From positions 1-64,000 of the forward strand of contig JTLC01000028.1 of assembly GCA_000798955.1 (NCBI GenBank): a DNA stretch of 64,000 nt, in the 5' to 3' direction. Below are positions 1 through 64,000 of this stretch, piece after piece. How positions within the stretch are numbered: position 1 is the first letter of the stretch; each line of letters starts with the position of its first letter. The translations under genes and the position numbers were made by a program. The notes below the pieces were generated by a model. That model did not search any database and was not told the DNA's origin. It saw nothing but the letters and a program-made list of their open reading frames with translations. Source of the DNA: Firmicutes bacterium ZOR0006. Lineage in GTDB: Bacteria; Bacillota_I; Bacilli_A; Culicoidibacterales; ZOR0006.

Positions 1-154
1 AGGTATGGTTACTTATATATTTATTGTATGAAGTAGCCATGACGAGCTTGGTGAAGAAGCAGAAGGTGGAAGCATGCCGCAAATCCCAAGTGCAGACCGT
101 GGTCTCGCAAGTCTAGTTTTTTAGGCGAGAGCGGATGCGGTAGGCAAATAAATG
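1..154. other. Left-edge sequence without assignable gene
   Basis: No start or complete gene can be seen. One frame is open from about 32 to 124 and could be the tail of a gene that begins outside the window, but the same frame has a stop at 29-31 and I do not recognise the peptide. The stretch 64-76 (AGGTGGAAGCATG) matches the end motif of the structured repeats at 49.4 kb (AGGTGGAAGCGTG), so the edge may instead be the end of a third repeat array, followed as in array 2 by a terminator. Confidence 0.3.
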
Positions 155-188
155 AAAAGACGATTCTCCAGTGCGGAGGTCGTCTTTT
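155..188 (+). terminator. Rho-independent terminator
   Basis: AAAAGACGA at 155-163 pairs with TCGTCTTTT at 180-188, with an inner CTCC/GGAG pairing. It ends whatever transcript enters from the left edge. Confidence 0.75.
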
Positions 189-323
189 TATGTTTTGCGA
201 TTAAAATAATTATTATAATCATCGCGTTCTGAGGTAGCCGACAAGAAGGAGAAGTACAATGATGATAGCCAAATTAATTGCTCTAAAAAAGTGTTTTCCA
301 ACCGGGAATTCAAATGAATTTCA

Positions 324-352
324 TCGTCAATAGCAAGGAATAATGATATAAT
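324..352 (+). promoter_or_regulatory. rodZ promoter, extended -10
   Basis: TATAAT at 347-352 is preceded by TG at 344-345, giving an extended -10. The -35 region (324-329) is poor. It lies about 35 bp upstream of the rodZ start. Confidence 0.6.
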
Positions 353-387
353 AAAAGCAGTGTAATTAAGAGAGTTGAGGAAATGAT

Positions 388-876
388 ATGGCAACAATTG
401 GACAAAAACTTCGTCGTGCTCGCGAAGCCAAGCACTTAACTATAGATGAAGTTACTGAACAAACAAAAATCAATCAGAATTTTATTATCGCTTTGGAAAC
501 AGATGATTATCAGGCGTTTAAAGAAGAGTTTTATATTAAACAATATATTCGTACATATTCACGGTTTTTAGGGTTGAATTCGCGGACTTTGATTGCTGAT
601 ATTGATGAAGATGAGTATGAAGAAAAAGGTGAAATTCACGTTTCACAGTTATTATTTGAACAAAAAAAGCGAGCAACGGAGCGGACGCAACGACAATTTA
701 AAACGATGGATGTCTTGCAAAAAACATTTGCAATTTTTGTAATTATTATCATTTTAATTGCAATTTGGTTTGTGAGTATTACGCTGTTACCAAAACGTGA
801 ATTTCAACGTCCAGGTGAATTAGGAGAGACCTCATACCAAATTCAAGAAAAGAATGTAAAGAACTTGTCAATTTGA
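388..876 (+). CDS. rodZ: RodZ-like helix-turn-helix membrane protein (short)
   Basis: Cytoskeletal membrane protein of the RodZ/YmfM family, which couples MreB to the cell-wall elongation machinery. Residues about 3-70 form an XRE-like HTH_25 domain (starts MATIGQKLRRARE, then TIDEVTEQTKI). A basic stretch follows and one transmembrane helix lies at about 113-135. The protein stops about 27 residues after the helix, at 162 aa, so the extracytoplasmic C-terminal domain found in longer homologues is missing. No frameshift remnant is visible downstream. RBS GAGG lies just upstream of the ATG. Its position before recA matches Bacillus ymfM, but pgsA and cinA are not between them. Confidence 0.85.
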   Translation: MATIGQKLRRAREAKHLTIDEVTEQTKINQNFIIALETDDYQAFKEEFYIKQYIRTYSRFLGLNSRTLIADIDEDEYEEKGEIHVSQLLFEQKKRATERTQRQFKTMDVLQKTFAIFVIIIILIAIWFVSITLLPKREFQRPGELGETSYQIQEKNVKNLSI

Positions 877-893
877 AAAAAAGATGGTACAAT
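865..893 (+). promoter_or_regulatory. recA promoter
   Basis: TTGTCA (865-870), 17-bp spacer, TACAAT (888-893), with TGg directly before the -10. The -35 overlaps the end of rodZ. A small palindrome, TGTCA-aaa-TGACA (899-911), lies at the expected transcription start. No Bacillus-type LexA box (GAAC-n4-GTTC) is seen between here and the recA start. Confidence 0.75.
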
Positions 894-1021
894 TTAATTG
901 TCAAAATGACATTTTATAAAAATTAAGGATATTTTTAGAGCATAAATCACAAAGTTGTTTGCATAATATAAGTGAGCAGAAACATGCTTTGTAAAATGAT
1001 AAAAAATGGGAGGATTTTAAA

Positions 1022-2047
1022 ATGAGCAACGATCGTAAACAAGCCCTTGATGCGGCATTAAAGCAAATTGAAAAACAATTCGGAAAAGGAGCGGTGATGA
1101 AACTTGGTGATCACGCGCATCAGAAAGTTGAATTCGTTTCATCAGGATCAATTATGTTGGATGTGGCACTTGGTATAGGTGGATTCCCAAAAGGGCGTAT
1201 TATCGAAGTCTATGGTCCAGAAAGTTCAGGAAAGACAACAGTTGCATTACATGCAATTGCTGAAGTTCAAAAGGCTGGGGGAACAGCAGCATTTATCGAT
1301 GCTGAGCATGCATTAGACCCTGTTTATGCAGCAAATTTAGGTGTTAATATTGATGAATTAATTTTGTCACAGCCAGATACTGGTGAACAAGCATTAGAAA
1401 TTACGGAAGCACTTGTACGTAGTGGCGCGGTTGATATTGTTGTTGTCGATTCAGTTGCTGCCCTCGTTCCACGTGCAGAAATCGAAGGTGATATGGGGGA
1501 TGCCCATGTTGGACTTCAAGCACGTTTGATGTCACAAGCATTGCGTAAATTAGCTGGTGTTATTAGTAAATCGAATACAATTGCCTTATTTATCAATCAA
1601 TTACGTGAAAAAGTTGGAGTTATGTACGGAAATCCAGAAACAACACCAGGTGGGCGAGCATTAAAATTCTATTCTTCAGTACGATTAGAAGTACGGAAGG
1701 GTGAAGCATTAAAAGATGGATCAGATATTATTGGTTCAAAAGCAAAAGTAAAAGTTGTGAAAAATAAAGTAGCACCACCGTTCAAAATTGCTGAAATTGA
1801 TATTATGTATGGACAAGGGGTTTCTAAAATTGGCGAATTAGTTGACTTAGGTGTCGAACTAGGATTAGTCGAAAAAGCTGGTTCATGGTATTCATATGAA
1901 GGTGAACGTATCGGTCAAGGACGCGAAAATGCAAAAACGTATTTTTCGAATGATCCTGAAAAAGCAACACGTTTAGAACATAATATCCGTGTTGGCTGTG
2001 GTCTACTAGAAGATGAAGCAATGATTGAAGCTGCTCCAAAAGAATAA
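1022..2047 (+). CDS. recA: Recombinase RecA
   Basis: DNA-dependent ATPase that forms the presynaptic filament on single-stranded DNA, drives strand exchange and activates LexA self-cleavage where LexA exists. 341 aa, near the usual 340-350. Walker A GPESSGKT is at about residues 65-72, the family motif [13 protein letters not shown] is intact, and the C-terminal tail is short (MIEAAPKE) with few acidic residues. RBS GGGAGG at 1008-1013 fixes the start. It has its own promoter at 865-893 and terminator at 2051-2084, so it is a single-gene unit. Confidence 0.98.
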
Positions 2048-2050
2048 ATG

Positions 2051-2084
2051 AAAGAAAAACGAACGCAATAGTTCGTTTTTCTTT
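2051..2084 (+). terminator. recA terminator
   Basis: Perfect 14-bp inverted repeat: AAAGAAAAACGAAC (2051-2064), 6-nt loop, then the complement ending in a T-rich run (2071-2084). Confidence 0.9.
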
Positions 2085-2188
2085 GATAAAAATGAAGAAC
2101 AAAACAAAGGTCAAACAAAAATTAGGATAATAATTAAAGAAAATGGCTTAAAGATTAGAAAAACTCGTGATAATAACAGGCCGTTTAG

Positions 2189-2217
2189 TTGACTTTTAAA
2201 GTTAGTAATAATAGAAT
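2189..2217 (+). promoter_or_regulatory. rny promoter
   Basis: TTGACT (2189-2194), 17-bp spacer, TAGAAT (2212-2217). This leaves a leader of about 110 nt before the rny start. Nothing else was recognised in the 2085-2320 gap. Confidence 0.7.
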
Positions 2218-2336
2218 TAATTTAGACAACTTTTTATCTATTAAATGACTAAATAACCGAAGGGTTAGAATCATTTTTACTTTACTAAAGTATATATAAA
2301 AGTTTAATGTTTAAGATTGAATGGAGGTTCAACAAC

Positions 2337-3914
2337 ATGAGTCCAGATTTAGTAACAATAATCTCCATTTTGTTTGTCGCTCTCGCCGTCGCGGTTGCGA
2401 GCTACTTTATTGGTATCCAAAAGGGAACAAAGCGTAAAGAGGCAGAATTCGAAAGAATTGGTCAAACAGCACGTTCTATTGTTGATGATGCGAAAAAAGA
2501 AGCTAGCGCTACGAAGAAAGAGCTGTTATTGGAAGCAAAACAAGAATCTCAACGTTTAAAATTGGAGGCTGACCGTGTCGTAAAAGATCGTCGCGAGGAA
2601 GCATTAGAACACGAAAAACGCATGCGATTACGTGAAGAAGGAATTGAACGACGTGCACATGCACTTGATAGTCGTGAGAAAAACCTTGAAGAACGTGATA
2701 ACAACTTAGTGAACAAACAACAGCAAATTCAAGAGTTAGAAAACAAAGTGGAAAAAATGTATCAAGCACAAGAAACTCGTTTAGAAGAAATCGCTGGGTA
2801 CACCAAACAACAAGCCAAAGCAGAAATTTTCCAACATGTGGAAGAAGAAACTGCTCATGAAATGATTGCGTACATTAAAGAACGTGAATTAGAAGCAAAA
2901 CAAACAGCTGATCGGAGTGCGAAAAACTTGATTGCAACGGCAATTCAACGTTATGCTGCTGAAGTTGTGAGTGAGCGAACAGTTTCAGTTGTAAACTTAC
3001 CAAATGATGAGATGAAAGGTCGCATTATTGGTCGCGAAGGGCGAAATATTCGTACATTAGAGACACTTACAGGGGTCGATTTAATTATTGATGACACACC
3101 AGAAGCAGTCGTGCTCTCGTGTTTTGATCCCGTTCGTCGCGAAATTGCCAAACGAACATTAGTGACACTAGTTGAAGATGGTCGTATTCATCCTGGTCGG
3201 ATTGAAGAAATTGTTGAAAAATCACGTCGTGATGTCAATGAATTTATTCGTGAACAAGGAGAGCATGCTGTCTTTGAAACAGTTGTCGGAACAGTTCATC
3301 CAGATCTAATCAAAATTCTTGGAAAACTCCATTTCCGGACAAGCTATGGTCAAAATGTATTACAGCATTCAATCGAAGTTGCCTTTATTGCTGGGCTTTT
3401 AGCAGGTGAACTTGGGGAAGACGTGACAATGGCACGTCGTGCCGGATTATTCCATGATATTGGGAAAGCAATTGACCATGAATTGGAAGGAAGCCATGTT
3501 GAAATCGGTATGGAATTGGCGAAACGCTATGGAGAACCAGAGTTTGTTATTAATGCTATTGGTTCACACCATGGTGATGTGGAGCCAACATCATTAATTT
3601 CTGTCCTTGTTGCGGCTGCCGATGCCTTGAGTGCAAGTCGCCCAGGTGCTCGTCGCGAGTCGTTAGAGAATTATGTAAAACGCTTAGAAACACTTGAAGG
3701 AATTGCAAACTCATTCCCAGGTGTCGAAAAATCGTTTGCAATTCAAGCAGGCCGTGAAATTCGTATTGTTGTGCAACCGAATGCGGTCGATGATACGTCA
3801 GCATATAAAATTGCTCGTAATGTCAAAGAACGAATTGAAAATGAACTGGAATACCCAGGAACGATTAAAGTTACCGTTGTTCGCGAAATGCGCGCAGTTG
3901 AAGTTGCAAAATAA
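2337..3914 (+). CDS. rny: Ribonuclease Y
   Basis: Membrane-anchored endoribonuclease that initiates mRNA decay and processing in Bacillota. Residues about 5-25 are an N-terminal membrane anchor, about 30-205 a long charged coiled coil, about 215-280 a KH domain ([12 protein letters not shown]), and about 335-430 an HD phosphohydrolase domain with HSIEVA and HDIGKAID. 525 aa, the usual length. I chose ATG 2337 because GGAGG sits at 2323-2327; an upstream ATG at 2307 lacks an RBS and would add residues before the anchor. RicA and RicF, known in B. subtilis to modulate RNase Y, are also encoded in this window. Confidence 0.97.
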
Positions 3915-3923
3915 ATAAATAGT

Positions 3924-3957
3924 AAAGACCATAAGTTCACAAGACTTATGGTCTTTT
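3924..3957 (+). terminator. rny terminator
   Basis: AAAGACCATAAG (3924-3935) pairs with CTTATGGTCTTT (3945-3956), followed by T. Confidence 0.88.
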
Positions 3958-4015
3958 AATTTCTAAAAATTAGCTGAATTCGATAGGCAAGCTATTAGGA
4001 AAATCAGGGTATTTG

Positions 4016-4024
4016 TGGTAAAAT
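4016..4024 (+). promoter_or_regulatory. ymdB promoter, extended -10
   Basis: TGgTAAAAT at 4016-4024, about 48 bp before the ymdB start. No convincing -35. Confidence 0.5.
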
Positions 4025-4071
4025 AAGCACTAGTGTCAAAGACGAATTCAAATAGAGAAGAGTGATGAAAG

Positions 4072-4860
4072 ATGCGAGTATTATTCATCGGTGACGTATA
4101 TGGTTCACCAGGACGAGAAATGGTTGAACTTCATTTACATAAATTAAAACAAGAATATCGCCCGCAAGTTATTATTGCGAATGGTGAAAATAGTGCCCAT
4201 GGAAAGGGAATTACCAGTAAAATTTATCGTCGATTCTTAGAACTTGGAATCAATGTCATTACGATGGGCAACCATACATTTGATAATCGTGAAATTTACG
4301 AGTTTATCGAGGACGCAAAATATTTAGTTCGCCCCGGAAATATGTATAAAAATGCACCGGGAAAAGATTATGTTATTTATCAATGTAATCAAACAAAAAT
4401 TGCGGTTGTCAATTTACAAGGGAAAACATTTATGCAGACATATTCATGTCCATTTGCTAAAATTGATGAATTATTACCAGAAATTCAAAAACAAGCAGAT
4501 ATTATTTTTGTTGATTTTCATGCTGAAACAACAAGTGAAAAAATTGCGATGTCTTGGTATTTAGATGGTCGTGTTGCAGCTGTAGTTGGTACGCATACGC
4601 ATGTACAAACAAATGATGGACGAATTTTACCAAAGGGTACAGCACATTTAAGTGATGTCGGCATGACTGGACCACGCGATGGCATTATTGGTGTAACACG
4701 TGAAACAATTTTAGAGCGATTTACAACAGGAATGTCTGATCGTTTCACAGTTGCAACTGGACCGCGACAGTTATCGTATGCTGTTATTGATATTGATGAC
4801 AAAACTGGGAAAGCAACAAAAATTCAATGGCAGATTATTGCCGAAGATATCAAATTATAA
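4072..4860 (+). CDS. ymdB: YmdB-family metallophosphoesterase
   Basis: Calcineurin-like phosphodiesterase of the YmdB/TIGR00282 family. The B. subtilis enzyme hydrolyses 2',3'-cyclic nucleotides and affects RNase Y-dependent expression and biofilm decisions. Metal-ligand motifs are intact: FIGDVYG at the N-terminus, NGENSAHG, GNHTFDN, DFHAE and GTHTHVQT. 262 aa, typical. It follows rny as in Bacillus but has its own extended -10 and a terminator between them. It heads a unit with miaB and ricA (36-bp gap to miaB). Confidence 0.93.
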   Translation: MRVLFIGDVYGSPGREMVELHLHKLKQEYRPQVIIANGENSAHGKGITSKIYRRFLELGINVITMGNHTFDNREIYEFIEDAKYLVRPGNMYKNAPGKDYVIYQCNQTKIAVVNLQGKTFMQTYSCPFAKIDELLPEIQKQADIIFVDFHAETTSEKIAMSWYLDGRVAAVVGTHTHVQTNDGRILPKGTAHLSDVGMTGPRDGIIGVTRETILERFTTGMSDRFTVATGPRQLSYAVIDIDDKTGKATKIQWQIIAEDIKL

Positions 4861-4896
4861 ACCTGAAATTCAATGATAGTGAAAAGGAAGAGGAAA

Positions 4897-6357
4897 ATGG
4901 GAACAAAAAAAGATTATAGTAAGTATTTTACAGGAACAGCACCATCACTCAAAGAAGCCAAGAAACGTAGCAAAGCGGCACCCCAAGTGATTACTGATGC
5001 CTTTGAAATTCCAACAGATATGATTGAAGCCGGAAAAGGAAAAACATTCTTTATTCGTACATATGGTTGTCAAATGAACGAACATGACGAAGAAGTGATG
5101 GCGGGAATTTTTGAACAAATGGGATATCTACGAACAGAAGAAATGGAAACTGCCGATGTTGTTCTTTTAAATACATGTGCTGTTCGAGAAAATGCTGAAA
5201 ATAAAGTGTTTGGTGTTTTAGGACATTTAAAAGCTTTAAAACGTGAACGCCCAGAATTATTATTAGGTGTTTGTGGTTGTATGACGCAAGAAGAAGAAGT
5301 GATTAACCGCATTTTACAAAAAGAACAACATGTTGATTTTATTTTTGGAACGCACAATATCCATCGTCTGCCACAAATCTTACGAGATGCTTTGATGAAT
5401 AAAGAACTCGTTGTTGAGGTTTGGTCAAAAGAAGGTGATATCATTGAAAATTTACCGAAAACACGAAATGGGAATTTAAAAGCATGGGTAAATATTGCCT
5501 ATGGTTGTGATAAATTCTGTACATATTGTATTATCCCATATACACGTGGAAAAGAACGTAGTCGTCAACCAGAAGATATCATCAATGAAGTACGCGAGTT
5601 AGCTGCTGCTGGGTACCAAGAAGTCACGCTACTTGGGCAAAATGTTAATAGTTATGGAAAAGACTTAGGAACAGAGTATCGTTTTGCTGATTTATTGGCA
5701 GATGTACAAAAAATTGCGATTCCTCGTGTCCGTTTCACAACAAGTCATCCGTGGGATTTCACTGATGAAATGGTTGCCGTGCTTGCTTCAGGCGGAAATT
5801 TAATGCCGCATGTACATTTACCAGTCCAAGCTGGAAGTAGTAGCGTCTTAAAATTAATGGGACGTCAGTATAATAAAGACTCATACACAGAATTATACAA
5901 TAAAATCCGTACACAAATTCCAGGTGTAGCAGTGACGACGGATATTATCGTTGGTTTTCCGAATGAAACAGATGAACAATTCGAAGAAACATTGGCCTTA
6001 TGTAAAGAATTAAAATATGATGGTGCATATACATTTATTTATTCACCACGTGAAGGAACACCAGCCGCAAAAATGGTTGATAATATTGCTGAAGAAACGA
6101 AAAAAGCCCGATTACAACGTTTAAATGCGGTAGTCAATGATCATGCATTAACGCACAATCAAGCATATTTAGAGACAGTTCAATATGTGCTCGTCGAAGG
6201 GACAAGTCAAAAAAATGATGCGGTATTATCAGGATATACAGAATCATTGAAATTAGTAAATTTCGAAGGACCAGCATCATTGATTGGGAAAATTGTGCCT
6301 GTTAAAGTAACACAAGTTCGAACATGGTCATTATATGGTGAGTATGCAGGTGAATAA
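4897..6357 (+). CDS. miaB: tRNA-2-methylthio-N6-isopentenyladenosine methylthiotransferase MiaB
   Basis: Radical-SAM enzyme that adds the methylthio group to i6A37 of tRNAs reading UNN codons. The N-terminal UPF0004 domain carries the auxiliary-cluster cysteines ([20 protein letters not shown]). The radical-SAM motif is C-DKF-C-TY-C at about residues 205-212, and a TRAM domain lies at the C-terminus. 486 aa from ATG 4897, chosen because AAGGAAGAGG lies at 4884-4893; an in-frame ATG at 4873 lacks an RBS. The adjacent downstream gene is ricA, as in Bacillus miaB-ymcA. Confidence 0.96.
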
Positions 6358-6700
6358 CGCTTTTAATGATCACGAACTACTCAATGCATGGCAAAAAGTT
6401 ATTGCAGAATTTACCCATCTTCCTGAAATTGAAGCCTTTCAACAAGCTGAGGCAAAAATTGAAAAGCATGAAACGATTCAGCATCTACGCGAGCAAATTA
6501 AACTGGAACAAAAAGCACTTGTCAACGCCCAACATTATGAAAAGCGCGTTGCTGTCCAGCAACATCAAATACAAATTGCTAGCCTTGAAGCTGAGTTAGA
6601 ACTGATTCCACTTTGGCATCAATATCAAGAACTAAAACAAGAAACAAATGATTTGATTCAAGCCATGATTGCAGGGGTTGAAACACTATTCAGTGAATAA
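6350..6700 (+). CDS. ricA: RicA/YmcA family regulator
   Basis: Small helical protein of the YlbF/YmcA family. In B. subtilis RicA acts with RicF and RicT to stimulate RNase Y processing and Spo0A phosphorylation. Recognised by its position after miaB and the pattern [14 protein letters not shown] ... LVNAQHYEK ... [20 protein letters not shown]. The start is uncertain: GTG 6350 has GGTGAG seven bases upstream, while ATG 6344 or 6335 lack proper spacing. The gene starts inside or at the end of miaB. The protein contains no cysteine at all, although the B. subtilis complex carries iron-sulfur clusters; RicF at 41045 does keep a C-terminal cysteine cluster. Confidence 0.85.
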
Positions 6701-6710
6701 AGAACGGAAC

Positions 6711-6745
6711 AAAGAGCTAACGGAGCAAACGTTAGCTCTTTTTTT
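6711..6745 (+). terminator. ricA terminator
   Basis: AAAGAGCTAACG (6711-6722) pairs with CGTTAGCTCTTT (6730-6741), followed by T's. Confidence 0.9.
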
Positions 6746-6807
6746 AGAAGTTTGAGCGGATTTTAAGTTGTACTTTAGTTAATAAACAGGTTTCTGTGAC
6801 AATAAAA

Positions 6808-6816
6808 TGTTAAAAT
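6808..6816 (+). promoter_or_regulatory. Extended -10 promoter of ankyrin gene
   Basis: TGtTAAAAT at 6808-6816, 35 bp before the ATG at 6851; -35 weak. Confidence 0.5.
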
Positions 6817-6850
6817 AGAACTACCAATAGCGAAAAAAGGGGTGATGAGC

Positions 6851-7390
6851 ATGTTTTTACTCCAACGATTGATATTTATTTGGTGGAGTTTAATGGTGGT
6901 AGCATCAAGCATCGCAGCTTGCTGTTATTTGATTTTTTTAATTGGCCGGTTACTCCATGATATTATTCGTTTTCAACAAATTAAAAAATTGCTGAAAGCA
7001 GTGTTTGATGAACGTGAAAAAGATATTTACTATTGGGTAGAAAAATTGCATGCTCAAAATTTTGTCTTTTCTCAAGGAGAAAATATTTTATATTATGCTA
7101 TCAAGAATCACCGGAAACGCGCAGTTCAATATCTACTTTCTGCCCATGTACCGATTGAGTATGAAATTAATCACCGATTTCGGGTTTCCGTTTTAAGCAT
7201 GGCCATTGTAGAAAAAGAGCCACTCGAGTATATTCAGCTTCTCGTTCGTGCCGGCGCCGATATTTTGTACTTAGATTCATTTGAAAAAACACCACTCCAA
7301 TATGCTGATGAATCAGAGCGGAGTGATCGGACACTTATTGTGACCTTGCTACAGGAAGCATTACAAAAACGAAATACCAAATACGAGTGA
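6851..7390 (+). CDS. Membrane-anchored ankyrin-repeat protein
   Basis: Function unknown. About 30 hydrophobic N-terminal residues form one or two membrane segments. Residues about 65-175 resemble three ankyrin-type repeats (ILYYAIKNHRKRAVQYLL, LSMAIVEKEPLEYIQLLVRAGAD, TPLQYADES ... LIVTLLQEAL), so it is probably a protein-interaction module facing the cytoplasm. 179 aa from ATG 6851, chosen because AAGGGG sits eight bases upstream; GTG 6842 is less likely. Own promoter; no terminator before uspA, so the two may be co-transcribed. Confidence 0.75.
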   Translation: MFLLQRLIFIWWSLMVVASSIAACCYLIFLIGRLLHDIIRFQQIKKLLKAVFDEREKDIYYWVEKLHAQNFVFSQGENILYYAIKNHRKRAVQYLLSAHVPIEYEINHRFRVSVLSMAIVEKEPLEYIQLLVRAGADILYLDSFEKTPLQYADESERSDRTLIVTLLQEALQKRNTKYE

Positions 7391-7432
7391 TTATCACTCA
7401 GGATAGGATTTAAAACTGGGGAGGAATAAAAA

Positions 7433-7900
7433 ATGGAAAAAAAATACCAGAAAATAGTTGTAGGTATTGATCAATCAGAGCAAGCATATCGTGCGTTTAT
7501 CCGTGCGGCTCATGTAGCAAAAGAATATCCTGAGGCAGAACTGTATCTCCTTTCAGTGTTGCCATTAAATGCGAATAACCTGCGAGCACCACAACTAGTA
7601 GATGATGAATTTGGTGATTGGACAATGGAAATTCAAGCGAAACCATTAAGTCGCCAAATTGCCGAATTATTGGCCTCATATGAGCAAGAAGCGTACGCAC
7701 TTGGTGTGAAAATTGTTGATTATCAAATTCAAGTAGGCGGTGATCCAAAACTTGAATTATTGAAACAAATTCGTGAACCAGAAATGACGCTTGTGGTTGT
7801 TGGAGCGACAACAAAAACGACATTTCAGAAACTTGTTTTAGGATCGGTCTCATCCTATATTGTCAAAAATGCGCAGTGTGATATCTATATTGTTCGGTAA
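7433..7900 (+). CDS. Universal stress protein, UspA family
   Basis: Single Usp domain protein of 155 aa. The N-terminal strand (KIVVGIDQSEQAYRAF) and the C-terminal ATP-binding pattern (VVGATT ... LVLGSVSSYIVKNA) match nucleotide-binding Usp proteins. It probably works as a dimer in stress or growth-arrest responses; the partner is not known. RBS GGGGAGG about nine bases upstream. The stop codon lies in the stem of the following terminator. Confidence 0.93.
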   Translation: MEKKYQKIVVGIDQSEQAYRAFIRAAHVAKEYPEAELYLLSVLPLNANNLRAPQLVDDEFGDWTMEIQAKPLSRQIAELLASYEQEAYALGVKIVDYQIQVGGDPKLELLKQIREPEMTLVVVGATTKTTFQKLVLGSVSSYIVKNAQCDIYIVR

Positions 7901-7922
7901 AAGACACCTAAGGTGTCTTTTT
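7899..7922 (+). terminator. uspA terminator
   Basis: AAAGACACC / GGTGTCTTT hairpin with a three-base loop and T-run; overlaps the stop codon. Confidence 0.85.
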
Positions 7923-7954
7923 AATATGAAAATGCTGAAAAAATACAAAAATAA

Positions 7955-7983
7955 TTGTCTGAAAGCAAAAAATTTGTTAAAAT
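7955..7983 (+). promoter_or_regulatory. yneF promoter
   Basis: TTGTCT (7955-7960), 17-bp spacer, TAAAAT (7978-7983) with TGt before it. Confidence 0.72.
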
Positions 7984-8021
7984 GAGGAATGAGAGTAAAA
8001 CACGGAAGGGAGTTGAAGATT

Positions 8022-8294
8022 ATGTTAGAAAATATTTGGTGGCTTATCTTTGGAATTCTCATTGGTGTCGCTGGAGGATATTTTGGAACACGTTTTTGGA
8101 TGCAAAAACAAATGGAAAAAAATCCACCAGTCAATGAATTTGTCATTGCTGAAATGATGAAGCAAATGGGACGTACACCATCGAAAAAACAAGTAGCCGC
8201 AGTAATGCGTACAATGGAAGCGCAAAATACACCGACAAAATCAGGATCAAGTATCTTAGATAAAGTGAAAGCACCATTTACAAAAAAGAAATAA
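8022..8294 (+). CDS. yneF: YneF family (UPF0154) small membrane protein
   Basis: Conserved Bacillota protein of unknown function. One N-terminal transmembrane helix (about residues 4-24, glycine-rich IGVAGGYFG) is followed by the UPF0154 signature NPPVNEFVIAEMMKQMGRTPSKKQ. 90 aa against about 72 in B. subtilis: the C-terminus has an extra basic tail ending APFTKKK. ATG 8022 is chosen for GGAAGGGAG upstream. Single-gene unit with its own promoter and terminator. Confidence 0.9.
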   Translation: MLENIWWLIFGILIGVAGGYFGTRFWMQKQMEKNPPVNEFVIAEMMKQMGRTPSKKQVAAVMRTMEAQNTPTKSGSSILDKVKAPFTKKK

Positions 8295-8297
8295 GCT

Positions 8298-8332
8298 AAA
8301 AAACACTGTTCGCATGACGAACAGTGTTTTTT
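8298..8332 (+). terminator. yneF terminator
   Basis: AAAAAACACTGTTCG (8298-8312) pairs perfectly with its complement at 8318-8332. Transcripts of the next gene start very close behind or read through. Confidence 0.9.
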
Positions 8333-8349
8333 AGTAGGAGATGACGTAT

Positions 8350-8859
8350 ATGCAAAATCAGATTTTAGCAGAATTACAGCGACTCGATCAACAATTTGGG
8401 ACAAAAGCAGCACATCTACCAATTGAGATTTCGAGTCGATTTACACGGACATTGGGGCAATATCGAGTGAGCTATCCCGAAAAAAAACGAAGTTTTTGCT
8501 TTCAGGCAAACTTAGTGCATCATGAACATTTACTCCTCCAAGTGATTCGCCATGAATTTATTCATTATTATTTAGAAGCCTATCAGCAAATTAGTGGACA
8601 TGGTAAAGAATTTCGGCAGTTATGTCGGCAATTAGAAATTCCGGCACGTGCAACTTTAACGGTACCAGCAAATTTTATGACGCCGAATGCACGTTATCAT
8701 TTGTGCTGTGAACAGTGTCAGCAAGTGGTTGGTACACGTGAACGAATCACAAAGGCAGTACAACAACGGGTACAACGCAGTATTTGCCGAAGTTGCAAAG
8801 GGACGATTAGGATTGTGAAGAATCATGAATATGGACGTAATCAAGAAATTCGTAAATAA
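8350..8859 (+). CDS. SprT-like zinc metalloprotease domain protein
   Basis: SprT-like family (B. subtilis YdcK type). The putative zinc-binding active site RHEFIHYYLEAYQQISGHG contains HEFIH plus a downstream histidine. A C-terminal zinc ribbon has paired cysteines, LCCEQC and ICRSCKG. 169 aa from ATG 8350, which has GGAG nine bases upstream; ATG 8341 abuts the same GGAG. The substrate is unknown; related eukaryotic SprT proteins cleave DNA-protein crosslinks. Its last 53 bp overlap the convergent hydrolase gene. Confidence 0.88.
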   Translation: MQNQILAELQRLDQQFGTKAAHLPIEISSRFTRTLGQYRVSYPEKKRSFCFQANLVHHEHLLLQVIRHEFIHYYLEAYQQISGHGKEFRQLCRQLEIPARATLTVPANFMTPNARYHLCCEQCQQVVGTRERITKAVQQRVQRSICRSCKGTIRIVKNHEYGRNQEIRK

Positions 8860-9697
8860 TTAGGCTCACTTCATCATAGTTTTTCGTAAAAATTGTATTG
8901 TGACCCGTATGAGGAAAGGTAAAAAAGGCGGAATGTAAAGTTTGTTGGTGTAATTCAGCAGACATATAGGTAGGATTTTGATAATCATCTAAACCATGTA
9001 AATAAAGGACGGGGCATTTTATTTTTTTAACACTAGCTTCAACAGTAATATTTTGGAAGTTTAATTTATAAAGTTTTTGCGCACCGAAATAAAATGTTTG
9101 CCAATCATGATGCGAAAGCCAATTTTGTTTTCGATAGAGGAAGTGGGAAAGGAGAGTTTCATCAAGTCGATTAAAAGGTGCACTTGCAATAACAAAATCA
9201 ATTCGTGAATCAATCGCAGCAGTTTGCAACGCAATCGCAGCACCAAGTGAATGACCAAATAAGCCTAAAGTCGCGTGTTTCCCAATTTTGGGCTGTAAGT
9301 AATCGATAAGTAGCTTAAAGTCTTTACGCTCATAGACACCAAAACTCACAAAACTTTTGGCATTTTTACCATGATGGCGACTATCAACGGTAATAACATT
9401 GAAATTATGTTTTAAAAAGAGTGGTGCTAAGCCAATTGATTCTTGTTGATTAGCATAATAACCATGAAAAAGAATGATGTAGTTATCACTTGGTTGTGGT
9501 GTTAAAAAAATTTTCCCCTGCACATCATATCCGTATGGTGAGCGATAATAAAATGCCCGTTGGGGAACTGTTTGAAGGTAAGGTAAATCAAAACGGGTTT
9601 GTAACGGTAACAGCCGAGCTTGTTGCATTGTGTAACTAAATGGCTTGGGTGCAAAAACGAGCTTTGGTAAAATTTTATTGATAAAACGCTCTTTCAT
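8807..9697 (-). CDS. Alpha/beta hydrolase
   Basis: Serine hydrolase of the alpha/beta fold. The nucleophile elbow is GHSLG (LFGHSLGAAIAL, about residue 145), the likely acid is in HGLDDYQNP, and the histidine is in PHTGHNTIF. An oxyanion region, ILFHGYYANQQ, precedes it. 296 aa. No clear signal peptide; the N-terminus is basic and amphipathic. Substrate unknown (esterase, lipase or peptidase-like). RBS AGGTGAG precedes the ATG on the minus strand. Tail-to-tail overlap with the sprT-like gene and no terminator between them. Confidence 0.88.
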   Translation of the reverse strand: MKERFINKILPKLVFAPKPFSYTMQQARLLPLQTRFDLPYLQTVPQRAFYYRSPYGYDVQGKIFLTPQPSDNYIILFHGYYANQQESIGLAPLFLKHNFNVITVDSRHHGKNAKSFVSFGVYERKDFKLLIDYLQPKIGKHATLGLFGHSLGAAIALQTAAIDSRIDFVIASAPFNRLDETLLSHFLYRKQNWLSHHDWQTFYFGAQKLYKLNFQNITVEASVKKIKCPVLYLHGLDDYQNPTYMSAELHQQTLHSAFFTFPHTGHNTIFTKNYDEVSLIIYEFLDYVHIHDSSQS

Positions 9698-9807
9698 AAA
9701 CTCACCTTTTCCTAGTAGAATTACCCTTATTATAGCGTGTCAAGCGAGGAAGAAAAACTGTATATCTGCTGAAAAAATGTATTTTCAATAAACATAACAA
9801 CAAAGAC

Positions 9808-9835
9808 TTGGTTTTAACTTTTGACATGATATAAT
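9808..9835 (+). promoter_or_regulatory. lemA promoter
   Basis: TATAAT (9830-9835) with TGa before it; TTGGTT (9808-9813) at 16-bp spacing. A minus-strand TATAAT (9729-9734) 30 bp upstream of the divergent hydrolase start likely serves that gene. Confidence 0.6.
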
Positions 9836-9871
9836 GAGAAAAATACAAAGAGTATGAGGGGAGTGGGGTAT

Positions 9872-10372
9872 ATGAACATCGAATTTTTACTCATCATGTT
9901 CACTGTCTTACTATTAATTGCGTTGTATGCGGTTTGGGAATACAACAATCTTGTGAGTTTTCGGACACGCATTGATAATGCGTGGAATCAATTCCACGAG
10001 TTGATTGTTTCGCGGCGAATGATTGTGCTCCAATTTGTGAGCCTGGAGCAATTACCGGTTTCAACTGAGCAAAAAAATCAGTTAACCGCATTAATTGAAA
10101 CGGCTAAAAATGCAAAAACTGTCAGTGAAACATTAACAGTTGAAAAGCAAATTACGGAATTACTAGCTGCTATTTTTGATACACCTGAGTTTTTCGCGGA
10201 TAGTGCGAATGGCAATGCGTTACGGACATTGCATAACTTGGATCAACGTTTAGCACTTGCACAAATGATGTATAATGACATTGTCATTATTTATTTGAAT
10301 AAACTTGAAAGCTTCCCGACGAATATCATTGCGAGTATCTATGGGTTTAAAGCGGAAAGTTTAAACGAGTAA
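9872..10372 (+). CDS. lemA: LemA family protein
   Basis: LemA-type membrane protein of unknown biochemical role. One N-terminal transmembrane helix (residues about 4-22) is followed by a helical bundle. Family hallmarks are YNNLVSFRTRIDNAWNQF near the N-terminus and YNDIVIIYLNKLESFPTNIIASIYGFK at the C-terminus. 166 aa, slightly short. ATG 9872 is preferred over 9854 because GAGGGGAG lies just upstream. Single-gene unit; the htpX protease gene that often neighbours lemA in Bacilli is not here. Confidence 0.88.
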   Translation: MNIEFLLIMFTVLLLIALYAVWEYNNLVSFRTRIDNAWNQFHELIVSRRMIVLQFVSLEQLPVSTEQKNQLTALIETAKNAKTVSETLTVEKQITELLAAIFDTPEFFADSANGNALRTLHNLDQRLALAQMMYNDIVIIYLNKLESFPTNIIASIYGFKAESLNE

Positions 10373-10391
10373 AAAGATGTATCGATAAAAT

Positions 10392-10417
10392 CATCGCCAA
10401 TTGGCGATGGTTTTTTT
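10392..10417 (+). terminator. lemA terminator
   Basis: Perfect palindrome CATCGCCAA/TTGGCGATG (10392-10409) followed by a T-run. Confidence 0.85.
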
Positions 10418-10502
10418 GGTTAGACGCATAAAATGATTGCGAGAAAAAGCAGTCTTTTACTAATACGAAACTGAGGGAACTATTTTTTTCACTCGTCAAA
10501 TA

Positions 10503-10511
10503 TGGTATAAT
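10503..10511 (+). promoter_or_regulatory. murI promoter, extended -10
   Basis: TGgTATAAT at 10503-10511, 29 bp upstream of the murI start; T-rich -35 region. Confidence 0.6.
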
Positions 10512-10540
10512 GAAACAACTTGAAGTGAGGTGATGTAAGG

Positions 10541-11296
10541 ATGAAACAACCGATTGGAATCATAGATTCTGGAGTAGGGGGAATGAGTGTAGTCAAAACT
10601 TTATTGGAATACGAACCAGAAATGGGCTTTGTATATTTAGGCGATCAAGCACGTTGTCCATATGGTGAACGCACAAAAAAAGAATTACTACAGTTTACAT
10701 CAGAGATGATTTATTATTTAATCCAGCAGTACCAAGTAAGTGCTGTTGTGATTGCATGTAATACCATTTCGGCGACATGTTTAAATGAGGTTCGCCAACG
10801 TTTTTCTTTGCCTATCATCAGCATTGTTGAATGTGGAATTGCGGTCACGAGAGAACATCATTTGAAACCATTGGGAATCATTGCTACAACGAAAACGATT
10901 GCTTCACACATTTACCAACAGCAATTACGTGACTATTTACCACAGGCGGTGGCAACACCAAATTTTGCGACATACGTTGAAACACAAACATATGATTTAA
11001 CTGATATTAGCCGAGCGTTAGCACCATTACAGGAACACAACTTACAGGCACTTTTACTTGGATGTACGCATTACCCATTTCTGGCTACCGAAATTGCGCA
11101 AGTATTACCAGAGTGTCAGTTGCTCGATCCAGCTGTCGGTGTGATTCAGGAAGTTCAACAATTTCTCTTTCCGACAAACCGCCAAATAATTGTAACAACT
11201 GGGCAAGAGAGTCAATTGCAACAACTCTTAGCAAAATTGCTGCCAGAATATCGTTTTTCAATTCAACAGACAACACTCGAACCATATCCATCTTAA
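10541..11296 (+). CDS. murI: Glutamate racemase
   Basis: Interconverts L- and D-glutamate for peptidoglycan synthesis. Both catalytic cysteine motifs are intact (ACNTISA around residue 73 and LLGCTHYP around residue 182), as is the N-terminal IIDSGVGG and YLGDQARCPYG. 251 aa, a little shorter than the usual 260-270. RBS GAGGTGAT with eight-base spacing. Monocistronic between its promoter and the bidirectional terminator at 11293-11331. Confidence 0.96.
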   Translation: MKQPIGIIDSGVGGMSVVKTLLEYEPEMGFVYLGDQARCPYGERTKKELLQFTSEMIYYLIQQYQVSAVVIACNTISATCLNEVRQRFSLPIISIVECGIAVTREHHLKPLGIIATTKTIASHIYQQQLRDYLPQAVATPNFATYVETQTYDLTDISRALAPLQEHNLQALLLGCTHYPFLATEIAQVLPECQLLDPAVGVIQEVQQFLFPTNRQIIVTTGQESQLQQLLAKLLPEYRFSIQQTTLEPYPS

Positions 11297-11331
11297 AAGG
11301 CACCTTCTGTTCAACAAAAGGTGCCTTTTAA
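11293..11331. terminator. Bidirectional terminator (murI / hydrolase)
   Basis: TTAAAAGGCACCTT pairs with AAGGTGCCTTTTAA (11293-11306 / 11318-11331). A- and T-rich flanks let it work for both convergent genes. Confidence 0.9.
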
Positions 11332-11337
11332 GATTGT

Positions 11338-12126
11338 TTATTTAAGTGTTGGCAGCCACTCTAAGAAAGCAGCAACGATCAGCTGTTGTTGTTGCTCACT
11401 TGTGATTGTTGCAGGGAGGTCACCACTTTGCTCACCATATAAGCCAAATTGTGCATGATTACCACCTTCAAGCCAAATCGATGTCGTCTCAGCCGAAAAT
11501 TTTGGTTCAGCTTCAGCACGTGTGACATCATCTACGAGACCATCTTCACTAGCCCAAATATTGAGCATAGGTAATGATGTATTCGCAAAATCGACAGTCG
11601 GATATGCTCCGAGGAAGAATAGGCCGTTAATTTCATCAGTAGCTGGGATATCAAGAGGGTCTACTTGTAATGAAGCAAAGGCCCCACCAAGTGAATGCCC
11701 ACCAAGTGCCCAATGCTGAACTGTTGGAAATTGTTCGGCGATGTCTTGATAGACATCAGCATTTGTTAGTGCCAAATTGAAGGGCATCTGCGGAATAACA
11801 ACAGGATATCCTGCCTTAGCAATGTCGCTTGCTAAGCCAGCATAGGCATAAGGGGTTACTAAAGCTCCAGGATATAAAATGACTCCTTGAGCTTTTTTAT
11901 CAGCTGTTGGTAAAAAAACAAGCCACTGATTATCATGAGTGAGTGAAAAACTGACAGTATCATCATTATGAGATAGCGCAGCCTGTGCTTCTGGTGAAAT
12001 AGCTGCATGAGTTTGCGTCCATTGCCAAAAACTCCCTAAGCTCAGCGTTGCTAGTAAACTAATAGCTAGGAAAAGACTTAGAGCAATTCGTTGCATTTTT
12101 GGTCGTTGTAAAAAATTTTGCCACAT
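11338..12126 (-). CDS. Membrane-anchored alpha/beta hydrolase
   Basis: Alpha/beta hydrolase similar to the dienelactone-hydrolase/PF12695 group. An N-terminal signal anchor (ALSLFLAISLLATLSLGSF, about residues 14-32) has no lipobox or clear cleavage site. The nucleophile motif is GGHSLGG (about residue 144), an acid candidate is in WASEDGLVDD and the histidine in GGNHAQFGLYG. 262 aa. Probably outward-facing; substrate unknown. RBS GAGAGGAA upstream on the minus strand. Confidence 0.85.
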   Translation of the reverse strand: MWQNFLQRPKMQRIALSLFLAISLLATLSLGSFWQWTQTHAAISPEAQAALSHNDDTVSFSLTHDNQWLVFLPTADKKAQGVILYPGALVTPYAYAGLASDIAKAGYPVVIPQMPFNLALTNADVYQDIAEQFPTVQHWALGGHSLGGAFASLQVDPLDIPATDEINGLFFLGAYPTVDFANTSLPMLNIWASEDGLVDDVTRAEAEPKFSAETTSIWLEGGNHAQFGLYGEQSGDLPATITSEQQQQLIVAAFLEWLPTLK

Positions 12127-12278
12127 AAAAATTCCTCTCTTTCACAGTAATCCTAACTTAATTTGACAAAAGATGCAATTATTTTAGGGAAATGATTAGT
12201 AAATTTTATGCTGAAAGATAAAACAAAAACTCTTATAATGAATGAAGTGAAAATTCAAAAAAGGGGTAACATTATCTT

Positions 12279-12845
12279 ATGGGAAAAGCTCAGAAAATTT
12301 TAAAAGCGCAATGGAAAAATACACCATTGTGGACAAAGGTGCTGGCAAGTGCTTTCCTTATTTGGTCAGTATTTTATTTTGTTGATGCGGCTTTAATTTT
12401 TTTAGGTCAAAATTCACTAGCAATTACTGGTCAAACATTTGAGGCGTATACACTGGTTCTTAAAATTTTGGTGGGGGTCCAACTAATTCTCCTAGTAATT
12501 CATATTATCGATATTTTCAATCAAAAAACGGTGATGAATCCAAATATTCAGAATGGAAGTAAACAAATGCGTCTCTACGTTCGTAAAATTCACCCACTAC
12601 TAGGGATGAGTGTGATTACAATGGCACTTGCGCATTCACTGTGGAATTTTGCACAATTTTTCACTTTTTCATGGCCGTGGTCAGTGCAAATAATCAGTGG
12701 CATTGGGGGAATAATACTGTTGATTCTAATAGCAGTGAGTGGTGATGGCATTCTTTTTGCTCCAGCACAAAGACGTCAAAAAATTATCTTGATTCACACG
12801 ATTATTGTACTTATCTTTTTAATTCCATTTTTTATTCATATTTAA
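12279..12845 (+). CDS. Four-helix membrane protein, putative di-heme b-type
   Basis: Unknown protein of 188 aa with about four hydrophobic segments (residues about 20-42, 60-82, 105-130 and 135-155) and a final one at 165-188. Two helices each carry histidines exactly 14 residues apart: KIHPLLGMSVITMALAH and IHTIIVLIFLIPFFIH. Such H-x13-H pairs on two helices ligate two b hemes in ferric-reductase-like and cytochrome b proteins. No flavin domain is present. Heme binding is therefore inference. A TATAAT lies at 12234-12239, and AAAAAGGGGT is a slightly distant RBS. Confidence 0.7.
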   Translation: MGKAQKILKAQWKNTPLWTKVLASAFLIWSVFYFVDAALIFLGQNSLAITGQTFEAYTLVLKILVGVQLILLVIHIIDIFNQKTVMNPNIQNGSKQMRLYVRKIHPLLGMSVITMALAHSLWNFAQFFTFSWPWSVQIISGIGGIILLILIAVSGDGILFAPAQRRQKIILIHTIIVLIFLIPFFIHI

Positions 12846-12884
12846 AAACAGGGAAGAAAATTTCTGTAAAAGCAAGCGTAAATA

Positions 12885-12893
12885 TGGTACGAT
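12885..12893 (+). promoter_or_regulatory. pnp promoter, extended -10
   Basis: TGgTACGAT at 12885-12893, 34 bp before the pnp start. -35 weak. Confidence 0.45.
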
Positions 12894-12926
12894 AGAGCGT
12901 GATAAGAATTAGAGGAGAGAAGAAAC

Positions 12927-15062
12927 ATGGCAGAAAAACATGTATTTAGTACTGAAGTTGGTGGACGTACACTAACAGTTGAAATCGGTCAATTAGCAAA
13001 ACAAGCAGACGGAGCAGTTTTAGTCCGTTATGAAGATACAGTCGTACTTTCAACAGCTGTTGCAAGTAAAGACGCAAAAGATTTAGATTTTTTCCCATTA
13101 ATGGTGGTTTATGATGAGCGTTTATATGCAGCTGGGAAAATCCCAGGCGGATTCATTAAACGTGAAGGTCGTCCGAGTGAAAATGCTATTTTAGCAGGGC
13201 GTTTAATTGATCGTCCAATTCGGCCACTATTCGCTGAAGGATTCCGTAATGATGTTCAAATCGTGAATACAGTCATGAGTGCTGATATTGATAATTCACC
13301 AGAAATGGCAGCAATGTTCGGGTCATCATTAGCGTTAACAGTTTCTGATATTCCGTTTGAAGGTCCAATTGCAGGGGTTAAAGTTGGGATGATTGATGAT
13401 ACGTTTATTGTCAATCCAACACGTGAGCAAATGGAGAAGAGTGAAATTGATTTAACAGTTGCCGGAACAATGGATGCGATTAACATGGTTGAAGCAGGGG
13501 CGAATCAAGTGCCTGAAGCAGTGATGTTAGAAGCAATTATGTTTGGTCATGCAGAAATTCAAAAGTTGATCGCTTTCCAAAATGGAATCCGCGAACAAAT
13601 CGGGAAGCCAAAACGTGATGTTGTTTTATATGAAATTCCAGCAGAAATTCAAACAACAGTAACGAATTTAGTTGGTGCACAATTAGTTGCTGCTGCAAGT
13701 ATTCCAGGAAAACAAGATCGTTATGCGGCGATTGATGCTTTACAAGCAGAAGTTGTTGCTCATTACGAAGCACTCGAAGCTGATGCTAAAACATTCAAGC
13801 AAGCTAAAGAATTTGCGAATGAAATTGTTAAAAATGAAGTGCGCCGTTTAATTACAGAAGATAAAGTACGTCCAGATGGTCGTCAAATCGATGAAGTACG
13901 TTCATTAGCAGCAGAGACAGATTTATTACCACTGACACACGGAACAGCATTGTTTACGCGTGGGGAAACACAAACATTAAGTATTGTGACTTTAGGAGCA
14001 GCCGGTGAGCATCAAATTTTAGATGGACTAGATGGGGAAGAAACAAAACGTTTTATGCACCACTATAATTTCCCACCATTCTCAGTTGGTGAAACAGGAC
14101 GTATGGGAGCACCAGGTCGTCGCGAAATTGGTCACGGCGCATTAGGTGAACGAGCATTAAGCTATGTCTTACCAGATGAAACAACGTTCCCATATACAAT
14201 TCGTGTTGTTTCTGAAGTTTTAGAATCAAATGGTTCAACATCACAAGCGAGTATTTGTTCATCAACAATGGCATTGATGGCAGCAGGTGTGCCAATCGTC
14301 GCACCAGTTGCAGGAATTGCAATGGGATTGATTAGTGATGGAACGAACTATAGTGTGTTAACTGATATCCAAGGACTAGAAGATCACCTCGGTGATATGG
14401 ACTTTAAAGTTGCTGGAACAGCAAATGGGGTTACAGCCTTACAAATGGATATCAAAATTAAAGGGATTACCCGTGAAATTTTAGCTGAAGCACTGGCACA
14501 AGCGTATAAAGGCCGTATGCATATCCTTGAAACATTAGTGTCAACAATTGCTGAACCACGTGAGGATGTTGCAGCTACTGCACCAAAAGTTGAAGCAATG
14601 CAAATCAAGGTTGCTCAAATCCGTACAGTTATTGGAACTGGAGGAAAACAAATCAACCAAATTATTGATGAAACAGGTGTTAAAATCGATATTGAAGAAG
14701 ATGGACGTGTCTTTATTTACAGTGATAGTCGTGAAATGATCAATCGTGCAAAACAAATCATTGAAGATTTAACACGTGAAGTTGAATTAAATGCAATCTA
14801 TGAGGCAAAAGTTGTCCGTATTGAAAAATTCGGAGCGTTCGTAGAACTCTTCCCTGGAAAAGATGCGCTTGTTCATATTTCACAATTAGCTCATGAACGT
14901 GTTGAAAAAACCGAAGATGTTGTCAAACTTGGAGATGTCGTGCGTGTCAAAGTAACAGAAATTGATCAACAAGGTCGAGCGAATGCATCAATGAAAGTAT
15001 TATTGCCGAAACCGGAAGCAAAACCAAAGACAGAAGAGACAGCAAAGACGAAACCAGAATAA
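12927..15062 (+). CDS. pnp: Polyribonucleotide nucleotidyltransferase (PNPase)
   Basis: Phosphorolytic 3'-5' exoribonuclease of the RNA degradosome. Two RNase PH domains (about residues 10-230 and 310-540, with [20 protein letters not shown] in the second), a KH domain (about 555-615, [15 protein letters not shown]) and an S1 domain (about 620-690). 711 aa with a charged, low-complexity tail ([17 protein letters not shown]). RBS AGAGGAGA. rpsO, often directly upstream in Bacillota, is not present. Own promoter. Confidence 0.98.
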
Positions 15063-15083
15063 CGAATGAAAAAACAGAAAAAA

Positions 15084-15137
15084 ATCGGGATATTCTTCCT
15101 TTAATCTTCATTTATTGGAAGAAAACCCAATTTTTTT
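15084..15137 (+). terminator. pnp terminator
   Basis: TTCTTCC (15093-15099) pairs with GGAAGAA (15117-15123) and an outer GGG/CCC (15087-15089 / 15126-15128), then seven T's. Rather long loop. Confidence 0.65.
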
Positions 15138-15397
15138 GTTGAAAAGCTATATTCTTATTCAGTTATAATAATATTTAATAAAAAATAAGAAAATTAGTCG
15201 CTTTTTCTGTTCATATCGTGTAGAATGAAATAGTATATTGATTGAATTCTACTTTAAGTACTAAGTATTTTGTATTCAGGGGGAAGTTCGGAAAATGTAT
15301 TGGGTAGATAACAACCATTTGAAAGTGAAACTGCTTAGCAGAAGAACAAACGAAAAAGTTATCAAAAATTTTGTATAATACAGAGGAGTATTTATTC
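15138..15397 (+). promoter_or_regulatory. Long leader of the S1-domain gene
   Basis: A TAGAAT (15221-15226) and a second TATAAT (15374-15379) can be seen; neither has a good -35. If the first is used, the leader is about 165 nt and contains short inverted repeats such as CTGC-tta-GCAG near 15330. No known riboswitch recognised. Confidence 0.35.
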
Positions 15398-15649
15398 ATG
15401 GAAAACCAAACAAACATTCAAGTAGGCGACATCATTGATGGAGAAGTAGTACGTATCGAGCAATACGGAGCATTCGTACGCGTTGCAGATCGTCGTAACG
15501 GATTAGTTCACATCTCTCAATTAGCTGACGAGTTCGTGAAAAACGTTGCAGATTACGTTCAAGTAGGAGATGTTATCACTGTTAAAGTTATCAACATTGA
15601 CGAAAATGGTCGTATCAGCTTATCACGTAAAGACGTAGATGCTGAATAA
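15398..15649 (+). CDS. Small S1 RNA-binding domain protein
   Basis: 83-aa protein consisting of one S1 domain (VGDIIDGEVVRIEQYGAFVRV ... [13 protein letters not shown] ... VGDVITVKVINIDENGRISLSRK). Related to the B. subtilis YugI/GSP13 and CvfD group, which bind RNA or ribosomes, but much shorter than YugI. GAGGAG upstream selects ATG 15398. Synonymous choices are of the preferred type seen in adhE, suggesting strong expression. It follows pnp, itself an S1 protein, but is a separate unit. Confidence 0.88.
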   Translation: MENQTNIQVGDIIDGEVVRIEQYGAFVRVADRRNGLVHISQLADEFVKNVADYVQVGDVITVKVINIDENGRISLSRKDVDAE

Positions 15650-15665
15650 TCATTAGCCTATGGCT

Positions 15666-15697
15666 AAAAGCCCCAAGTTTTGGGGCTTTTTTTTTAT
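15666..15697 (+). terminator. Terminator of S1-domain gene
   Basis: AAAAGCCCCAA (15666-15676), 3-nt loop, TTGGGGCTTTT (15680-15690) and a T-run. Confidence 0.92.
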
Positions 15698-15837
15698 GCA
15701 AGAAAGTGAGACAATTATCAATAGTTACTATTAATTGAATTCGATTACATTATTGAATAATTATAAAAAACCTTGAAAAATACTTAGAATTATTAGATAA
15801 TTTAGCTATTGTGATTGTAAAATGCTAAATGAATTTT
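15698..15837. other. AT-rich gap upstream of adhE control region
   Basis: No gene or strong signal. A single Rex-like half site TTGTGA lies at 15809-15814 without its partner. Confidence 0.4.
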
Positions 15838-15852
15838 TTGTAAACGCTTGCA
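15838..15852 (+). promoter_or_regulatory. cre-like (CcpA) site upstream of adhE
   Basis: TTGTAAACGCTTGCA fits the relaxed Bacillus consensus WTGNAANCGNWNNCW at every fixed position. It lies about 70-80 bp upstream of the predicted transcription start, a position more compatible with activation than roadblock. Inferred from sequence only. Confidence 0.6.
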
Positions 15853-15859
15853 TAAGTTT

Positions 15860-15877
15860 TTGTGAAAAAAATCACAA
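15860..15877 (+). promoter_or_regulatory. Rex operator 1 of adhE
   Basis: TTGTGA-AAAAAA-TCACAA, a perfect 18-bp Rex-type palindrome directly upstream of the -35. Rex is the NADH/NAD+-sensing repressor that typically controls adhE. Confidence 0.85.
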
Positions 15878-15885
15878 AAAAACTC

Positions 15886-15914
15886 TTGAAAGTCAAAAAA
15901 ACGTATGGTACAAT
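15886..15914 (+). promoter_or_regulatory. adhE promoter
   Basis: TTGAAA (15886-15891), 17-bp spacer, TACAAT (15909-15914) with TGg. It sits between the two Rex sites. Confidence 0.85.
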
Positions 15915-15930
15915 TTCACTTGTAAATAAA

Positions 15931-15948
15931 AAGTGAAAAAAATCACAA
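15931..15948 (+). promoter_or_regulatory. Rex operator 2 of adhE
   Basis: AAGTGA-AAAAAA-TCACAA, 16 of 18 matches to the first site, just downstream of the predicted transcription start. Occupancy would block elongation or initiation. Confidence 0.75.
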
Positions 15949-15976
15949 ATTTATTTTTAAAAGGAGTCTTACGATT

Positions 15977-18637
15977 ATGGCAACAAAAAAAGTCCAAGCC
16001 ACTGAAGAAGTAGCAGTACCGACAATTAGCCCAGCACAACAAGAAGTCAATACACTTGTTGAAAAAGCATTAGTGGCACTTGACAAATTTTACGGATTAA
16101 ACCAAGAACAAGTAGACTATATCGTTGCGAAAGCATCTGTAGCTGCGTTAGATAAACATGGAGAATTAGCATTACACGCTGTTGAAGAAACAGGGCGTGG
16201 TGTTTTTGAAGATAAAGCAATCAAAAACTTATTTGCTTGCGAGCACGTTGTTAACAACATGCGTCACTTAAAAACAGTTGGTGTGATCAATGAAGATCAA
16301 TCAACAGGAATTACTGAAATTGCTGAGCCAGTAGGAGTTGTTTGTGGAATTGTACCAACAACTAACCCAACGTCAACAACAATTTTCAAAGCATTAATCG
16401 CTTTAAAAACACGTAACCCAATCGTATTCGCATTCCATCCATCAGCACAAAAATGTTCTGCAGCAGCAGCAAAAGTTGTTTATGATGCAGCAGTAGCAGC
16501 TGGAGCACCAGTTGACTGTATCCAATGGATCGAAACACCTTCAATGGAAGGAACGTCTTCATTGATGAACCACAATGGCGTTTCAACAATTTTAGCAACA
16601 GGTGGGAACGCCATGGTTCGTGCAGCGTACTCATGTGGGAAACCAGCATTAGGAGTAGGTGCCGGAAACGTACCAGCTTATGTTGAAAAAACAGCTAATG
16701 TTCGTCAAGCTGTCAACGATATCGTTATGTCAAAAGCATTCGATAACGGAATGATCTGTGCTTCTGAGCAAGCAGCAATCATTGACCAAGAAATCTACGA
16801 TCAAACAATCGCAGAATTTAAAAAATACGGAGTATACTTCGTAAATGCAAAAGAAAAGGCGTTATTAGAAGATTTCGCATTCGGATGTAAAGCAAATGAC
16901 AAATCATGTTCAGGTGCAAAATTAAATGCGAACATCGTTGGGAAACCAGCAACTTGGATCGCTGAACAAGCCGGATTCACTGTACCAGCAAACACAGTCA
17001 TCTTAGCGGGTGAATGTAAAGAAGTTGGTCCAAATGAACCATTAACACGCGAAAAATTATCACCAATTTTAGCAGTTTTACAATCAACTTCAACTGATGA
17101 AGGTATGAAAATGGCTGAACAAATGGTTGAATTCCACGGATTAGGTCACTCGGCTGCAATCCATACATCAGATGAAAATCTTGCAAAAGAATTCGGATTA
17201 CGCGTCAAAGCAATCCGTGTTATCTGGAACTCACCATCAACATTCGGGGGAATCGGGAACGTTTACAACGCTTTCTTACCATCATTAACATTAGGATGTG
17301 GATCTTACGGTGGAAACTCTGTTTCAAACAACGTTGGAGCTGTAAACCTATTAAATATTAAACGAGTGGGGAGACGTAATAACAATATGCAATGGTTCAA
17401 AGTACCGCAAAAAATTTATTTCGAACAAAACTCAATTGAATACTTAAAACAAATGCAAGATGTAACAAAAGTTATGATCGTAACTGACCGTTCAATGGTT
17501 GATTTAGGATACGTAAAACGTATTACTGATCAATTAGATCGTCGTCGTAACCACGTATCAGTACAATTATTTACTGACGTAGAACCAGATCCAAGCTTAG
17601 AGACAGTTCACAAAGGTGTCGAATTAATGCGTTCATTCCAACCAGATACAATCATCGCATTAGGTGGAGGATCACCGATGGATGCTGCTAAGGGAATGTG
17701 GTTATTCTACGAACACCCAGAAGTAGACTTCAATGACTTAAAACAAAAATTCATGGATATCCGTAAACGTGCATTCCGTTACCCAGAATTAGGGAAAAAA
17801 GCGAAATTAGTCTGTGTACCAACAACTTCAGGAACTGGTTCAGAGGTTACACCATTCGCGGTTATCACTGATAAAAAAGCAAATAAAAAATATCCATTAG
17901 CTGACTATGCTTTAACACCAACAGTAGCAATCATTGACCCAGCATTCACAATGCACTTACCAGCGTCAATCACAGCTGATACTGGATTAGATGTATTAAC
18001 GCATGCAGTTGAAGCATTTGTTTCAACAGTAGCAAATGACTATACTGATGGATTAGCATTACAAGCGATTAAATTAGTATTCAAGCATTTACCAAGTGCT
18101 GTGCATAATGGTGCAAAAGATCCTGAAGCACGTGAGAAAATGCACAATGCATCAGCAATCGCTGGTATGGCATTCTCAAATGCAATGTTAGGAATTAATC
18201 ACTCATTAGCACATAAAATTGGTGGAGAGTACCACGTACCACATGGTCGTGCAAATGCAATCCTAATGCCACATGTTATCCGTTATAACGGAACACAACC
18301 ACAAAAACCTGCGACTTGGCCAAAATATAACTACTATAAAGCCAATGAGAAGTACCAAGAAATCGCTCAAATGTTAGGATTACCTGCATCAACTCCAGAA
18401 GAGGGTGTTGAAAGCTTCGCATTAGCATGTGAACGCTTAATCACAGAAGTAAATGTTCCATTAAACTTCGCTTCTCAAGGAATTGATAAAGCAGAGTATG
18501 AAGCTAACTTAGATATGATCGCCATGTATGCATACGAAGATCAATGTTCACCAGCCAACCCACGTTTACCGTTAGTTGCTGATATGAAAGAAATCTTACG
18601 TACAGCATTCGATTACACTGGTGCAGAAACAAAATAA
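15977..18637 (+). CDS. adhE: Bifunctional acetaldehyde-CoA/alcohol dehydrogenase AdhE
   Basis: Converts acetyl-CoA to acetaldehyde and then ethanol, oxidising two NADH; forms spirosomes. 886 aa. The N-terminal aldehyde dehydrogenase domain (about 20-450) has the catalytic cysteine in NGMICASEQ (about residue 260). A linker is followed by the iron-dependent alcohol dehydrogenase domain (about 465-880) with GGGSPMDAAK and the metal-ligand segment HSLAHKIGGEYHVPHGRANA. RBS AAAGGAG. Control is visible: two Rex-type operators and a cre-like site around one strong promoter. Codon choice is notably uniform, as in highly expressed genes. Confidence 0.98.
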   Translation: MATKKVQATEEVAVPTISPAQQEVNTLVEKALVALDKFYGLNQEQVDYIVAKASVAALDKHGELALHAVEETGRGVFEDKAIKNLFACEHVVNNMRHLKTVGVINEDQSTGITEIAEPVGVVCGIVPTTNPTSTTIFKALIALKTRNPIVFAFHPSAQKCSAAAAKVVYDAAVAAGAPVDCIQWIETPSMEGTSSLMNHNGVSTILATGGNAMVRAAYSCGKPALGVGAGNVPAYVEKTANVRQAVNDIVMSKAFDNGMICASEQAAIIDQEIYDQTIAEFKKYGVYFVNAKEKALLEDFAFGCKANDKSCSGAKLNANIVGKPATWIAEQAGFTVPANTVILAGECKEVGPNEPLTREKLSPILAVLQSTSTDEGMKMAEQMVEFHGLGHSAAIHTSDENLAKEFGLRVKAIRVIWNSPSTFGGIGNVYNAFLPSLTLGCGSYGGNSVSNNVGAVNLLNIKRVGRRNNNMQWFKVPQKIYFEQNSIEYLKQMQDVTKVMIVTDRSMVDLGYVKRITDQLDRRRNHVSVQLFTDVEPDPSLETVHKGVELMRSFQPDTIIALGGGSPMDAAKGMWLFYEHPEVDFNDLKQKFMDIRKRAFRYPELGKKAKLVCVPTTSGTGSEVTPFAVITDKKANKKYPLADYALTPTVAIIDPAFTMHLPASITADTGLDVLTHAVEAFVSTVANDYTDGLALQAIKLVFKHLPSAVHNGAKDPEAREKMHNASAIAGMAFSNAMLGINHSLAHKIGGEYHVPHGRANAILMPHVIRYNGTQPQKPATWPKYNYYKANEKYQEIAQMLGLPASTPEEGVESFALACERLITEVNVPLNFASQGIDKAEYEANLDMIAMYAYEDQCSPANPRLPLVADMKEILRTAFDYTGAETK

Positions 18638-18650
18638 TTGTTCGCGCAAT

Positions 18651-18681
18651 AAAAAACGCCCTCTCAGGAGGGTGTTTTTTT
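18651..18681 (+). terminator. adhE terminator
   Basis: AAAAAACGCCCTC, tca loop, GAGGGTGTTTTTT (18651-18681). Confidence 0.88.
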
Positions 18682-18712
18682 GTCTTTTCCAAAAATAAAT
18701 ACGGCTCTTAGT

Positions 18713-18740
18713 TTGCAAGCGTAGTCTTTTCTAGTATAAT
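18713..18740 (+). promoter_or_regulatory. rnj promoter
   Basis: TTGCAA (18713-18718), 16-bp spacer, TATAAT (18735-18740). The leader of about 80 nt contains an 8-bp hairpin ACTTTGTT/AACAAAGT (18785-18802) just before the RBS. Confidence 0.68.
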
Positions 18741-18825
18741 AAAATTAATTGTATGACGGATAATGTCTAACGACGGTAGAATAGACTTTGTTTTAACAAA
18801 GTGAATATATATAAGGAGGAAGAAA

Positions 18826-20484
18826 ATGGCTACAATTAAAATTGTCGCGCTTGGTGGACAAGCGGAAAATGGAAAGAATTTATATGTCATTGAAGTTGAT
18901 GAACAAATTTTTGTCATTGATGCGGGGCTAAAATATCCAGAAGAAACAATGTTAGGAATCGATAAAATTGTCGCAAATTTTGACTATTTAGTCGAAAATA
19001 AAAAACGCGTACGGGGGATTTTCTTAACACATGCACACGAAGATCATATTGGTGCTTTACCTAGTCTCTTAGCGTTGCATCCATTTCCAATTTATGGAAC
19101 AAAATTAACACTCGCTATTGTTGATGACTTGCTACGTCAAGAAAAGGTAAAATATACGGGGCGAAAACAAACAATTAATAGCCAAAGTTTATTGAAGTTT
19201 GGTAAAAATGTGACGATTCGTGCATTTAAGACAACGCATAGCATTCCCGATTCAGTGGGAATTGCTGTGAATACACCGGATGGTGCGATTGTCTTTACAA
19301 GTGATTTTGTTTTTGATCAAAGTGCCGGACCACGTTATGCAACAGATTTAGCAGCTCTAGGTGCAATTGGTCAACAAGGTGTCTTAGCCTTGATGCAAAT
19401 TAGTCGTGGTGTCGAGACGCCAGGTTATGCAGCAAACGAACAAAGCTTTCAAAAAGAACTCGTCGATACGTTTGATTCATGGGAAAACCGGATTGTTATT
19501 TCAGCCTATGCAACAGATATTCGTCGGATTCAAGAAATTATTGATACAGCAGTTGAATTTGGCCGTAAAGTTTTTATTGCTGGTGTGCGTGCACAACGCT
19601 TAATTGATATTTCGCTCAAGTTAGGGTATTTAGATATGCCAACTGGCACACTTGTTGCGGCGAAAGATTTGACAAAATATCGTGAGCAACTTGTTGTTAT
19701 TGTCGCTGGAAATAGTGGATTACCGTTCAATTTGCTTCATCGCATGTCAACACGAGCTGATAAAATGATTCAAATTGAAGAAACAGACTTAGTTGTATTA
19801 GCAACACCACCAATTCCAGGGACTGAAGTTGTTGCTGCCCAAGCAAGCGATGCAATCTTTAAAACTGGTGCGAAAGTTATCAGTATCGATAAAAAAAGTT
19901 TGACGACAAGCGTTGCTGCCCAAGAAGATTTAAAAATGATGATTAACTTTATGCGTCCTAAGTATCTCTATCCAACGAGCGGTGATTACCGTCATTTAGT
20001 TGAACATGCAGAATTAGGTACACAGGTCGGAATTCCTTATGAGCGAGCAATTATTCGTGATAATGGTGACTTTGCCGTCTTTAAGGATAGCGAATTAGTT
20101 GAGACGAATGATTATGTCTTAGCAGAAGATGTCTTAATCGATGGAACTGTCGCTGGGGATGTTGGAAGTGTTGTCTTACGTGATCGTGAACAGCTTTCGC
20201 AAGACGGAGTTGTCCTTGTGATGGTGACAGTGAGTAAGAGTAAGAAAAAAGTGGTTTCGGGACCAGAGATTGTGACTCGTGGATTTATTTATATTAAAGA
20301 GTCACAAGATTTAATGGATTCGATGTATGAACTCGTGAATGCACGATTAGATGAGTGTATTAGTGAACACGGAATTGAATGGTCACTTTTAAAGCAAACG
20401 ATTCGTGAAGGGCTAGGAAAATACCTCTTTAAACAAACGAAACGTCGACCAATGATTATTCCAGTAATTATGGAAGTCAAATAA
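18826..20484 (+). CDS. Ribonuclease J
   Basis: Metallo-beta-lactamase/beta-CASP ribonuclease with 5'-3' exo- and endonuclease activity, part of the Bacillota RNA-decay machinery. Metal motif HAHEDHIG at residues about 68-75 is complete; other landmarks are FTSDFVFD and SGDYRHL. 552 aa. It mixes features of the two paralogues: LTHAH-x-D and GALP look like RNase J2, while the intact DH of the HxHxDH motif is as in catalytically active J1. I therefore do not assign rnjA or rnjB. Strong RBS AAGGAGG. Confidence 0.93.
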   Translation: MATIKIVALGGQAENGKNLYVIEVDEQIFVIDAGLKYPEETMLGIDKIVANFDYLVENKKRVRGIFLTHAHEDHIGALPSLLALHPFPIYGTKLTLAIVDDLLRQEKVKYTGRKQTINSQSLLKFGKNVTIRAFKTTHSIPDSVGIAVNTPDGAIVFTSDFVFDQSAGPRYATDLAALGAIGQQGVLALMQISRGVETPGYAANEQSFQKELVDTFDSWENRIVISAYATDIRRIQEIIDTAVEFGRKVFIAGVRAQRLIDISLKLGYLDMPTGTLVAAKDLTKYREQLVVIVAGNSGLPFNLLHRMSTRADKMIQIEETDLVVLATPPIPGTEVVAAQASDAIFKTGAKVISIDKKSLTTSVAAQEDLKMMINFMRPKYLYPTSGDYRHLVEHAELGTQVGIPYERAIIRDNGDFAVFKDSELVETNDYVLAEDVLIDGTVAGDVGSVVLRDREQLSQDGVVLVMVTVSKSKKKVVSGPEIVTRGFIYIKESQDLMDSMYELVNARLDECISEHGIEWSLLKQTIREGLGKYLFKQTKRRPMIIPVIMEVK

Positions 20485-20509
20485 AAAAGAGCGGCTTCCG
20501 CTCTTTTTT
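20485..20509 (+). terminator. rnj terminator
   Basis: AAAAGAGCGG, ctt loop, CCGCTCTTTTTT; it ends only about 20 bp before ftsK, whose RBS follows at once. ftsK has no separate visible promoter and may depend on read-through. Confidence 0.85.
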
Positions 20510-20530
20510 ATTGAGAAAAGGGGAGCAAAA

Positions 20531-22939
20531 ATGACAAAAACATCATCGAAGACAACAGGAAAAAAACCAACGGCGACGAAGCCAAAGCCACCAGTGTCGC
20601 AGACGAAAAAGTCATCGCGGCAAACAACGGCGACAAAGAAAAAACCAACCAAAAAAAGACCAGTAGGCAAATCAACAGGGAAAAAAAAGCCTGCCCTCCG
20701 TATCCCGGTCCATATTTGGTATGAGACAAGTGGTGTCCTGATTTTACTCGCAGCATTGATTGCCGGATTACGTTTAGGAAGTATCGGTGAAGGCTTGTTT
20801 GCAGGACTCGTATTCGTATTCGGTGCGGGATTCCCGCTCGTGCTAGTAGGAATTATCGCTTTAGGTGGGAGTTTAATTTGGTACCAAAATCGGCTCCGAT
20901 TTACTTGGAAGTGGGGAATTTATGCTGTTGTAGGGTTATCAATATTATTGGCACTCAGTGCAGCAATTGCACCAAATCAATCACTTGCTGAATTCGAGCT
21001 AGCGGTGAAACAACTCCAACAAGAAAATTGGGAATTTTATTTACAAACGCGGGGTGGAGTGATTGGTGTTAATTTCTTTGCAATGTTGCAACCATTGCTT
21101 GGGACAGTTGGAACCTTACTTGTCGCGTTAACAGTAAGTGTGTTAGCGATACTGTTTTTGCAACAGCGTTCATTGGCAACATCAATTGAAAAAACAGTGG
21201 CAACAACCAAGCGTACTGTTGATCGTGCACAACAACAAGTCAGTGAGTGGCAAGAAAACAAACGACAAGCAACGGAAGCAGCAGTGATTTACGATGTTGA
21301 GGCAACTCAGACACCGGTGACTGGTTTATTTCCAGATGAAATTTTTGGAGAAAATCTGCAAGTAACTGATGAAAAGTATGAAAACGGTACAAATGAAACG
21401 CTTATTCATCTCCCAATCGTTCATGAGCGTGTACAAGAAGCTAGCAGTGAGGTCAAACCGATTACTAGCCAACAACACGAACGAACAAATTCAGGGCAGA
21501 CAAGTACACAGAAACCTTATCAAAATCCGCCAATTCATTTACTTCAAGAAGTAAAAGCGACTGATTTGACACAAATGAAAACGGTGATTGATACGAATAT
21601 TGACCGACTCCAACAGATTTTTTCAAGTTTTAAAATTGGTGTTACTATTAGTGCGGTGAATGTTGGACCGGCAATTACCCAATATGAAGTGCAGCCAGAA
21701 CCAGGCATTAAAGTCAGCCGAATTGTCAATTTAGCAGATGATATTGCTTTAGGACTAGCGGCAAAAGATGTTCGTATTGTTGCACCTATTCCTGGGAAGG
21801 CAGCAATTGGAATAGAAGTGCCAAATCCAATGGTAGCAATGGTTTCACTAAAACAAGTGTTAGAACCAACATTAGTGAATATGGATGAGAAATTATTAGT
21901 TGCCTTAGGAAAAGATATTTCTGGTAAAGCAATCACGGCTCATCTTGATAAAATGCCACATTTACTTGTTGCTGGTTCGACAGGGAGTGGGAAGTCGGTA
22001 TGTATTAATGGGATTATTACGAGTCTCTTAATGCGAGCAACACCACATGAAGTCAAATTACTCCTGATTGACCCGAAAAAAGTTGAGTTAAGTTACTTTA
22101 ATCATATTCCCCATCTATTAGCACCAGTCGTGACGGATCCGAAAAAAGCGGCAGTTGCTTTGCGAAAGATTGTCCAAGAAATGGAAGAGCGGTATGAAGC
22201 CTTTGCGACAGCCGGTGTTCGGAATATCGCCGGATTCAATGATCAACAGCCAAGTGATCAGCAGATGCCATTTATTGTCGTCATTATTGATGAATTAGCA
22301 GACTTAATGCTTGTCGCTTCAAAGGATGTTGAAGAATCGATTATGCGAATTACACAAATGGCACGAGCAGCTGGAATCCACCTTATTGTTGCGACTCAAC
22401 GACCATCTGTTGATGTAATCACAGGTGTTATCAAAGCAAATATTCCTTCGCGAATTGCTTTTGCAGTATCATCACAAATTGATTCACGGACTATCTTAGA
22501 TATGGGCGGAGCGGAAGCTTTAGTCGGAAAAGGCGATATGCTCTTTTTCCCAAGTGGCGAAAGTAAACCACTCCGTGTGCAAGGGGCATATGTGAGTGAA
22601 ACTGAGGTATTAGATGTTGTTGATTTCATTAAAGGCCAAGAGGCAACAATAGTTTATGATGAGCAGTTGCTTGCTCTCGAACAAACCGATATACAGACGT
22701 TTGCAGCTGAAAACGAAGCAACGAGTGATGAATTACTCCCTGAGGTCATTCAGTTTGTGGTTGAACAGCAAAAAGCATCAACGTCAATGATTCAAAGACG
22801 ATTTAAAGTTGGGTATAACCGAGCAGCACGATTGATGGAAATGATGGAAGGGCAAGCAATTATTGGACCAAACGAAGGAACAAAGCCAAGACAAGTGTTA
22901 AAAACGACGGCTACCTACCAAATCGAAAGTGAAGTATAG
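20531..22939 (+). CDS. ftsK: DNA translocase FtsK/SpoIIIE family
   Basis: Septal ATP-driven DNA pump that clears chromosome from the division site. 802 aa. A Lys/Thr-rich cytoplasmic tail (residues 1-55) is followed by about four transmembrane helices (58-215), a variable linker (215-330), the motor domain with Walker A GSTGSGKS (about residue 484) and Walker B IVVIIDELADLM, and the C-terminal gamma winged helix (about 735-795; SMIQRRFKVGYNRAARLMEMME). RBS GGGGAG. Confidence 0.96.
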   Translation: MTKTSSKTTGKKPTATKPKPPVSQTKKSSRQTTATKKKPTKKRPVGKSTGKKKPALRIPVHIWYETSGVLILLAALIAGLRLGSIGEGLFAGLVFVFGAGFPLVLVGIIALGGSLIWYQNRLRFTWKWGIYAVVGLSILLALSAAIAPNQSLAEFELAVKQLQQENWEFYLQTRGGVIGVNFFAMLQPLLGTVGTLLVALTVSVLAILFLQQRSLATSIEKTVATTKRTVDRAQQQVSEWQENKRQATEAAVIYDVEATQTPVTGLFPDEIFGENLQVTDEKYENGTNETLIHLPIVHERVQEASSEVKPITSQQHERTNSGQTSTQKPYQNPPIHLLQEVKATDLTQMKTVIDTNIDRLQQIFSSFKIGVTISAVNVGPAITQYEVQPEPGIKVSRIVNLADDIALGLAAKDVRIVAPIPGKAAIGIEVPNPMVAMVSLKQVLEPTLVNMDEKLLVALGKDISGKAITAHLDKMPHLLVAGSTGSGKSVCINGIITSLLMRATPHEVKLLLIDPKKVELSYFNHIPHLLAPVVTDPKKAAVALRKIVQEMEERYEAFATAGVRNIAGFNDQQPSDQQMPFIVVIIDELADLMLVASKDVEESIMRITQMARAAGIHLIVATQRPSVDVITGVIKANIPSRIAFAVSSQIDSRTILDMGGAEALVGKGDMLFFPSGESKPLRVQGAYVSETEVLDVVDFIKGQEATIVYDEQLLALEQTDIQTFAAENEATSDELLPEVIQFVVEQQKASTSMIQRRFKVGYNRAARLMEMMEGQAIIGPNEGTKPRQVLKTTATYQIESEV

Positions 22940-23060
22940 GCATCAAAGCCTAATCGGAAAGAATTACACATGATTTTAATCTGAAGCTAAACGCTTTGCG
23001 CTTGTTGTCAAAAGCTGAAAATGATACGATTACAAAAAATGATACGGGAGTATGAAATCG

Positions 23061-24095
23061 ATGCAGCACTTTGGGATACGGTTAGTAATAGGGCTCAGCT
23101 TATTGTTTACAGTAAGTGGAATTGGGTATTTAACATTTGTGAGAAAAAGTCAAGAAGTTCGAATTGGTTTAGTGACTGATTTGGATGGTATGACAACGAA
23201 TTCATTTAGTACGAATATATGGCATGGTATCCAACAGTATCAGGAAATTCAGCCGTTTGAAACAAATTATCGTGAACTCGAAACTGATGATCAACGGTTA
23301 AATGTTCTCAACGAACAAGCGAAAAAAAATCAAATTGTGATCGTTCCAGGGGAATCTTTTACTGAGAGTGTCGCTGTATCTGCTCAAGAAAACCCAAAAA
23401 CAAAATATATTTTCTTAGATGCGAAGCCCAAACAACTCTTGGAAAATGTCATCGCTGTTGATTTTAAAGAAGAACAGGCAGGTTACTTAGCCGGTATTGT
23501 TGCTGCAATGACAACGAAAACAAATAAAATTGCTTTCATTGGTGGTGAACCATTGCCAGCAGTGAAAGACTTTGCCGCTGGTTATGTCCAAGGTGTCCAA
23601 GATGTGAATCCAGAAATTGTCGTACAGGTGGAAATGGCCAATAATTTTTCTGATGTTCAAGCTGGCTATGATATGGCAAAGCGCTTATACGAAACAGAAT
23701 ATGATATTATTTTTGCGGCAGCCGGTCGCGTGGGACAAGGTGTGATTCGTGCTGCTAAAGAATATACACAAGCAATCAAGCCAGTATGGGTGATTGGTGT
23801 TGACTATGACCAATTTAATGAGGGAATTTATGCACCAGGAAAATCAGTTGTTTTGACATCGGCAATTAAGCATATTGACCGAGCAGTTGAAGAAGTATTA
23901 GCTGAAGTGTTAAATGAAACTGCCACGTTTGGCACCAACCATACACTCGATATTACAACTGGGGCAATTGGTTTGCCGAAAACAAACCCTAATTTACAAG
24001 ATGAAGCAGTAACCTTAGCAATTACAAAAGTAATTCAAGCACTGAGTACGGAACAGATAACATTAGCAACAAGTGATCATGTTGCGCAAAAATAA
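23061..24095 (+). CDS. BMP-family substrate-binding protein without lipobox
   Basis: PnrA/TmpC-like (BMP family) periplasmic-binding-type protein, paralogous to the next gene (shared EEQAGYLAGIVAAMTTKT, AAGYVQG, WVIGVDYDQ). Residues 7-27 form a hydrophobic segment but no Cys lipobox exists, so it is probably held by an uncleaved signal anchor or released. 344 aa from ATG 23061; ATG 23052 is too close to GGGAG (23046-23050). The usual NDKSFNQ ligand loop reads TTNSFSTN, suggesting a changed ligand or loss of binding. Own terminator at 24099. Confidence 0.87.
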   Translation: MQHFGIRLVIGLSLLFTVSGIGYLTFVRKSQEVRIGLVTDLDGMTTNSFSTNIWHGIQQYQEIQPFETNYRELETDDQRLNVLNEQAKKNQIVIVPGESFTESVAVSAQENPKTKYIFLDAKPKQLLENVIAVDFKEEQAGYLAGIVAAMTTKTNKIAFIGGEPLPAVKDFAAGYVQGVQDVNPEIVVQVEMANNFSDVQAGYDMAKRLYETEYDIIFAAAGRVGQGVIRAAKEYTQAIKPVWVIGVDYDQFNEGIYAPGKSVVLTSAIKHIDRAVEEVLAEVLNETATFGTNHTLDITTGAIGLPKTNPNLQDEAVTLAITKVIQALSTEQITLATSDHVAQK

Positions 24096-24098
24096 ATG

Positions 24099-24132
24099 AA
24101 GACCAAAGAACTGCTGCATCTTTGGTCTTTTT
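24099..24132 (+). terminator. Terminator after first BMP gene
   Basis: AAGACCAAAGA (24099-24109) pairs with TCTTTGGTCTT (24119-24129), followed by T's. Confidence 0.88.
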
Positions 24133-24179
24133 GTTTTCTCCTAATTAGGAAAACCAAATTCTGAAAAAAAACTTTGAAA

Positions 24180-24199
24180 TTTTGCAATAAATTGCAAAA
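24180..24199. repeat. Palindrome TTTTGCAAT-aa-ATTGCAAAA
   Basis: Perfect 9-bp inverted repeat with a two-base centre, about 110 bp upstream of the lipoprotein promoter. A second IR, CGAAAA-aa-TTTTCG, lies at about 24258-24271. Possibly operators; no T-run to suggest terminators. Confidence 0.6.
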
Positions 24200-24306
24200 C
24201 AACCTAGAAAATTGCGTAAAATATGTGAAAAATTATAAAAAAACTAGGAGAAATCCCGAAAAAATTTTCGAAAGCGCTAACTATTTTAGAAAATTTAATA
24301 AAAGGT

Positions 24307-24334
24307 TTGATTTTGAAAATGGTTATAGTACAAT
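24307..24334 (+). promoter_or_regulatory. Promoter of BMP lipoprotein gene
   Basis: TTGATT (24307-24312), 16-bp spacer, TACAAT (24329-24334), 35 bp before the ATG. A weak CodY-like sequence (ATTTTAGAAAATT, about 24288-24300) and a weak cre-like AAAGCGCTAAC lie just upstream. Confidence 0.55.
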
Positions 24335-24368
24335 AGGACAGAAGAACAAATTATTTGGAGGTACTCTC

Positions 24369-25448
24369 ATGAAGAAATTATTAGCATTAACTTCTTTAGC
24401 CCTAGTGTTCACATTAGGATTAACTGCTTGTGGAAGCACAAGTGACAATGGAGGAGAAGGATCTGATTTACCAGTAGCATCAGTAGGATTAGTAACTGAT
24501 ACAGGTGGAATCAATGACAAATCATTCAACCAAGGATCTTGGGAAGGTGTTGAAGAATTCGTAGCAGCGAATGAAGGTGTTGAATCAGGTTACCTAGAAA
24601 CACAACAAGATAGCGACATCTTACCAAACTTAGATACATCAGCAGCTCGTTACCAAGTAGTCGTAGCTCCTGGATTCAAGTTCTCTGAAGGAATCGCTGT
24701 TTCAGCGAAACAAAACCCAGAGACTAGCTATGTTATCTTAGATGCGACACCAACTGAAGGTGATGCAGAAGTAACATTAGAAAACGTAGCATCAATTTTA
24801 TTCCGCGAAGAACAAGCAGGATATCTTGCTGGTATCGTAGCAGCAAAAACGACAAAATCTGATACAATCGGATTTATCGGTGGAATTCCAGTACCAGCAG
24901 TAATGAACTTTGCAGCTGGATATGTTCAAGGTGCGAAATCTGTTAACCCAGATATCAAAGTTGACGTACAATACGCAAACAGCTTCACTGATACAACAAT
25001 CGGAAAACAAAAAGCATCAGCTATGTATGCAAGCGGAATGGACATCATTTTCGTAGCAGCTGGTGGAGTTGGAACTGGTGTTATTGAGCAAGCGAAAGAG
25101 TTAACAACTCAAGGAACTGAAGCATGGGTAATCGGTGTAGACCGTGACCAATATGCAGATGGTGAGTACGGAGACGGAAAATCAGTTATCTTAACTTCAG
25201 CAGTAAAACACGTTGGTGCTGCAGTTAACCAAACGTTAAATGCAATTAAAGATGGAAACGCTCCATTTGGACAAGTGCAAACGTTAGGAATTAGCGAAGA
25301 TGCTGTTGGTTTACCAGCAGAAAATCCAAACATTACTGATCAAGAAACGTTAGATTTAATCGCTTCTGAAACAGAAAAAATGAAAGCTGGAGAAGTTACA
25401 GTAAAAACAAATGCTGACTTCCCAGTACAAGATGCAAAAATTTACTAA
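24369..25448 (+). CDS. BMP-family (PnrA/TmpC-like) lipoprotein
   Basis: Substrate-binding lipoprotein of a nucleoside-type ABC importer. Signal peptide MKKLLALTSLALVFTLGLTAC with the lipobox LTAC; cysteine 21 would be lipidated. The ligand loop GGINDKSFNQGSWEG is canonical for purine-nucleoside-binding BMP proteins. 359 aa from ATG 24369, set by GGAGG at 24357-24361; upstream in-frame starts would bury the signal peptide. The ATPase and two permeases follow after a terminator, so binding protein can be made in excess. Preferred codons indicate high expression. Confidence 0.93.
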   Translation: MKKLLALTSLALVFTLGLTACGSTSDNGGEGSDLPVASVGLVTDTGGINDKSFNQGSWEGVEEFVAANEGVESGYLETQQDSDILPNLDTSAARYQVVVAPGFKFSEGIAVSAKQNPETSYVILDATPTEGDAEVTLENVASILFREEQAGYLAGIVAAKTTKSDTIGFIGGIPVPAVMNFAAGYVQGAKSVNPDIKVDVQYANSFTDTTIGKQKASAMYASGMDIIFVAAGGVGTGVIEQAKELTTQGTEAWVIGVDRDQYADGEYGDGKSVILTSAVKHVGAAVNQTLNAIKDGNAPFGQVQTLGISEDAVGLPAENPNITDQETLDLIASETEKMKAGEVTVKTNADFPVQDAKIY

Positions 25449-25471
25449 TTTGTAAAATAAAAGCAACTAGG

Positions 25472-25502
25472 AAAAGACACTTGGTGACAAGTGTCTTTTT
25501 TT
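25472..25502 (+). terminator. Terminator after BMP lipoprotein
   Basis: AAAAGACACTTG (25472-25483), gtga loop, CAAGTGTCTTTT (25488-25499), T-run. The following gap (25503-25690) holds a palindrome AATTATT-gtt-AATAATT (25522-25538) and no clear consensus promoter. Confidence 0.9.
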
Positions 25503-25692
25503 CTTATTGCGAAAAAAATAAAATTATTGTTAATAATTAAATGGAAAAAGCAATACTTTCATAGGATTTAAATGAACAACAGACTTTCTTTAAAAGTCAG
25601 CAATTATCACTGAAAATCACAACTCTTTGTTCAAAAATAAGTGGAAAAGTGATATGATATTAAATGAGAAAATGTGTGAAAGGATGTTAGAG

Positions 25693-27225
25693 ATGGAGTA
25701 CGTAATTGAGATGTTAGACATCCGTAAAGAATTCGGTGGCTTTGTTGCTAATGATGATATTACTTTACAGTTACGCCCACAAGAAATTCACGCCTTACTA
25801 GGTGAGAATGGGGCAGGGAAATCAACTTTAATGAGTGTTCTTTTTGGACTGTATTCGCCAGATGGTGGTGAAATTCGTGTTCGAGGAGAAAAAGTGAATA
25901 TTACGAATCCGAACTTGGCAAATGAATTGGGAATCGGGATGGTGCATCAGCATTTTAAACTCATTCACAATTTTACTGTTACAGAAAACATTATTTTAGG
26001 AATGGAAAAAACAAAAAAAGGTCAAATTGATTTGAAAAGTGCAGCACAAGAAATTGCAGCGTTATCAGAGAAGTATAACTTAAATGTTGATCCAAATGCT
26101 AAAATCGAAGATATTAGTGTCGGGATGCAACAACGTGTTGAAATTCTTAAAATGTTATATCGTCATGCAGAAATTTTGATTTTTGATGAACCAACGGCAG
26201 TATTAACACCACAAGAAATTGAAGAATTAATGCAAATTATGAAGCGTTTAGTCGCTGAAGGAAAATCAATCATTCTGATTACTCATAAACTTGCAGAAAT
26301 TAAAGAAGTAGCTGATCGTTGTACAGTTATTCGTCGTGGAAAATATATTGATACAGTAAATGTTGGTGAAGTCAATGAAAATGAATTGGCAGCATTAATG
26401 GTCGGGCGTGAAGTAAGCTTCGTTGTTGACAAGGGACCAGCAACACCCGGTGCAGATGTGTTGAAAATTGAACACTTGACAGTGAAAGATTCACGAGGCT
26501 TGAAAGTTGTCAATGACTTGAAGTTATCAGTTCGTGAAGGTGAGATTTTAGGGATCGCTGGAATCGATGGTAATGGTCAAGAGGAACTTGTTGAGGCAAT
26601 TGCTGGTTTACGTAAAATTGAAAGTGGAAAGATTGAATTGTTAGGAACCGACTTAACAAAGATGCCAATTCGCAAACGAACACAAACAGGGATTGGTCAC
26701 ATTCCTGCCGATCGGCATAAACATGGACTGGTCTTAGATTTCTTACTTTCAGAAAATATGGTCTTACAAAATTATTATGAAGCACCATATTCGAAAACAG
26801 GAATTTTAAATCAAAAAGCAATTACTGACTATTCAGAACGCTTAACAGCAGAATTTGATGTCCGTAGTGCGCATGGAATTAAATCTTCAGCACGTTCAAT
26901 GTCAGGTGGAAACCAGCAAAAAGCAATTATTGCACGTGAAGTTGATCGTTCACCAAAATTCTTGATTGCTTCACAACCAACACGTGGTTTAGATGTAGGT
27001 GCAATTGAGTTTATCCACAGTAAATTAATTGAAGAGCGTGATAAAAACCGTGCTGTTCTTCTAATTTCATTTGAATTAGATGAAGTATTAAATGTTTCTG
27101 ACCGTATCGCTGTTATTTGCGAAGGGAAGATTGTTGCTGTACTTGATGCTGATAAAACAAATGAAAAAGAACTTGGTTATTTAATGGCCGGAGGAAAATA
27201 TGAAGGGGGAATGACACATGAATAA
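25693..27225 (+). CDS. Nucleoside-type ABC importer, double ATPase
   Basis: ATP-binding subunit with two fused ABC domains, of the simple-sugar/nucleoside import type (B. subtilis NupO/YufO relatives). First domain (about 1-245): GENGAGKST, signature ISVGMQQRVEIL, Walker B ILIFDEPT. Second domain (about 255-505): degenerate Walker A GIDGNGQEEL and signature MSGGNQQKAIIARE, the usual asymmetry in this class. 510 aa from ATG 25693 (AAAGGA eight bases upstream). Overlaps the permease gene by 8 bp. Confidence 0.94.
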   Translation: MEYVIEMLDIRKEFGGFVANDDITLQLRPQEIHALLGENGAGKSTLMSVLFGLYSPDGGEIRVRGEKVNITNPNLANELGIGMVHQHFKLIHNFTVTENIILGMEKTKKGQIDLKSAAQEIAALSEKYNLNVDPNAKIEDISVGMQQRVEILKMLYRHAEILIFDEPTAVLTPQEIEELMQIMKRLVAEGKSIILITHKLAEIKEVADRCTVIRRGKYIDTVNVGEVNENELAALMVGREVSFVVDKGPATPGADVLKIEHLTVKDSRGLKVVNDLKLSVREGEILGIAGIDGNGQEELVEAIAGLRKIESGKIELLGTDLTKMPIRKRTQTGIGHIPADRHKHGLVLDFLLSENMVLQNYYEAPYSKTGILNQKAITDYSERLTAEFDVRSAHGIKSSARSMSGGNQQKAIIAREVDRSPKFLIASQPTRGLDVGAIEFIHSKLIEERDKNRAVLLISFELDEVLNVSDRIAVICEGKIVAVLDADKTNEKELGYLMAGGKYEGGMTHE

Positions 27226-28336
27226 GAAATTAGCAAATTTCAATTGGCGTAAAATTCTCATTCCAATTTTTTCAATTATATCTGCCTTTATCATTGGAGC
27301 GATTATTATTGCCGCTTCAGGAAAGAATCCATTAGATGCATTTAGTGCACTCTTTAGTGGAATCTTTGGGAATACTTATTATATTGGTGAATGGTTGTTC
27401 CGTTCAGTGCCAATTATTTTAACAGGTTTAGCCGTTGCCTTTGCATTCCGAACAGGATTATTCAATATTGGTGCACCTGGTCAATTAGCAATGGGTGGGT
27501 TAACTGCGGTTGTGATTGGGATTTTCGTCCAATTACCTTGGTTTTTCCATATGCCATTGATGATTATCGGTGGAGGCTTAGCTGGTTTTCTTTGGGGACT
27601 CATTCCGGGGATTTTAAAAGCACGGTATCGTGTTCATGAAGTTGTTGTTTCAATCATGTTAAACTATACAGCTTTATACTTTGTTAACTATGCTATTTTA
27701 AAATTTATTCCGAATCCAACGAATCCGGCACAATCAGCAGCAATGCAGCCATCAGCAACGTTGAATGTTCCAGGAATTACGGAGTTAGTTGCTGCTATCT
27801 TCCCAAATTCGCGCTTAAACTTTGGTTTCTTGATTGCAATTGCAGCATGTATTATTTTTGCTTTTATCATCAATAAAACAAGTTTTGGTTATGAACTTCG
27901 TGCAGTTGGATTAAATCCTTCAGCAGCTGAGTATGCTGGGATGAAAGTAAATCGCAATATCGCTCTTTCAATGGCAATCGCCGGAGCATTTGCAGGGATC
28001 GCTGGAGCAATCTATATGACATCGCTTGGAAAAATTGATGTCGAGCAAGGATTAACAGGATATTATCTCCTTGGGTTCGATGGAATTGCAGTCGCGTTAC
28101 TTGGAAATAGTACAGGCGTTGGTGTTTTCTTATCTGCATTACTATTAGGTGGTTTAAAAGCTGGGGCAGCATCAATGCAAGCCTTTGCTCAAGTACCAGC
28201 TGAGATTGTCGAAATTATGAGTTCATTAATCTTACTCTTTGTTGCTTCAGGATACTTCTTTGAACGTATTCTTGATAAACGAGCAATTAAAAAATTACAT
28301 AAAATCCGGCAACAAAAAGTGGAGGTGAGTGAATAA
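27218..28336 (+). CDS. Nucleoside-type ABC importer permease 1
   Basis: Polytopic membrane subunit (BPD_transp_2 family, YufP/NupP-like) with about eight to ten helices. The cytoplasmic coupling stretch LRAVGLNPSAAEYAGMKVNR and FRTGLFNIGAPGQLAMGG are characteristic. 372 aa. Start overlaps the ATPase gene and the stop overlaps the next gene by one base (TAATG), so the three transporter genes are translationally coupled. Confidence 0.94.
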   Translation: MNKKLANFNWRKILIPIFSIISAFIIGAIIIAASGKNPLDAFSALFSGIFGNTYYIGEWLFRSVPIILTGLAVAFAFRTGLFNIGAPGQLAMGGLTAVVIGIFVQLPWFFHMPLMIIGGGLAGFLWGLIPGILKARYRVHEVVVSIMLNYTALYFVNYAILKFIPNPTNPAQSAAMQPSATLNVPGITELVAAIFPNSRLNFGFLIAIAACIIFAFIINKTSFGYELRAVGLNPSAAEYAGMKVNRNIALSMAIAGAFAGIAGAIYMTSLGKIDVEQGLTGYYLLGFDGIAVALLGNSTGVGVFLSALLLGGLKAGAASMQAFAQVPAEIVEIMSSLILLFVASGYFFERILDKRAIKKLHKIRQQKVEVSE

Positions 28337-29283
28337 TGGATATCATGGGAATTTTGGTCAATGTTCTCTTGTTTGCTTCACCATTGATTATTGTTGCAAT
28401 GGGTGGATTATTCAGTGAGCGTAGCGGTGTTGTAAACATCGGTTTAGAAGGATTAATGATCGTTGGTGCTTTTGTGACAACGGCGACATCACTCATTTTA
28501 CAAGATATGGGTATGAGTTTCCTTGTTTCAGTACTCATCGGGATGGTTTTAGCGGTAATTGCAGGTGGGCTATTCTCACTTATTCATGCATATGCATCAA
28601 TCTCTTTACGTGCGAACCAAACAATTAGTGGTGTTGCTTTAAACATGTTAGCGTTAGGTGTTTCTTTATACTTAACACAAATTTTATTTAAAGCAAAAGA
28701 AACTGAACCAATCGGAATCGGACAACATGCTTCTTCGTTTTTAATTCCTGGTTTAGGAGATATTCCAGTAATTGGGGTCTTCTTTGACTGGCGTGTTATT
28801 TTAGTAGCAGTTGTTGTTGTGGTAACATGGTATGTTATGTACCGCCGTCCATTTGGATTACGTTTACGTGCTTGTGGTGAGCACCCAAGTGCAGCTGATT
28901 CAATGGGAATTAATGTGACAAAAATGCGTTATCAAGCAGTTATTATCTCAGGAATGTTAGCCGGTGCTGGTGGAGCATTACAAATGTTAGCATTCGCTGG
29001 AAAATTTGCACCATACACAATTAATGGTGCTGGATTCATGGCACTTGCAATCCTTGTCTTTGGACAATGGCGTCCGTTTAGTGTTATGACTGCTGGGTTA
29101 TTCTTCGGATTCTTACGTGTTGTTGGGGTAACTGGAAGCAGCTTGTTCCCAGGTTTACCAATTCCAGAACAAGTATACTTTGCATTACCATATATCTTCG
29201 TTATCATTGCGTTGATTTTATTCTCGCGTAATGCAACAGCACCAAAAGCACTTGGTGTTCCTTACGATAAAGGATTACGTTAA
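28336..29283 (+). CDS. Nucleoside-type ABC importer permease 2
   Basis: Second permease of the BPD_transp_2 family (YufQ/NupQ-like), 315 aa, with FSERSGVVNIGLEGLM and the coupling motif LRACGEHPSAADSMGINVTKMR. RBS GGAGGTGA lies within the previous gene. Completes a BMP lipoprotein-ATPase-permease-permease purine/pyrimidine nucleoside importer; substrate inferred from the family. Confidence 0.94.
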   Translation: MDIMGILVNVLLFASPLIIVAMGGLFSERSGVVNIGLEGLMIVGAFVTTATSLILQDMGMSFLVSVLIGMVLAVIAGGLFSLIHAYASISLRANQTISGVALNMLALGVSLYLTQILFKAKETEPIGIGQHASSFLIPGLGDIPVIGVFFDWRVILVAVVVVVTWYVMYRRPFGLRLRACGEHPSAADSMGINVTKMRYQAVIISGMLAGAGGALQMLAFAGKFAPYTINGAGFMALAILVFGQWRPFSVMTAGLFFGFLRVVGVTGSSLFPGLPIPEQVYFALPYIFVIIALILFSRNATAPKALGVPYDKGLR

Positions 29284-29311
29284 AAAAAACGACCGAAAGG
29301 TCGTTTTTTTT
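29282..29311. terminator. Terminator with GAAA loop
   Basis: AAAAACGACC-gaaa-GGTCGTTTTTTT. It ends the transporter operon; the convergent small gene stops at its T-run, so it may serve both strands. Confidence 0.88.
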
Positions 29312-29579
29312 ATGTTGTTGGAAAATTGACTTTTACAACTGCAGTTGAGAAGAAGTATTCTGTCTCACATGTATTGAGTGTAAAGCAAGCACTTTGTTTC
29401 AATAAGGCTAAAAATGTGAGGTGAGATAGATCAGCTACGCAAACGTCAGCAAATTGAATCATTGATTGTTCCATTCCGCGTTCAAAAGCTAATTTGAGCT
29501 GACTGTGCATCCAAAATGTTAGAGTTGTATCTGCAGGGAGCTGTAAGACTGATTGGTCAGCAAATGTTATGAGTATCAT
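29310..29579 (-). CDS. Small protein of unknown function
   Basis: 89-aa protein I do not recognise (MILITFADQSVLQLPADTT ...), with no signal peptide or membrane segment. It is judged real because AAAGGTGGTGA precedes its ATG on the minus strand and a promoter ATGACA-17-TATACT with TGc lies at 29603-29631. It may be a soluble N-terminal ThrS/TGS-like beta fold, but this is only an impression from the first residues. Divergent from the M16 peptidase pair. Confidence 0.6.
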   Translation of the reverse strand: MILITFADQSVLQLPADTTLTFWMHSQLKLAFERGMEQSMIQFADVCVADLSHLTFLALLKQSACFTLNTCETEYFFSTAVVKVNFPTT

Positions 29580-29602
29580 GTTGTCACCACCTTTTAAAAA
29601 TT

Positions 29603-29631
29603 AGTATAGCAAATTTTTTGGTAGTTGTCAT
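29603..29631 (-). promoter_or_regulatory. Promoter of the 89-aa gene
   Basis: On the minus strand: ATGACA (29626-29631), 17-bp spacer, TATACT (29603-29608), extended TGc. A plus-strand TGcTATACT near 29662-29670 may serve the peptidase genes. Confidence 0.6.
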
Positions 29632-29725
29632 AGTCAATTCAGCATCAAACCCGAAAATAATGTGCTATACTTAAGAAGAAACAATATTTGGGTGATAACT
29701 CAAACAAGAAAGGTGGCTTATATTG

Positions 29726-30991
29726 ATGAAATATAACAAGATGACTATCAATCAGACAACAGTTCATTTAATTCAAACGAATAAGTTTAAAACAGTAGCA
29801 ATGCAAGTAAGATTTCAAAATAAACTTGATCAAGCAACAGTAGCACAGCGTGGATTATTACCATTCGTACTCCGTTCGGGAACAGCAAAATATCCAAGCT
29901 CAGCAGCAATTCAACAACAATTAGAATATTTATATGGTGCTAGTTTCCATGTCGGTGTTGAAAAAAAAGGGAGTTTACATACACAATATTTTAACTTCTC
30001 TTGTGTGAATGATAAATTTTTACCAGCAGGACAGACAGTGTTAGCTGATGTTTTTGCCTTTCTCGGTGAGGTGCTCTACGCACCAAAATTAACAAAAGGT
30101 AGCTTTGATCCTCAAGTTGTCGAACAAGAAAAACGGTTGTTAATTGATAAAATTCGTGGTATTTATGATGATAAGCTCCAATATTCATTAATGCGACTTG
30201 TTGAAGAAATGGGAGCAGGAGAACCGTTTGCGATTCGTGCCTATGGAACAATCGAAGATGTCAGTGCCATTACACCAGAACAGTTGTATGCTACTTATCA
30301 GTCGATGCTGACACAGGATGAATTAGAAATATATCTCGTAGGTGATATCACTCCTGAGCAGGTTGAAACATTAATTTTGACGCACTTACAAGCAGCAGGA
30401 GCAGAGCACTATGAGTCACGCTCACGGAGTGAAAAAGTGATTACTGAAGTCAAACATTTAAGCGAAGCACAAGCAGTGACACAAGCAAAATTAATTTTAG
30501 GCTATCGAACGCACACTTATTTTGGTGATGAAAATTTCTTTGCCTTACGAGTGATGAATGGAATTTTAGGTGGCTATACACATTCGAAACTATTTCTCAA
30601 TGTGCGTGAAAAAGCAAGTCTTTGTTATTTTGCCGCTAGCCGAATTGATGGAAATGCCGGAATTATGTATCTATACTCAGGCTTAGACCATGATAAAGTC
30701 AGTGATGCTGAAAAATTGATTATTGAGCAAATTGACGCTGTTCAAGCTGGGCAATTTAGCGATCATGATTTAGAAATGACGAAACTGGCAATGAAGAACG
30801 ATGTCCTCGAAATCTTGGATTCAGCAACGGGGATGATGAGCTTTTATGCAAGTATCAACGATATGGGTGTTGACTGGAATGTCGAACAATGGCTGCAAGC
30901 CATTGATGCAGTGACACGAGAACAAGTCATCACAGCTGCAAATGCGCTACAAGCAGATACAACTTTTGTGTTAACAAGTCAGGAGGCATAG
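29726..30991 (+). CDS. M16-family peptidase-like protein, YmfF type (inactive)
   Basis: Insulinase-fold (M16) protein of the B. subtilis YmfF/YfmF group, linked by name to EF-P aminopentanol modification. 421 aa from ATG 29726 (AAAGGTGG nine bases upstream; TTG 29723 is less likely). The zinc motif HxxEH is absent: the corresponding region reads GLLPFVLRSGTAKYPSS. It therefore probably supplies the non-catalytic half of a heterodimer with the next gene product, as in other split M16 enzymes. Confidence 0.88.
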   Translation: MKYNKMTINQTTVHLIQTNKFKTVAMQVRFQNKLDQATVAQRGLLPFVLRSGTAKYPSSAAIQQQLEYLYGASFHVGVEKKGSLHTQYFNFSCVNDKFLPAGQTVLADVFAFLGEVLYAPKLTKGSFDPQVVEQEKRLLIDKIRGIYDDKLQYSLMRLVEEMGAGEPFAIRAYGTIEDVSAITPEQLYATYQSMLTQDELEIYLVGDITPEQVETLILTHLQAAGAEHYESRSRSEKVITEVKHLSEAQAVTQAKLILGYRTHTYFGDENFFALRVMNGILGGYTHSKLFLNVREKASLCYFAASRIDGNAGIMYLYSGLDHDKVSDAEKLIIEQIDAVQAGQFSDHDLEMTKLAMKNDVLEILDSATGMMSFYASINDMGVDWNVEQWLQAIDAVTREQVITAANALQADTTFVLTSQEA

Positions 30992-30992
30992 G

Positions 30993-32282
30993 ATGGAAAA
31001 GCGATATTATGAGACGTTAAAAGAAACAGTATATTATCAAAAATTAGCAAATGGATTACAAGTGTATTTATTACCAAAACCAGAGTATAATAAAACCTTT
31101 GCGACATTTTCAACACATTACGGTTCAGTTGATAACCAATTTATTCCACTAGAAGAAACAGAGTTTATTACCGTTCCTGATGGTGTTGCCCATTTTCTTG
31201 AACATAAGATGTTTGAATCTCCCAAAGGTGATGTATTTCAAGATTTTGCGAAATATGGTGCGAGTGCAAATGCCTTTACTTCACATGATGTGACAACATA
31301 TTTATTTTCATGTACAAATAATTTGATTGAAAATTTAGAGCTTTTATTAGATTTTGTTCAAGAACCATACTTTACACCTGAAAATGTTGAAAAAGAAAAA
31401 GGTATTATTGGACAAGAAATTAATATGTATGAGGATAATGCTGATTGGCGAATTTATCAACAAACACTAGCGCAACTTTATCCCGAACATCCAGTTGGAA
31501 TTGATATTGCCGGTACGATTGAAACAATCAGTGGAATTACTGACGAAACATTATACCGTTGCTATCATACTTTCTATCATCCAAATAATATGCTATTATT
31601 TGTGATTGGAAATTTTGATATTGAAGCGGTTAGTCACTTTATTCAGCACAATCAACAACAAAAAACATTTGCAGAACCACAGCAGATTGAGCGTTTTGAA
31701 GTTCAAGACAAGACACAGCCGCTGGGGAAAAAGCTTGCATTAACAATGGATGTTAGTATGCCAAAAGTGATGATAGGGATTAAAAACCAAGATGTTGATG
31801 GTATTCACCCACGACAACAGTTGAAAAATGAATTAGCATATGATTTCATGCTTGATTTTCTCTTTGGTTCAAGTTCTAAAAACTATGACCAACTGTTAGC
31901 ATCGGGCGTGATTAATGATAGTTTTGGGTATTCACAAACAAATGATCCAGGTGTAGGCTACACGTTAATGAGTACAGATACAGAACAACCCGAAGCATTT
32001 ATGGAGGCAATTCAAAAAATTGTGACAACATTTGACCCAACTAGTATTGAAGCACCAACAGTTGAGCGCTTTAAACGCAAAAATATGGGACAATTTATTC
32101 GTTCGTTAAATTCAGTCGAATTTATTGCTAATCAATTTACACGTTATGCTTTTAATGGGATGAATATTTTTGAGGTCATTGAAATTATGGATGAGATTAC
32201 AAAAGAAGATCTCGTGCAAGCTTTCGATAATTTTAAAAACCAAGACAATTGGGCATATACACTTATTACAAGTGCTGAGTAA
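30993..32282 (+). CDS. M16-family zinc peptidase, YmfH type
   Basis: Catalytic partner of the preceding gene, one base downstream of it. The inverted zinc motif HFLEH (about residue 66-70) is followed by the distal glutamate in EKGIIGQEINMYED. 429 aa, normal for YmfH/YfmH. In Bacillus ymfF-ymfH lie upstream of ymfI and rodZ-recA; here they are about 29 kb from rodZ and no ymfI reductase gene follows. Confidence 0.92.
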   Translation: MEKRYYETLKETVYYQKLANGLQVYLLPKPEYNKTFATFSTHYGSVDNQFIPLEETEFITVPDGVAHFLEHKMFESPKGDVFQDFAKYGASANAFTSHDVTTYLFSCTNNLIENLELLLDFVQEPYFTPENVEKEKGIIGQEINMYEDNADWRIYQQTLAQLYPEHPVGIDIAGTIETISGITDETLYRCYHTFYHPNNMLLFVIGNFDIEAVSHFIQHNQQQKTFAEPQQIERFEVQDKTQPLGKKLALTMDVSMPKVMIGIKNQDVDGIHPRQQLKNELAYDFMLDFLFGSSSKNYDQLLASGVINDSFGYSQTNDPGVGYTLMSTDTEQPEAFMEAIQKIVTTFDPTSIEAPTVERFKRKNMGQFIRSLNSVEFIANQFTRYAFNGMNIFEVIEIMDEITKEDLVQAFDNFKNQDNWAYTLITSAE

Positions 32283-32330
32283 ATTCAGTGAAAAATGTAC
32301 TAAAAGTGATGAATAACTAAAAAAATTTTT

Positions 32331-32359
32331 AAAAAAAGCGGTTTCACTACCGTTTTTTT
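32331..32359 (+). terminator. Terminator after M16 pair
   Basis: AAAAAAAGCGGT, loop, ACCGTTTTTTT (32331-32359). Short stem but strong T-run. Confidence 0.75.
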
Positions 32360-32366
32360 ATTTCCT

Positions 32367-32375
32367 TGTTATAAT
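32367..32375 (+). promoter_or_regulatory. Extended -10 promoter
   Basis: TGtTATAAT at 32367-32375, 35 bp before the 32411 start. Confidence 0.55.
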
Positions 32376-32410
32376 TAAGGTGCAGTATTTATTCAAGGGG
32401 AGATATAAGT

Positions 32411-33292
32411 ATGTGGGATGAAAAGGAAATATCACAGTTGTTAGAAGAGTATAATGGAAAAAAACCATGGCATAAGCGAGCGAGTATATGGATTGCAGCA
32501 GCGATTGTCCCAACGGCATTAATGGTTAATATTGTTGCACCAACGGTCAAAACATTTGCAGCGGAACGTGTATATGCCCAAACGGTGGCCGAGCAAGAAT
32601 TAGTAACAGATTTTACAGCCTTAAGTAAGCACGTTCAACCAAGTAGTGATGTGAATGCGATTATTTATTTTAATTTACCGGAAACTTGGCAGATAAATGC
32701 CGTGACCATTAATCAAGAAACATATGAACTTCATTCTGGACATGATGCATATTTGGTTAAATTAACGGCTCCAGAGGAACTAGGACATTGGGAGGTAGCG
32801 CTAGAACAGGTGACAGTTTATGATGGTGCATTATACCATGAGGTTATGATTGGCAAAGAAATTGTCATTGATGTTGAGACTCATGTACCACATTTTGAGG
32901 AGGTTCATCCTGAGAAACCAAAAGTCCAAGAAGACGGCCAAGGTGCTCAAGAAGTGCAACATGATACGTATCAAGTTGGTGAAAAAGCAAAAACAGACAT
33001 GAAATTTAAAACGAGCGAAGGCGATAAAATCAAACAGCTCGAAAAATATGTCCTTGGTGATGATAAAAATTTATTCAAAAAAATCGTGAAATTTAAAGAA
33101 AAACCAGAATTTTTATCAGAGCACGGTGAAGTAGTTGGTGTTGTCTTTCAAAATACATTGTACCCAGCGACAATTCAAGCAGATGGTCAATTACAAATTT
33201 ATGGCTTAGATGCAGCAACAGCACTAGTCGATTTACAATATATTGTCTATGAAGATGGCAGTATAGTTCCTGCCCCAAGTTTTTCTTTTTGA
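32411..33292 (+). CDS. Membrane-anchored exported protein, unknown
   Basis: 293 aa, not recognised. A charged cytoplasmic head of about 22 residues (MWDEKEISQLLEEYNGKK) precedes one transmembrane helix (about residues 25-48). An extracytoplasmic region rich in beta-strand-like segments follows, with a charged linker (about 160-215, EVHPEKPKVQEDGQG). The layout recalls anti-sigma or regulatory membrane proteins, but no sigma gene is adjacent. RBS AGGGGAGA. Own promoter. Confidence 0.8.
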   Translation: MWDEKEISQLLEEYNGKKPWHKRASIWIAAAIVPTALMVNIVAPTVKTFAAERVYAQTVAEQELVTDFTALSKHVQPSSDVNAIIYFNLPETWQINAVTINQETYELHSGHDAYLVKLTAPEELGHWEVALEQVTVYDGALYHEVMIGKEIVIDVETHVPHFEEVHPEKPKVQEDGQGAQEVQHDTYQVGEKAKTDMKFKTSEGDKIKQLEKYVLGDDKNLFKKIVKFKEKPEFLSEHGEVVGVVFQNTLYPATIQADGQLQIYGLDAATALVDLQYIVYEDGSIVPAPSFSF

Positions 33293-33307
33293 ACAATAGC
33301 TAAATTA

Positions 33308-33316
33308 TGATATAAT
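33308..33316 (+). promoter_or_regulatory. Extended -10 promoter
   Basis: TGaTATAAT at 33308-33316, 35 bp before the small membrane protein. Confidence 0.55.
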
Positions 33317-33350
33317 GATGAGAGAAGATTTCGATTAAATGAGGGAAACT

Positions 33351-33521
33351 ATGGAACGTTCAACTTGGCTGACAATTTTAATAATTATTTTGGTAGTGAG
33401 TGTCGTACTCATGTTTATTAAGGTTATTCTAAGTGCCTTTACTTTTGTCTTTGAATATTCTGGAGTAATTGCACTCCTTTCAATTTTAGCATTAGTGATA
33501 ATTTGGAATTGGCGACGATAA
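33351..33521 (+). CDS. Small hydrophobic membrane protein
   Basis: 56-aa protein that is almost entirely two hydrophobic helices (LTILIIILVVSVVLMFIKVIL and VIALLSILALVIIW) ending in WNWRR. GAGGG at 33341-33345 favours ATG 33351 over 33339. Own promoter and terminator support a real gene. Function unknown. Confidence 0.7.
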   Translation: MERSTWLTILIIILVVSVVLMFIKVILSAFTFVFEYSGVIALLSILALVIIWNWRR

Positions 33522-33570
33522 AGAGCTAGCTAGCAATCAGTAATACATGATTGTTAGCTAACTCTTTTTT
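33521..33570 (+). terminator. Terminator
   Basis: Long imperfect stem: AAGAG-c-TAGC-TAGCAATCA (33521-33539) against TGATTGTTAGCTA-a-CTCTT with T-run. Confidence 0.8.
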
Positions 33571-33616
33571 ATTTAGCAGTATCTTTTTAGGTACTATAAA
33601 ACAAAATAGTGCGTAC

Positions 33617-33645
33617 TTGTTTTTATTTTCAATGAGCAGTATACT
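33617..33645 (+). promoter_or_regulatory. Promoter of VOC gene
   Basis: TTGTTT (33617-33622), 17-bp spacer, TATACT (33640-33645). A short hairpin CACGC-tga-GCGTG (33676-33688) lies in the leader before the RBS. Confidence 0.65.
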
Positions 33646-33706
33646 CAATTCATCATCAGAGAAGCGACAAGCGAGCACGCTGAGCGTGACTGAAGGAGGA
33701 AGAAAA

Positions 33707-34213
33707 ATGGCAAACACACAAGTATATCCACGAGCATTTTCACATATTGGGTTATCAGTCCCAAATATTCATGAAGCGGTAAAATTTTACACTGAAGTTA
33801 TGGGTTGGTACGTCGTCATGGGACCAACAATAGTAGCAGAGGAAACAGAGACAGCTATCGGAATTATGTGCGAAGACGTATTTGGTGCTGGCTACGGTGG
33901 TTTTGATATCGCACACTTAGTGACATCAGATGGCATCGGAATTGAATTATTTGCATTTAAAGACTATGTAAAACCAGAAAACAATCTTGATTTCCGCCAA
34001 ATCGGTGTCTTCCATTTCTCAGTGCAAGATCCTGATATTGAAGGAATGGTCGAAAAAATTGTCGCCCACGGTGGAAAGCAACGGATGCCAATTCGTGAAT
34101 ATTATCCAAACGAACAACCATATAAAATGTGTTATGTTGAAGATCCATTTGGGATTGTTTTTGAAGTGTATACACACAGTTATGAACGTACATATTCACA
34201 AGGAAATTACTAA
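33707..34213 (+). CDS. VOC-family metalloenzyme (glyoxalase/dioxygenase-like)
   Basis: 168-aa vicinal-oxygen-chelate protein with two beta-alpha-beta-beta-beta modules. Likely metal ligands are in FSHIGLSV, IELFAF, VFHFSV and FEVYTH. RBS GGAGGAAG fixes ATG 33707; the in-frame extension upstream covers the promoter and is not coding. Substrate unknown. It is followed by an NAD(P)-binding protein with a 43-bp gap, possibly co-transcribed. Confidence 0.88.
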   Translation: MANTQVYPRAFSHIGLSVPNIHEAVKFYTEVMGWYVVMGPTIVAEETETAIGIMCEDVFGAGYGGFDIAHLVTSDGIGIELFAFKDYVKPENNLDFRQIGVFHFSVQDPDIEGMVEKIVAHGGKQRMPIREYYPNEQPYKMCYVEDPFGIVFEVYTHSYERTYSQGNY

Positions 34214-34256
34214 TTTAAGCACTGAAAGTCTGGTCTAAGCAAAGGAGCTGTTCACG

Positions 34257-34868
34257 ATGAAAGTAATTATTTTTGGAGCAAGTGGCAGAACAGGACAACT
34301 TGCTGTTGCCCAAGCACTGGCAGCCGGGATGGAAGTAACGGCATTTGTTCGTAATCCACAAGCATTAGCAGCAACTGCTAATTTGCGAATTGTTATCGGG
34401 CAAGTATTGAATTATGAAGATGTGAGACAAGCGATTGCTGGTCAGGATGCAGTAGTGAGCTGTTTAGGCGGTCCGGGAACACAAGTTTCAACGGTAATTA
34501 CGGAAATGACGGGAACTATCGTTCAAGCGATGCAAGCAGTTGGTGTCAAACGGATTGTCCAAATGTCTTCGGCCGGGATTCATGACGAATTACCAGGAAT
34601 AGTTGGGAAATTTGTGGCGCTGATGTTGAAAAATCCCTTGCGAGATCATCGTGGCGCATTTGCGATTTTAGCACAAAGTGGGTTAGAATACACCGTTGCT
34701 CGGCCACTTTCGCTTGTTGATGGACCACTAACAGGTGTATATCGCGAAGTCGAAACTGGGGTGCCAGCGAAAGCACGAAATATTGCACGCGCTGATGTCG
34801 CCCATTTCCTCATCAAAGCGGTTCAAGATGAAACGTATGTGGGGGAAAGTATTGGTTTAGCTTACTAA
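34257..34868 (+). CDS. NAD(P)-binding atypical SDR (NmrA/SDR_a5-like)
   Basis: 203 aa with the dinucleotide motif IIFGASGRTGQLAVAQAL at the N-terminus, then AFVRNP and VSCLGGPGTQ, typical of atypical short-chain dehydrogenases such as biliverdin-reductase-B-like or NmrA-like proteins. Arg after the second strand suggests NADP. Substrate unknown. RBS AAAGGAG. Confidence 0.88.
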   Translation: MKVIIFGASGRTGQLAVAQALAAGMEVTAFVRNPQALAATANLRIVIGQVLNYEDVRQAIAGQDAVVSCLGGPGTQVSTVITEMTGTIVQAMQAVGVKRIVQMSSAGIHDELPGIVGKFVALMLKNPLRDHRGAFAILAQSGLEYTVARPLSLVDGPLTGVYREVETGVPAKARNIARADVAHFLIKAVQDETYVGESIGLAY

Positions 34869-34908
34869 GCGAATGTGTACCAACACAGATAATAATAATA
34901 AGAGCTAG

Positions 34909-34958
34909 AATTCATAGAAAAAAGCCACTCCGTTGAGGGGTGGCTTTTTCTATGAATT
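34909..34958. terminator. Bidirectional terminator
   Basis: AATTCATAGAAAAAAGCCACTCC pairs with GGGGTGGCTTTTTCTATGAATT; T-runs both ways. The stop codon of the minus-strand kinase lies inside the stem. Confidence 0.9.
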
Positions 34959-36185
34959 TGTTATTTGAGGATATAATTTCGCAACTTCAGGATTGAGAAT
35001 CGTGACATTTTCACGCATATCTTTCATCAATTTGGCATCAGGGTTACAACGTAAAACCATCCCATCAAGATACATTAAACTTTTAATGATGGGATAAATC
35101 CCTTGTTCAAATTGCATCCCACAATTGACACCGAGCTTAATTGTTTCCATCATTTTTTGGGTTAAACTCACTTGGCTCACTGTGCTTTCACTGAAATCAG
35201 CATAGACAGCGAGTAACTTTTGGTGAAAATCAGCAAAGGTAGCACCAGTTAATTCGATATCAGACATGGCATTCAAATATTTGGCACAATTATCATAATC
35301 ATAAAAGGCGAGTGCGGTCATAAAGTTGAAAAGTCCTTGCCGCATCCGCTCACTGACATGGCCAATGGCACCGCAATCAACAAAATAAATCTGTTCATCG
35401 AGGTCAATAATATTTCCCGGGTGAATATCACCATGAAAAGTTCCAATGTTGAAAAGATAAAAACCATGAACTTTAAAGAGATCTAAGAGCCGTTCATAAG
35501 GTAACTGTTTAACACTTAATTCATAATCGTATGTTGCACCGGGAATCAGGAGCGAAACAGCAACATTTTCTGAACATAACTCAGGAACGTATTCAATGAA
35601 ATGGAGCTTAGTTAAATCAAATTCAGTGTGATGCTGTTGATAAATTTCATAAAGCAAATCACGATTTTTCATTTCATTGCGGAAGTCGAGTTCGTCTAAA
35701 GTGTTGGTGCGGATTGACGCCAAAACGCCGAGCGGATCAGCGACACGTGCGAGCTTAGGATAAAAGAAAATAATGAAGCGAAACAAACGACTCACTGATT
35801 GAACATCTTTGACGAATTGTTTTTTGAAATCCGCTTTTAAAATTTTGACGGCAACAGCACGACCATCTTTCAGTTTCGCCTGATAGACTTGACCAATCGA
35901 AGCACTCGCAAGTGGTTGTTGCTCAAAGCTCGCAAATTGTTGGCGCCAGCGTTCATCAGTATAGGTAGCGAGCAATTTTTCAATATCTTCTTCAGGGATT
36001 TTCGTTGTTGCCGTATACAGCTGCGATAGATGGGTACACTTTTTTTCATCGAGAAAATCAATTCGCAAGGCAAAAGTTTGGGCAATTTTCACCGCTAATA
36101 GACCTTTTTTTTGAATTTTATCGAGGTCTGGCAAGGGTTTGCGAAAAATTTCATTCATTAAATCAATAAAGCTGAGTGCATTCAT
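34950..36185 (-). CDS. ABC1/UbiB-family atypical kinase
   Basis: 411-aa protein-kinase-like ATPase of the AarF/UbiB/ADCK family, associated with isoprenoid-lipid metabolism elsewhere. Nucleotide-loop LASASIGQVYQA, the invariant lysine in AVAVKIL, catalytic HGDIHPGNI and the metal-binding FVDCGAIG are intact. The N-terminal KxGQ motif appears as KIAQ. No C-terminal transmembrane segment is visible. ATG 36185 is chosen because AAGGTGGGAG lies six bases upstream. No quinone genes nearby. Confidence 0.9.
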   Translation of the reverse strand: MNALSFIDLMNEIFRKPLPDLDKIQKKGLLAVKIAQTFALRIDFLDEKKCTHLSQLYTATTKIPEEDIEKLLATYTDERWRQQFASFEQQPLASASIGQVYQAKLKDGRAVAVKILKADFKKQFVKDVQSVSRLFRFIIFFYPKLARVADPLGVLASIRTNTLDELDFRNEMKNRDLLYEIYQQHHTEFDLTKLHFIEYVPELCSENVAVSLLIPGATYDYELSVKQLPYERLLDLFKVHGFYLFNIGTFHGDIHPGNIIDLDEQIYFVDCGAIGHVSERMRQGLFNFMTALAFYDYDNCAKYLNAMSDIELTGATFADFHQKLLAVYADFSESTVSQVSLTQKMMETIKLGVNCGMQFEQGIYPIIKSLMYLDGMVLRCNPDAKLMKDMRENVTILNPEVAKLYPQITNS

Positions 36186-36269
36186 TTTAGCTCCCACCTT
36201 TCTACAATGTGTATGCGTATTATACAGAGAACACAGACAAAAAAATAGTGCTAAATATTGTCCTAATTA

Positions 36270-36278
36270 TGTTATAAT
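36270..36278 (+). promoter_or_regulatory. thyA promoter, extended -10
   Basis: TGtTATAAT at 36270-36278, 34 bp before thyA; -35 not clear. Confidence 0.55.
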
Positions 36279-36312
36279 GAGAAAAACAAAAATATAAAGG
36301 AGCTTGGGAAGA

Positions 36313-37110
36313 ATGGAACAATATTTAGCACTGTGCCGCCATGTTTTGACTAATGGGGAACAAAAAGGTGATCGAACAGGAACAGGAACAATCAGTACTT
36401 TTGGCACACAATCACGATATGACTTAACAAAAGGTTTTCCAATGGTGACGACAAAGAAAGTACATTGGAAGTCAGTTGTTCATGAATTATTATGGTTTAT
36501 TCAAGGTGATACAAATGTCAAATATCTCCAAGACAATGGAGTTCGCATTTGGAATGAATGGGCTGATGAAGATGGGGAACTTGGACCAGTTTACGGTGCT
36601 CAATGGCGAAAATGGCGTGATGCCGATGGTGAGACACACGACCAACTGCAACAATTGATTGATGATCTCAAGCAGAATCCAAATTCACGACGGTTAATTT
36701 TAAGTGCGTGGAATGTTGGTGAACTCGCGAACATGGCGTTACCACCATGTCATGCTTTTGTCCAGTTTTATGTCAGCGCTCAAGGCAAACTCTCGTGTCA
36801 ATTGTATCAACGTTCAGCTGATATTTTCCTTGGGGTACCATTTAATATCGCTTCTTATGCATTGTTAACCCATTTGTTGGCACAAGTCGCTGGTTTAGAA
36901 GTTGGTGAATTTATTCATACACTTGGTGATGCTCATATTTATAACAATCATCTCGAGCAAGTAGAATTGCAATTAACACGAGAACCAAAAGCGTTACCAA
37001 TGTTAAAATTGAATCCGGCAATTCAAACTATTGAAGACTTTACGTTTGCTGATATTGAATTAATTGGTTATGAGTCGCATCCACATATTGCTGGAAAGGT
37101 GAGTGTCTAA
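36313..37110 (+). CDS. thyA: Thymidylate synthase
   Basis: Methylates dUMP to dTMP using methylene-tetrahydrofolate. 265 aa, the short E. coli-like form. Folate/dUMP motifs include GDRTGTGT, the catalytic cysteine in [11 protein letters not shown] and [23 protein letters not shown] supports ATG 36313. First gene of a four-gene unit; DHFR, which recycles the dihydrofolate it makes, follows after two bases. Confidence 0.97.
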
Positions 37111-37112
37111 TT

Positions 37113-37592
37113 ATGCCAGTTGCAATTATTGTTGCCTTTGATGAGAAACAAGGAATAGGGATTACAGGTAAATTGCCATGGCATTATCGAGAAGATCTCC
37201 AATACTTTAAGGCGAAGACAATCAATCAAATCATGCTCATGGGATATGAAACATATCAAACACTGCCAATCAGACCATTGCCAAATCGCACGACGATTGT
37301 TGCGACAAGAAATCATGATATTTATGATGAAGGAGTAACAGTTACTCGCGATGTCGAAGCAACATTGCAACAGTATGCGATAAGTGACGAATGGTTATTT
37401 GTTGCTGGTGGCAGCTGTATTTATCAGTATGCCTTACCGTTTGCTGAACAGCTACTGATTACACAGGTGCCAGGTGAACATGACGTTGATACATGGTTCC
37501 CAGCTTGGAATCAAGCTGAATTTGAAAAAATAAGTCAAGAACAAGGTGAATATGTTTGCTTTGAAATATACCAGAGAAAGGAAGCGAAGTAA
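37113..37592 (+). CDS. folA: Dihydrofolate reductase
   Basis: Reduces dihydrofolate to tetrahydrofolate. 159 aa. Typical features: GIGITGKLPWH, the active-site acid in EDLQYFK, LPNRTTIV and FVAGGSCIYQYALP. The segment usually MGR-x-TxES reads MGYETYQTL: the arginine that contacts the NADPH 2'-phosphate is Tyr, followed by Glu. Cofactor preference may therefore differ. RBS AAAGGTGAG. Directly coupled to thyA. Confidence 0.94.
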   Translation: MPVAIIVAFDEKQGIGITGKLPWHYREDLQYFKAKTINQIMLMGYETYQTLPIRPLPNRTTIVATRNHDIYDEGVTVTRDVEATLQQYAISDEWLFVAGGSCIYQYALPFAEQLLITQVPGEHDVDTWFPAWNQAEFEKISQEQGEYVCFEIYQRKEAK

Positions 37593-37594
37593 CA

Positions 37595-38308
37595 ATGGAT
37601 TTTATTATTCTCTTTTTAATTGCTATTATTGTTTTCATTGTCGTTGTTTTGTTAGGAACATGGGCGTGTGCGTATATTTTACGTCTGCCAATTTTTTCGC
37701 AACGTACACGAAATCTGGCAGCAAGAACTGGCCTGATGGTCGTGAATCGCTTTATGCGAGCACAAATTAATGTAATAGGGAAAGAAAATTTACCTGAAGA
37801 AAGTTTTGTTATTGTTGGAAATCATGTCAGCAATATTGATATTTTAGCCTTATGTGAAGCGATACCACGTCCAATTGCTTTTGTGGCAAAAGAAGAATTA
37901 GGGAAAGTCCCATTCTTAGGATCATGGATGGAAACGATGAAGTGTGTATTTATTAAACGTGATGATGTTCGTGGTTCGATTAAACTGATTAATGAGGTCG
38001 CTGCGCAACAAGTAAAAGATGGCTTGCCGATGGTTATTTTCCCCGAAGGAACGAGAAGTGGCGGCCATGAAGTTGCCCCATTTAAAGGTGGGAGTTTTTC
38101 ACTTGTGACGAATTCACAAGCACCAGTGGTTCCAATTACGATTGAAAATACTCATCTTGTTTTGAAAAATTTTCCGAAAAAAACACAGATTCGGGTTACA
38201 ATTCATCCTGCAATTTATCCTGAAACGTATACGCAAATGAATCGCAACCAATTAGCTGCTCAAGTTTATGAGCAAGTGGTGAGTGGGTTTCAACGTGGAA
38301 ACGCGTAA
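37595..38308 (+). CDS. plsC: 1-acyl-sn-glycerol-3-phosphate acyltransferase
   Basis: Acylates lysophosphatidic acid to phosphatidic acid at the membrane. 237 aa; N-terminal transmembrane helix (about residues 2-28), catalytic NHVSNID (HX4D), substrate motif FPEGTRSGG. RBS AAAGGAAG. Two bases after folA. Confidence 0.94.
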   Translation: MDFIILFLIAIIVFIVVVLLGTWACAYILRLPIFSQRTRNLAARTGLMVVNRFMRAQINVIGKENLPEESFVIVGNHVSNIDILALCEAIPRPIAFVAKEELGKVPFLGSWMETMKCVFIKRDDVRGSIKLINEVAAQQVKDGLPMVIFPEGTRSGGHEVAPFKGGSFSLVTNSQAPVVPITIENTHLVLKNFPKKTQIRVTIHPAIYPETYTQMNRNQLAAQVYEQVVSGFQRGNA

Positions 38309-38942
38309 AGTTTTAGTTGTTGGTATTGGTGTTGTGAGCCTTGGTCTTGTTGCAAGTTTAGGACTTTTAGTGAGTGTACTCCCAAAAGCCACCGAACAAC
38401 AAGTGGTTGTAGCAGGACAACCAAATAAACCAGAAACCGAGGCGAAGCCAAATCTTTCAGATAAAGAAGCAACCCCAGATGAGACACCAACGACTGAAGT
38501 GCCAGAAGTGACTCCAGAAGTTGAGGGAACCGTCACGGCAGGGGAACCAACAATTACTGAACCAGAATTAGGTATGAGTGTCGCGCAATTACAAACAGTC
38601 ATGGGAGAACCAACAAAGGTCAGAGCAGTTGATGCTGCCTATGTATATGAGTACACTGGCCATACATTTGTTGTTGACGAACACCAACAAACAGTAATTG
38701 GCTACTGGTTATATCCAGAGCAAGCGGTTCAGCCAACTGAAGTGAGTATTGATTGGCAAAAGGGATTTGCACAAAGCCCAAGTGCAATTGATTGGCAAGG
38801 ACCATATGGAAATAGCGGACGCGGAAGCACCTATGTACTGTATGGCTATACAACAATTGCTGGTGTTGATTATGTAATCGAGTTTGGTGCGGATGATGAG
38901 TTGGGCTTCGGCAATCAATTAGTTGCTATTTATCAACAGTAA
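38295..38942 (+). CDS. Exported protein with TPE-rich linker and CAP-associated-like domain
   Basis: About 215 aa. An N-terminal transmembrane/signal helix (about residues 4-26) is followed by a Glu/Thr/Pro-rich linker (about 35-85) and a C-terminal domain beginning GMSVAQLQTVMGEPTKVR ... YEYTGHTFVV, which resembles the CAP-associated N-terminal domain of YlbC-like secreted proteins. I am only moderately sure of that. The start is uncertain: GTG 38295 (GGTGAG eleven bases upstream) or GTG 38283, both inside plsC. Confidence 0.72.
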   Translation: METRKVLVVGIGVVSLGLVASLGLLVSVLPKATEQQVVVAGQPNKPETEAKPNLSDKEATPDETPTTEVPEVTPEVEGTVTAGEPTITEPELGMSVAQLQTVMGEPTKVRAVDAAYVYEYTGHTFVVDEHQQTVIGYWLYPEQAVQPTEVSIDWQKGFAQSPSAIDWQGPYGNSGRGSTYVLYGYTTIAGVDYVIEFGADDELGFGNQLVAIYQQ

Positions 38943-38974
38943 AAAAACAGCATGAGACGCCTCATGCTGTTTTT
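38943..38974. terminator. Bidirectional terminator
   Basis: AAAAACAGCATGAG-acgc-CTCATGCTGTTTTT, symmetrical, between convergent genes. Confidence 0.92.
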
Positions 38975-38981
38975 AATGTTG

Positions 38982-39530
38982 TTAAATACCTTTTGCTTTT
39001 GCCTTAATCATTGGCTCGAGTTTTGGGTTAATATGATCATAGAATAAAACGCCATCGAGGTGGTCGATTTCATGTTGTAGGACAATGGCCATAAAATCGC
39101 GGAACCGTAGTGAGAGTTTATTGCCGTCAACATCGAAAGCTTCAACAGTAATTCGAGAGAATCTTGGCGTAATTCCTTCAACGTCATAGTTGACAGATAA
39201 GCAGCCTTCACCATCACGTAAGTAGGTTTTTTCTTCTGAATGACTCACAATTTTTGGATTTACGAGGACAAAACTATGTTCTTTTTCATTTTCATCGATT
39301 GTGTGGATAGCCACCATGCGAAGGAGTTGATTCACTTGGGGTGCAGCTAAACCAACACCAGCACGGAGACCATATTTTTGTGCCAATTCATCATCTTGGC
39401 TATATTTTAAATATGTTAGCATGTCTTCGGCAAGGGTTTTTTGCTCAGGAGTTAATGGAAAAGTGAGAAGTTCACTTTTTTCACGGAGACGAGGGTTTTT
39501 ATCATCAATAATATCTTTCATCATCAACAT
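38982..39530 (-). CDS. def: Peptide deformylase
   Basis: Removes the N-formyl group from nascent proteins; Fe/Zn enzyme. 182 aa with the three motifs GVGLAAPQ, EGCLSV and QHEIDHLDG. The long spacing and EGCLSV fit the type-2 Gram-positive form. AAAGGA lies ten bases before the ATG on the minus strand. Single gene. Confidence 0.96.
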   Translation of the reverse strand: MLMMKDIIDDKNPRLREKSELLTFPLTPEQKTLAEDMLTYLKYSQDDELAQKYGLRAGVGLAAPQVNQLLRMVAIHTIDENEKEHSFVLVNPKIVSHSEEKTYLRDGEGCLSVNYDVEGITPRFSRITVEAFDVDGNKLSLRFRDFMAIVLQHEIDHLDGVLFYDHINPKLEPMIKAKAKGI

Positions 39531-39680
39531 TTTTCGAGTATCCTTTCTTCTTACAGTGTTTTTCTAAAATAATGATACTTTTTACAGTATACGTTTTTTT
39601 AGTGGATTTGGAAAGAAGAAAGCACCGAAAAAATGATGATTTTTTTGTGAGACGAGACTCTTCGCTTTTGAAGTAAAATT

Positions 39681-39689
39681 TGGTAAAAT
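39681..39689 (+). promoter_or_regulatory. Extended -10 promoter of SEDS operon
   Basis: TGgTAAAAT at 39681-39689, 38 bp before the start. Confidence 0.5.
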
Positions 39690-39726
39690 AAGAAGTAAGA
39701 CTCAAGGGGAATTTTTAGGAGAGACT

Positions 39727-41052
39727 ATGGCAGAAATAAGAAAAAAATCAAAACAAACAAAGCTCGTTCGCTTTGCACAATTAAAATATATGGATATTGG
39801 CCTCTTTACGGCTATGGTAATTTTAGTCGGTATTGGGATTTTTGCGATATATAGTGCAAGTATTTATACTGCCTTCTATGAGGGAAGTAGTCCATTAAAA
39901 TACTTAGTGATTCAAACACTAGGATTAGGACTTGGTCTGTTAGCCTATTTCACACTAGCAGTTATACCGTATAAAAAATATCTTAATATTAAACTTATCG
40001 GTATCGGATTGGGTTTGAGTATAGCAACATTAATCTACGTATTGACAACTGATCCGATTTTAGGAGCAAGTCGTTGGATTGACTTGGGGCCTGTAAACTT
40101 TCAGCCATCAGAATTAACGAAAATCGTCTTCGTATTGTTTATTTCCTATTGGTTTGTTCGGTATGAGACGGTTTGTTATGATGATGGTATGAAGCTTATC
40201 ACTTTGGTGAAAAGTAGCTTTGTCGCTTTATTCAATCCAACTGCTCGAAAAAAAGTGAAACGAATTGCACAAGATAAACGTTTATGGAAGCGAGTGGCGA
40301 CATTTTGGGGGATTCCGTTGGCAATTATGCTAACAATTATGGTACTGTTAAAACTTGAGCCAGATAATGGTTCAATGATTATTATTTTTGCTTTATTCTG
40401 TGCGATCTTCACAATTATCTTTTTACGTAGTCGTAAAATGCGACTGATTTTGGCTGGACTCGTTGTTGCCGGTGGATTGGTGATTCTCAATAAAGATTTA
40501 ATTGCACAATTAATTATTGAAAATTCTGGTTCGGATCATATTGTCACGCGATTTAATGCTTGGTTAGATCCGTTCGAAGACTATCAAGGCGATGGGTATC
40601 AATTAGCGAACTCATACATTGCGATTGCTAAAGGTGGCGTAACTGGTGCTGGAATTGGTAATGGAACACAAAAGCAAGGATTTTTACCTGAAGGACATAC
40701 CGATTTTATTTTAGCGAATATTGCAGAAGAAACGGGATTAGTCGGAATTGGTGCTGTGTTTGCCCTCTTCTACTTTATCTTGTATCGGGCATTTAAAATT
40801 GCCCAAAAAGTTGAGGATAAACAAGCGAAATTAATTATTTTTGGTTTAATTGTTCTCTTCTTTATTCAAATGTTTTGGAATGCTAGTGGAATTAGTGGGC
40901 TACTGCCGATGAAAGGTTTAGCAGTCCCATTCTTAGGATATGGGGGAACATCAATTGTATTTATGGTGTCAACACTTGGAATTATCCAAAGTATTGCCAC
41001 AAATACGAATTATCGTGAAGCGAAACGAATCGAGGAAATCAATCATGAATGA
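39727..41052 (+). CDS. SEDS glycosyltransferase FtsW/RodA
   Basis: Peptidoglycan polymerase of the SEDS family, polytopic with about ten helices. Landmarks: GASRWIDLGPVNFQPSE, the catalytic aspartate region FNAWLDPFED, GNGTQKQGFLPEGHTDFI and FLGYGGTSIV. 441 aa, longer than the usual about 395-400: a basic cytoplasmic insertion of some 45 residues (about 160-205, NPTARKKVKRIAQDKRLWKR) follows the NFQPSE helix. FtsW against RodA cannot be decided here. RBS AGGAGAG. First gene of a six-gene operon. Confidence 0.94.
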   Translation: MAEIRKKSKQTKLVRFAQLKYMDIGLFTAMVILVGIGIFAIYSASIYTAFYEGSSPLKYLVIQTLGLGLGLLAYFTLAVIPYKKYLNIKLIGIGLGLSIATLIYVLTTDPILGASRWIDLGPVNFQPSELTKIVFVLFISYWFVRYETVCYDDGMKLITLVKSSFVALFNPTARKKVKRIAQDKRLWKRVATFWGIPLAIMLTIMVLLKLEPDNGSMIIIFALFCAIFTIIFLRSRKMRLILAGLVVAGGLVILNKDLIAQLIIENSGSDHIVTRFNAWLDPFEDYQGDGYQLANSYIAIAKGGVTGAGIGNGTQKQGFLPEGHTDFILANIAEETGLVGIGAVFALFYFILYRAFKIAQKVEDKQAKLIIFGLIVLFFIQMFWNASGISGLLPMKGLAVPFLGYGGTSIVFMVSTLGIIQSIATNTNYREAKRIEEINHE

Positions 41053-41461
41053 GCGGATTGATGGGTTATTACAGCCATTTATCACACTGTTACAAACAAA
41101 TACACACTATTGTACTTGGCAACAAGTATCAATGGCAATTGAAACTGACGAAACAGCACAGCAGTTGCTTGAACAATTTAACCAAGCGAAAGATACTTTT
41201 GCGGAAGCACAACGATTTGGAAGATACCACCCGGATTACCAAACATATCAGCGCGCACTCGCACAAGCAAAGCGTGAGCTTGATCAATATCCATTGATTG
41301 TTGACTACAAGCAAGCACAAAAGCAGGTGCAAGTACTTTTAAATCAAATGAGTATTATGCTAGGACAAGCAGTTTCACCACATATCATCGTACCTAGTGA
41401 TTTCTTCACTGGACAAGTACCACCGAAAAAAAGTTGTGGCAGTAATTGCCAATGTGGTTAG
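41045..41461 (+). CDS. ricF: RicF/YlbF family regulator
   Basis: 138-aa helical YlbF-family protein. Its tail PKKSCGSNCQCG supplies a cysteine cluster as expected for the iron-sulfur-binding RicF subunit of the RicAFT complex. In B. subtilis RicAFT stimulates RNase Y processing. ATG 41045 overlaps the SEDS gene by 8 bp, with GAGGAAA upstream. ricA lies at 6.35 kb; the third partner, ricT, is not in the window. Confidence 0.88.
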   Translation: MNERIDGLLQPFITLLQTNTHYCTWQQVSMAIETDETAQQLLEQFNQAKDTFAEAQRFGRYHPDYQTYQRALAQAKRELDQYPLIVDYKQAQKQVQVLLNQMSIMLGQAVSPHIIVPSDFFTGQVPPKKSCGSNCQCG

Positions 41462-41484
41462 AATAAAAGAAAGAAGTGAAAAAA

Positions 41485-42063
41485 ATGCGAATTATTGCAG
41501 GTGACCGCCGAGGTTTACATTTTGAAGCTGTAAAGGGGAACAATACGCGACCAAGTACAGATAAAGTTCGAGAAGCCTTATTTAACGCTCTCGGTCAATA
41601 TTTTGAGGGAGGAAATTCACTTGATCTATTTGCCGGGAGTGGTGCTTTATCTTTTGAAGGCTTAAGTCGTGGGATTGATCATGCAATTATGATTGATCGT
41701 GACTATCGTGCGATTCAAACAATTCAAGAAAATGCGAAAAAACTCCGCCTTGAGGAATATAGTGAAATTTTACGCCTTGACTATCAACAAGCACTTAAAC
41801 ACGTGAGTCGTTTAGGAATTCAATTCCGGATTGTCTATTTGGATCCACCATATAAAAATGAATACTTACCATTAATTATTGAGCAATTAATCACGCTTAA
41901 TTTATTGACACCAGATGCACAACTTGTTGTTGAACATGGACCAGATGTGAGTCTCCTAGAAACATACGGTGCTTTAACATGTGTCTATGATCGCACCTAT
42001 AGTATTAGTACAATCAAAATTTATGAATTTGAGGATGAAAATGATGACGCCACCGACAAATAA
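41485..42063 (+). CDS. rsmD: 16S rRNA (guanine(966)-N2)-methyltransferase
   Basis: Class I SAM methyltransferase for 16S rRNA G966. 192 aa: MRIIAGDRRG at the start, TRPSTDKVREALFNAL, SAM loop LDLFAGSGALSFEGLSRG and the catalytic DPPYKN. I chose ATG 41485 since proteins of the family begin MRI(I/V)(S/A)G; GTG 41476 is possible. coaD follows as in most Bacillota. Confidence 0.95.
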   Translation: MRIIAGDRRGLHFEAVKGNNTRPSTDKVREALFNALGQYFEGGNSLDLFAGSGALSFEGLSRGIDHAIMIDRDYRAIQTIQENAKKLRLEEYSEILRLDYQQALKHVSRLGIQFRIVYLDPPYKNEYLPLIIEQLITLNLLTPDAQLVVEHGPDVSLLETYGALTCVYDRTYSISTIKIYEFEDENDDATDK

Positions 42064-42535
42064 AATTGCGATTTATTCGGGTAGTTTTGATCCAATCACT
42101 AACGGGCATATTGATATCGTTGAGCGAGCAGCTAAAATATTTACGGAGCTACACGTCGTCGTTTTAAATAATCCGAAAAAACGCTATTTATTTAGCAGTG
42201 ATGAGCGTAAAGAAATGATTAGTAAAGCAGTTGCACATCTTCCCAATGTTCATGTTAGTACGTTTGGGGGATTGGTAGTTCATGCAGCGAGAGCTCATAA
42301 TGCCTGTGTGATTATTCGGGGATTACGAGCGATTACTGATTTTGAATATGAAATGAAGATGGCGTCAGCAAATAAAATGTTAGACCCAGAAATTGAGACG
42401 TTCTTCTTGATGACAAGTAACGAATTTTCTTTTTTAAGTTCAACAGTTGTGAAAGAAATTGCTACGTTTAAAGGTGATATTAGTAAGCTTGTACCAACTC
42501 ATGTCAAAGAAGCGGTGGAAGCAAAGTATGAATAG
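42041..42535 (+). CDS. coaD: Phosphopantetheine adenylyltransferase
   Basis: Penultimate step of coenzyme A synthesis: 4'-phosphopantetheine + ATP to dephospho-CoA. About 164 aa with GSFDPITNGHIDIVERA (TxGH nucleotidyltransferase motif), RGLRAITDFEYE and the C-terminal SFLSSTVVKE. Overlaps rsmD by 23 bp; GAGGATG serves as RBS. ATG 42044 is an equal alternative. Confidence 0.96.
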   Translation: MMTPPTNKIAIYSGSFDPITNGHIDIVERAAKIFTELHVVVLNNPKKRYLFSSDERKEMISKAVAHLPNVHVSTFGGLVVHAARAHNACVIIRGLRAITDFEYEMKMASANKMLDPEIETFFLMTSNEFSFLSSTVVKEIATFKGDISKLVPTHVKEAVEAKYE

Positions 42536-43226
42536 AAATTGGGAGCTTACATCACTCAGCCTGAAAATCATAGCTGTGATTACGATGACAATTGATCATA
42601 TTGGTTATTTTCTCGATGGACCATTGTGGTTACGAGCGATTGGACGAATTGCCTTTGTGCTTTTTGCCTTTGTTGTAGCTGAGGGTTTTACAAAGACACG
42701 GAGTCGAGTGAAATATCTTCAACGACTTGCGACATTTGGATTTGGGATGACACTCCTCGTTTTTATTTTCAGTTCGGTGACCCAAAACTTTACGTTGTTG
42801 AGCAATGGCAATATCTTTTTAACTTTTTATTTTGCGTTACTTATTACAACGGGAATGAATCGTGGGGATACCTTCGGGCTAGGCCAAATTATTGCCGGGT
42901 TAGTCGGGACAGTTTTATTTGCAGTTGACTATAGCTTTTATGGTATCATGACAGTCATCCTCTTTATATATTTCCAAGGAAATATCAAAAAGCAATTCTT
43001 CGGATTTTTGGCGATTAATGCCATTTTTTATGGGCCTGCACTACTGACATATGGACTTTGGAGCCCATATTCACTGCAAATATACTCATTAGTTGCTTTT
43101 GTGTTTATCGCGTTTTACAGAGGGAAACTCGGATATAGTAATACATTTACAAAATATTTCTTTTATTGGTACTATCCAATTCACATCGGTATTTTAGCAG
43201 CTTTAGGACAAGTGATTCATTTGTAG
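42528..43226 (+). CDS. TraX-family membrane protein
   Basis: 232-aa polytopic protein (about seven to eight helices) of the TraX family: TMTIDHIGYFL near the N-terminus, then RAIGRIAFVLFAFVVAEGF. TraX of F plasmid acetylates pilin; the role of chromosomal Bacillota members is unknown, with acyltransfer to envelope components the usual guess. ATG 42528 overlaps coaD by 8 bp, so it is coupled to a translation/CoA operon rather than to conjugation genes. Confidence 0.86.
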   Translation: MNRNWELTSLSLKIIAVITMTIDHIGYFLDGPLWLRAIGRIAFVLFAFVVAEGFTKTRSRVKYLQRLATFGFGMTLLVFIFSSVTQNFTLLSNGNIFLTFYFALLITTGMNRGDTFGLGQIIAGLVGTVLFAVDYSFYGIMTVILFIYFQGNIKKQFFGFLAINAIFYGPALLTYGLWSPYSLQIYSLVAFVFIAFYRGKLGYSNTFTKYFFYWYYPIHIGILAALGQVIHL

Positions 43227-43258
43227 CAAATAAGTTGAGAAAGAAAGTAGGAAAATAT

Positions 43259-44497
43259 ATGAATGTTAGACGGCAAGCAGTTGAAGCACTGCAAAAAATT
43301 TTGAATGAAGGTGCGTATTCAAATTTAACAATTCACGCCATTTTAACAAGCCAAAAAGAGTATACGAGTCAAGAAGCAGGATTTTTAACTGAGCTAGTTT
43401 ATGGAACTTTACAGCATAAATTGACAATTGAATATTACTTTGAACCACTTTTAGAAGGAAAAAAATTAAAACCATGGTTACGGACGTTATTACTAGTAAG
43501 TGGGTATCAGTTAATTTATTTACCAAATATTCCAGAACACGCTATTCTTGATGAAGCGACGAAAATTGCCCATCAAAAAGGTGATCGTCAGGCAGCAAAA
43601 TTTGTGACGGCGATTTTACGCAATTTTTTACGAGCACCACGCCCAACATTAGAAGCGATTACTGATCCATTAAAGCGACTCAGTATTGAGACTTCACACC
43701 CACTATGGATTGTGAAATTACTAGCAAAACAATATGATTTTGCGACAGCAACGGCGATTTGTCGTCATAATAACCAGCCACCACTTAAAACAGCACGAGT
43801 GAATCGGCTTAAAAATGAAGTGTTACCTGCGGAATTTATCCCAGGACATTATCCACAAAGCGTTATTTTGACAAAAGGAAATATTGGTAATACAGCAGCG
43901 TTTACGAAAGGCTTAGTTTCAATTCAAGATGAAGCTTCGATGCAAGTAGCGCCAATGCTTGACCCACAACCAGGTGAGTATATTTTAGATATGTGTGCCG
44001 CACCGGGCGGAAAAACGTGTCATTTAGCAGAGTTAATGAATAACACAGGGACAATTATTGCCAATGATGTTCATGAACATAAACTCGCACTGATTCAAAA
44101 CCAAGCACAACGATTAGGGATTACTTGTATTGAAACCATTTGTCATGATGCAACGGCACTAGCGACAGTGTTTGCTCCTGAAAGCTTTGATCGTATTTTA
44201 GTCGATGCACCGTGTTCAGGTTTAGGCGTGATTCGACGTAAACCTGAAATTCGTTATAATATTCAACCACAAGATTTAGATGCCCTTATTACGATTCAAC
44301 AGACAATTTTACAGACAGCAATAAAGCTAGTAAAGCCAGGTGGTACAATTGTCTATAGTACATGTACGACAAATAAAAAAGAAAATGAAAAACAATTCGG
44401 GCAGTTAACAGATGTAACTGTTCTAGCGCAACATCAATTTACAGGTGATGATGGCTTAAGCGATGGTTTCTTCATTGCAAAATTGCAAAAACACTAA
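43259..44497 (+). CDS. rsmB: 16S rRNA (cytosine(967)-C5)-methyltransferase
   Basis: RsmB/Sun m5C methyltransferase. 412 aa: an N-terminal NusB-like helical domain (about 1-130) and a SAM-dependent domain with MCAAPGGKTCHLAELM, DAPCSGLGVIRRKPE and the nucleophile in STCTT. RBS GTAGGAAA and family length favour ATG 43259. Last gene of the operon, closed by a strong terminator. Confidence 0.94.
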   Translation: MNVRRQAVEALQKILNEGAYSNLTIHAILTSQKEYTSQEAGFLTELVYGTLQHKLTIEYYFEPLLEGKKLKPWLRTLLLVSGYQLIYLPNIPEHAILDEATKIAHQKGDRQAAKFVTAILRNFLRAPRPTLEAITDPLKRLSIETSHPLWIVKLLAKQYDFATATAICRHNNQPPLKTARVNRLKNEVLPAEFIPGHYPQSVILTKGNIGNTAAFTKGLVSIQDEASMQVAPMLDPQPGEYILDMCAAPGGKTCHLAELMNNTGTIIANDVHEHKLALIQNQAQRLGITCIETICHDATALATVFAPESFDRILVDAPCSGLGVIRRKPEIRYNIQPQDLDALITIQQTILQTAIKLVKPGGTIVYSTCTTNKKENEKQFGQLTDVTVLAQHQFTGDDGLSDGFFIAKLQKH

Positions 44498-44505
44498 GAA
44501 GCAAG

Positions 44506-44540
44506 CGAACACTGAGGTCAAAATCAGTGTTCGTTTTTTT
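44506..44540 (+). terminator. Operon terminator after rsmB
   Basis: CGAACACTGA (44506-44515) pairs with TCAGTGTTCG (44524-44533), then seven T's. Confidence 0.92.
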
Positions 44541-44619
44541 TAAGAGTAAAAAAATTGTATTCAGTAAAGAAATAGGTTAAGATGAAAAAAATGACAGCAA
44601 TAACGAGAGGAGTGAAAAC

Positions 44620-45849
44620 GTGATTACAGTTATTTTAGATTCGGCCCAAGCTGCCTTTATGCATGTCGGGATTTTACTCACAACAGTATTAGTAGCAGTG
44701 AGTATTCTTAACTATTTAACAAAAGGAAGCTGGGTACAAAAAATTGAACAAACAAAGAAAGTTCAACCACTTTTTGCTTCAGCCTTAGGAGGAAGTCCAG
44801 GAGATGGTACCACGATGATGTTGGTACCACTATATGCCCGTGGGCATTTAAGTTTTGGTTCGATGATTGCAACCTATTTAAATACAACAGGTGACTCATC
44901 TTTTGTTGTAATGGCAGCAAGCTTACCATTGTTTATTTTCTTATTTACAATTAAGTTCCTGATTGGGACAATCAGTGCATATATCTTGGATTTTTTGGGG
45001 ATTGGTAAAAAAATTTGGCAAGCTGATTACCAAGCAGTGATGACCAAAACACCAAGTCATGAAGAGGTCGAAGATGCGGAACATGAAACTGAGCTGACAC
45101 GTTCAGAACGTTTTTTTGGTCAAAATCCTACCAAACGCCCTGAACATATCGGTCACTTTGAAGGCGATGAATTTGATGTCATCTTACACCATCAAGAAAA
45201 TGAAACATCAACAGAAAAATTTGCTTTATTGCATAGCGTACTATATCTCGTCTACTGGGGATTTATTATTTTCTCTTTACTCTTAAATATTCCAGTGATT
45301 GATTTTTCTGTTTTCCGCAGTATTGGTATTGATGTTACTGCAATTGCGCCACTTTTTAGTGTAGTTGCCATTCTGTATTGCGTGGGATATACGATTATTG
45401 CCCAAAAGATATGGTCTGATAATAATCATGAAGAGGAAGAGAGTCGGATGCTAAATTTACGTGAGCTTTTCATTCACAATGCCGAAAAAGCAGCATCATT
45501 AATTAGTAAAATCTTCTTAGCATACGTCTTTTTTAATGGTATTGTTGCTCTCATTGGTGAAGCAACGATTGCTCAATACTTTGCTCAAGCGGGAATAGCG
45601 AGTATTTTTCTTGCTGTTGTAATTGCAATGATTCCCGGATGTGGTCCTCAAGTTGCTTTTGCAACATTGACATTTGGAAGTGGTGGGTTAATTCCATTAT
45701 CAGCCTTAATCGCGAATCAAGTGGCACAACTAGGTGATTCAGCATTTGTTGGTTTGTCATTAGCACGACGATCAACGACAGTAGCAATTATATTAAATGC
45801 TGCCATTGGGTTAGTTGTTGGCTTAATTGCGTATTTTATTGGTATTTAA
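44620..45849 (+). CDS. Putative 10-TM metal exporter (ArsP_2/PF11449-like)
   Basis: 409-aa polytopic protein with two related halves, each with a glycine-rich signature: SALGGSPGDGTTMMLVPLY with ATYLNTTGDSSF, and IPGCGPQVAFATL with NQVAQLGDSAF. This matches the family called putative 10-TM heavy-metal or manganese transporter. A charged, His- and acid-containing cytoplasmic loop (about residues 140-205) separates the halves and may sense or bind metal. Starts with GTG at 44620 behind GAGAGGAG. Substrate unproven. Confidence 0.82.
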   Translation: MITVILDSAQAAFMHVGILLTTVLVAVSILNYLTKGSWVQKIEQTKKVQPLFASALGGSPGDGTTMMLVPLYARGHLSFGSMIATYLNTTGDSSFVVMAASLPLFIFLFTIKFLIGTISAYILDFLGIGKKIWQADYQAVMTKTPSHEEVEDAEHETELTRSERFFGQNPTKRPEHIGHFEGDEFDVILHHQENETSTEKFALLHSVLYLVYWGFIIFSLLLNIPVIDFSVFRSIGIDVTAIAPLFSVVAILYCVGYTIIAQKIWSDNNHEEEESRMLNLRELFIHNAEKAASLISKIFLAYVFFNGIVALIGEATIAQYFAQAGIASIFLAVVIAMIPGCGPQVAFATLTFGSGGLIPLSALIANQVAQLGDSAFVGLSLARRSTTVAIILNAAIGLVVGLIAYFIGI

Positions 45850-45875
45850 AACAGTGTTCACACACTGTTTTTTTA
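45849..45875 (+). terminator. Terminator
   Basis: ACAGTGT-tcac-ACACTGT followed by T's, at the end of the exporter-like gene. Confidence 0.85.
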
Positions 45876-45891
45876 TATGAAAACAAAAAAC

Positions 45892-45961
45892 TTGCAAAAA
45901 AAACCGATAAGAATTATAATTAAATTACAAAAAAGTCGTTTATGCAGACTTTTGTTTTTTT
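45892..45961 (+). promoter_or_regulatory. Promoter followed by terminator-like leader
   Basis: TTGCAA (45892-45897), 17-bp spacer, TATAAT (45915-45920). Only about 10 bp beyond the predicted start lies AAAGTC-n9-GACTTTTGTTTTTT (45932-45960), which looks like an early terminator. It may be an attenuator for the gene at 46018 or the end of a tiny RNA. Confidence 0.5.
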
Positions 45962-46017
45962 ATGTTGAATTTAAGTTGGAAAAAAAGGAATTTGAAATTA
46001 AGGCGGTGTGGGAGCAA

Positions 46018-46401
46018 ATGGGTCGAAAGCTACTATTACGGTGGTCGCCAACAATTGTAATTTTGGGATTTATAGTATTTATTATTTTAGAAAAATATTT
46101 CTGTGTGCATAAAGAGACAGTCAATGATTTTCTCATTACGATGATTTTTTTACTTATTGTTTTACCGATTATCTTTTTATTGCAGGGGATGTACAGTTAT
46201 TATTTTAATCAAAACATTCAAAAGAATTATGTCATTTCGTTGGGAATTTGGATGGTGAGTAGTTTGATTGTCGCACCAGAAGCAAACAGTATTTATGTTT
46301 TTATTTATAGTATTTGCTTTTGGTTAGGAGTATTAATTACATGGCTATTTAAGCGGACCTATGTGCCATTGGGCGATTATGATGCATCGGAAGAAGTTTA
46401 A
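46018..46401 (+). CDS. Membrane protein of unknown function
   Basis: 127 aa with four hydrophobic helices (about 14-32, 45-68, 82-98, 100-118) and an acidic tail. Not recognised. The frame is open further upstream to 45877 but that part runs through the leader hairpin; ATG 46018 follows GTGGGAG closely. No terminator before the leuS leader. Confidence 0.6.
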   Translation: MGRKLLLRWSPTIVILGFIVFIILEKYFCVHKETVNDFLITMIFLLIVLPIIFLLQGMYSYYFNQNIQKNYVISLGIWMVSSLIVAPEANSIYVFIYSICFWLGVLITWLFKRTYVPLGDYDASEEV

Positions 46402-46434
46402 TGATATTTCTTGCAAAAAAGCCGAAAATCAGAC

Positions 46435-46463
46435 TAGTCAGTCAGAAAAAAACATGGTACAAT
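46435..46463 (+). promoter_or_regulatory. leuS promoter
   Basis: TACAAT (46458-46463) with TGg; TAGTCA (46435-46440) at 17-bp spacing. Confidence 0.6.
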
Positions 46464-46469
46464 AGGCGA

Positions 46470-46705
46470 GAATTAAATAGTAAATGACTGTGAACAAGAG
46501 TAGTAACAGCGACGTTTTTTAACAGAGACTTACTGGTTGGTGTGAAGTAAGAAAAAACAACTGTGAACTCGCTTGGGAGTTGATATGGGGTAATAACCAT
46601 ATCCGTGAATCTGCGTCAAAGAAGAAGAGGGCATAGCTATCTGGCTATGAACTAAGGTGGTACCGCGAGTAAACTCGTCCTTAGCATAAGGACGAGTCTT
46701 TTTTT
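46470..46705 (+). promoter_or_regulatory. T-box leader of leuS
   Basis: tRNA-sensing riboswitch. The conserved T-box AAGGTGGTACCGCG is at 46654-46667, and a terminator CTCGTCCTTA-gca-TAAGGACGAG plus T-run is at 46674-46705. In the stem I region GAACTCGC suggests a CTC (Leu) specifier at 46568-46570, which matches the downstream gene. Uncharged tRNA-Leu binding should permit read-through. The stem I fold itself was not computed. Confidence 0.9.
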
Positions 46706-46745
46706 GTGGCATAACCGCTAAAAAAATGAGATAGGAGCATTTATT

Positions 46746-49199
46746 ATGAGTTTTAATCATCAAACAATTGAAAAAAAATGGCAAGATTATTGGGCTAAAA
46801 ACCACACATTTAAAACAGGAACAGATGCCACGAAGCCAAAATATTATGCGTTAGATATGTTCCCATATCCAAGTGGAGCTGGTCTTCACGTGGGGCATCC
46901 TGAAGGCTACACAGCAACTGATATTTTATCACGGGCAAAACGGATGCAAGGATTTAATGTTTTACACCCGATGGGATGGGATGCTTTCGGATTACCAGCT
47001 GAACAATATGCACTTGATACGGGAAATGATCCAGCTGAATTTACGAAATTGAATATTGATAACTTCCGCCGTCAAATTCAAGCACTTGGCTTCTCATATG
47101 ACTGGGATCGTGAAATTAGTACGACAGATCCAGAATACTACAAATGGACACAATGGATTTTCACGCAATTAATGACACATAAATATGATCATGAATTGAA
47201 AAAAGCGGTACCAACAGATAATCCAGAAGAAGCATTAGCGCAAGTAAAAGAAGTACCAGTTAACTGGTGTGAAGCTTTAGGAACCGTCCTTGCAAACGAA
47301 GAAGTTATTGATGGATTATCAGAACGTGGCGGACATCCAGTTGTACGGAAACCAATGCGTCAATGGGTCTTGAAAATTGCAGAATATGCAGATCGTTTAT
47401 TAGAAGGTTTAGATGATATCGATTGGCCAGAATCAACAAAAGAAATGCAACGGAACTGGATTGGACGTTCTGAAGGTGCTCATGTTGATTTCCAAATTGC
47501 TGGAACCGAGCATACGTTTACGGTCTTCACAACGCGTCCGGATACACTATATGGAGTAACATATGCGGTGTTAGCACCAGAACATACGCTTGTTGATGAA
47601 ATTACAACGCCAGAGCATGCCCAAGCAGTTGCAGCCTATAAAAAACAAGTGGAAACAAAATCAGATCTTGAGCGTACCGAGTTAGCCAAAGAAAAAACAG
47701 GTGTGTTTACAGGCGCGTATGCGATTCATCCGGTGACGGGCGAACAAGTTGAATTATGGATTGCTGATTATGTCTTAGCAACATATGGAACAGGTGCGGT
47801 TATGGCGGTACCAGCTCATGACGAACGTGATTATGAATTTGCGAAAAACTTCAATTTACCAATCAAACAAGTCATTGAAGGTGATGTCAGCGAAGCAGCA
47901 ATGACTGGTGATGCAACACACATCAACTCAGGAATTTTAGATGGATTAAATAATGAAGCCGCAAAACAAGCAATGATTGAGTGGTTAGAGGCAAGCAATA
48001 AAGGGAAGCGTCAGGTGAACTACAAATTACGTGATTGGTTATTTAGCCGTCAACGTTATTGGGGAGAACCAATTCCAGTTATTCATTGGGAAGATGGAAC
48101 AATGACAGCATTACCAAAAGCAGATTTACCATTAGTGTTACCAGTAATGGACAACATTAAGCCATCAGGAACGGGTGAATCACCATTAGCGAATGCCACT
48201 GAGTGGCTACATGTTGATGGGGCAAACTATGGTCGCCCAGGGCAAGTTGGACGTCGCGAGACGAATACAATGCCACAATGGGCGGGAAGCTGCTGGTATT
48301 ATTTACGTTACGCTGATCCAAAAAATGATGAATATTTAATCGATCCAGAAATCGCTAAAGAATGGTTACCAACAGATATTTACATTGGTGGTGCTGAGCA
48401 TTCGGTGCTTCACTTATTATATGCTCGCTTCTGGCACAAATTCTTATTTGATTTAGGTGTTGTTCCAACTGATGAACCTTTCGCAAAATTGTTCCACCAA
48501 GGAATGATTTTAGGTGAAAACAATGAGAAAATGTCAAAATCAAAAGGGAATGTCGTGAATCCGGATGATATCGTTGCTTCGCATGGAGCCGATACATTAC
48601 GTGTGTACGAAATGTTCATGGGACCACTTGAAGCAGGAATTCCATGGTCAACAGAAGGATTAGATGGAGCACGTCGTTTCTTAGATCGTATTTGGCGTTT
48701 ATTTGTGGAAATGGATCGCATCACGGAAACAAATGATGGGAAATTAGATAAAGTTTACCATGCAACAGTGAAGAAAGTGACAGAAGACTATGATAAGTTA
48801 GGCTTCAATACCGCAATCTCACAAATGATGATTTTCATTAATGAAGCGTACAAAGCGGAAACATTGCCAAAAGCATATGCCTTAGGATTCTTACAATTAT
48901 TAAATCCAATTGCACCACATGTTACCCAAGAGTTATGGGAAATGTTAGGACAAACAGCAGATTTAAGCTATGCAGCTTGGCCAACATATGACGAAAGTAA
49001 GTTAGTTGAAAGCGAAATTCAAATCGTTGTTCAAGTAAACGGAAAAGTTCGTGCGAAATTACTCGTCGCAGCTGATATTAGCAAAGAAGAACTCGAAGCA
49101 GCAGCCTTATCAGACAGCAAAGTTCAAGAATACACAGCGGACAAAGACATTCGTAAAGTCATCGTCGTACCAAAAAAACTCGTAAATATCGTAGTATAG
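46746..49199 (+). CDS. leuS: Leucyl-tRNA synthetase
   Basis: Charges tRNA-Leu. 817 aa, class Ia: HIGH-type motif [13 protein letters not shown] (about residue 45), a CP1 editing domain (about 220-420; [21 protein letters not shown]), KMSKS motif EKMSKSKGN (about residue 595) and an anticodon-binding/C-terminal region. Controlled by the T-box upstream. The first structured repeat begins three bases after the stop codon, and no ordinary terminator follows. Confidence 0.98.
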
Positions 49200-49202
49200 C
49201 GA

Positions 49203-49282
49203 GTGCTGACTGCGGTGCTATCAGCCAAGTAATCTTAGGATAGCATCAAGACGGTAAAAAAATGAGCACGTTTAAAAAGAGA
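49203..49282 (+). repeat. Structured repeat unit R1 (short form, 80 bp)
   Basis: GTGCTGACTGCGG, then hairpin 1 TGCTATC (49216-49222) / GATAGCA (49239-49245), whose loop holds CCAAGTAA. It ends GAGCACGTTTAAAAAGAGA. The outer GTGCT pairs with AGCAC. The second hairpin of the full units is missing. Confidence 0.8.
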
Positions 49283-49427
49283 GCGCTGACACCGTTTTTC
49301 ACACCAAGTTTATAAGGTGAAAAAGCAATGGCGACGAAAATAAGGAAATGACTGGGCTCATAGAAAATGAGTTCAGTCATTTTCGATTTTCAGCCAATTG
49401 CTAGGTGGAAGCGTGTTTAAAAAGAGA
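49283..49427 (+). repeat. Structured repeat unit R2 (type B, 145 bp)
   Basis: Starts GCGCTGACACCG and ends GGAAGCGTGTTTAAAAAGAGA. Hairpin 1: TTTTTCAC / GTGAAAAA around a CCAAGT loop. Hairpin 2: AGCAATGGC (49324-49332) / GCCAATTGCT (49393-49402), GAAAAT / ATTTTC, AAATGACTG (49346-49354) / CAGTCATTT (49374-49382), and an inner CTCAT / ATGAG. Confidence 0.85.
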
Positions 49428-49569
49428 GTGCTGACGTCGGTACTATCATACCCAGTAAGTCGAGGATAGTATCAAGGCGGTATGTGAAAAAAGGAATAAA
49501 TGAGAACGAATGATTCAATCCTTTATTTCGTTTTCACGAGCCTTGAAGACGGAAGCATGAGTATAGAGA
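49428..49569 (+). repeat. Structured repeat unit R3 (142 bp)
   Basis: GTGCTGACGTCGG, hairpin 1 TACTATC (49441-49447) / GATAGTA (49465-49471), then a long hairpin 2 with GTGAAAA...GGAATAAA against TTTATTTCGTTTTCAC, ending GGAAGCATGAGTATAGAGA. Confidence 0.85.
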
Positions 49570-49754
49570 GTGTGAGCATGATGCCATTCATGGCATCAAA
49601 GCGTGATGAAAAATAAGGAAACCGAGCTTCACAAAAAAGGAGAGTAGTCACTTAGTGCTAACTAGTATTTTAAATCAGGAAACGGGCTTTGACTTGGAGC
49701 AACAAAATCGGTATAGTTAAAAGGACACCAGGGGTTATTGGAGGGGGGTTATGA
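49570..49754 (+). repeat. Degenerate repeat unit R4 and flank
   Basis: GTGTGAGCATGATGCCA-ttca-TGGCATC (stem 49580-49586 / 49591-49597) continues the 142-bp phase but is decayed beyond that. No terminator, promoter or gene is clear from about 49620 to the SDR start, apart from its RBS GGAGGGGGG. Confidence 0.55.
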
Positions 49755-50516
49755 ATGAAAGAAAAGCTATTAGTAAATAAGATAGCACTTGTTACGGCAG
49801 CAACTCAGGGAATTGGTCTGGCGAGTGCGATTAAGTTAGCAGAAAACGGAGCGACCGTTTACCTTGCGGTCCGGCGTGTAGAAGATACCCAACTATTGAT
49901 TGAACCATATCGAAGCAAAGGATTCGATTTGCAAGTAGTCTATTTTGATGCAACAAAACCAGAAACATTAGAAACGAGTATCCAAACGGTTTTGTATGAA
50001 CAAAGTAGAATTGACATTTTAGTGAATAATTATGGGACTGGCAAGCCACAAAAAGATTTTGATATTGTCAATACAAGTGAAGCAGACTTTTTACAGATTG
50101 TTGAGACAAATATTGCAACTGTTTATCGCTATACACAGTTAGTGTTGCCACACATGATGGCTCAGAATGCGGGAGTTATTATTAATATTTCGAGCGTAGC
50201 TGGTACCAATCCGGATGTCACACGTGTAGGCTATGGTGTTGCTAAAGCTGGGATAAATCATTTAACAGTGCAAACAGCCAAGCAGTATGGTAGCTACAAT
50301 ATTCGCTGTAATGCTGTTTTACCAGGAATGACAGCAACGACGGCAATGCTAGATAATATGCCAGCTGAATTTATCGAACAATTTTTGGTGCAAGTTCCAC
50401 TACAACGGGTTGGAACACCAGAAGATATTGCACAGGCGGTTTTATTCTTAGCAAGCGATCAAGCGAGTTATATTACCGGGGCTCTTCTCGAAGTAGCTGG
50501 GGGATTTGGTTTATAA
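49755..50516 (+). CDS. SDR dehydrogenase, 7-alpha-hydroxysteroid dehydrogenase-like
   Basis: 253-aa classical short-chain dehydrogenase: cofactor loop TAATQGIG, NNYG, and catalytic Ser/Tyr/Lys in ISSVAG and GYGVAKAG. From memory it closely follows the clostridial (C. absonum-type) bile-acid 7-alpha-HSDH: RIDILVNNYG, NIRCNAVLPG, VPLxRVGxPEDIA and a C-terminal EVAGGF. NADP use is suggested by the Arg after YLAV. Bile-acid activity is inference; another hydroxyacyl or sugar substrate is possible. Single gene between a repeat array and its own end. Confidence 0.85.
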   Translation: MKEKLLVNKIALVTAATQGIGLASAIKLAENGATVYLAVRRVEDTQLLIEPYRSKGFDLQVVYFDATKPETLETSIQTVLYEQSRIDILVNNYGTGKPQKDFDIVNTSEADFLQIVETNIATVYRYTQLVLPHMMAQNAGVIINISSVAGTNPDVTRVGYGVAKAGINHLTVQTAKQYGSYNIRCNAVLPGMTATTAMLDNMPAEFIEQFLVQVPLQRVGTPEDIAQAVLFLASDQASYITGALLEVAGGFGL

Positions 50517-50536
50517 ATCAAGATAATGGTAAAAAC

Positions 50537-50565
50537 TTGCTTTTATGTAGCGAATTTGCTATTAT
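50537..50565 (+). promoter_or_regulatory. Promoter of CorC-type gene
   Basis: TTGCTT (50537-50542), 17-bp spacer, TATTAT (50560-50565) with TGc. Confidence 0.65.
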
Positions 50566-50603
50566 ACTACATAATAATATTCATTAGGAGGAATTATATC
50601 ATT

Positions 50604-51944
50604 ATGGACGTAGATCCCGAATCGACAAACCTTATTTTTCAATTTATCTTGATTATTGTTTTAACAGCAGTGAATGCTTTTTTCTCATCAGCAGAAATGG
50701 CAATTATCTCGGTTAATCGTAATCGTATTAAAACATTAGCAGAGGAAGGCAATAAAAAAGCAAAAACGTTAGAAAAACTGATTGCAGATCCAACCAGCTT
50801 TTTATCAACAATTCAAGTTGGAATTACTTTTGCAGGATTCTTCTCAAGTGCCGCGGCAGCAACAAGTCTATCAGGTGTTTTTGGAGGCTATCTTACACAA
50901 TTTGGAATTCCTTACGGCGAAACAATTGCTTTAGTAATTGTCACAATTATTCTTTCATATATTACGCTTGTGTTTGGTGAGTTATTACCAAAACGCATTG
51001 CTTTACAAAATCCTGAAGCCGTAGCATTACGTTCAGCACAACCAATTGCATGGTTTTTAAAAGGGATGTCACCATTCGTCAAATTCCTGACGTTTTCAAC
51101 AAATTTATTTGTTCGTGCGTTAGGCTTTAAAACAGATGATTTAGATGAAAAAGTTTCCCGTGAAGAAATCAAATCATTGATTGAAGTCGGTCAAAGTCAC
51201 GGTGTGATTAATGATGTCGAAAAAGAAATGATGCACAATATTTTCGATTTTGATGAAATGACAGCACGTGAAATTATGACGCCACGGCCAAATGTGTATG
51301 CAATCGATATCAATGAATCTTTTAGTGAATATGTTGATGAGCTGATTGCGAATCAATATTCACGCGTACCGGTTTATGATGAAGAAATCGATAATATTAT
51401 CGGAATTCTTTATATCAAAGATATTTTGATTGCCGCCCGTAAAGTTGGCTTTGAACAGATTGCGGTGCGAGAATTGTTACAACCTGCTTTGTTTGTACCA
51501 GAACGCAAAAAAATTGATGAACTATTTAAAGAGTTACAAGCTCAGAAAAAACATATGGCAATCTTAGTCGATGAATATGGTGGTTTTTCGGGAATTGTGA
51601 CCCTTGAAGATTTAATTGAAGAAGTTATGGGTGAAATTGAAGATGAGTACGATGAGGCATTAGTACCAATTCGTAAACTTAATGATAATACCTATCTCTT
51701 AGATGGATTAGTACCTGTTCACGAAGTTGTTGAGGAGTTAGAACTTGACTTACCAACGGATTCACCAGACTTCGATACGATTAGTGGTTTTTTAGTTCAT
51801 TTACTTGGCTATATTCCGCAAGAAAATAGTACTGAAGTGATTACTTATGAAAACTTGACTTTCACAATTAAAAAAATTATCGATAAACGAATTGCGATTG
51901 TTGAATTGAAAATCAACAAAGAGCAAGAAGGAGTCGAAAAATAA
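50604..51944 (+). CDS. Hemolysin C/CorC-family membrane protein (CNNM-CBS)
   Basis: 446 aa. N-terminal DUF21/CNNM membrane domain (about 1-195, four helices; AFFSSAEMAIISVNRNRIK), two CBS domains (about 205-330; MTPRPNVYAID, RVPVYDEEIDNIIGILYIKD) and a C-terminal CorC/HlyC domain (about 345-435). Related Bacillota proteins (YhdP, MpfA) export magnesium. AGGAGGAATT fixes ATG 50604; the upstream in-frame extension runs over the promoter. Confidence 0.93.
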   Translation: MDVDPESTNLIFQFILIIVLTAVNAFFSSAEMAIISVNRNRIKTLAEEGNKKAKTLEKLIADPTSFLSTIQVGITFAGFFSSAAAATSLSGVFGGYLTQFGIPYGETIALVIVTIILSYITLVFGELLPKRIALQNPEAVALRSAQPIAWFLKGMSPFVKFLTFSTNLFVRALGFKTDDLDEKVSREEIKSLIEVGQSHGVINDVEKEMMHNIFDFDEMTAREIMTPRPNVYAIDINESFSEYVDELIANQYSRVPVYDEEIDNIIGILYIKDILIAARKVGFEQIAVRELLQPALFVPERKKIDELFKELQAQKKHMAILVDEYGGFSGIVTLEDLIEEVMGEIEDEYDEALVPIRKLNDNTYLLDGLVPVHEVVEELELDLPTDSPDFDTISGFLVHLLGYIPQENSTEVITYENLTFTIKKIIDKRIAIVELKINKEQEGVEK

Positions 51945-51975
51945 AAACAGGACCACTTTATGTGGTCCTGTTTTT
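51943..51975. terminator. Bidirectional terminator
   Basis: AAAAACAGGACCAC (51943-51956) pairs with GTGGTCCTGTTTTT (51962-51975). Confidence 0.92.
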
Positions 51976-51976
51976 A

Positions 51977-52360
51977 TTAGCGTTCATAAAGTTCAAGTGG
52001 TAATCCATCGGGATCTTGAAAAAAGGTGAAACGTTTCTGGGTAAATTCATCGATGCGAATTGGTTCGCAAAGAACGCCGTGGGCTTCTAAGTGTGCAATA
52101 ACAACAGCAATATCAACAACTTCAAAGGCGAGGTGGCGAAGGCCAGCTGCCTCTGGGCTGCTTAGACGTGCTGGTGGTTGCGGAAATGAGAAGAGTTCAA
52201 TTTGATTTTGACCAAGTTGGAGATCAAGTTTATATGAATCGCGCTCTTGGCGATACGTTTCAGCAAGAATGGGCAATTGTAAAATTTCCGTATAGAAGTA
52301 TTTAGAAACAGAGTAATCACTTGCAATGATAGCGACATGGTGTATATGTTGAAATAACAT
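51977..52360 (-). CDS. VOC-family metalloprotein (YwkD-like)
   Basis: 127 aa, glyoxalase fold. Metal ligands appear complete: HHVAI (N-terminal His), IELFSF (Glu), LRHLAFEV (His) and LELYE (C-terminal Glu). Closest to small lactoylglutathione-lyase-like proteins YwkD/SMU1112c; substrate unknown. RBS AAAGGAGC. Last gene of the minus-strand cluster. Confidence 0.88.
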   Translation of the reverse strand: MLFQHIHHVAIIASDYSVSKYFYTEILQLPILAETYRQERDSYKLDLQLGQNQIELFSFPQPPARLSSPEAAGLRHLAFEVVDIAVVIAHLEAHGVLCEPIRIDEFTQKRFTFFQDPDGLPLELYER

Positions 52361-52389
52361 GAAAAGTGCTCCTTTTACTGGATAAATTG

Positions 52390-53706
52390 CTATTTTTGTG
52401 AAATGCCTTTAAAGAAAATTGTTGGAATAGTTTGGTTGATAAAAGTTAAGCGAAATGTTCCAGTACCGTTTTGCTTTTGATAGCGATTTTGGTGGATAAA
52501 GGCTTGGCTATATTGCTTTGGGCAGTAGCTAAAGCGACGAGTTAGACCGAAGCGATCAATGATAAAAGCATCATCGAGTTGACATAAATAACTTGAACGC
52601 CACACAAGCCATTGGTGATAGCTTGTGAGTCCAATGACGAATAATGTACTTAAAATCAGCGTTGGAATATTTGAAGTTGGACTACTGAATCCAAGAATCA
52701 GGCTAACAATAATGGCAATGAAAACCGGAGCTCCAAAAAGATAACTCGTTAAAGCTTGCTTTGTTGGGCGATATTGTGGAGCTTGAAAATCTACTGCAGG
52801 GAAATGCGTTGTTAACCAACTTGCGAGCTGATGGGCATTGATTAATGGTGCAAGGACAACCGTCTTGCTACTACTTATTTTCGCTTCATCAAGAGTGAGA
52901 TGAATACTTCCAAGTTGGTGCCACTGGTAACCAAATGGTTGTTTGAACTCAAGCATCACACTATCAGGGACTGTGAAAATAGTGGTTTTTGGAACAAAAA
53001 AGCCACTCCGAACGATACAATCATCACCATGACGTTCGAACAGAAAAAAACGAGACTGTAACCAAGTGAAAGCACCACCAAAAACTTTGAAAAGTAGGCA
53101 AATGAGTAAAAAGTTGAGAATATAAAACCAGAATGGAATTTGGATGACAATATCAGGGAAAAATAAAATCCCGACAATCATAGGAATTGCACTTACATTT
53201 AACGCACGTCGGAACCACTGTAAATCAGCAATGATATAAGCGAAAACATCAGTCGGTTTCAATTGATTTGGTTTAGCAGGTGATAAAACTAATCTTTGCG
53301 GGTGGAAGTAGTGCTCGAGACGTAAAGCGGTATCCATCCGGAGAATAAGAGTGATTTTTTGTTCGTCAGGTAATTGTAATTGACAACGAACTAAGCCTGA
53401 TTTTTGTTGGAGTGCTTTTGTACGGAGGCGTTCAAAACGCACTTGATTGAGCAAAAGTGTGCGAGTCTGTTTTGTTTTTAAACCAAAATGAACATGTAAG
53501 TGTTGCTCTGTTATTTCTAATGACTCAGCACGCCAAGTAATGAAAGTAAAACCACTATATAAGCAAAAGAGAATGCTTAAAATTATAGCAAAGGGAAGTA
53601 GATTCCAGTCAGTTAATAAAGCTAGAACGAGGAGTGAGATACAGACATTAAAAAAAGCAATAATCAAGCTCAACGCCAGATCAAGTTTAGAATTTCGAAA
53701 AAACAT
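52390..53706 (-). CDS. Bacterial PH-domain membrane protein (YdbT-like)
   Basis: 438 aa with paired N-terminal helices (about 10-50), further helix pairs near 165-220 and 330-375, and intervening bacterial PH (bPH_2/DUF304) domains. This three-module layout resembles B. subtilis YdbT, which with YdbS influences resistance to some bacteriocins. No ydbS gene adjoins it. RBS GGAGG six bases before the ATG. Confidence 0.84.
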   Translation of the reverse strand: MFFRNSKLDLALSLIIAFFNVCISLLVLALLTDWNLLPFAIILSILFCLYSGFTFITWRAESLEITEQHLHVHFGLKTKQTRTLLLNQVRFERLRTKALQQKSGLVRCQLQLPDEQKITLILRMDTALRLEHYFHPQRLVLSPAKPNQLKPTDVFAYIIADLQWFRRALNVSAIPMIVGILFFPDIVIQIPFWFYILNFLLICLLFKVFGGAFTWLQSRFFLFERHGDDCIVRSGFFVPKTTIFTVPDSVMLEFKQPFGYQWHQLGSIHLTLDEAKISSSKTVVLAPLINAHQLASWLTTHFPAVDFQAPQYRPTKQALTSYLFGAPVFIAIIVSLILGFSSPTSNIPTLILSTLFVIGLTSYHQWLVWRSSYLCQLDDAFIIDRFGLTRRFSYCPKQYSQAFIHQNRYQKQNGTGTFRLTFINQTIPTIFFKGISQK

Positions 53707-53727
53707 AGAAGTCCTCCAGATAGAATT

Positions 53728-54954
53728 TTAAATATGTAAACCAGCCACAAATCCAGTGCACTGGGCAACAGTTAAATTGTAGCCACCAGTATAGGCATGG
53801 ATATCGAGAATTTCACCAGCAAAAGCCAAACGCGGATCAAATTTTGATTGCATCGTTTTCGGGTCAACTTCTTTTAACTTAATACCACCACCAGTGACAA
53901 AGGATTTTTCGAGACTTTGGGTACCATTAACTTGGAAGGTAAAGCCTTTTAAAGCTTGCGCCATCAGTTCAATTTGTTTTGGTGTGAGCTGTTTGAGTGG
54001 CGTACTCTCATCAAGACCAATTTCGGTGAGTAAAAAGAGCAAATAACGTTCACTAACAAGCCCTTTCCAAGCATTTTTGAGGGCTTTATTGCTGTCTTGA
54101 CCTTTCAACCACGCTTGGACAGCCGTGATGTGTTGATCTGGTAGAACATCTAAAAGGACCGTTACTAACTCTTGTTTTTTGAGTTGTTTCACGACAAATT
54201 GACTTGAACGAAGTGCAGCTGGACCAGAAACACCAAAATGCGTAAATAATAAATCATAGCGGTGCGTTACGAGTGGTTTACCTTTTTGGTTTAAGACCGA
54301 AAAATTGATGTCATAGAGGGAAAGTCCTTGTAAGACTTTTTTGCGGATAAAACCTTCATCAGAGGTCAACGGTACTTCGGTGGGGAATAATTCAGTCGTC
54401 GTGTGACCAAACTGGGCTGCTAATTGATAACCAACTCCGGTTGATCCTGTTTGCGGAACCGATTTTCCCCCAGTTGTGAGAATCAGTTTATCACAGCTGA
54501 ACATTCCTAATGAGGTTTTGACAGCGAGTGGTTCGGTTGTTTTGACCGTTTGAACATCACAATTAAAATGAATTGTGACACCATTTTGCCGTAAGACTTT
54601 GGCAATTGTATCAACAACTGATTGGGCTTTATCAGTAACCGGGAACATCCGCCCTTTATTTTCTTCTTTTAATTTGAGGCCGTTCGTTTCGTAAAAGCGA
54701 ATTAAGTCGTTATTGTTGAATTGTGAGAAGACGCTGTGCAAGAAGCGGCCATTGCCGACAATGCCTGCAATCAGGAGATCATCTTGGTGAATATTCGTGA
54801 CATTACAACGGCCACCACCAGTGATGAGCATCTTTTTGCCCAAGACGGTATTTTTTTCTAAGATTGCGACGCGAGAGTAGCGTAAGCTCGCTTGCCAAGC
54901 GGCAAACATTCCCGCAGGACCACCGCCGACGACAATGACATCATAGTGTTGCAT
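53728..54954 (-). CDS. HI0933-family FAD-dependent oxidoreductase
   Basis: 408-aa flavoprotein (YhiN/BaiN-like). FAD-binding VVGGGPAGMFAAW, family signature GGGRCNVTN, LTTGGKSVPQTGSTG and the C-terminal FVTGGGIKLKEVDPKTMQSK. The physiological substrate is not known. RBS GGAGG. A minus-strand TATAAT with TGc at 54992-54997 is the likely promoter. Confidence 0.92.
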   Translation of the reverse strand: MQHYDVIVVGGGPAGMFAAWQASLRYSRVAILEKNTVLGKKMLITGGGRCNVTNIHQDDLLIAGIVGNGRFLHSVFSQFNNNDLIRFYETNGLKLKEENKGRMFPVTDKAQSVVDTIAKVLRQNGVTIHFNCDVQTVKTTEPLAVKTSLGMFSCDKLILTTGGKSVPQTGSTGVGYQLAAQFGHTTTELFPTEVPLTSDEGFIRKKVLQGLSLYDINFSVLNQKGKPLVTHRYDLLFTHFGVSGPAALRSSQFVVKQLKKQELVTVLLDVLPDQHITAVQAWLKGQDSNKALKNAWKGLVSERYLLFLLTEIGLDESTPLKQLTPKQIELMAQALKGFTFQVNGTQSLEKSFVTGGGIKLKEVDPKTMQSKFDPRLAFAGEILDIHAYTGGYNLTVAQCTGFVAGLHI

Positions 54955-54991
54955 AAAATAAAACCTCCAAATTTAGCGTATATATCAAATA

Positions 54992-55020
54992 ATTATAGCA
55001 AAAAACCCTTAGCTTGACAC
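54992..55020 (-). promoter_or_regulatory. Promoter of flavoprotein cluster
   Basis: Minus strand: TATAAT (54992-54997) with TGc, and GTGTCA (55015-55020) at 17-bp spacing. It overlaps the terminator of the preceding minus-strand gene. Confidence 0.5.
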
Positions 55021-55030
55021 TAAGCGAAGG
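55001..55030 (-). terminator. Second terminator of 137-aa gene (minus)
   Basis: Minus strand: CTTAG-n7-CTAAG followed by GGTTTTTT. Confidence 0.6.
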
Positions 55031-55092
55031 AAACAATCGGTTAAAATTAAAAAGTGCAGTCGTTGTTGTCAATAGAACTGCCAGTGAGAGCA

Positions 55093-55119
55093 TGAAAAAA
55101 AGACACACAATCGGTGTCT
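55093..55119 (-). terminator. Terminator of 137-aa gene (minus)
   Basis: Minus strand: AGACACcgattGTGTGTCT-type hairpin followed by seven T's. Confidence 0.75.
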
Positions 55120-55122
55120 CAT

Positions 55123-55536
55123 TTAGCGGAGCTGTAAGGTAAAGTAGAATATGCGTGTTTCGTCAGGATTGGTGCGCAAGAAATCATACGATTCAACCAG
55201 TTGACACGTTGAGAGACAACGTTGGCGTAACCGTTGATTTTCGACATCGACGATAACCTCACTAAAATGATAATTCGGCTGATCAGTTACGGGGATAAAT
55301 TCGTAGTTACTGCCAGTCGGAAGCGAATCAAAATAAAAATCAAGAAAACCATCATTTTTTTTGATTGAAGTAATTATCACTGTTTCGTTTGTTTCGGGAA
55401 TGGTGAAGGCTTTATTGAGTCGAAGCGTGGGCAGTGGTGCTAAGAGTGGCGGTTGATCATAACCTTTGGCTTCACTAAAGAAAAAGGCGGCAATAAAAAT
55501 CAAAATAATTGAGCTAATTAATTTTTTTCCTGACAT
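55123..55536 (-). CDS. Exported small protein, unknown
   Basis: 137 aa. Signal peptide or anchor at residues about 6-26 (LISSIILIFIAAFFFSEAKG), then a beta-rich domain with two cysteines (QRCLSTC) that could form a disulfide. Not recognised. AAAGGG lies eight bases before ATG 55536; TTG 55542 is a weaker option. Own terminators. Confidence 0.72.
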   Translation of the reverse strand: MSGKKLISSIILIFIAAFFFSEAKGYDQPPLLAPLPTLRLNKAFTIPETNETVIITSIKKNDGFLDFYFDSLPTGSNYEFIPVTDQPNYHFSEVIVDVENQRLRQRCLSTCQLVESYDFLRTNPDETRIFYFTLQLR

Positions 55537-55657
55537 CTTCAAGCCCTTTCAGTAAGCGGCTACACAACCGTAAATTTTTACTAGTATAGCATGAAATCAG
55601 CTTTTTGTAACCTTTTTGTAACAAGTGTGCAGAAAATATCGGCTGCTTGTCAAGATA

Positions 55658-55666
55658 TGGTATAAT
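55658..55666 (+). promoter_or_regulatory. hemW promoter, extended -10
   Basis: TGgTATAAT at 55658-55666, 26 bp before the start. Confidence 0.55.
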
Positions 55667-55692
55667 ATGAGGGAAGAAAGTGAGTTGAGATT

Positions 55693-56850
55693 ATGGACCA
55701 AGCACAAGCAGTTTATCTCCATATCCCCTTTTGTGATGAAATTTGTGAGTATTGTGATTTTGCGAAGGTATATTATCAAAGCCAACAACGCGATGCCTAT
55801 TTAGCGGCACTGGAGCGTGAAGTTGTGCTGACATTGGCAAAATATCCATTAGTAAAACCAATTCAAACTTTGTATTTAGGTGGTGGAACGCCAACCGCTT
55901 TGAACTTAGCGGAGCTTGAACAATTATTTACGATTATTAATCGCTATTTTCGACCTTTTTTTGCTCCTCATATTGAGCTGACAATTGAGGCTAATCCAGA
56001 TTCATTGACAGAAGAAAAGTTAGCCTATTTAGCACAACAAGGTGTCAATCGCTTAAGCATTGGCGTTCAAACGTTCCAAGAAAAGCATCTTGCAAAAATG
56101 GGACGGACGCATACAACCGCTCAAGTCAAAGACGTCATTGCCAAGGCAAAAGTAGCTGGCTTTACGAACATCAATGTCGATTTTATTTATGGGATTCCGG
56201 GGCAAACTGAGGCTGAAGTTGTCGCTGATATTGAAGCGTTTTTACAATTAGATATTCAACATATTTCGACCTATGCGTTAATTATCGAACCACACACGAA
56301 ATTTTATGTGCAACAAAAACGCGGACAACTCGAAGAAACGGCCGATGAAGTCGAAGCGCAAATGTATGCCTTGATTCAAGCTGCGTTACGCGAGCATGGT
56401 TATGAGCAATATGAATTAAGTAATTTCGCTCGTCCAGGTTTTGGGAGTCGGCACAATTTAACGTACTGGCAGAATTTACCATATTATGGTTTCGGTCTTG
56501 GTGCTCATGGTTATTTAGCAAATGAACGCTATGCCAATACCCGCGCGATTACTGCCTATCTCAAAAAATTGGCAGCTAATGAATTACCGATTACCGAAGC
56601 ACACGTTCTAACACGTCAAGAACAGATTGAAGAAACTGTATTTCTTGGTTTACGGACGCAAGCAGGAGTAAATAAAGCGAATTTTGCCAAGCGTTTTGGG
56701 GAAACACTGAATACAATTTATGGAGATGTGATTGCTGAGCATCAGCGGAAAGGGTGGATTATTGAGACCCCAACTGCAATTTGTTTAGCACCAGATACCC
56801 TCTTTATTGCCAATCAAATTATGAGTGATTATTTACTCGATGAAGCGTAG
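55693..56850 (+). CDS. hemW: Radical-SAM heme chaperone HemW
   Basis: HemN-like radical-SAM protein. Cluster motif C-DEI-C-EY-C (residues about 15-22) after VYLHIPF, then TLYLGGGTPTAL, and a C-terminal HemN domain. It lacks the residues needed for true oxygen-independent coproporphyrinogen oxidase and is of the HemW type, a heme-insertion chaperone. 385 aa. It suggests the cell handles heme, which fits the putative di-heme protein at 12279; no heme-synthesis genes are here. Confidence 0.93.
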   Translation: MDQAQAVYLHIPFCDEICEYCDFAKVYYQSQQRDAYLAALEREVVLTLAKYPLVKPIQTLYLGGGTPTALNLAELEQLFTIINRYFRPFFAPHIELTIEANPDSLTEEKLAYLAQQGVNRLSIGVQTFQEKHLAKMGRTHTTAQVKDVIAKAKVAGFTNINVDFIYGIPGQTEAEVVADIEAFLQLDIQHISTYALIIEPHTKFYVQQKRGQLEETADEVEAQMYALIQAALREHGYEQYELSNFARPGFGSRHNLTYWQNLPYYGFGLGAHGYLANERYANTRAITAYLKKLAANELPITEAHVLTRQEQIEETVFLGLRTQAGVNKANFAKRFGETLNTIYGDVIAEHQRKGWIIETPTAICLAPDTLFIANQIMSDYLLDEA

Positions 56851-56880
56851 AAACACGTCCTTTAAGGGACGTGTTTTTTT
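56851..56880 (+). terminator. hemW terminator
   Basis: AAACACGTCC-tttaa-GGGACGTGTTTTTTT. Confidence 0.92.
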
Positions 56881-56919
56881 GAATTCACGGAGCCAAGTAT
56901 CGTAAAAGTTGATTTTGTT

Positions 56920-56933
56920 TCGATAAGTATCGA
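56920..56933. promoter_or_regulatory. Palindrome upstream of XRE regulator
   Basis: TCGATA-ag-TATCGA (56920-56933), a perfect inverted repeat; the half AAGTATCG also occurs about 30 bp upstream. A likely operator for the adjacent regulator, with weak promoter elements around it. Confidence 0.55.
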
Positions 56934-57002
56934 CAGAAGCGATTGTATTGCTAGAAGGATTCACGTACAATCAAAGTGAAGAAAGGAAAGGAGGGGGCAT
57001 GG

Positions 57003-58121
57003 ATGCTACAACTTCATCGAAATTTGGGGCAATTACGAAAAGAGCGAGGCATTACTCAAGAAGAACTCGCCCAATTTATCGGAGTGACAAAGGCTTCGGT
57101 TTCTAAATGGGAAACGGGACAAAGTTTTCCGGATATTTTATTGCTACCCCAACTGGCAACCTATTTTGGCACAAGTATTGATGCATTACTGGGATACGAG
57201 CCGCAATTGAGTTCGGAACAAATTCAAAAACTCTATCAGAGTCTCGCAACTGATTTTAGTGAAAAAGCCTATGACGTTGTGATGGCCCAAAGTGAAAGCC
57301 TCGTCAAAAAATATTATGCGTGTGGTCCTTTTTTGCTACAAATAGCAATTTTATGGTTGAATCACTTAGAGTTAGCGCCGACCGTGGAGGAACAGCAACA
57401 ACGGTTACAGCGAATTCGTGAACTCTGCCAACAAATTTTAACCCATGAAGCCGATTTACAAGTAAGTCACGATGCAGTGATTATTACAGCAGTTGTCGAC
57501 TTGCAATTGGGGAAAGCAGAAGAGGTTATTGAAACGCTAGAACCACTTTTAAATCCGTATCATTTTTCGAAACAAAGCGAAGCCGTCTTAATTCAAGCGT
57601 ATCAGCTCGCAGGTAAACTTGAACAAGCCCAAAAATTCAACCAAATGGCGATGTACCAACATTTATTACTTTTAGTTAGTAGTGCAACGGTTGATTTGCA
57701 ACTCAATTGGGAAAATAAAGACCGAATGGCAGCAACAGTTGCACGAATTGATGGGTTGCTAGCGTTATACGAGATACAAAAACTTCATCCGAATACCGCA
57801 GCAATCTACCAATACCAAGTGGCGATTGTATATGCAATGCAGCAGCAAGAAAGTCAAGCTTTGGAGCGGTTAAGTCTGTATGTACAAGCTATTGAACAAT
57901 TATTTGATGACGGTGTTCTCATGCATGGGGATGACTACTTTGATCGACTAGCAACATGGTTTGAAGAAGCACCATTAGGAGCAACGGCGATTAGGAATCC
58001 GAAGCTCGTATTAGCAAGCAGTCTCCAAGCATTTACCCATCCAGCATTTGCGATGTTACAAACACACCCAACGTTTCAATTATTAAAACTAAAATTACAA
58101 AAACGAGGAGAAATAAAATGA
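57003..58121 (+). CDS. XRE-family regulator with helical repeat domain
   Basis: 372 aa. N-terminal HTH_3 (residues about 5-60; RGITQEELAQFIGVTKASVSKWETGQSFPD) followed by about 300 helical residues resembling TPR-like repeats. The size and layout recall Rgg/RNPP-type regulators, which bind peptides, but no peptide gene is visible and the TASVSKWE helix belongs to a broad XRE group. Strong RBS AAAGGAGGGGG supports ATG 57003. It overlaps the next gene by 4 bp and probably controls the ABC transporter behind it. Confidence 0.85.
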   Translation: MLQLHRNLGQLRKERGITQEELAQFIGVTKASVSKWETGQSFPDILLLPQLATYFGTSIDALLGYEPQLSSEQIQKLYQSLATDFSEKAYDVVMAQSESLVKKYYACGPFLLQIAILWLNHLELAPTVEEQQQRLQRIRELCQQILTHEADLQVSHDAVIITAVVDLQLGKAEEVIETLEPLLNPYHFSKQSEAVLIQAYQLAGKLEQAQKFNQMAMYQHLLLLVSSATVDLQLNWENKDRMAATVARIDGLLALYEIQKLHPNTAAIYQYQVAIVYAMQQQESQALERLSLYVQAIEQLFDDGVLMHGDDYFDRLATWFEEAPLGATAIRNPKLVLASSLQAFTHPAFAMLQTHPTFQLLKLKLQKRGEIK

Positions 58122-58342
58122 TAATCTTAACACAAATTCCAGCCGAAATTATGGAAATCTTACCGTTCTTAATCCCACTAGTGATTGCCCAATTAGCCCT
58201 GTTAGCGTATACGCTATGGCATATTTTTACTCATCCAAATTACCGTCGCTGGAATCGAATGACATGGGTCATTATTGTCCTAATTGGTATGCAATTTTGG
58301 GGACCGATTTTATATTTCTTATTTGGTAAAGAAGAGGCGTAA
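58118..58342 (+). CDS. PLDc_N-domain small membrane protein (YxlE-like)
   Basis: 74 aa, two transmembrane helices (about 13-34 and 47-68) with the phospholipase-D-nuclease N-terminal domain pattern (TWVIIVLIGMQFWGPILYFLFGK). Same size and gene order as B. subtilis YxlE, which lies before the ABC genes yxlF-yxlG and lowers SigY activity. Start overlaps the regulator stop (ATGA). Confidence 0.85.
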   Translation: MIILTQIPAEIMEILPFLIPLVIAQLALLAYTLWHIFTHPNYRRWNRMTWVIIVLIGMQFWGPILYFLFGKEEA

Positions 58343-58345
58343 TCG

Positions 58346-59266
58346 ATGGCACTGTTAGAAATTCGGCATGTGCATAAAAAATTCGGTAGCAATCAGGTAC
58401 TAACGGATGTTAACTTACAGGTCGAACCCCACACAATCTATGGCTTAATTGGTGAAAATGGAGCGGGAAAAACAACGACAATGAAAATGATCCTTGGTTT
58501 ATTGCCAATTGAAGAAGGAGAAATTTTTATCGATGGGAAAAAAGTGACATATGGTGCGAATCAAACCAATAAAATGATAGGTTACTTACCAGATGTTCCC
58601 GAGTTTTACGGCTATATGAGTGCCAAAGAATACTTACAATTATGTGCGAAAATTACTGGGATGAAATCATCACTTGTACAAGCACGAATTCGTGAACTAT
58701 TAGATTTAGTTGGATTAGCAGAGAACAACAAACGGATTCATGGCTACTCTCGTGGGATGAAGCAACGGCTCGGCATTGCCCAAGCATTACTCAACCAACC
58801 TAAGTTATTGATTTGTGATGAACCAACTTCGGCCCTAGACCCAAAAGGGCGAAAAGAAATCTTAGATATTCTTTTAGCTATAAAAAAAGAAACAACGATT
58901 ATTTTTTCAACACATATTTTAAGTGATGTTGAACGAATTTGTGATGATATTGGTCTATTACATCAGGGGAGTATTCATTTTCAGGGAAATATGCAGACGT
59001 TGAAGCGTGAACATCAAATGGAAGGGTTTGAAATTGAATTTGCCAGCCAAAGCGAATGTCAGACATTTAGCGCATTATTTGGAGCCGGTGAACAACTTTC
59101 ATTGACACGGTTACGCTATACCAATCCACAACAAGGTGATTTACGCCAGACGCTAGACATATGTGCGAGTCACAATCTAATCCCTATAAAAATTGAACAA
59201 CTAGAAGCAACGTTAGAATCAGTCTTTTTGGAGGTGATTAATGATGAAACAACTCCTCGCGTTTAG
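58346..59266 (+). CDS. ABC transporter ATP-binding protein (YxlF-like)
   Basis: 306 aa, single ABC domain: Walker A GENGAGKTT, signature YSRGMKQRLGIAQAL, Walker B LLICDEPTSALDPKG. An extra C-terminal domain (about 220-300) is typical of bacteriocin/drug-export type ATPases. Partner of the permease next to it. Confidence 0.93.
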   Translation: MALLEIRHVHKKFGSNQVLTDVNLQVEPHTIYGLIGENGAGKTTTMKMILGLLPIEEGEIFIDGKKVTYGANQTNKMIGYLPDVPEFYGYMSAKEYLQLCAKITGMKSSLVQARIRELLDLVGLAENNKRIHGYSRGMKQRLGIAQALLNQPKLLICDEPTSALDPKGRKEILDILLAIKKETTIIFSTHILSDVERICDDIGLLHQGSIHFQGNMQTLKREHQMEGFEIEFASQSECQTFSALFGAGEQLSLTRLRYTNPQQGDLRQTLDICASHNLIPIKIEQLEATLESVFLEVINDETTPRV

Positions 59267-60014
59267 TCAAAAAGAAATATTAGAGCTTATTCGGAGTGGT
59301 CGATTATTACTTTTTGTCATTCTCTTTATTGTCTTTGGGATTATGAACCCAGCATTAGCAAAGCTTACCCCCTGGTTACTTGAACAACTAGCGACAACAT
59401 TAGCAGAATCAGGAATAGTTGTTGTTGACATGCCAGTTGATGCGTTAACATCGTGGCAACAGTTTTATAAAAACTTTCCAATGGCACTCATTATTTATAC
59501 TATCCTGTCAGCAGGTGTTTTGACGAATGAATACCAACATGGAACTTTAATCAATATGGTAACAAAGGGGTTGCCACGCTGGAAAATTATTCTTGCGAAA
59601 ACAGTGGTCCTGTGGGGAACATGGACATTACTGTACAGCATCATGTTTGCGATTACGTATGCGTATAATGCGTATTTTTGGGATAATAGTATTGCTGCTG
59701 ATCTCTGGATCGCAGGAGTGCTCGTGTATCTGTTTGGTATTTTCATCTTAACTTTAGTTATTTGGAGTTCAACGCTCTTCAAGACGAGTACAGCTGTCAT
59801 GGCGAGTGTTGGTGCGTTGGTTATAGGAATGTACGGAATAAGTGTAGTGCCAACATGGGGAACATATTTGCCGACACAATTATTAACCGCACAAAACTTA
59901 TTAACAGAAGTAACACCATTACACGATTATCAGTTTGCTATCATCTTGACAGGTATCTTAATTCCAATCTTACTGTTAGGAAGTATCGTGATTTTCAATC
60001 AAAAACGCATTTAA
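59241..60014 (+). CDS. ABC transporter permease (YxlG-like)
   Basis: 257 aa, six hydrophobic helices, ABC-2 type (GVLTNEYQHGTLINMVTKGLPRWKIILAKT after the second helix). Overlaps the ATPase gene by 26 bp with RBS GGAGGTGAT inside it. With the two preceding genes it forms a yxlEFG-like exporter; the cargo is unknown. Confidence 0.91.
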   Translation: MMKQLLAFSQKEILELIRSGRLLLFVILFIVFGIMNPALAKLTPWLLEQLATTLAESGIVVVDMPVDALTSWQQFYKNFPMALIIYTILSAGVLTNEYQHGTLINMVTKGLPRWKIILAKTVVLWGTWTLLYSIMFAITYAYNAYFWDNSIAADLWIAGVLVYLFGIFILTLVIWSSTLFKTSTAVMASVGALVIGMYGISVVPTWGTYLPTQLLTAQNLLTEVTPLHDYQFAIILTGILIPILLLGSIVIFNQKRI

Positions 60015-60015
60015 G

Positions 60016-60039
60016 ACTAGGAATTTTCCTAGTTTTTTT
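60016..60039 (+). terminator. Terminator of ABC operon
   Basis: ACTAGGAA-tt-TTCCTAGT followed by T's (60016-60039). Confidence 0.87.
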
Positions 60040-60131
60040 GTTTATTTAAACAACAAAAAAGTGGTAAAATGAAAACAAACGAAAAAATTTTTGCAAGAAA
60101 AATTTCAAAAAATGAAAAAAGGAGATTGTAA

Positions 60132-60599
60132 ATGAGGGTATTTATTGGCTATAAATTGACAAAAATGAGTTGTAATCAACTTGAAAAATGGCAATGTGAA
60201 AGTGGTTTATCATCAACAGCCAAGTTCGTTTTGCCAAAAAATTTTCACCTAACGCTACTCTACAACGGTGAATTAACACCAGAACAACTTGAAAAATATC
60301 TCGAAAAGTTACACAAACAGCAGTGGGAAAAATATGAGGAATGCCAGATTTTAGGGTTGACAACATTCACTAAAAAAAACCAACATATTATTGTTGCTGA
60401 GGTAGAAAACACGCCTGCATTACAAGCAAATCGAGAGTATATTCGAAGTATTAGCGAGGAGTTGAAGCTTCCTTTTAGTGATGAATATAACTGGAAACCA
60501 CATATCACATTAGCTCGTCAAAAAGATGAAAAAATCGAAAAAAAATTTCAGAAAAAAATTCAAAATGACAAATTTAAGTTTAATTGTTTTCACATCTAA
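60132..60599 (+). CDS. 2H phosphoesterase (RNA 2',3'-cyclic phosphodiesterase-like)
   Basis: 155 aa of the LigT/ThpR superfamily. The two catalytic HxTx motifs are present: HLTL (NFHLTLLYNG, about residue 40) and HITL (WKPHITLAR, about residue 132). Family members hydrolyse 2',3'-cyclic phosphate or related bonds in RNA or nucleotides. Somewhat short, with a Lys-rich C-terminus. Strong RBS AAGGAGA. Confidence 0.85.
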   Translation: MRVFIGYKLTKMSCNQLEKWQCESGLSSTAKFVLPKNFHLTLLYNGELTPEQLEKYLEKLHKQQWEKYEECQILGLTTFTKKNQHIIVAEVENTPALQANREYIRSISEELKLPFSDEYNWKPHITLARQKDEKIEKKFQKKIQNDKFKFNCFHI

Positions 60600-60760
60600 T
60601 TCATCATTTACCGGTATCAGTTATGAAGCAATTGCAGAATTATGACGAAAAAATTATTTTTTCCAAGTTTTAAAAAAGTATAGCTTTTTTTCTTTAATTA
60701 ATTTACAATTAAAGGCGTATACATTAAAAGAAATGTGTAGAATAAAAAAGGAGGAGCGGG
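60600..60760. other. AT-rich gap before glgC
   Basis: Contains AAAAAAG-tatag-CTTTTTTT (about 60673-60691), a GC-poor hairpin that may terminate the upstream gene, and a weak promoter TTTACA (60702-60707) with TAAAAG at 17-bp spacing. Confidence 0.4.
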
Positions 60761-61888
60761 ATGATGAAGAAAGAAATGATCGGCATGATTCTAGCCGGAG
60801 GACAAGGAAGTAGATTAAAGGAGATGACAAAGCGAATTGCGAAGCCAGCAGTACCTTTTGGAGGACGCTATCGTATTATTGATTTTGCTTTGAGTAACTG
60901 TACAAATTCAAGGATTGATACTATTGGGGTGTTAACACAGTATCGTCCATTTCAATTAAATGCACATATTGGGGTCGGTGCACCGTGGGATTTAAATCAC
61001 GCAAATGGTGGCGTCTTTATGTTACCACCGCATGAAACAGAAACAGATGCTGCTTGGTATCGTGGGACAGCACATGCAATTTACCAAAACATTGAATTTA
61101 TTGATCGTTATAATCCAGAATACGTACTTATTTTATCAGGTGACCATATTTATAAGATGAATTATGACAAAATGTTACAATTTCATAAAAAAACTGAAGC
61201 AGATTGTACAATTGCAACACTTGAGGTTCCGTGGGAAGAAGCGAGTCGCTTTGGAATTTTAAATACAGATGCAGATTTCAATATTGAAGAGTTTGATGAA
61301 AAACCAGCAAATCCACGTAGTAACTTAGCATCGATGGGGATTTATATTTTTAATTGGTCAGTTTTACGCGAATATTTATTAAGTATGGAAGCAGCAGAAA
61401 TGCCTTCAGATGACTTTGGTCATGACGTCTTACCGAAAATGTTAGCTGACGGGAAGAAAATGACTGCGTATCCATTCAAAGGATATTGGAAAGATGTGGG
61501 AACATTAGACAGTTATTGGGAAGCAAACTTAGATATGATTTGTCCAAAGCATGAATTGAAATTACATGATCGTAGTTGGATCGTTTATAGCCAAAGTTCA
61601 GATTATCCACCACAAAAAATCAATGCATCAGGAAGTGTAAAACATTCAGTTATCGTCGATGGATGTGAAATTTCTGGTACCGTAAACAATTCAGTATTAT
61701 TCCCAGGTGTTATCGTTGAAGCTGGTGCAGTTGTTGAAGATGCTGTTTTAATGGGAAATGTCCATATTAAAAAAGGTGCTGTCGTTCGCAAGGCAATTGT
61801 TGTGGAAACAGCTACTGTGGAAGAATACCAACGCGTTATTGGGGAAGAAGAAGTCGTGTTACATTTAGGACAAGAAGAGGGGAAATAA
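60761..61888 (+). CDS. glgC: Glucose-1-phosphate adenylyltransferase GlgC
   Basis: Makes ADP-glucose, the first committed step of glycogen synthesis. 375 aa: nucleotidyltransferase domain with [23 protein letters not shown] and FALSNC, catalytic [11 protein letters not shown], glucose site EEFDEKP, and a C-terminal left-handed beta-helix (about 290-370). AAGGAGG precedes ATG 60761 (or 60764). Confidence 0.97.
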
Positions 61889-61891
61889 GAG

Positions 61892-63010
61892 ATGCAAAAT
61901 CTATTAGGGATTATTAATTTAAAAGATACACAAAATAATTTTCAAGGCTTAACGACACATCGTCCAATCGCATCATTGGCATATGGGAGTCGCTATCGTG
62001 TCATTGACTTTACGTTGTCTGCCTTTATTGGTAACGGTATCAAAACGGTCGGCATGTTTTCACAAAAACCATACCGTTCACTCATTGAGCACATTGACAA
62101 CGGACGTTATTGGGGATTAGATCGTAAAATTGGGGGATTAAATTGCTTTTACCAAACAGATGATGAGCAAGGAATCATTGGATCAGAAATTTCAAACTTC
62201 TATGCAAATTTAGATTACATTACATCAACAAAAACAGATGATGTTTTAATCACAACAGGTGATTTAGTTTGGAACCCAGATTTCAGTGCTGCATATGAGA
62301 AATGGCAAGAAAGTGGCGCTGACATGCTCGTTATGTATAAAACGATGGAAAATAATGATGCAAACTACAGCAAAGGGAACATTATTTCAATCGATGCTGA
62401 CCAAAATGTCACAAGTTTTGGGATTAATGGTGGATTACAAGAAGAAATCAACTATTCATTGAGTACTTTCTTTATGAAGAAAAGTTTGTTTGAACAACTT
62501 GTTCGTGAAGCTGTAGAATCGACACGTTGTCGCACATTCCAACAAATGTTGGAATTGAAATTAGAAACATTAACAGTAAAAGCCTATGAGTATACAGAAA
62601 ATGTGTATCAAATCCGTACATTAGAAGGATACTATAAAGCGAATATGGCATTATTAGAGCCAACAATTTGGGGTGATGTTTTCTCAGCGAATAAGACAGC
62701 AATCACAACAAAGAGTAAAGACGAAGTACCGACGTACTATGGAAAAGAATCAGTAACTGATAATGTATTAGTCGGAACAGGTTCAATTATTGAGGGAACT
62801 GTTAAGAATAGTATCTTATCACGCCGAGTGATCATTGAAGAGGGTGCAGTTGTTGAAAATAGTATTATCTTAAAAGGATGTACAATCCGTAAAGGTGTTC
62901 GTTTAAATAATGCAATTGTTGATAAAAATAGTGATATTGGAAATGAAATCCAATTACATGGAAGTAGTAACTTCCCGTTTGTAGTACCAAAACGAACAAT
63001 TATGCGTTAA
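61892..63010 (+). CDS. glgD: ADP-glucose pyrophosphorylase regulatory subunit GlgD
   Basis: Paralogue of GlgC that forms the mixed GlgCD enzyme in Bacillota. 372 aa. The N-terminal loop lacks the GGxGxRL triphosphate motif (ends LKDTQNNFQGLT) and the catalytic region is altered (ITTGDLVWN), as is usual for GlgD. Starts three bases after glgC. glgA, glgP or glgB do not follow: the stop codon lies at the border of repeat array 2. Confidence 0.96.
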   Translation: MQNLLGIINLKDTQNNFQGLTTHRPIASLAYGSRYRVIDFTLSAFIGNGIKTVGMFSQKPYRSLIEHIDNGRYWGLDRKIGGLNCFYQTDDEQGIIGSEISNFYANLDYITSTKTDDVLITTGDLVWNPDFSAAYEKWQESGADMLVMYKTMENNDANYSKGNIISIDADQNVTSFGINGGLQEEINYSLSTFFMKKSLFEQLVREAVESTRCRTFQQMLELKLETLTVKAYEYTENVYQIRTLEGYYKANMALLEPTIWGDVFSANKTAITTKSKDEVPTYYGKESVTDNVLVGTGSIIEGTVKNSILSRRVIIEEGAVVENSIILKGCTIRKGVRLNNAIVDKNSDIGNEIQLHGSSNFPFVVPKRTIMR

Positions 63011-63016
63011 AAATAA

Positions 63017-63158
63017 GTGCTGACGACGGTTTTGCAGAACAAGTATTCAAGGTAAAATCATTTCCGAGATGCCAGAAAATCTTTTGCAATTGATGAGAGT
63101 AAATCAGATTGCGGAAGATGTCTGGCAAGGAAGTGAAGTCGGAAGCACGCGAACAAGA
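63017..63158 (+). repeat. Structured repeat unit A1 (142 bp)
   Basis: GTGCTGACGACGG ... GTCGGAAGCACGCGAACAAGA. Hairpin 2: 25-nt arms at 63070-63094 and 63103-63127 (TGCCAGA ... TCTGGCA) extended by TCATTTCC (63058-63065) / GGAAGTGA (63129-63136). Outer GTGCT/AGCAC. Confidence 0.9.
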
Positions 63159-63300
63159 GCGCTGATGCCGGTTTTCACTCCAAGTAATGAGGACGAAAAA
63201 GTGATGGCGACGAAAATAAGTCAATGAAATAATTCAAAGGAAGAGTTTTTTATTGATGATTTTCAGCCAATCACTAGGTAGAAGCGTGTTTTAAAAATAA
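63159..63300 (+). repeat. Structured repeat unit B2 (142 bp)
   Basis: GCGCTGATGCCGG ... GTAGAAGCGTGTTTTAAAAATAA. Same architecture and partly the same sequence as R2 at 49283. Hairpin 2 arms AGTGATGGC / GCCAATCACT and GAAAAT / ATTTTC. Confidence 0.88.
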
Positions 63301-63442
63301 GTGCTGACGACGGTTTTGCAGAACAAGTATTCAAGGTAAAATCATTTCCGAGATGCCAGAAAATTTTTTGCAATTGATGAGAGTAAATCAGATTGCGGAA
63401 GATGTCTGGCAAGGAAGTGAAGTCGGAAGCACGCGAACAAAA
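63301..63442 (+). repeat. Structured repeat unit A2 (142 bp)
   Basis: Differs from A1 at two positions by eye (a C-to-T in the hairpin 2 arm and the next-to-last base of the unit). Confidence 0.92.
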
Positions 63443-63584
63443 GTGCTGACGACGGTTTTGCAGAACAAGTATTCAAGGTAAAATCATTTCCGAGATACCA
63501 GAAAATCTTTTGCAATTGATGAGAGTAAATCAGATTGCGGAAGATGTCTGGCAAGGAAGTGAAGTCGGAAGCACGCGAACAAGA
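63443..63584 (+). repeat. Structured repeat unit A3 (142 bp)
   Basis: One difference from A1 by eye (GATGCCAG to GATACCAG). Its end GTCGGAAGCAC can also pair with the start GTGCTTCCGAC of the next unit. Confidence 0.92.
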
Positions 63585-63691
63585 GTGCTTCCGACGGTGT
63601 TTCAAAAGAGAATCAAAGGAAACAGCTGCTTCTAGAGTCCAAGTGGTAGTCATGACAATCTTGGCAAAGAAGAAGAAGCGCGTAAACATAA
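63585..63691 (+). repeat. Structured repeat unit D (107 bp)
   Basis: GTGCTTCCGACGG, hairpin 1 TGTTTC (63598-63603) / GAAACA (63619-63624), end AAGCGCGTAAACATAA. Divergent and shorter. Confidence 0.7.
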
Positions 63692-63815
63692 GTGTTAACA
63701 TCGGTGCCAAATTGGGGAAAATAAGTTGGCATGCGAAAGGGGAACTAACGAAGTGGATTGTAAACCACTCATTAAAGTACAAAATGAATAACGAGTAGAA
63801 GCAGGTTGAACTTAG
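63692..63815 (+). repeat. Structured repeat unit E (divergent)
   Basis: GTGTTAACATCGG, hairpin 1 TGCCAA (63705-63710) / TTGGCA (63726-63731), a short GTGG/CCAC hairpin, end near GTAGAAGCAGGTT. Confidence 0.6.
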
Positions 63816-63863
63816 GGGATTTTTGCGTGAAGCAAAGCTTGTAGGCCACAAGTAAAAGGTCAT

Positions 63864-63912
63864 TATTCGAATGAGCAGTGAAGCGGGCAAACAGAGCGAT
63901 TCATTTCGAATA
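63864..63912. repeat. Inverted repeat TATTCGAATGA / TCATTTCGAATA
   Basis: 11-bp arms with one bulged base and a 26-nt loop, between the last repeat unit and the terminator. No gene is seen in 63816-64000. Confidence 0.55.
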
Positions 63913-63944
63913 TATGTATATTAGTAAAAATAGAACCACGTAAC

Positions 63945-63974
63945 AAAAATAGCAGCTTGACTGCTATTTTTTTT
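63945..63974 (+). terminator. Terminator closing array 2
   Basis: AAAAATAGCAG-cttga-CTGCTATTTTTTTT. The first ordinary terminator after glgC-glgD, so a transcript could include the whole repeat array. Confidence 0.9.
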
Positions 63975-64000
63975 AGATGATGGCATATGGCATTAACTCA

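Follow-up and report, generated by a model that had tools for sequence, protein, structure and literature searches.

We identified in Firmicutes bacterium ZOR0006 the gene of an orphan membrane protein of 188 amino acids that is a candidate two-heme b protein. The gene is located at positions 12279..12845 on the + strand of the window, which is the whole stretch of 64,000 nucleotides that was analysed. Its product contains five predicted transmembrane helices, and two of these each carry a pair of His residues exactly 14 residues apart (H-x13-H). It is possible, and we propose it tentatively, that the protein is a minimal ferric reductase-like (FRD-like) transmembrane di-heme b wire of five helices that is fed by a flavoprotein. 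This two-heme conduit is slightly the best reading, and a coincidental placement of the His residues is close behind it. The His pattern and the membrane topology match the scheme of FRD and NOX proteins, whereas the sequence tests give no family membership; the FRD-like di-heme reading offered by the first-pass annotation is thus retained for the architecture and not for the family.

The open reading frame (ORF) is a credible gene, because its codon usage is in frame, a promoter-like match is present and AAAGGGG precedes the ATG. The codon-usage score was 0.14 in its own frame and at most -0.01 in the other five frames, and it falls within the range of 0.09-0.37 shown by the genes of the window. 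The promoter-like site CTGAAA-17-TATAAT (12211..12239, + strand) matches the consensus at 10 of 12 positions, which by itself is not evidence of function, and the likely ribosome binding site AAAGGGG (12260..12266, + strand), as read from the sequence, is 12 nt before the ATG. The chain stops at residue 188, right where the fifth helix (TM5) ends, and the next gene is pnp, whose start codon is located 81 bp past the stop codon of the ORF. No electron-transfer gene is present beside the ORF, which counts against the di-heme reading. A 23-nt direct repeat with 74% identity (12484-12506 and 12820-12842), coding for the ends of TM2 and TM5, was taken as chance.

The topology was predicted from hydropathy and charges, and all of the following coordinates are on the + strand. 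A K/R-rich cytosolic N-terminus is followed by TM1 (residues 18-43, 12330..12407), which runs from in to out, and by TM2 (residues 57-80, 12447..12518), which runs from out to in and carries H75 (12501-12503) near its inner end. A cytosolic loop free of D/E (residues 81-103, 12519..12587) leads to TM3 (residues 104-128, 12588..12662; HPLLGMSVITMALAH), which runs from in to out with H105 (12591-12593) at the inner and H119 (12633-12635) at the outer side. The glycine-rich TM4 (residues 134-157, 12678..12749), containing SGIGG, returns from out to in, and TM5 (residues 167-188, 12777..12842) again runs from in to out with H173 (12795-12797) at the inner and H187 (12837-12839) at the outer side. 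Four K/R residues precede TM1, five are in the loop between TM2 and TM3, two are in the loop between TM4 and TM5, and the outer loops have none. This positive-inside charge distribution indicates that TM3 and TM5 both run from in to out, with H105 and H173 predicted close to the cytosol and H119 and H187 close to the outside. Only one residue follows H187, so that a sixth helix is absent; both features count against the di-heme reading. TM3 is only mildly hydrophobic, and at a hydropathy threshold of 1.6 the ORF itself is missed. The hydrophobic moments, which are weak for both helices, place the His residues of TM3 away from the most hydrophobic face, while those of TM5 are not clearly so placed.

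The His residues of the protein are at positions 75, 105, 119, 173 and 187. The first-pass annotation had described a small membrane protein with two H-x13-H helices at this locus, and this was borne out, with H105/H119 in TM3 and H173/H187 in TM5. The pairs had been put at about residues 107/121 and 173/187; the latter position is correct, whereas the former is two residues off. H75, near the inner face, had not been mentioned. When five His residues were placed at random in 188 amino acids, or when the sequence was shuffled, two H-x13-H pairs arose in 0.27-0.28% of the trials, a figure that has to be discounted because the annotation had sought anything striking. In a comparison of 99-120 ORFs predicted to have four or more TM segments, a sample that is small, enriched for FRD proteins gathered as such and dependent on the hydropathy threshold, two H-x13-H pairs within TM segments were found only in the present ORF. 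When H-x12/13-H was allowed in the same set, the extra ORFs were only FRD/NOX-type proteins (L063, L073 and L074). The His pattern is unusual, but because it was picked out post hoc it does not decide the matter.

It is almost as likely as the di-heme reading that the product is an orphan, lineage-specific five-helix protein with a coincidental His spacing and no heme, which would have an unrelated role, for example as a small structural or immunity-type protein. A frequency of 0.27% is not rare when every ORF is scanned for notable motifs, which is in line with such a coincidence. However, the pairs are also in the right helices, in the right orientation and at matching depth, none of which is required by chance spacing, and the non-FRD multi-TM ORFs examined did not show the pattern.

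In NOX2, His101 and His115 are in TM3 and His209 and His222 in TM5, with His101/His209 inner and His115/His222 outer (PMC3591440), and in SpNOX H69 and H129 are inner and H83 and H142 are outer (PMC11564096). The FRD superfamily (PF01794), which includes FRE, NOX and SpNOX, has four His residues in two pairs 13-14 apart in TM3 and TM5, and H105/H119 and H173/H187 agree with this arrangement. The in-to-out direction of both helices, the single helix between them, the inner and outer depth of the His residues and the TM3 spacing of 14 are likewise shared. In contrast, the 188-aa protein gives no profile match and has five hydrophobic segments instead of six TM helices. As the first-pass annotation had claimed, a flavin or NAD domain is absent, so that the FAD/NADPH dehydrogenase domain of NOX and long-form FRE has no counterpart. 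The TM5 spacing is 14 compared with 13 in SpNOX and NOX2; the H-x13-H of TM5, where bacterial NOX-type proteins have H-x12-H, counts against the di-heme reading.

Short bacterial FRD proteins (YedZ/MsrQ-like proteins and the short forms of bFRE) resemble the 188-aa protein in being stand-alone membrane domains of ~200 amino acids with partner-supplied electrons. Most short FRD forms retain just two or three of the four His residues (PMC3591440), whereas the 188-aa protein has all four and no detectable sequence homology to them. The start of TM3 is VRxxxxxLG-like (VRKIHPLLG compared with VRREYSIIG), but the second His of TM3 is offset by three residues. The first TM3 His, which is replaced by a conserved Arg in MsrQ/YedZ, is present at position 105, and no msrP-like gene for an MsrP partner was seen beside the ORF among the neighbours read. 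Stand-alone FRD proteins of ~200 amino acids were found in other genomes of the class, and therefore a partner-fed design has precedent. Two stand-alone ferric-reductase-like proteins from other genomes of the class (L044 and L053) have an apparent fused C-terminal FMN-binding domain in open frames of 329 and 338 amino acids, which would be a fusion to an electron donor or acceptor. The N-terminal domain of cytochrome b (bc1/b6f type) is also di-heme, with two H-x13-H helices. The expected orientation of these helices is opposite to that of the 188-aa protein, and the latter gives no Pfam match.

The first-pass annotation had looked to profile comparison for a match to a ferric-reductase-like family, or else for a confident match to a non-heme family, and the family searches yielded neither. 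No meaningful match was obtained in Pfam, NCBIfam, PHROGs or PADLOC, and none among PDB sequences. PF01794 did not match the 188-aa protein at E<=10 by hmmscan, nor in the search of its own genome. The comparison set consisted of 20 PF01794 members of the class (stand-alone FRD proteins), plasmid NOX-type proteins, SpNOX and two full-length proteins. Against HMM profiles of MsrQ-like and NOX-like proteins the 188-aa protein did not outscore 1,000 TM-aware shuffles, and the same was true with hhalign. With a four-sequence profile, hhalign aligned RKIHPLLGMSVITMALAHSL in register to the TM3 heme helix of the plasmid FRD protein L073 at a non-significant E=0.15, and this alignment was not reproduced with a slightly different profile. 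The resemblance of TM3 (HPLLGMSVITMALAH) to HKWLGIWALALASVH of L073 was counted for the di-heme reading. Membership of the FRD superfamily is not supported by these comparisons. AlphaFold, run without an alignment, gave a model of low confidence (pLDDT 65.6, pTM 0.47) with five long helices and a short N-terminal one. It was too weak to place the His residues either face to face or far apart, the latter being what would have spoken against the first-pass annotation. With this low-confidence model as the query, Foldseek found no match in the PDB at E<=0.001 (best E 1.2), and the matches to quinol:fumarate reductase and hydrogenase cytochrome b at ranks 2-3 (E 1.5-2.0) were regarded as noise from a poor model.

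For the FRD-like wire, we infer that two hemes would be bound between TM3 and TM5, the inner one by H105 and H173 and the outer one by H119 and H187. Electrons from a separate flavoprotein, either cytosolic or in the membrane, would move outward to reach a metal, oxygen or a partner protein as the acceptor on the outer face. The heme itself would be taken in from outside. If the di-heme claim is right, the protein functions like an FRD, yet it is not classed as a member of that superfamily. To our knowledge, it would then be the smallest ferric-reductase-type membrane wire, and one without the sixth helix.

Relatives of the 188-aa protein were searched for widely. None was found by exact peptide words in the genome contigs, none in viral contigs, plasmids or phages, and none in draws of 395, 392 and 388 partly overlapping genomes from the class and phylum, in searches that would miss very diverged relatives and those in metagenomes. 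The weak matches with E under 0.01 consisted of short pieces. Several of these ran across stop codons, and the inspected ones that had open frames of about 190-220 amino acids were LemA-family-like proteins. The window itself encodes a divergent LemA-family protein (9854-10372; PF04011) with a weak MamQ match too. In the same-genus genome, whose PNPase is 91% identical, the gap between the hydrolase gene and pnp is ~290 bp and the gene is absent. A degraded copy was looked for, and this gap contains no similar DNA. The hydrolase gene and pnp, which flank the ORF, are on different contigs in the order's next family. The gene was either gained in the ZOR0006 lineage or lost in its sister, and within the searches made the protein is an orphan of one species only. 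The absence of relatives, including that from the same-genus genome, is also what would be expected of a protein with coincidental His residues. If two hemes are bound, an orphan protein has reached or kept the FRD geometry without a recognisable sequence. It is rather unlikely that such a five-helix wire had an origin separate from that of ferric reductases and was kept by a heme-importing bacterium unable to finish heme synthesis. If no heme is bound, the protein is an orphan membrane protein of an ordinary kind, and it warns against inferring heme sites from His spacing alone.

The genome is 100% complete, and no match to ferrochelatase, CydA or PF01794 was found in it, although the controls were positive for each. 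All three absences count against the di-heme reading. Since no ferrochelatase was found, any heme that is used would need to be imported; the same result also favours a protein without heme. Binding of two hemes would thus point to the use of imported heme by a lineage that has Rnf but in which neither cytochrome bd nor ferrochelatase was seen. The Rnf-type cluster (G000:C34, L072; 2841-8876) encodes an FMN-binding lipoprotein, an RnfC-like protein, an RnfD-like protein with FMN_bind, an RnfG-like protein, further membrane subunits and ApbE, the names beyond FMN_bind being read from the sequence. The FMN-binding subunits and ApbE suggest that flavins account for at least part of the membrane redox chemistry. 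FMN_bind matches indicate an Rnf-type cluster in the same-genus genome as well. HemW is encoded in the window, as the first-pass annotation had pointed out (55693-56850; TIGR00539, E=3e-106), but at 43 kb from the ORF it is no evidence for the claim; a link to the 188-aa protein was rejected on this distance and because HemW is widespread.

With a low probability, the protein serves to carry, buffer or sense heme that a bacterium unable to make it has imported. Any heme would be taken up in the absence of ferrochelatase, HemW belongs to a heme chaperone family, and bis-His sites in membrane helices occur also in heme-trafficking proteins. However, no heme-uptake gene adjoins the ORF, and two sites stacked across the membrane fit electron transfer better than transport. 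It is quite improbable that the His residues bind zinc, iron or copper ions instead of heme for transport or sensing. H75, H105 and H173 are grouped at the inner side by predicted depth, as would fit a metal site, but no acidic or cysteine partners are in the membrane near the His positions and no metal transporter family is matched.

Several other genes of the window were observed in passing. A putative 10-TM heavy-metal exporter of the ArsP_2 family (44620-45849; PF11449, E=6e-43) is adjoined by a gene for an uncharacterised membrane protein of 174 amino acids without a family match (45877-46401). A TraX-family membrane protein (42459-43226; PF05857, E=3e-30) is encoded between coaD-like and rsmB-like genes, with no conjugative context visible around it. 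A 2H phosphoesterase (LigT-like; 60132-60599), located among ordinary chromosomal genes, is just above the cut-off for Acb1, which is an anti-CBASS family in Pfam.
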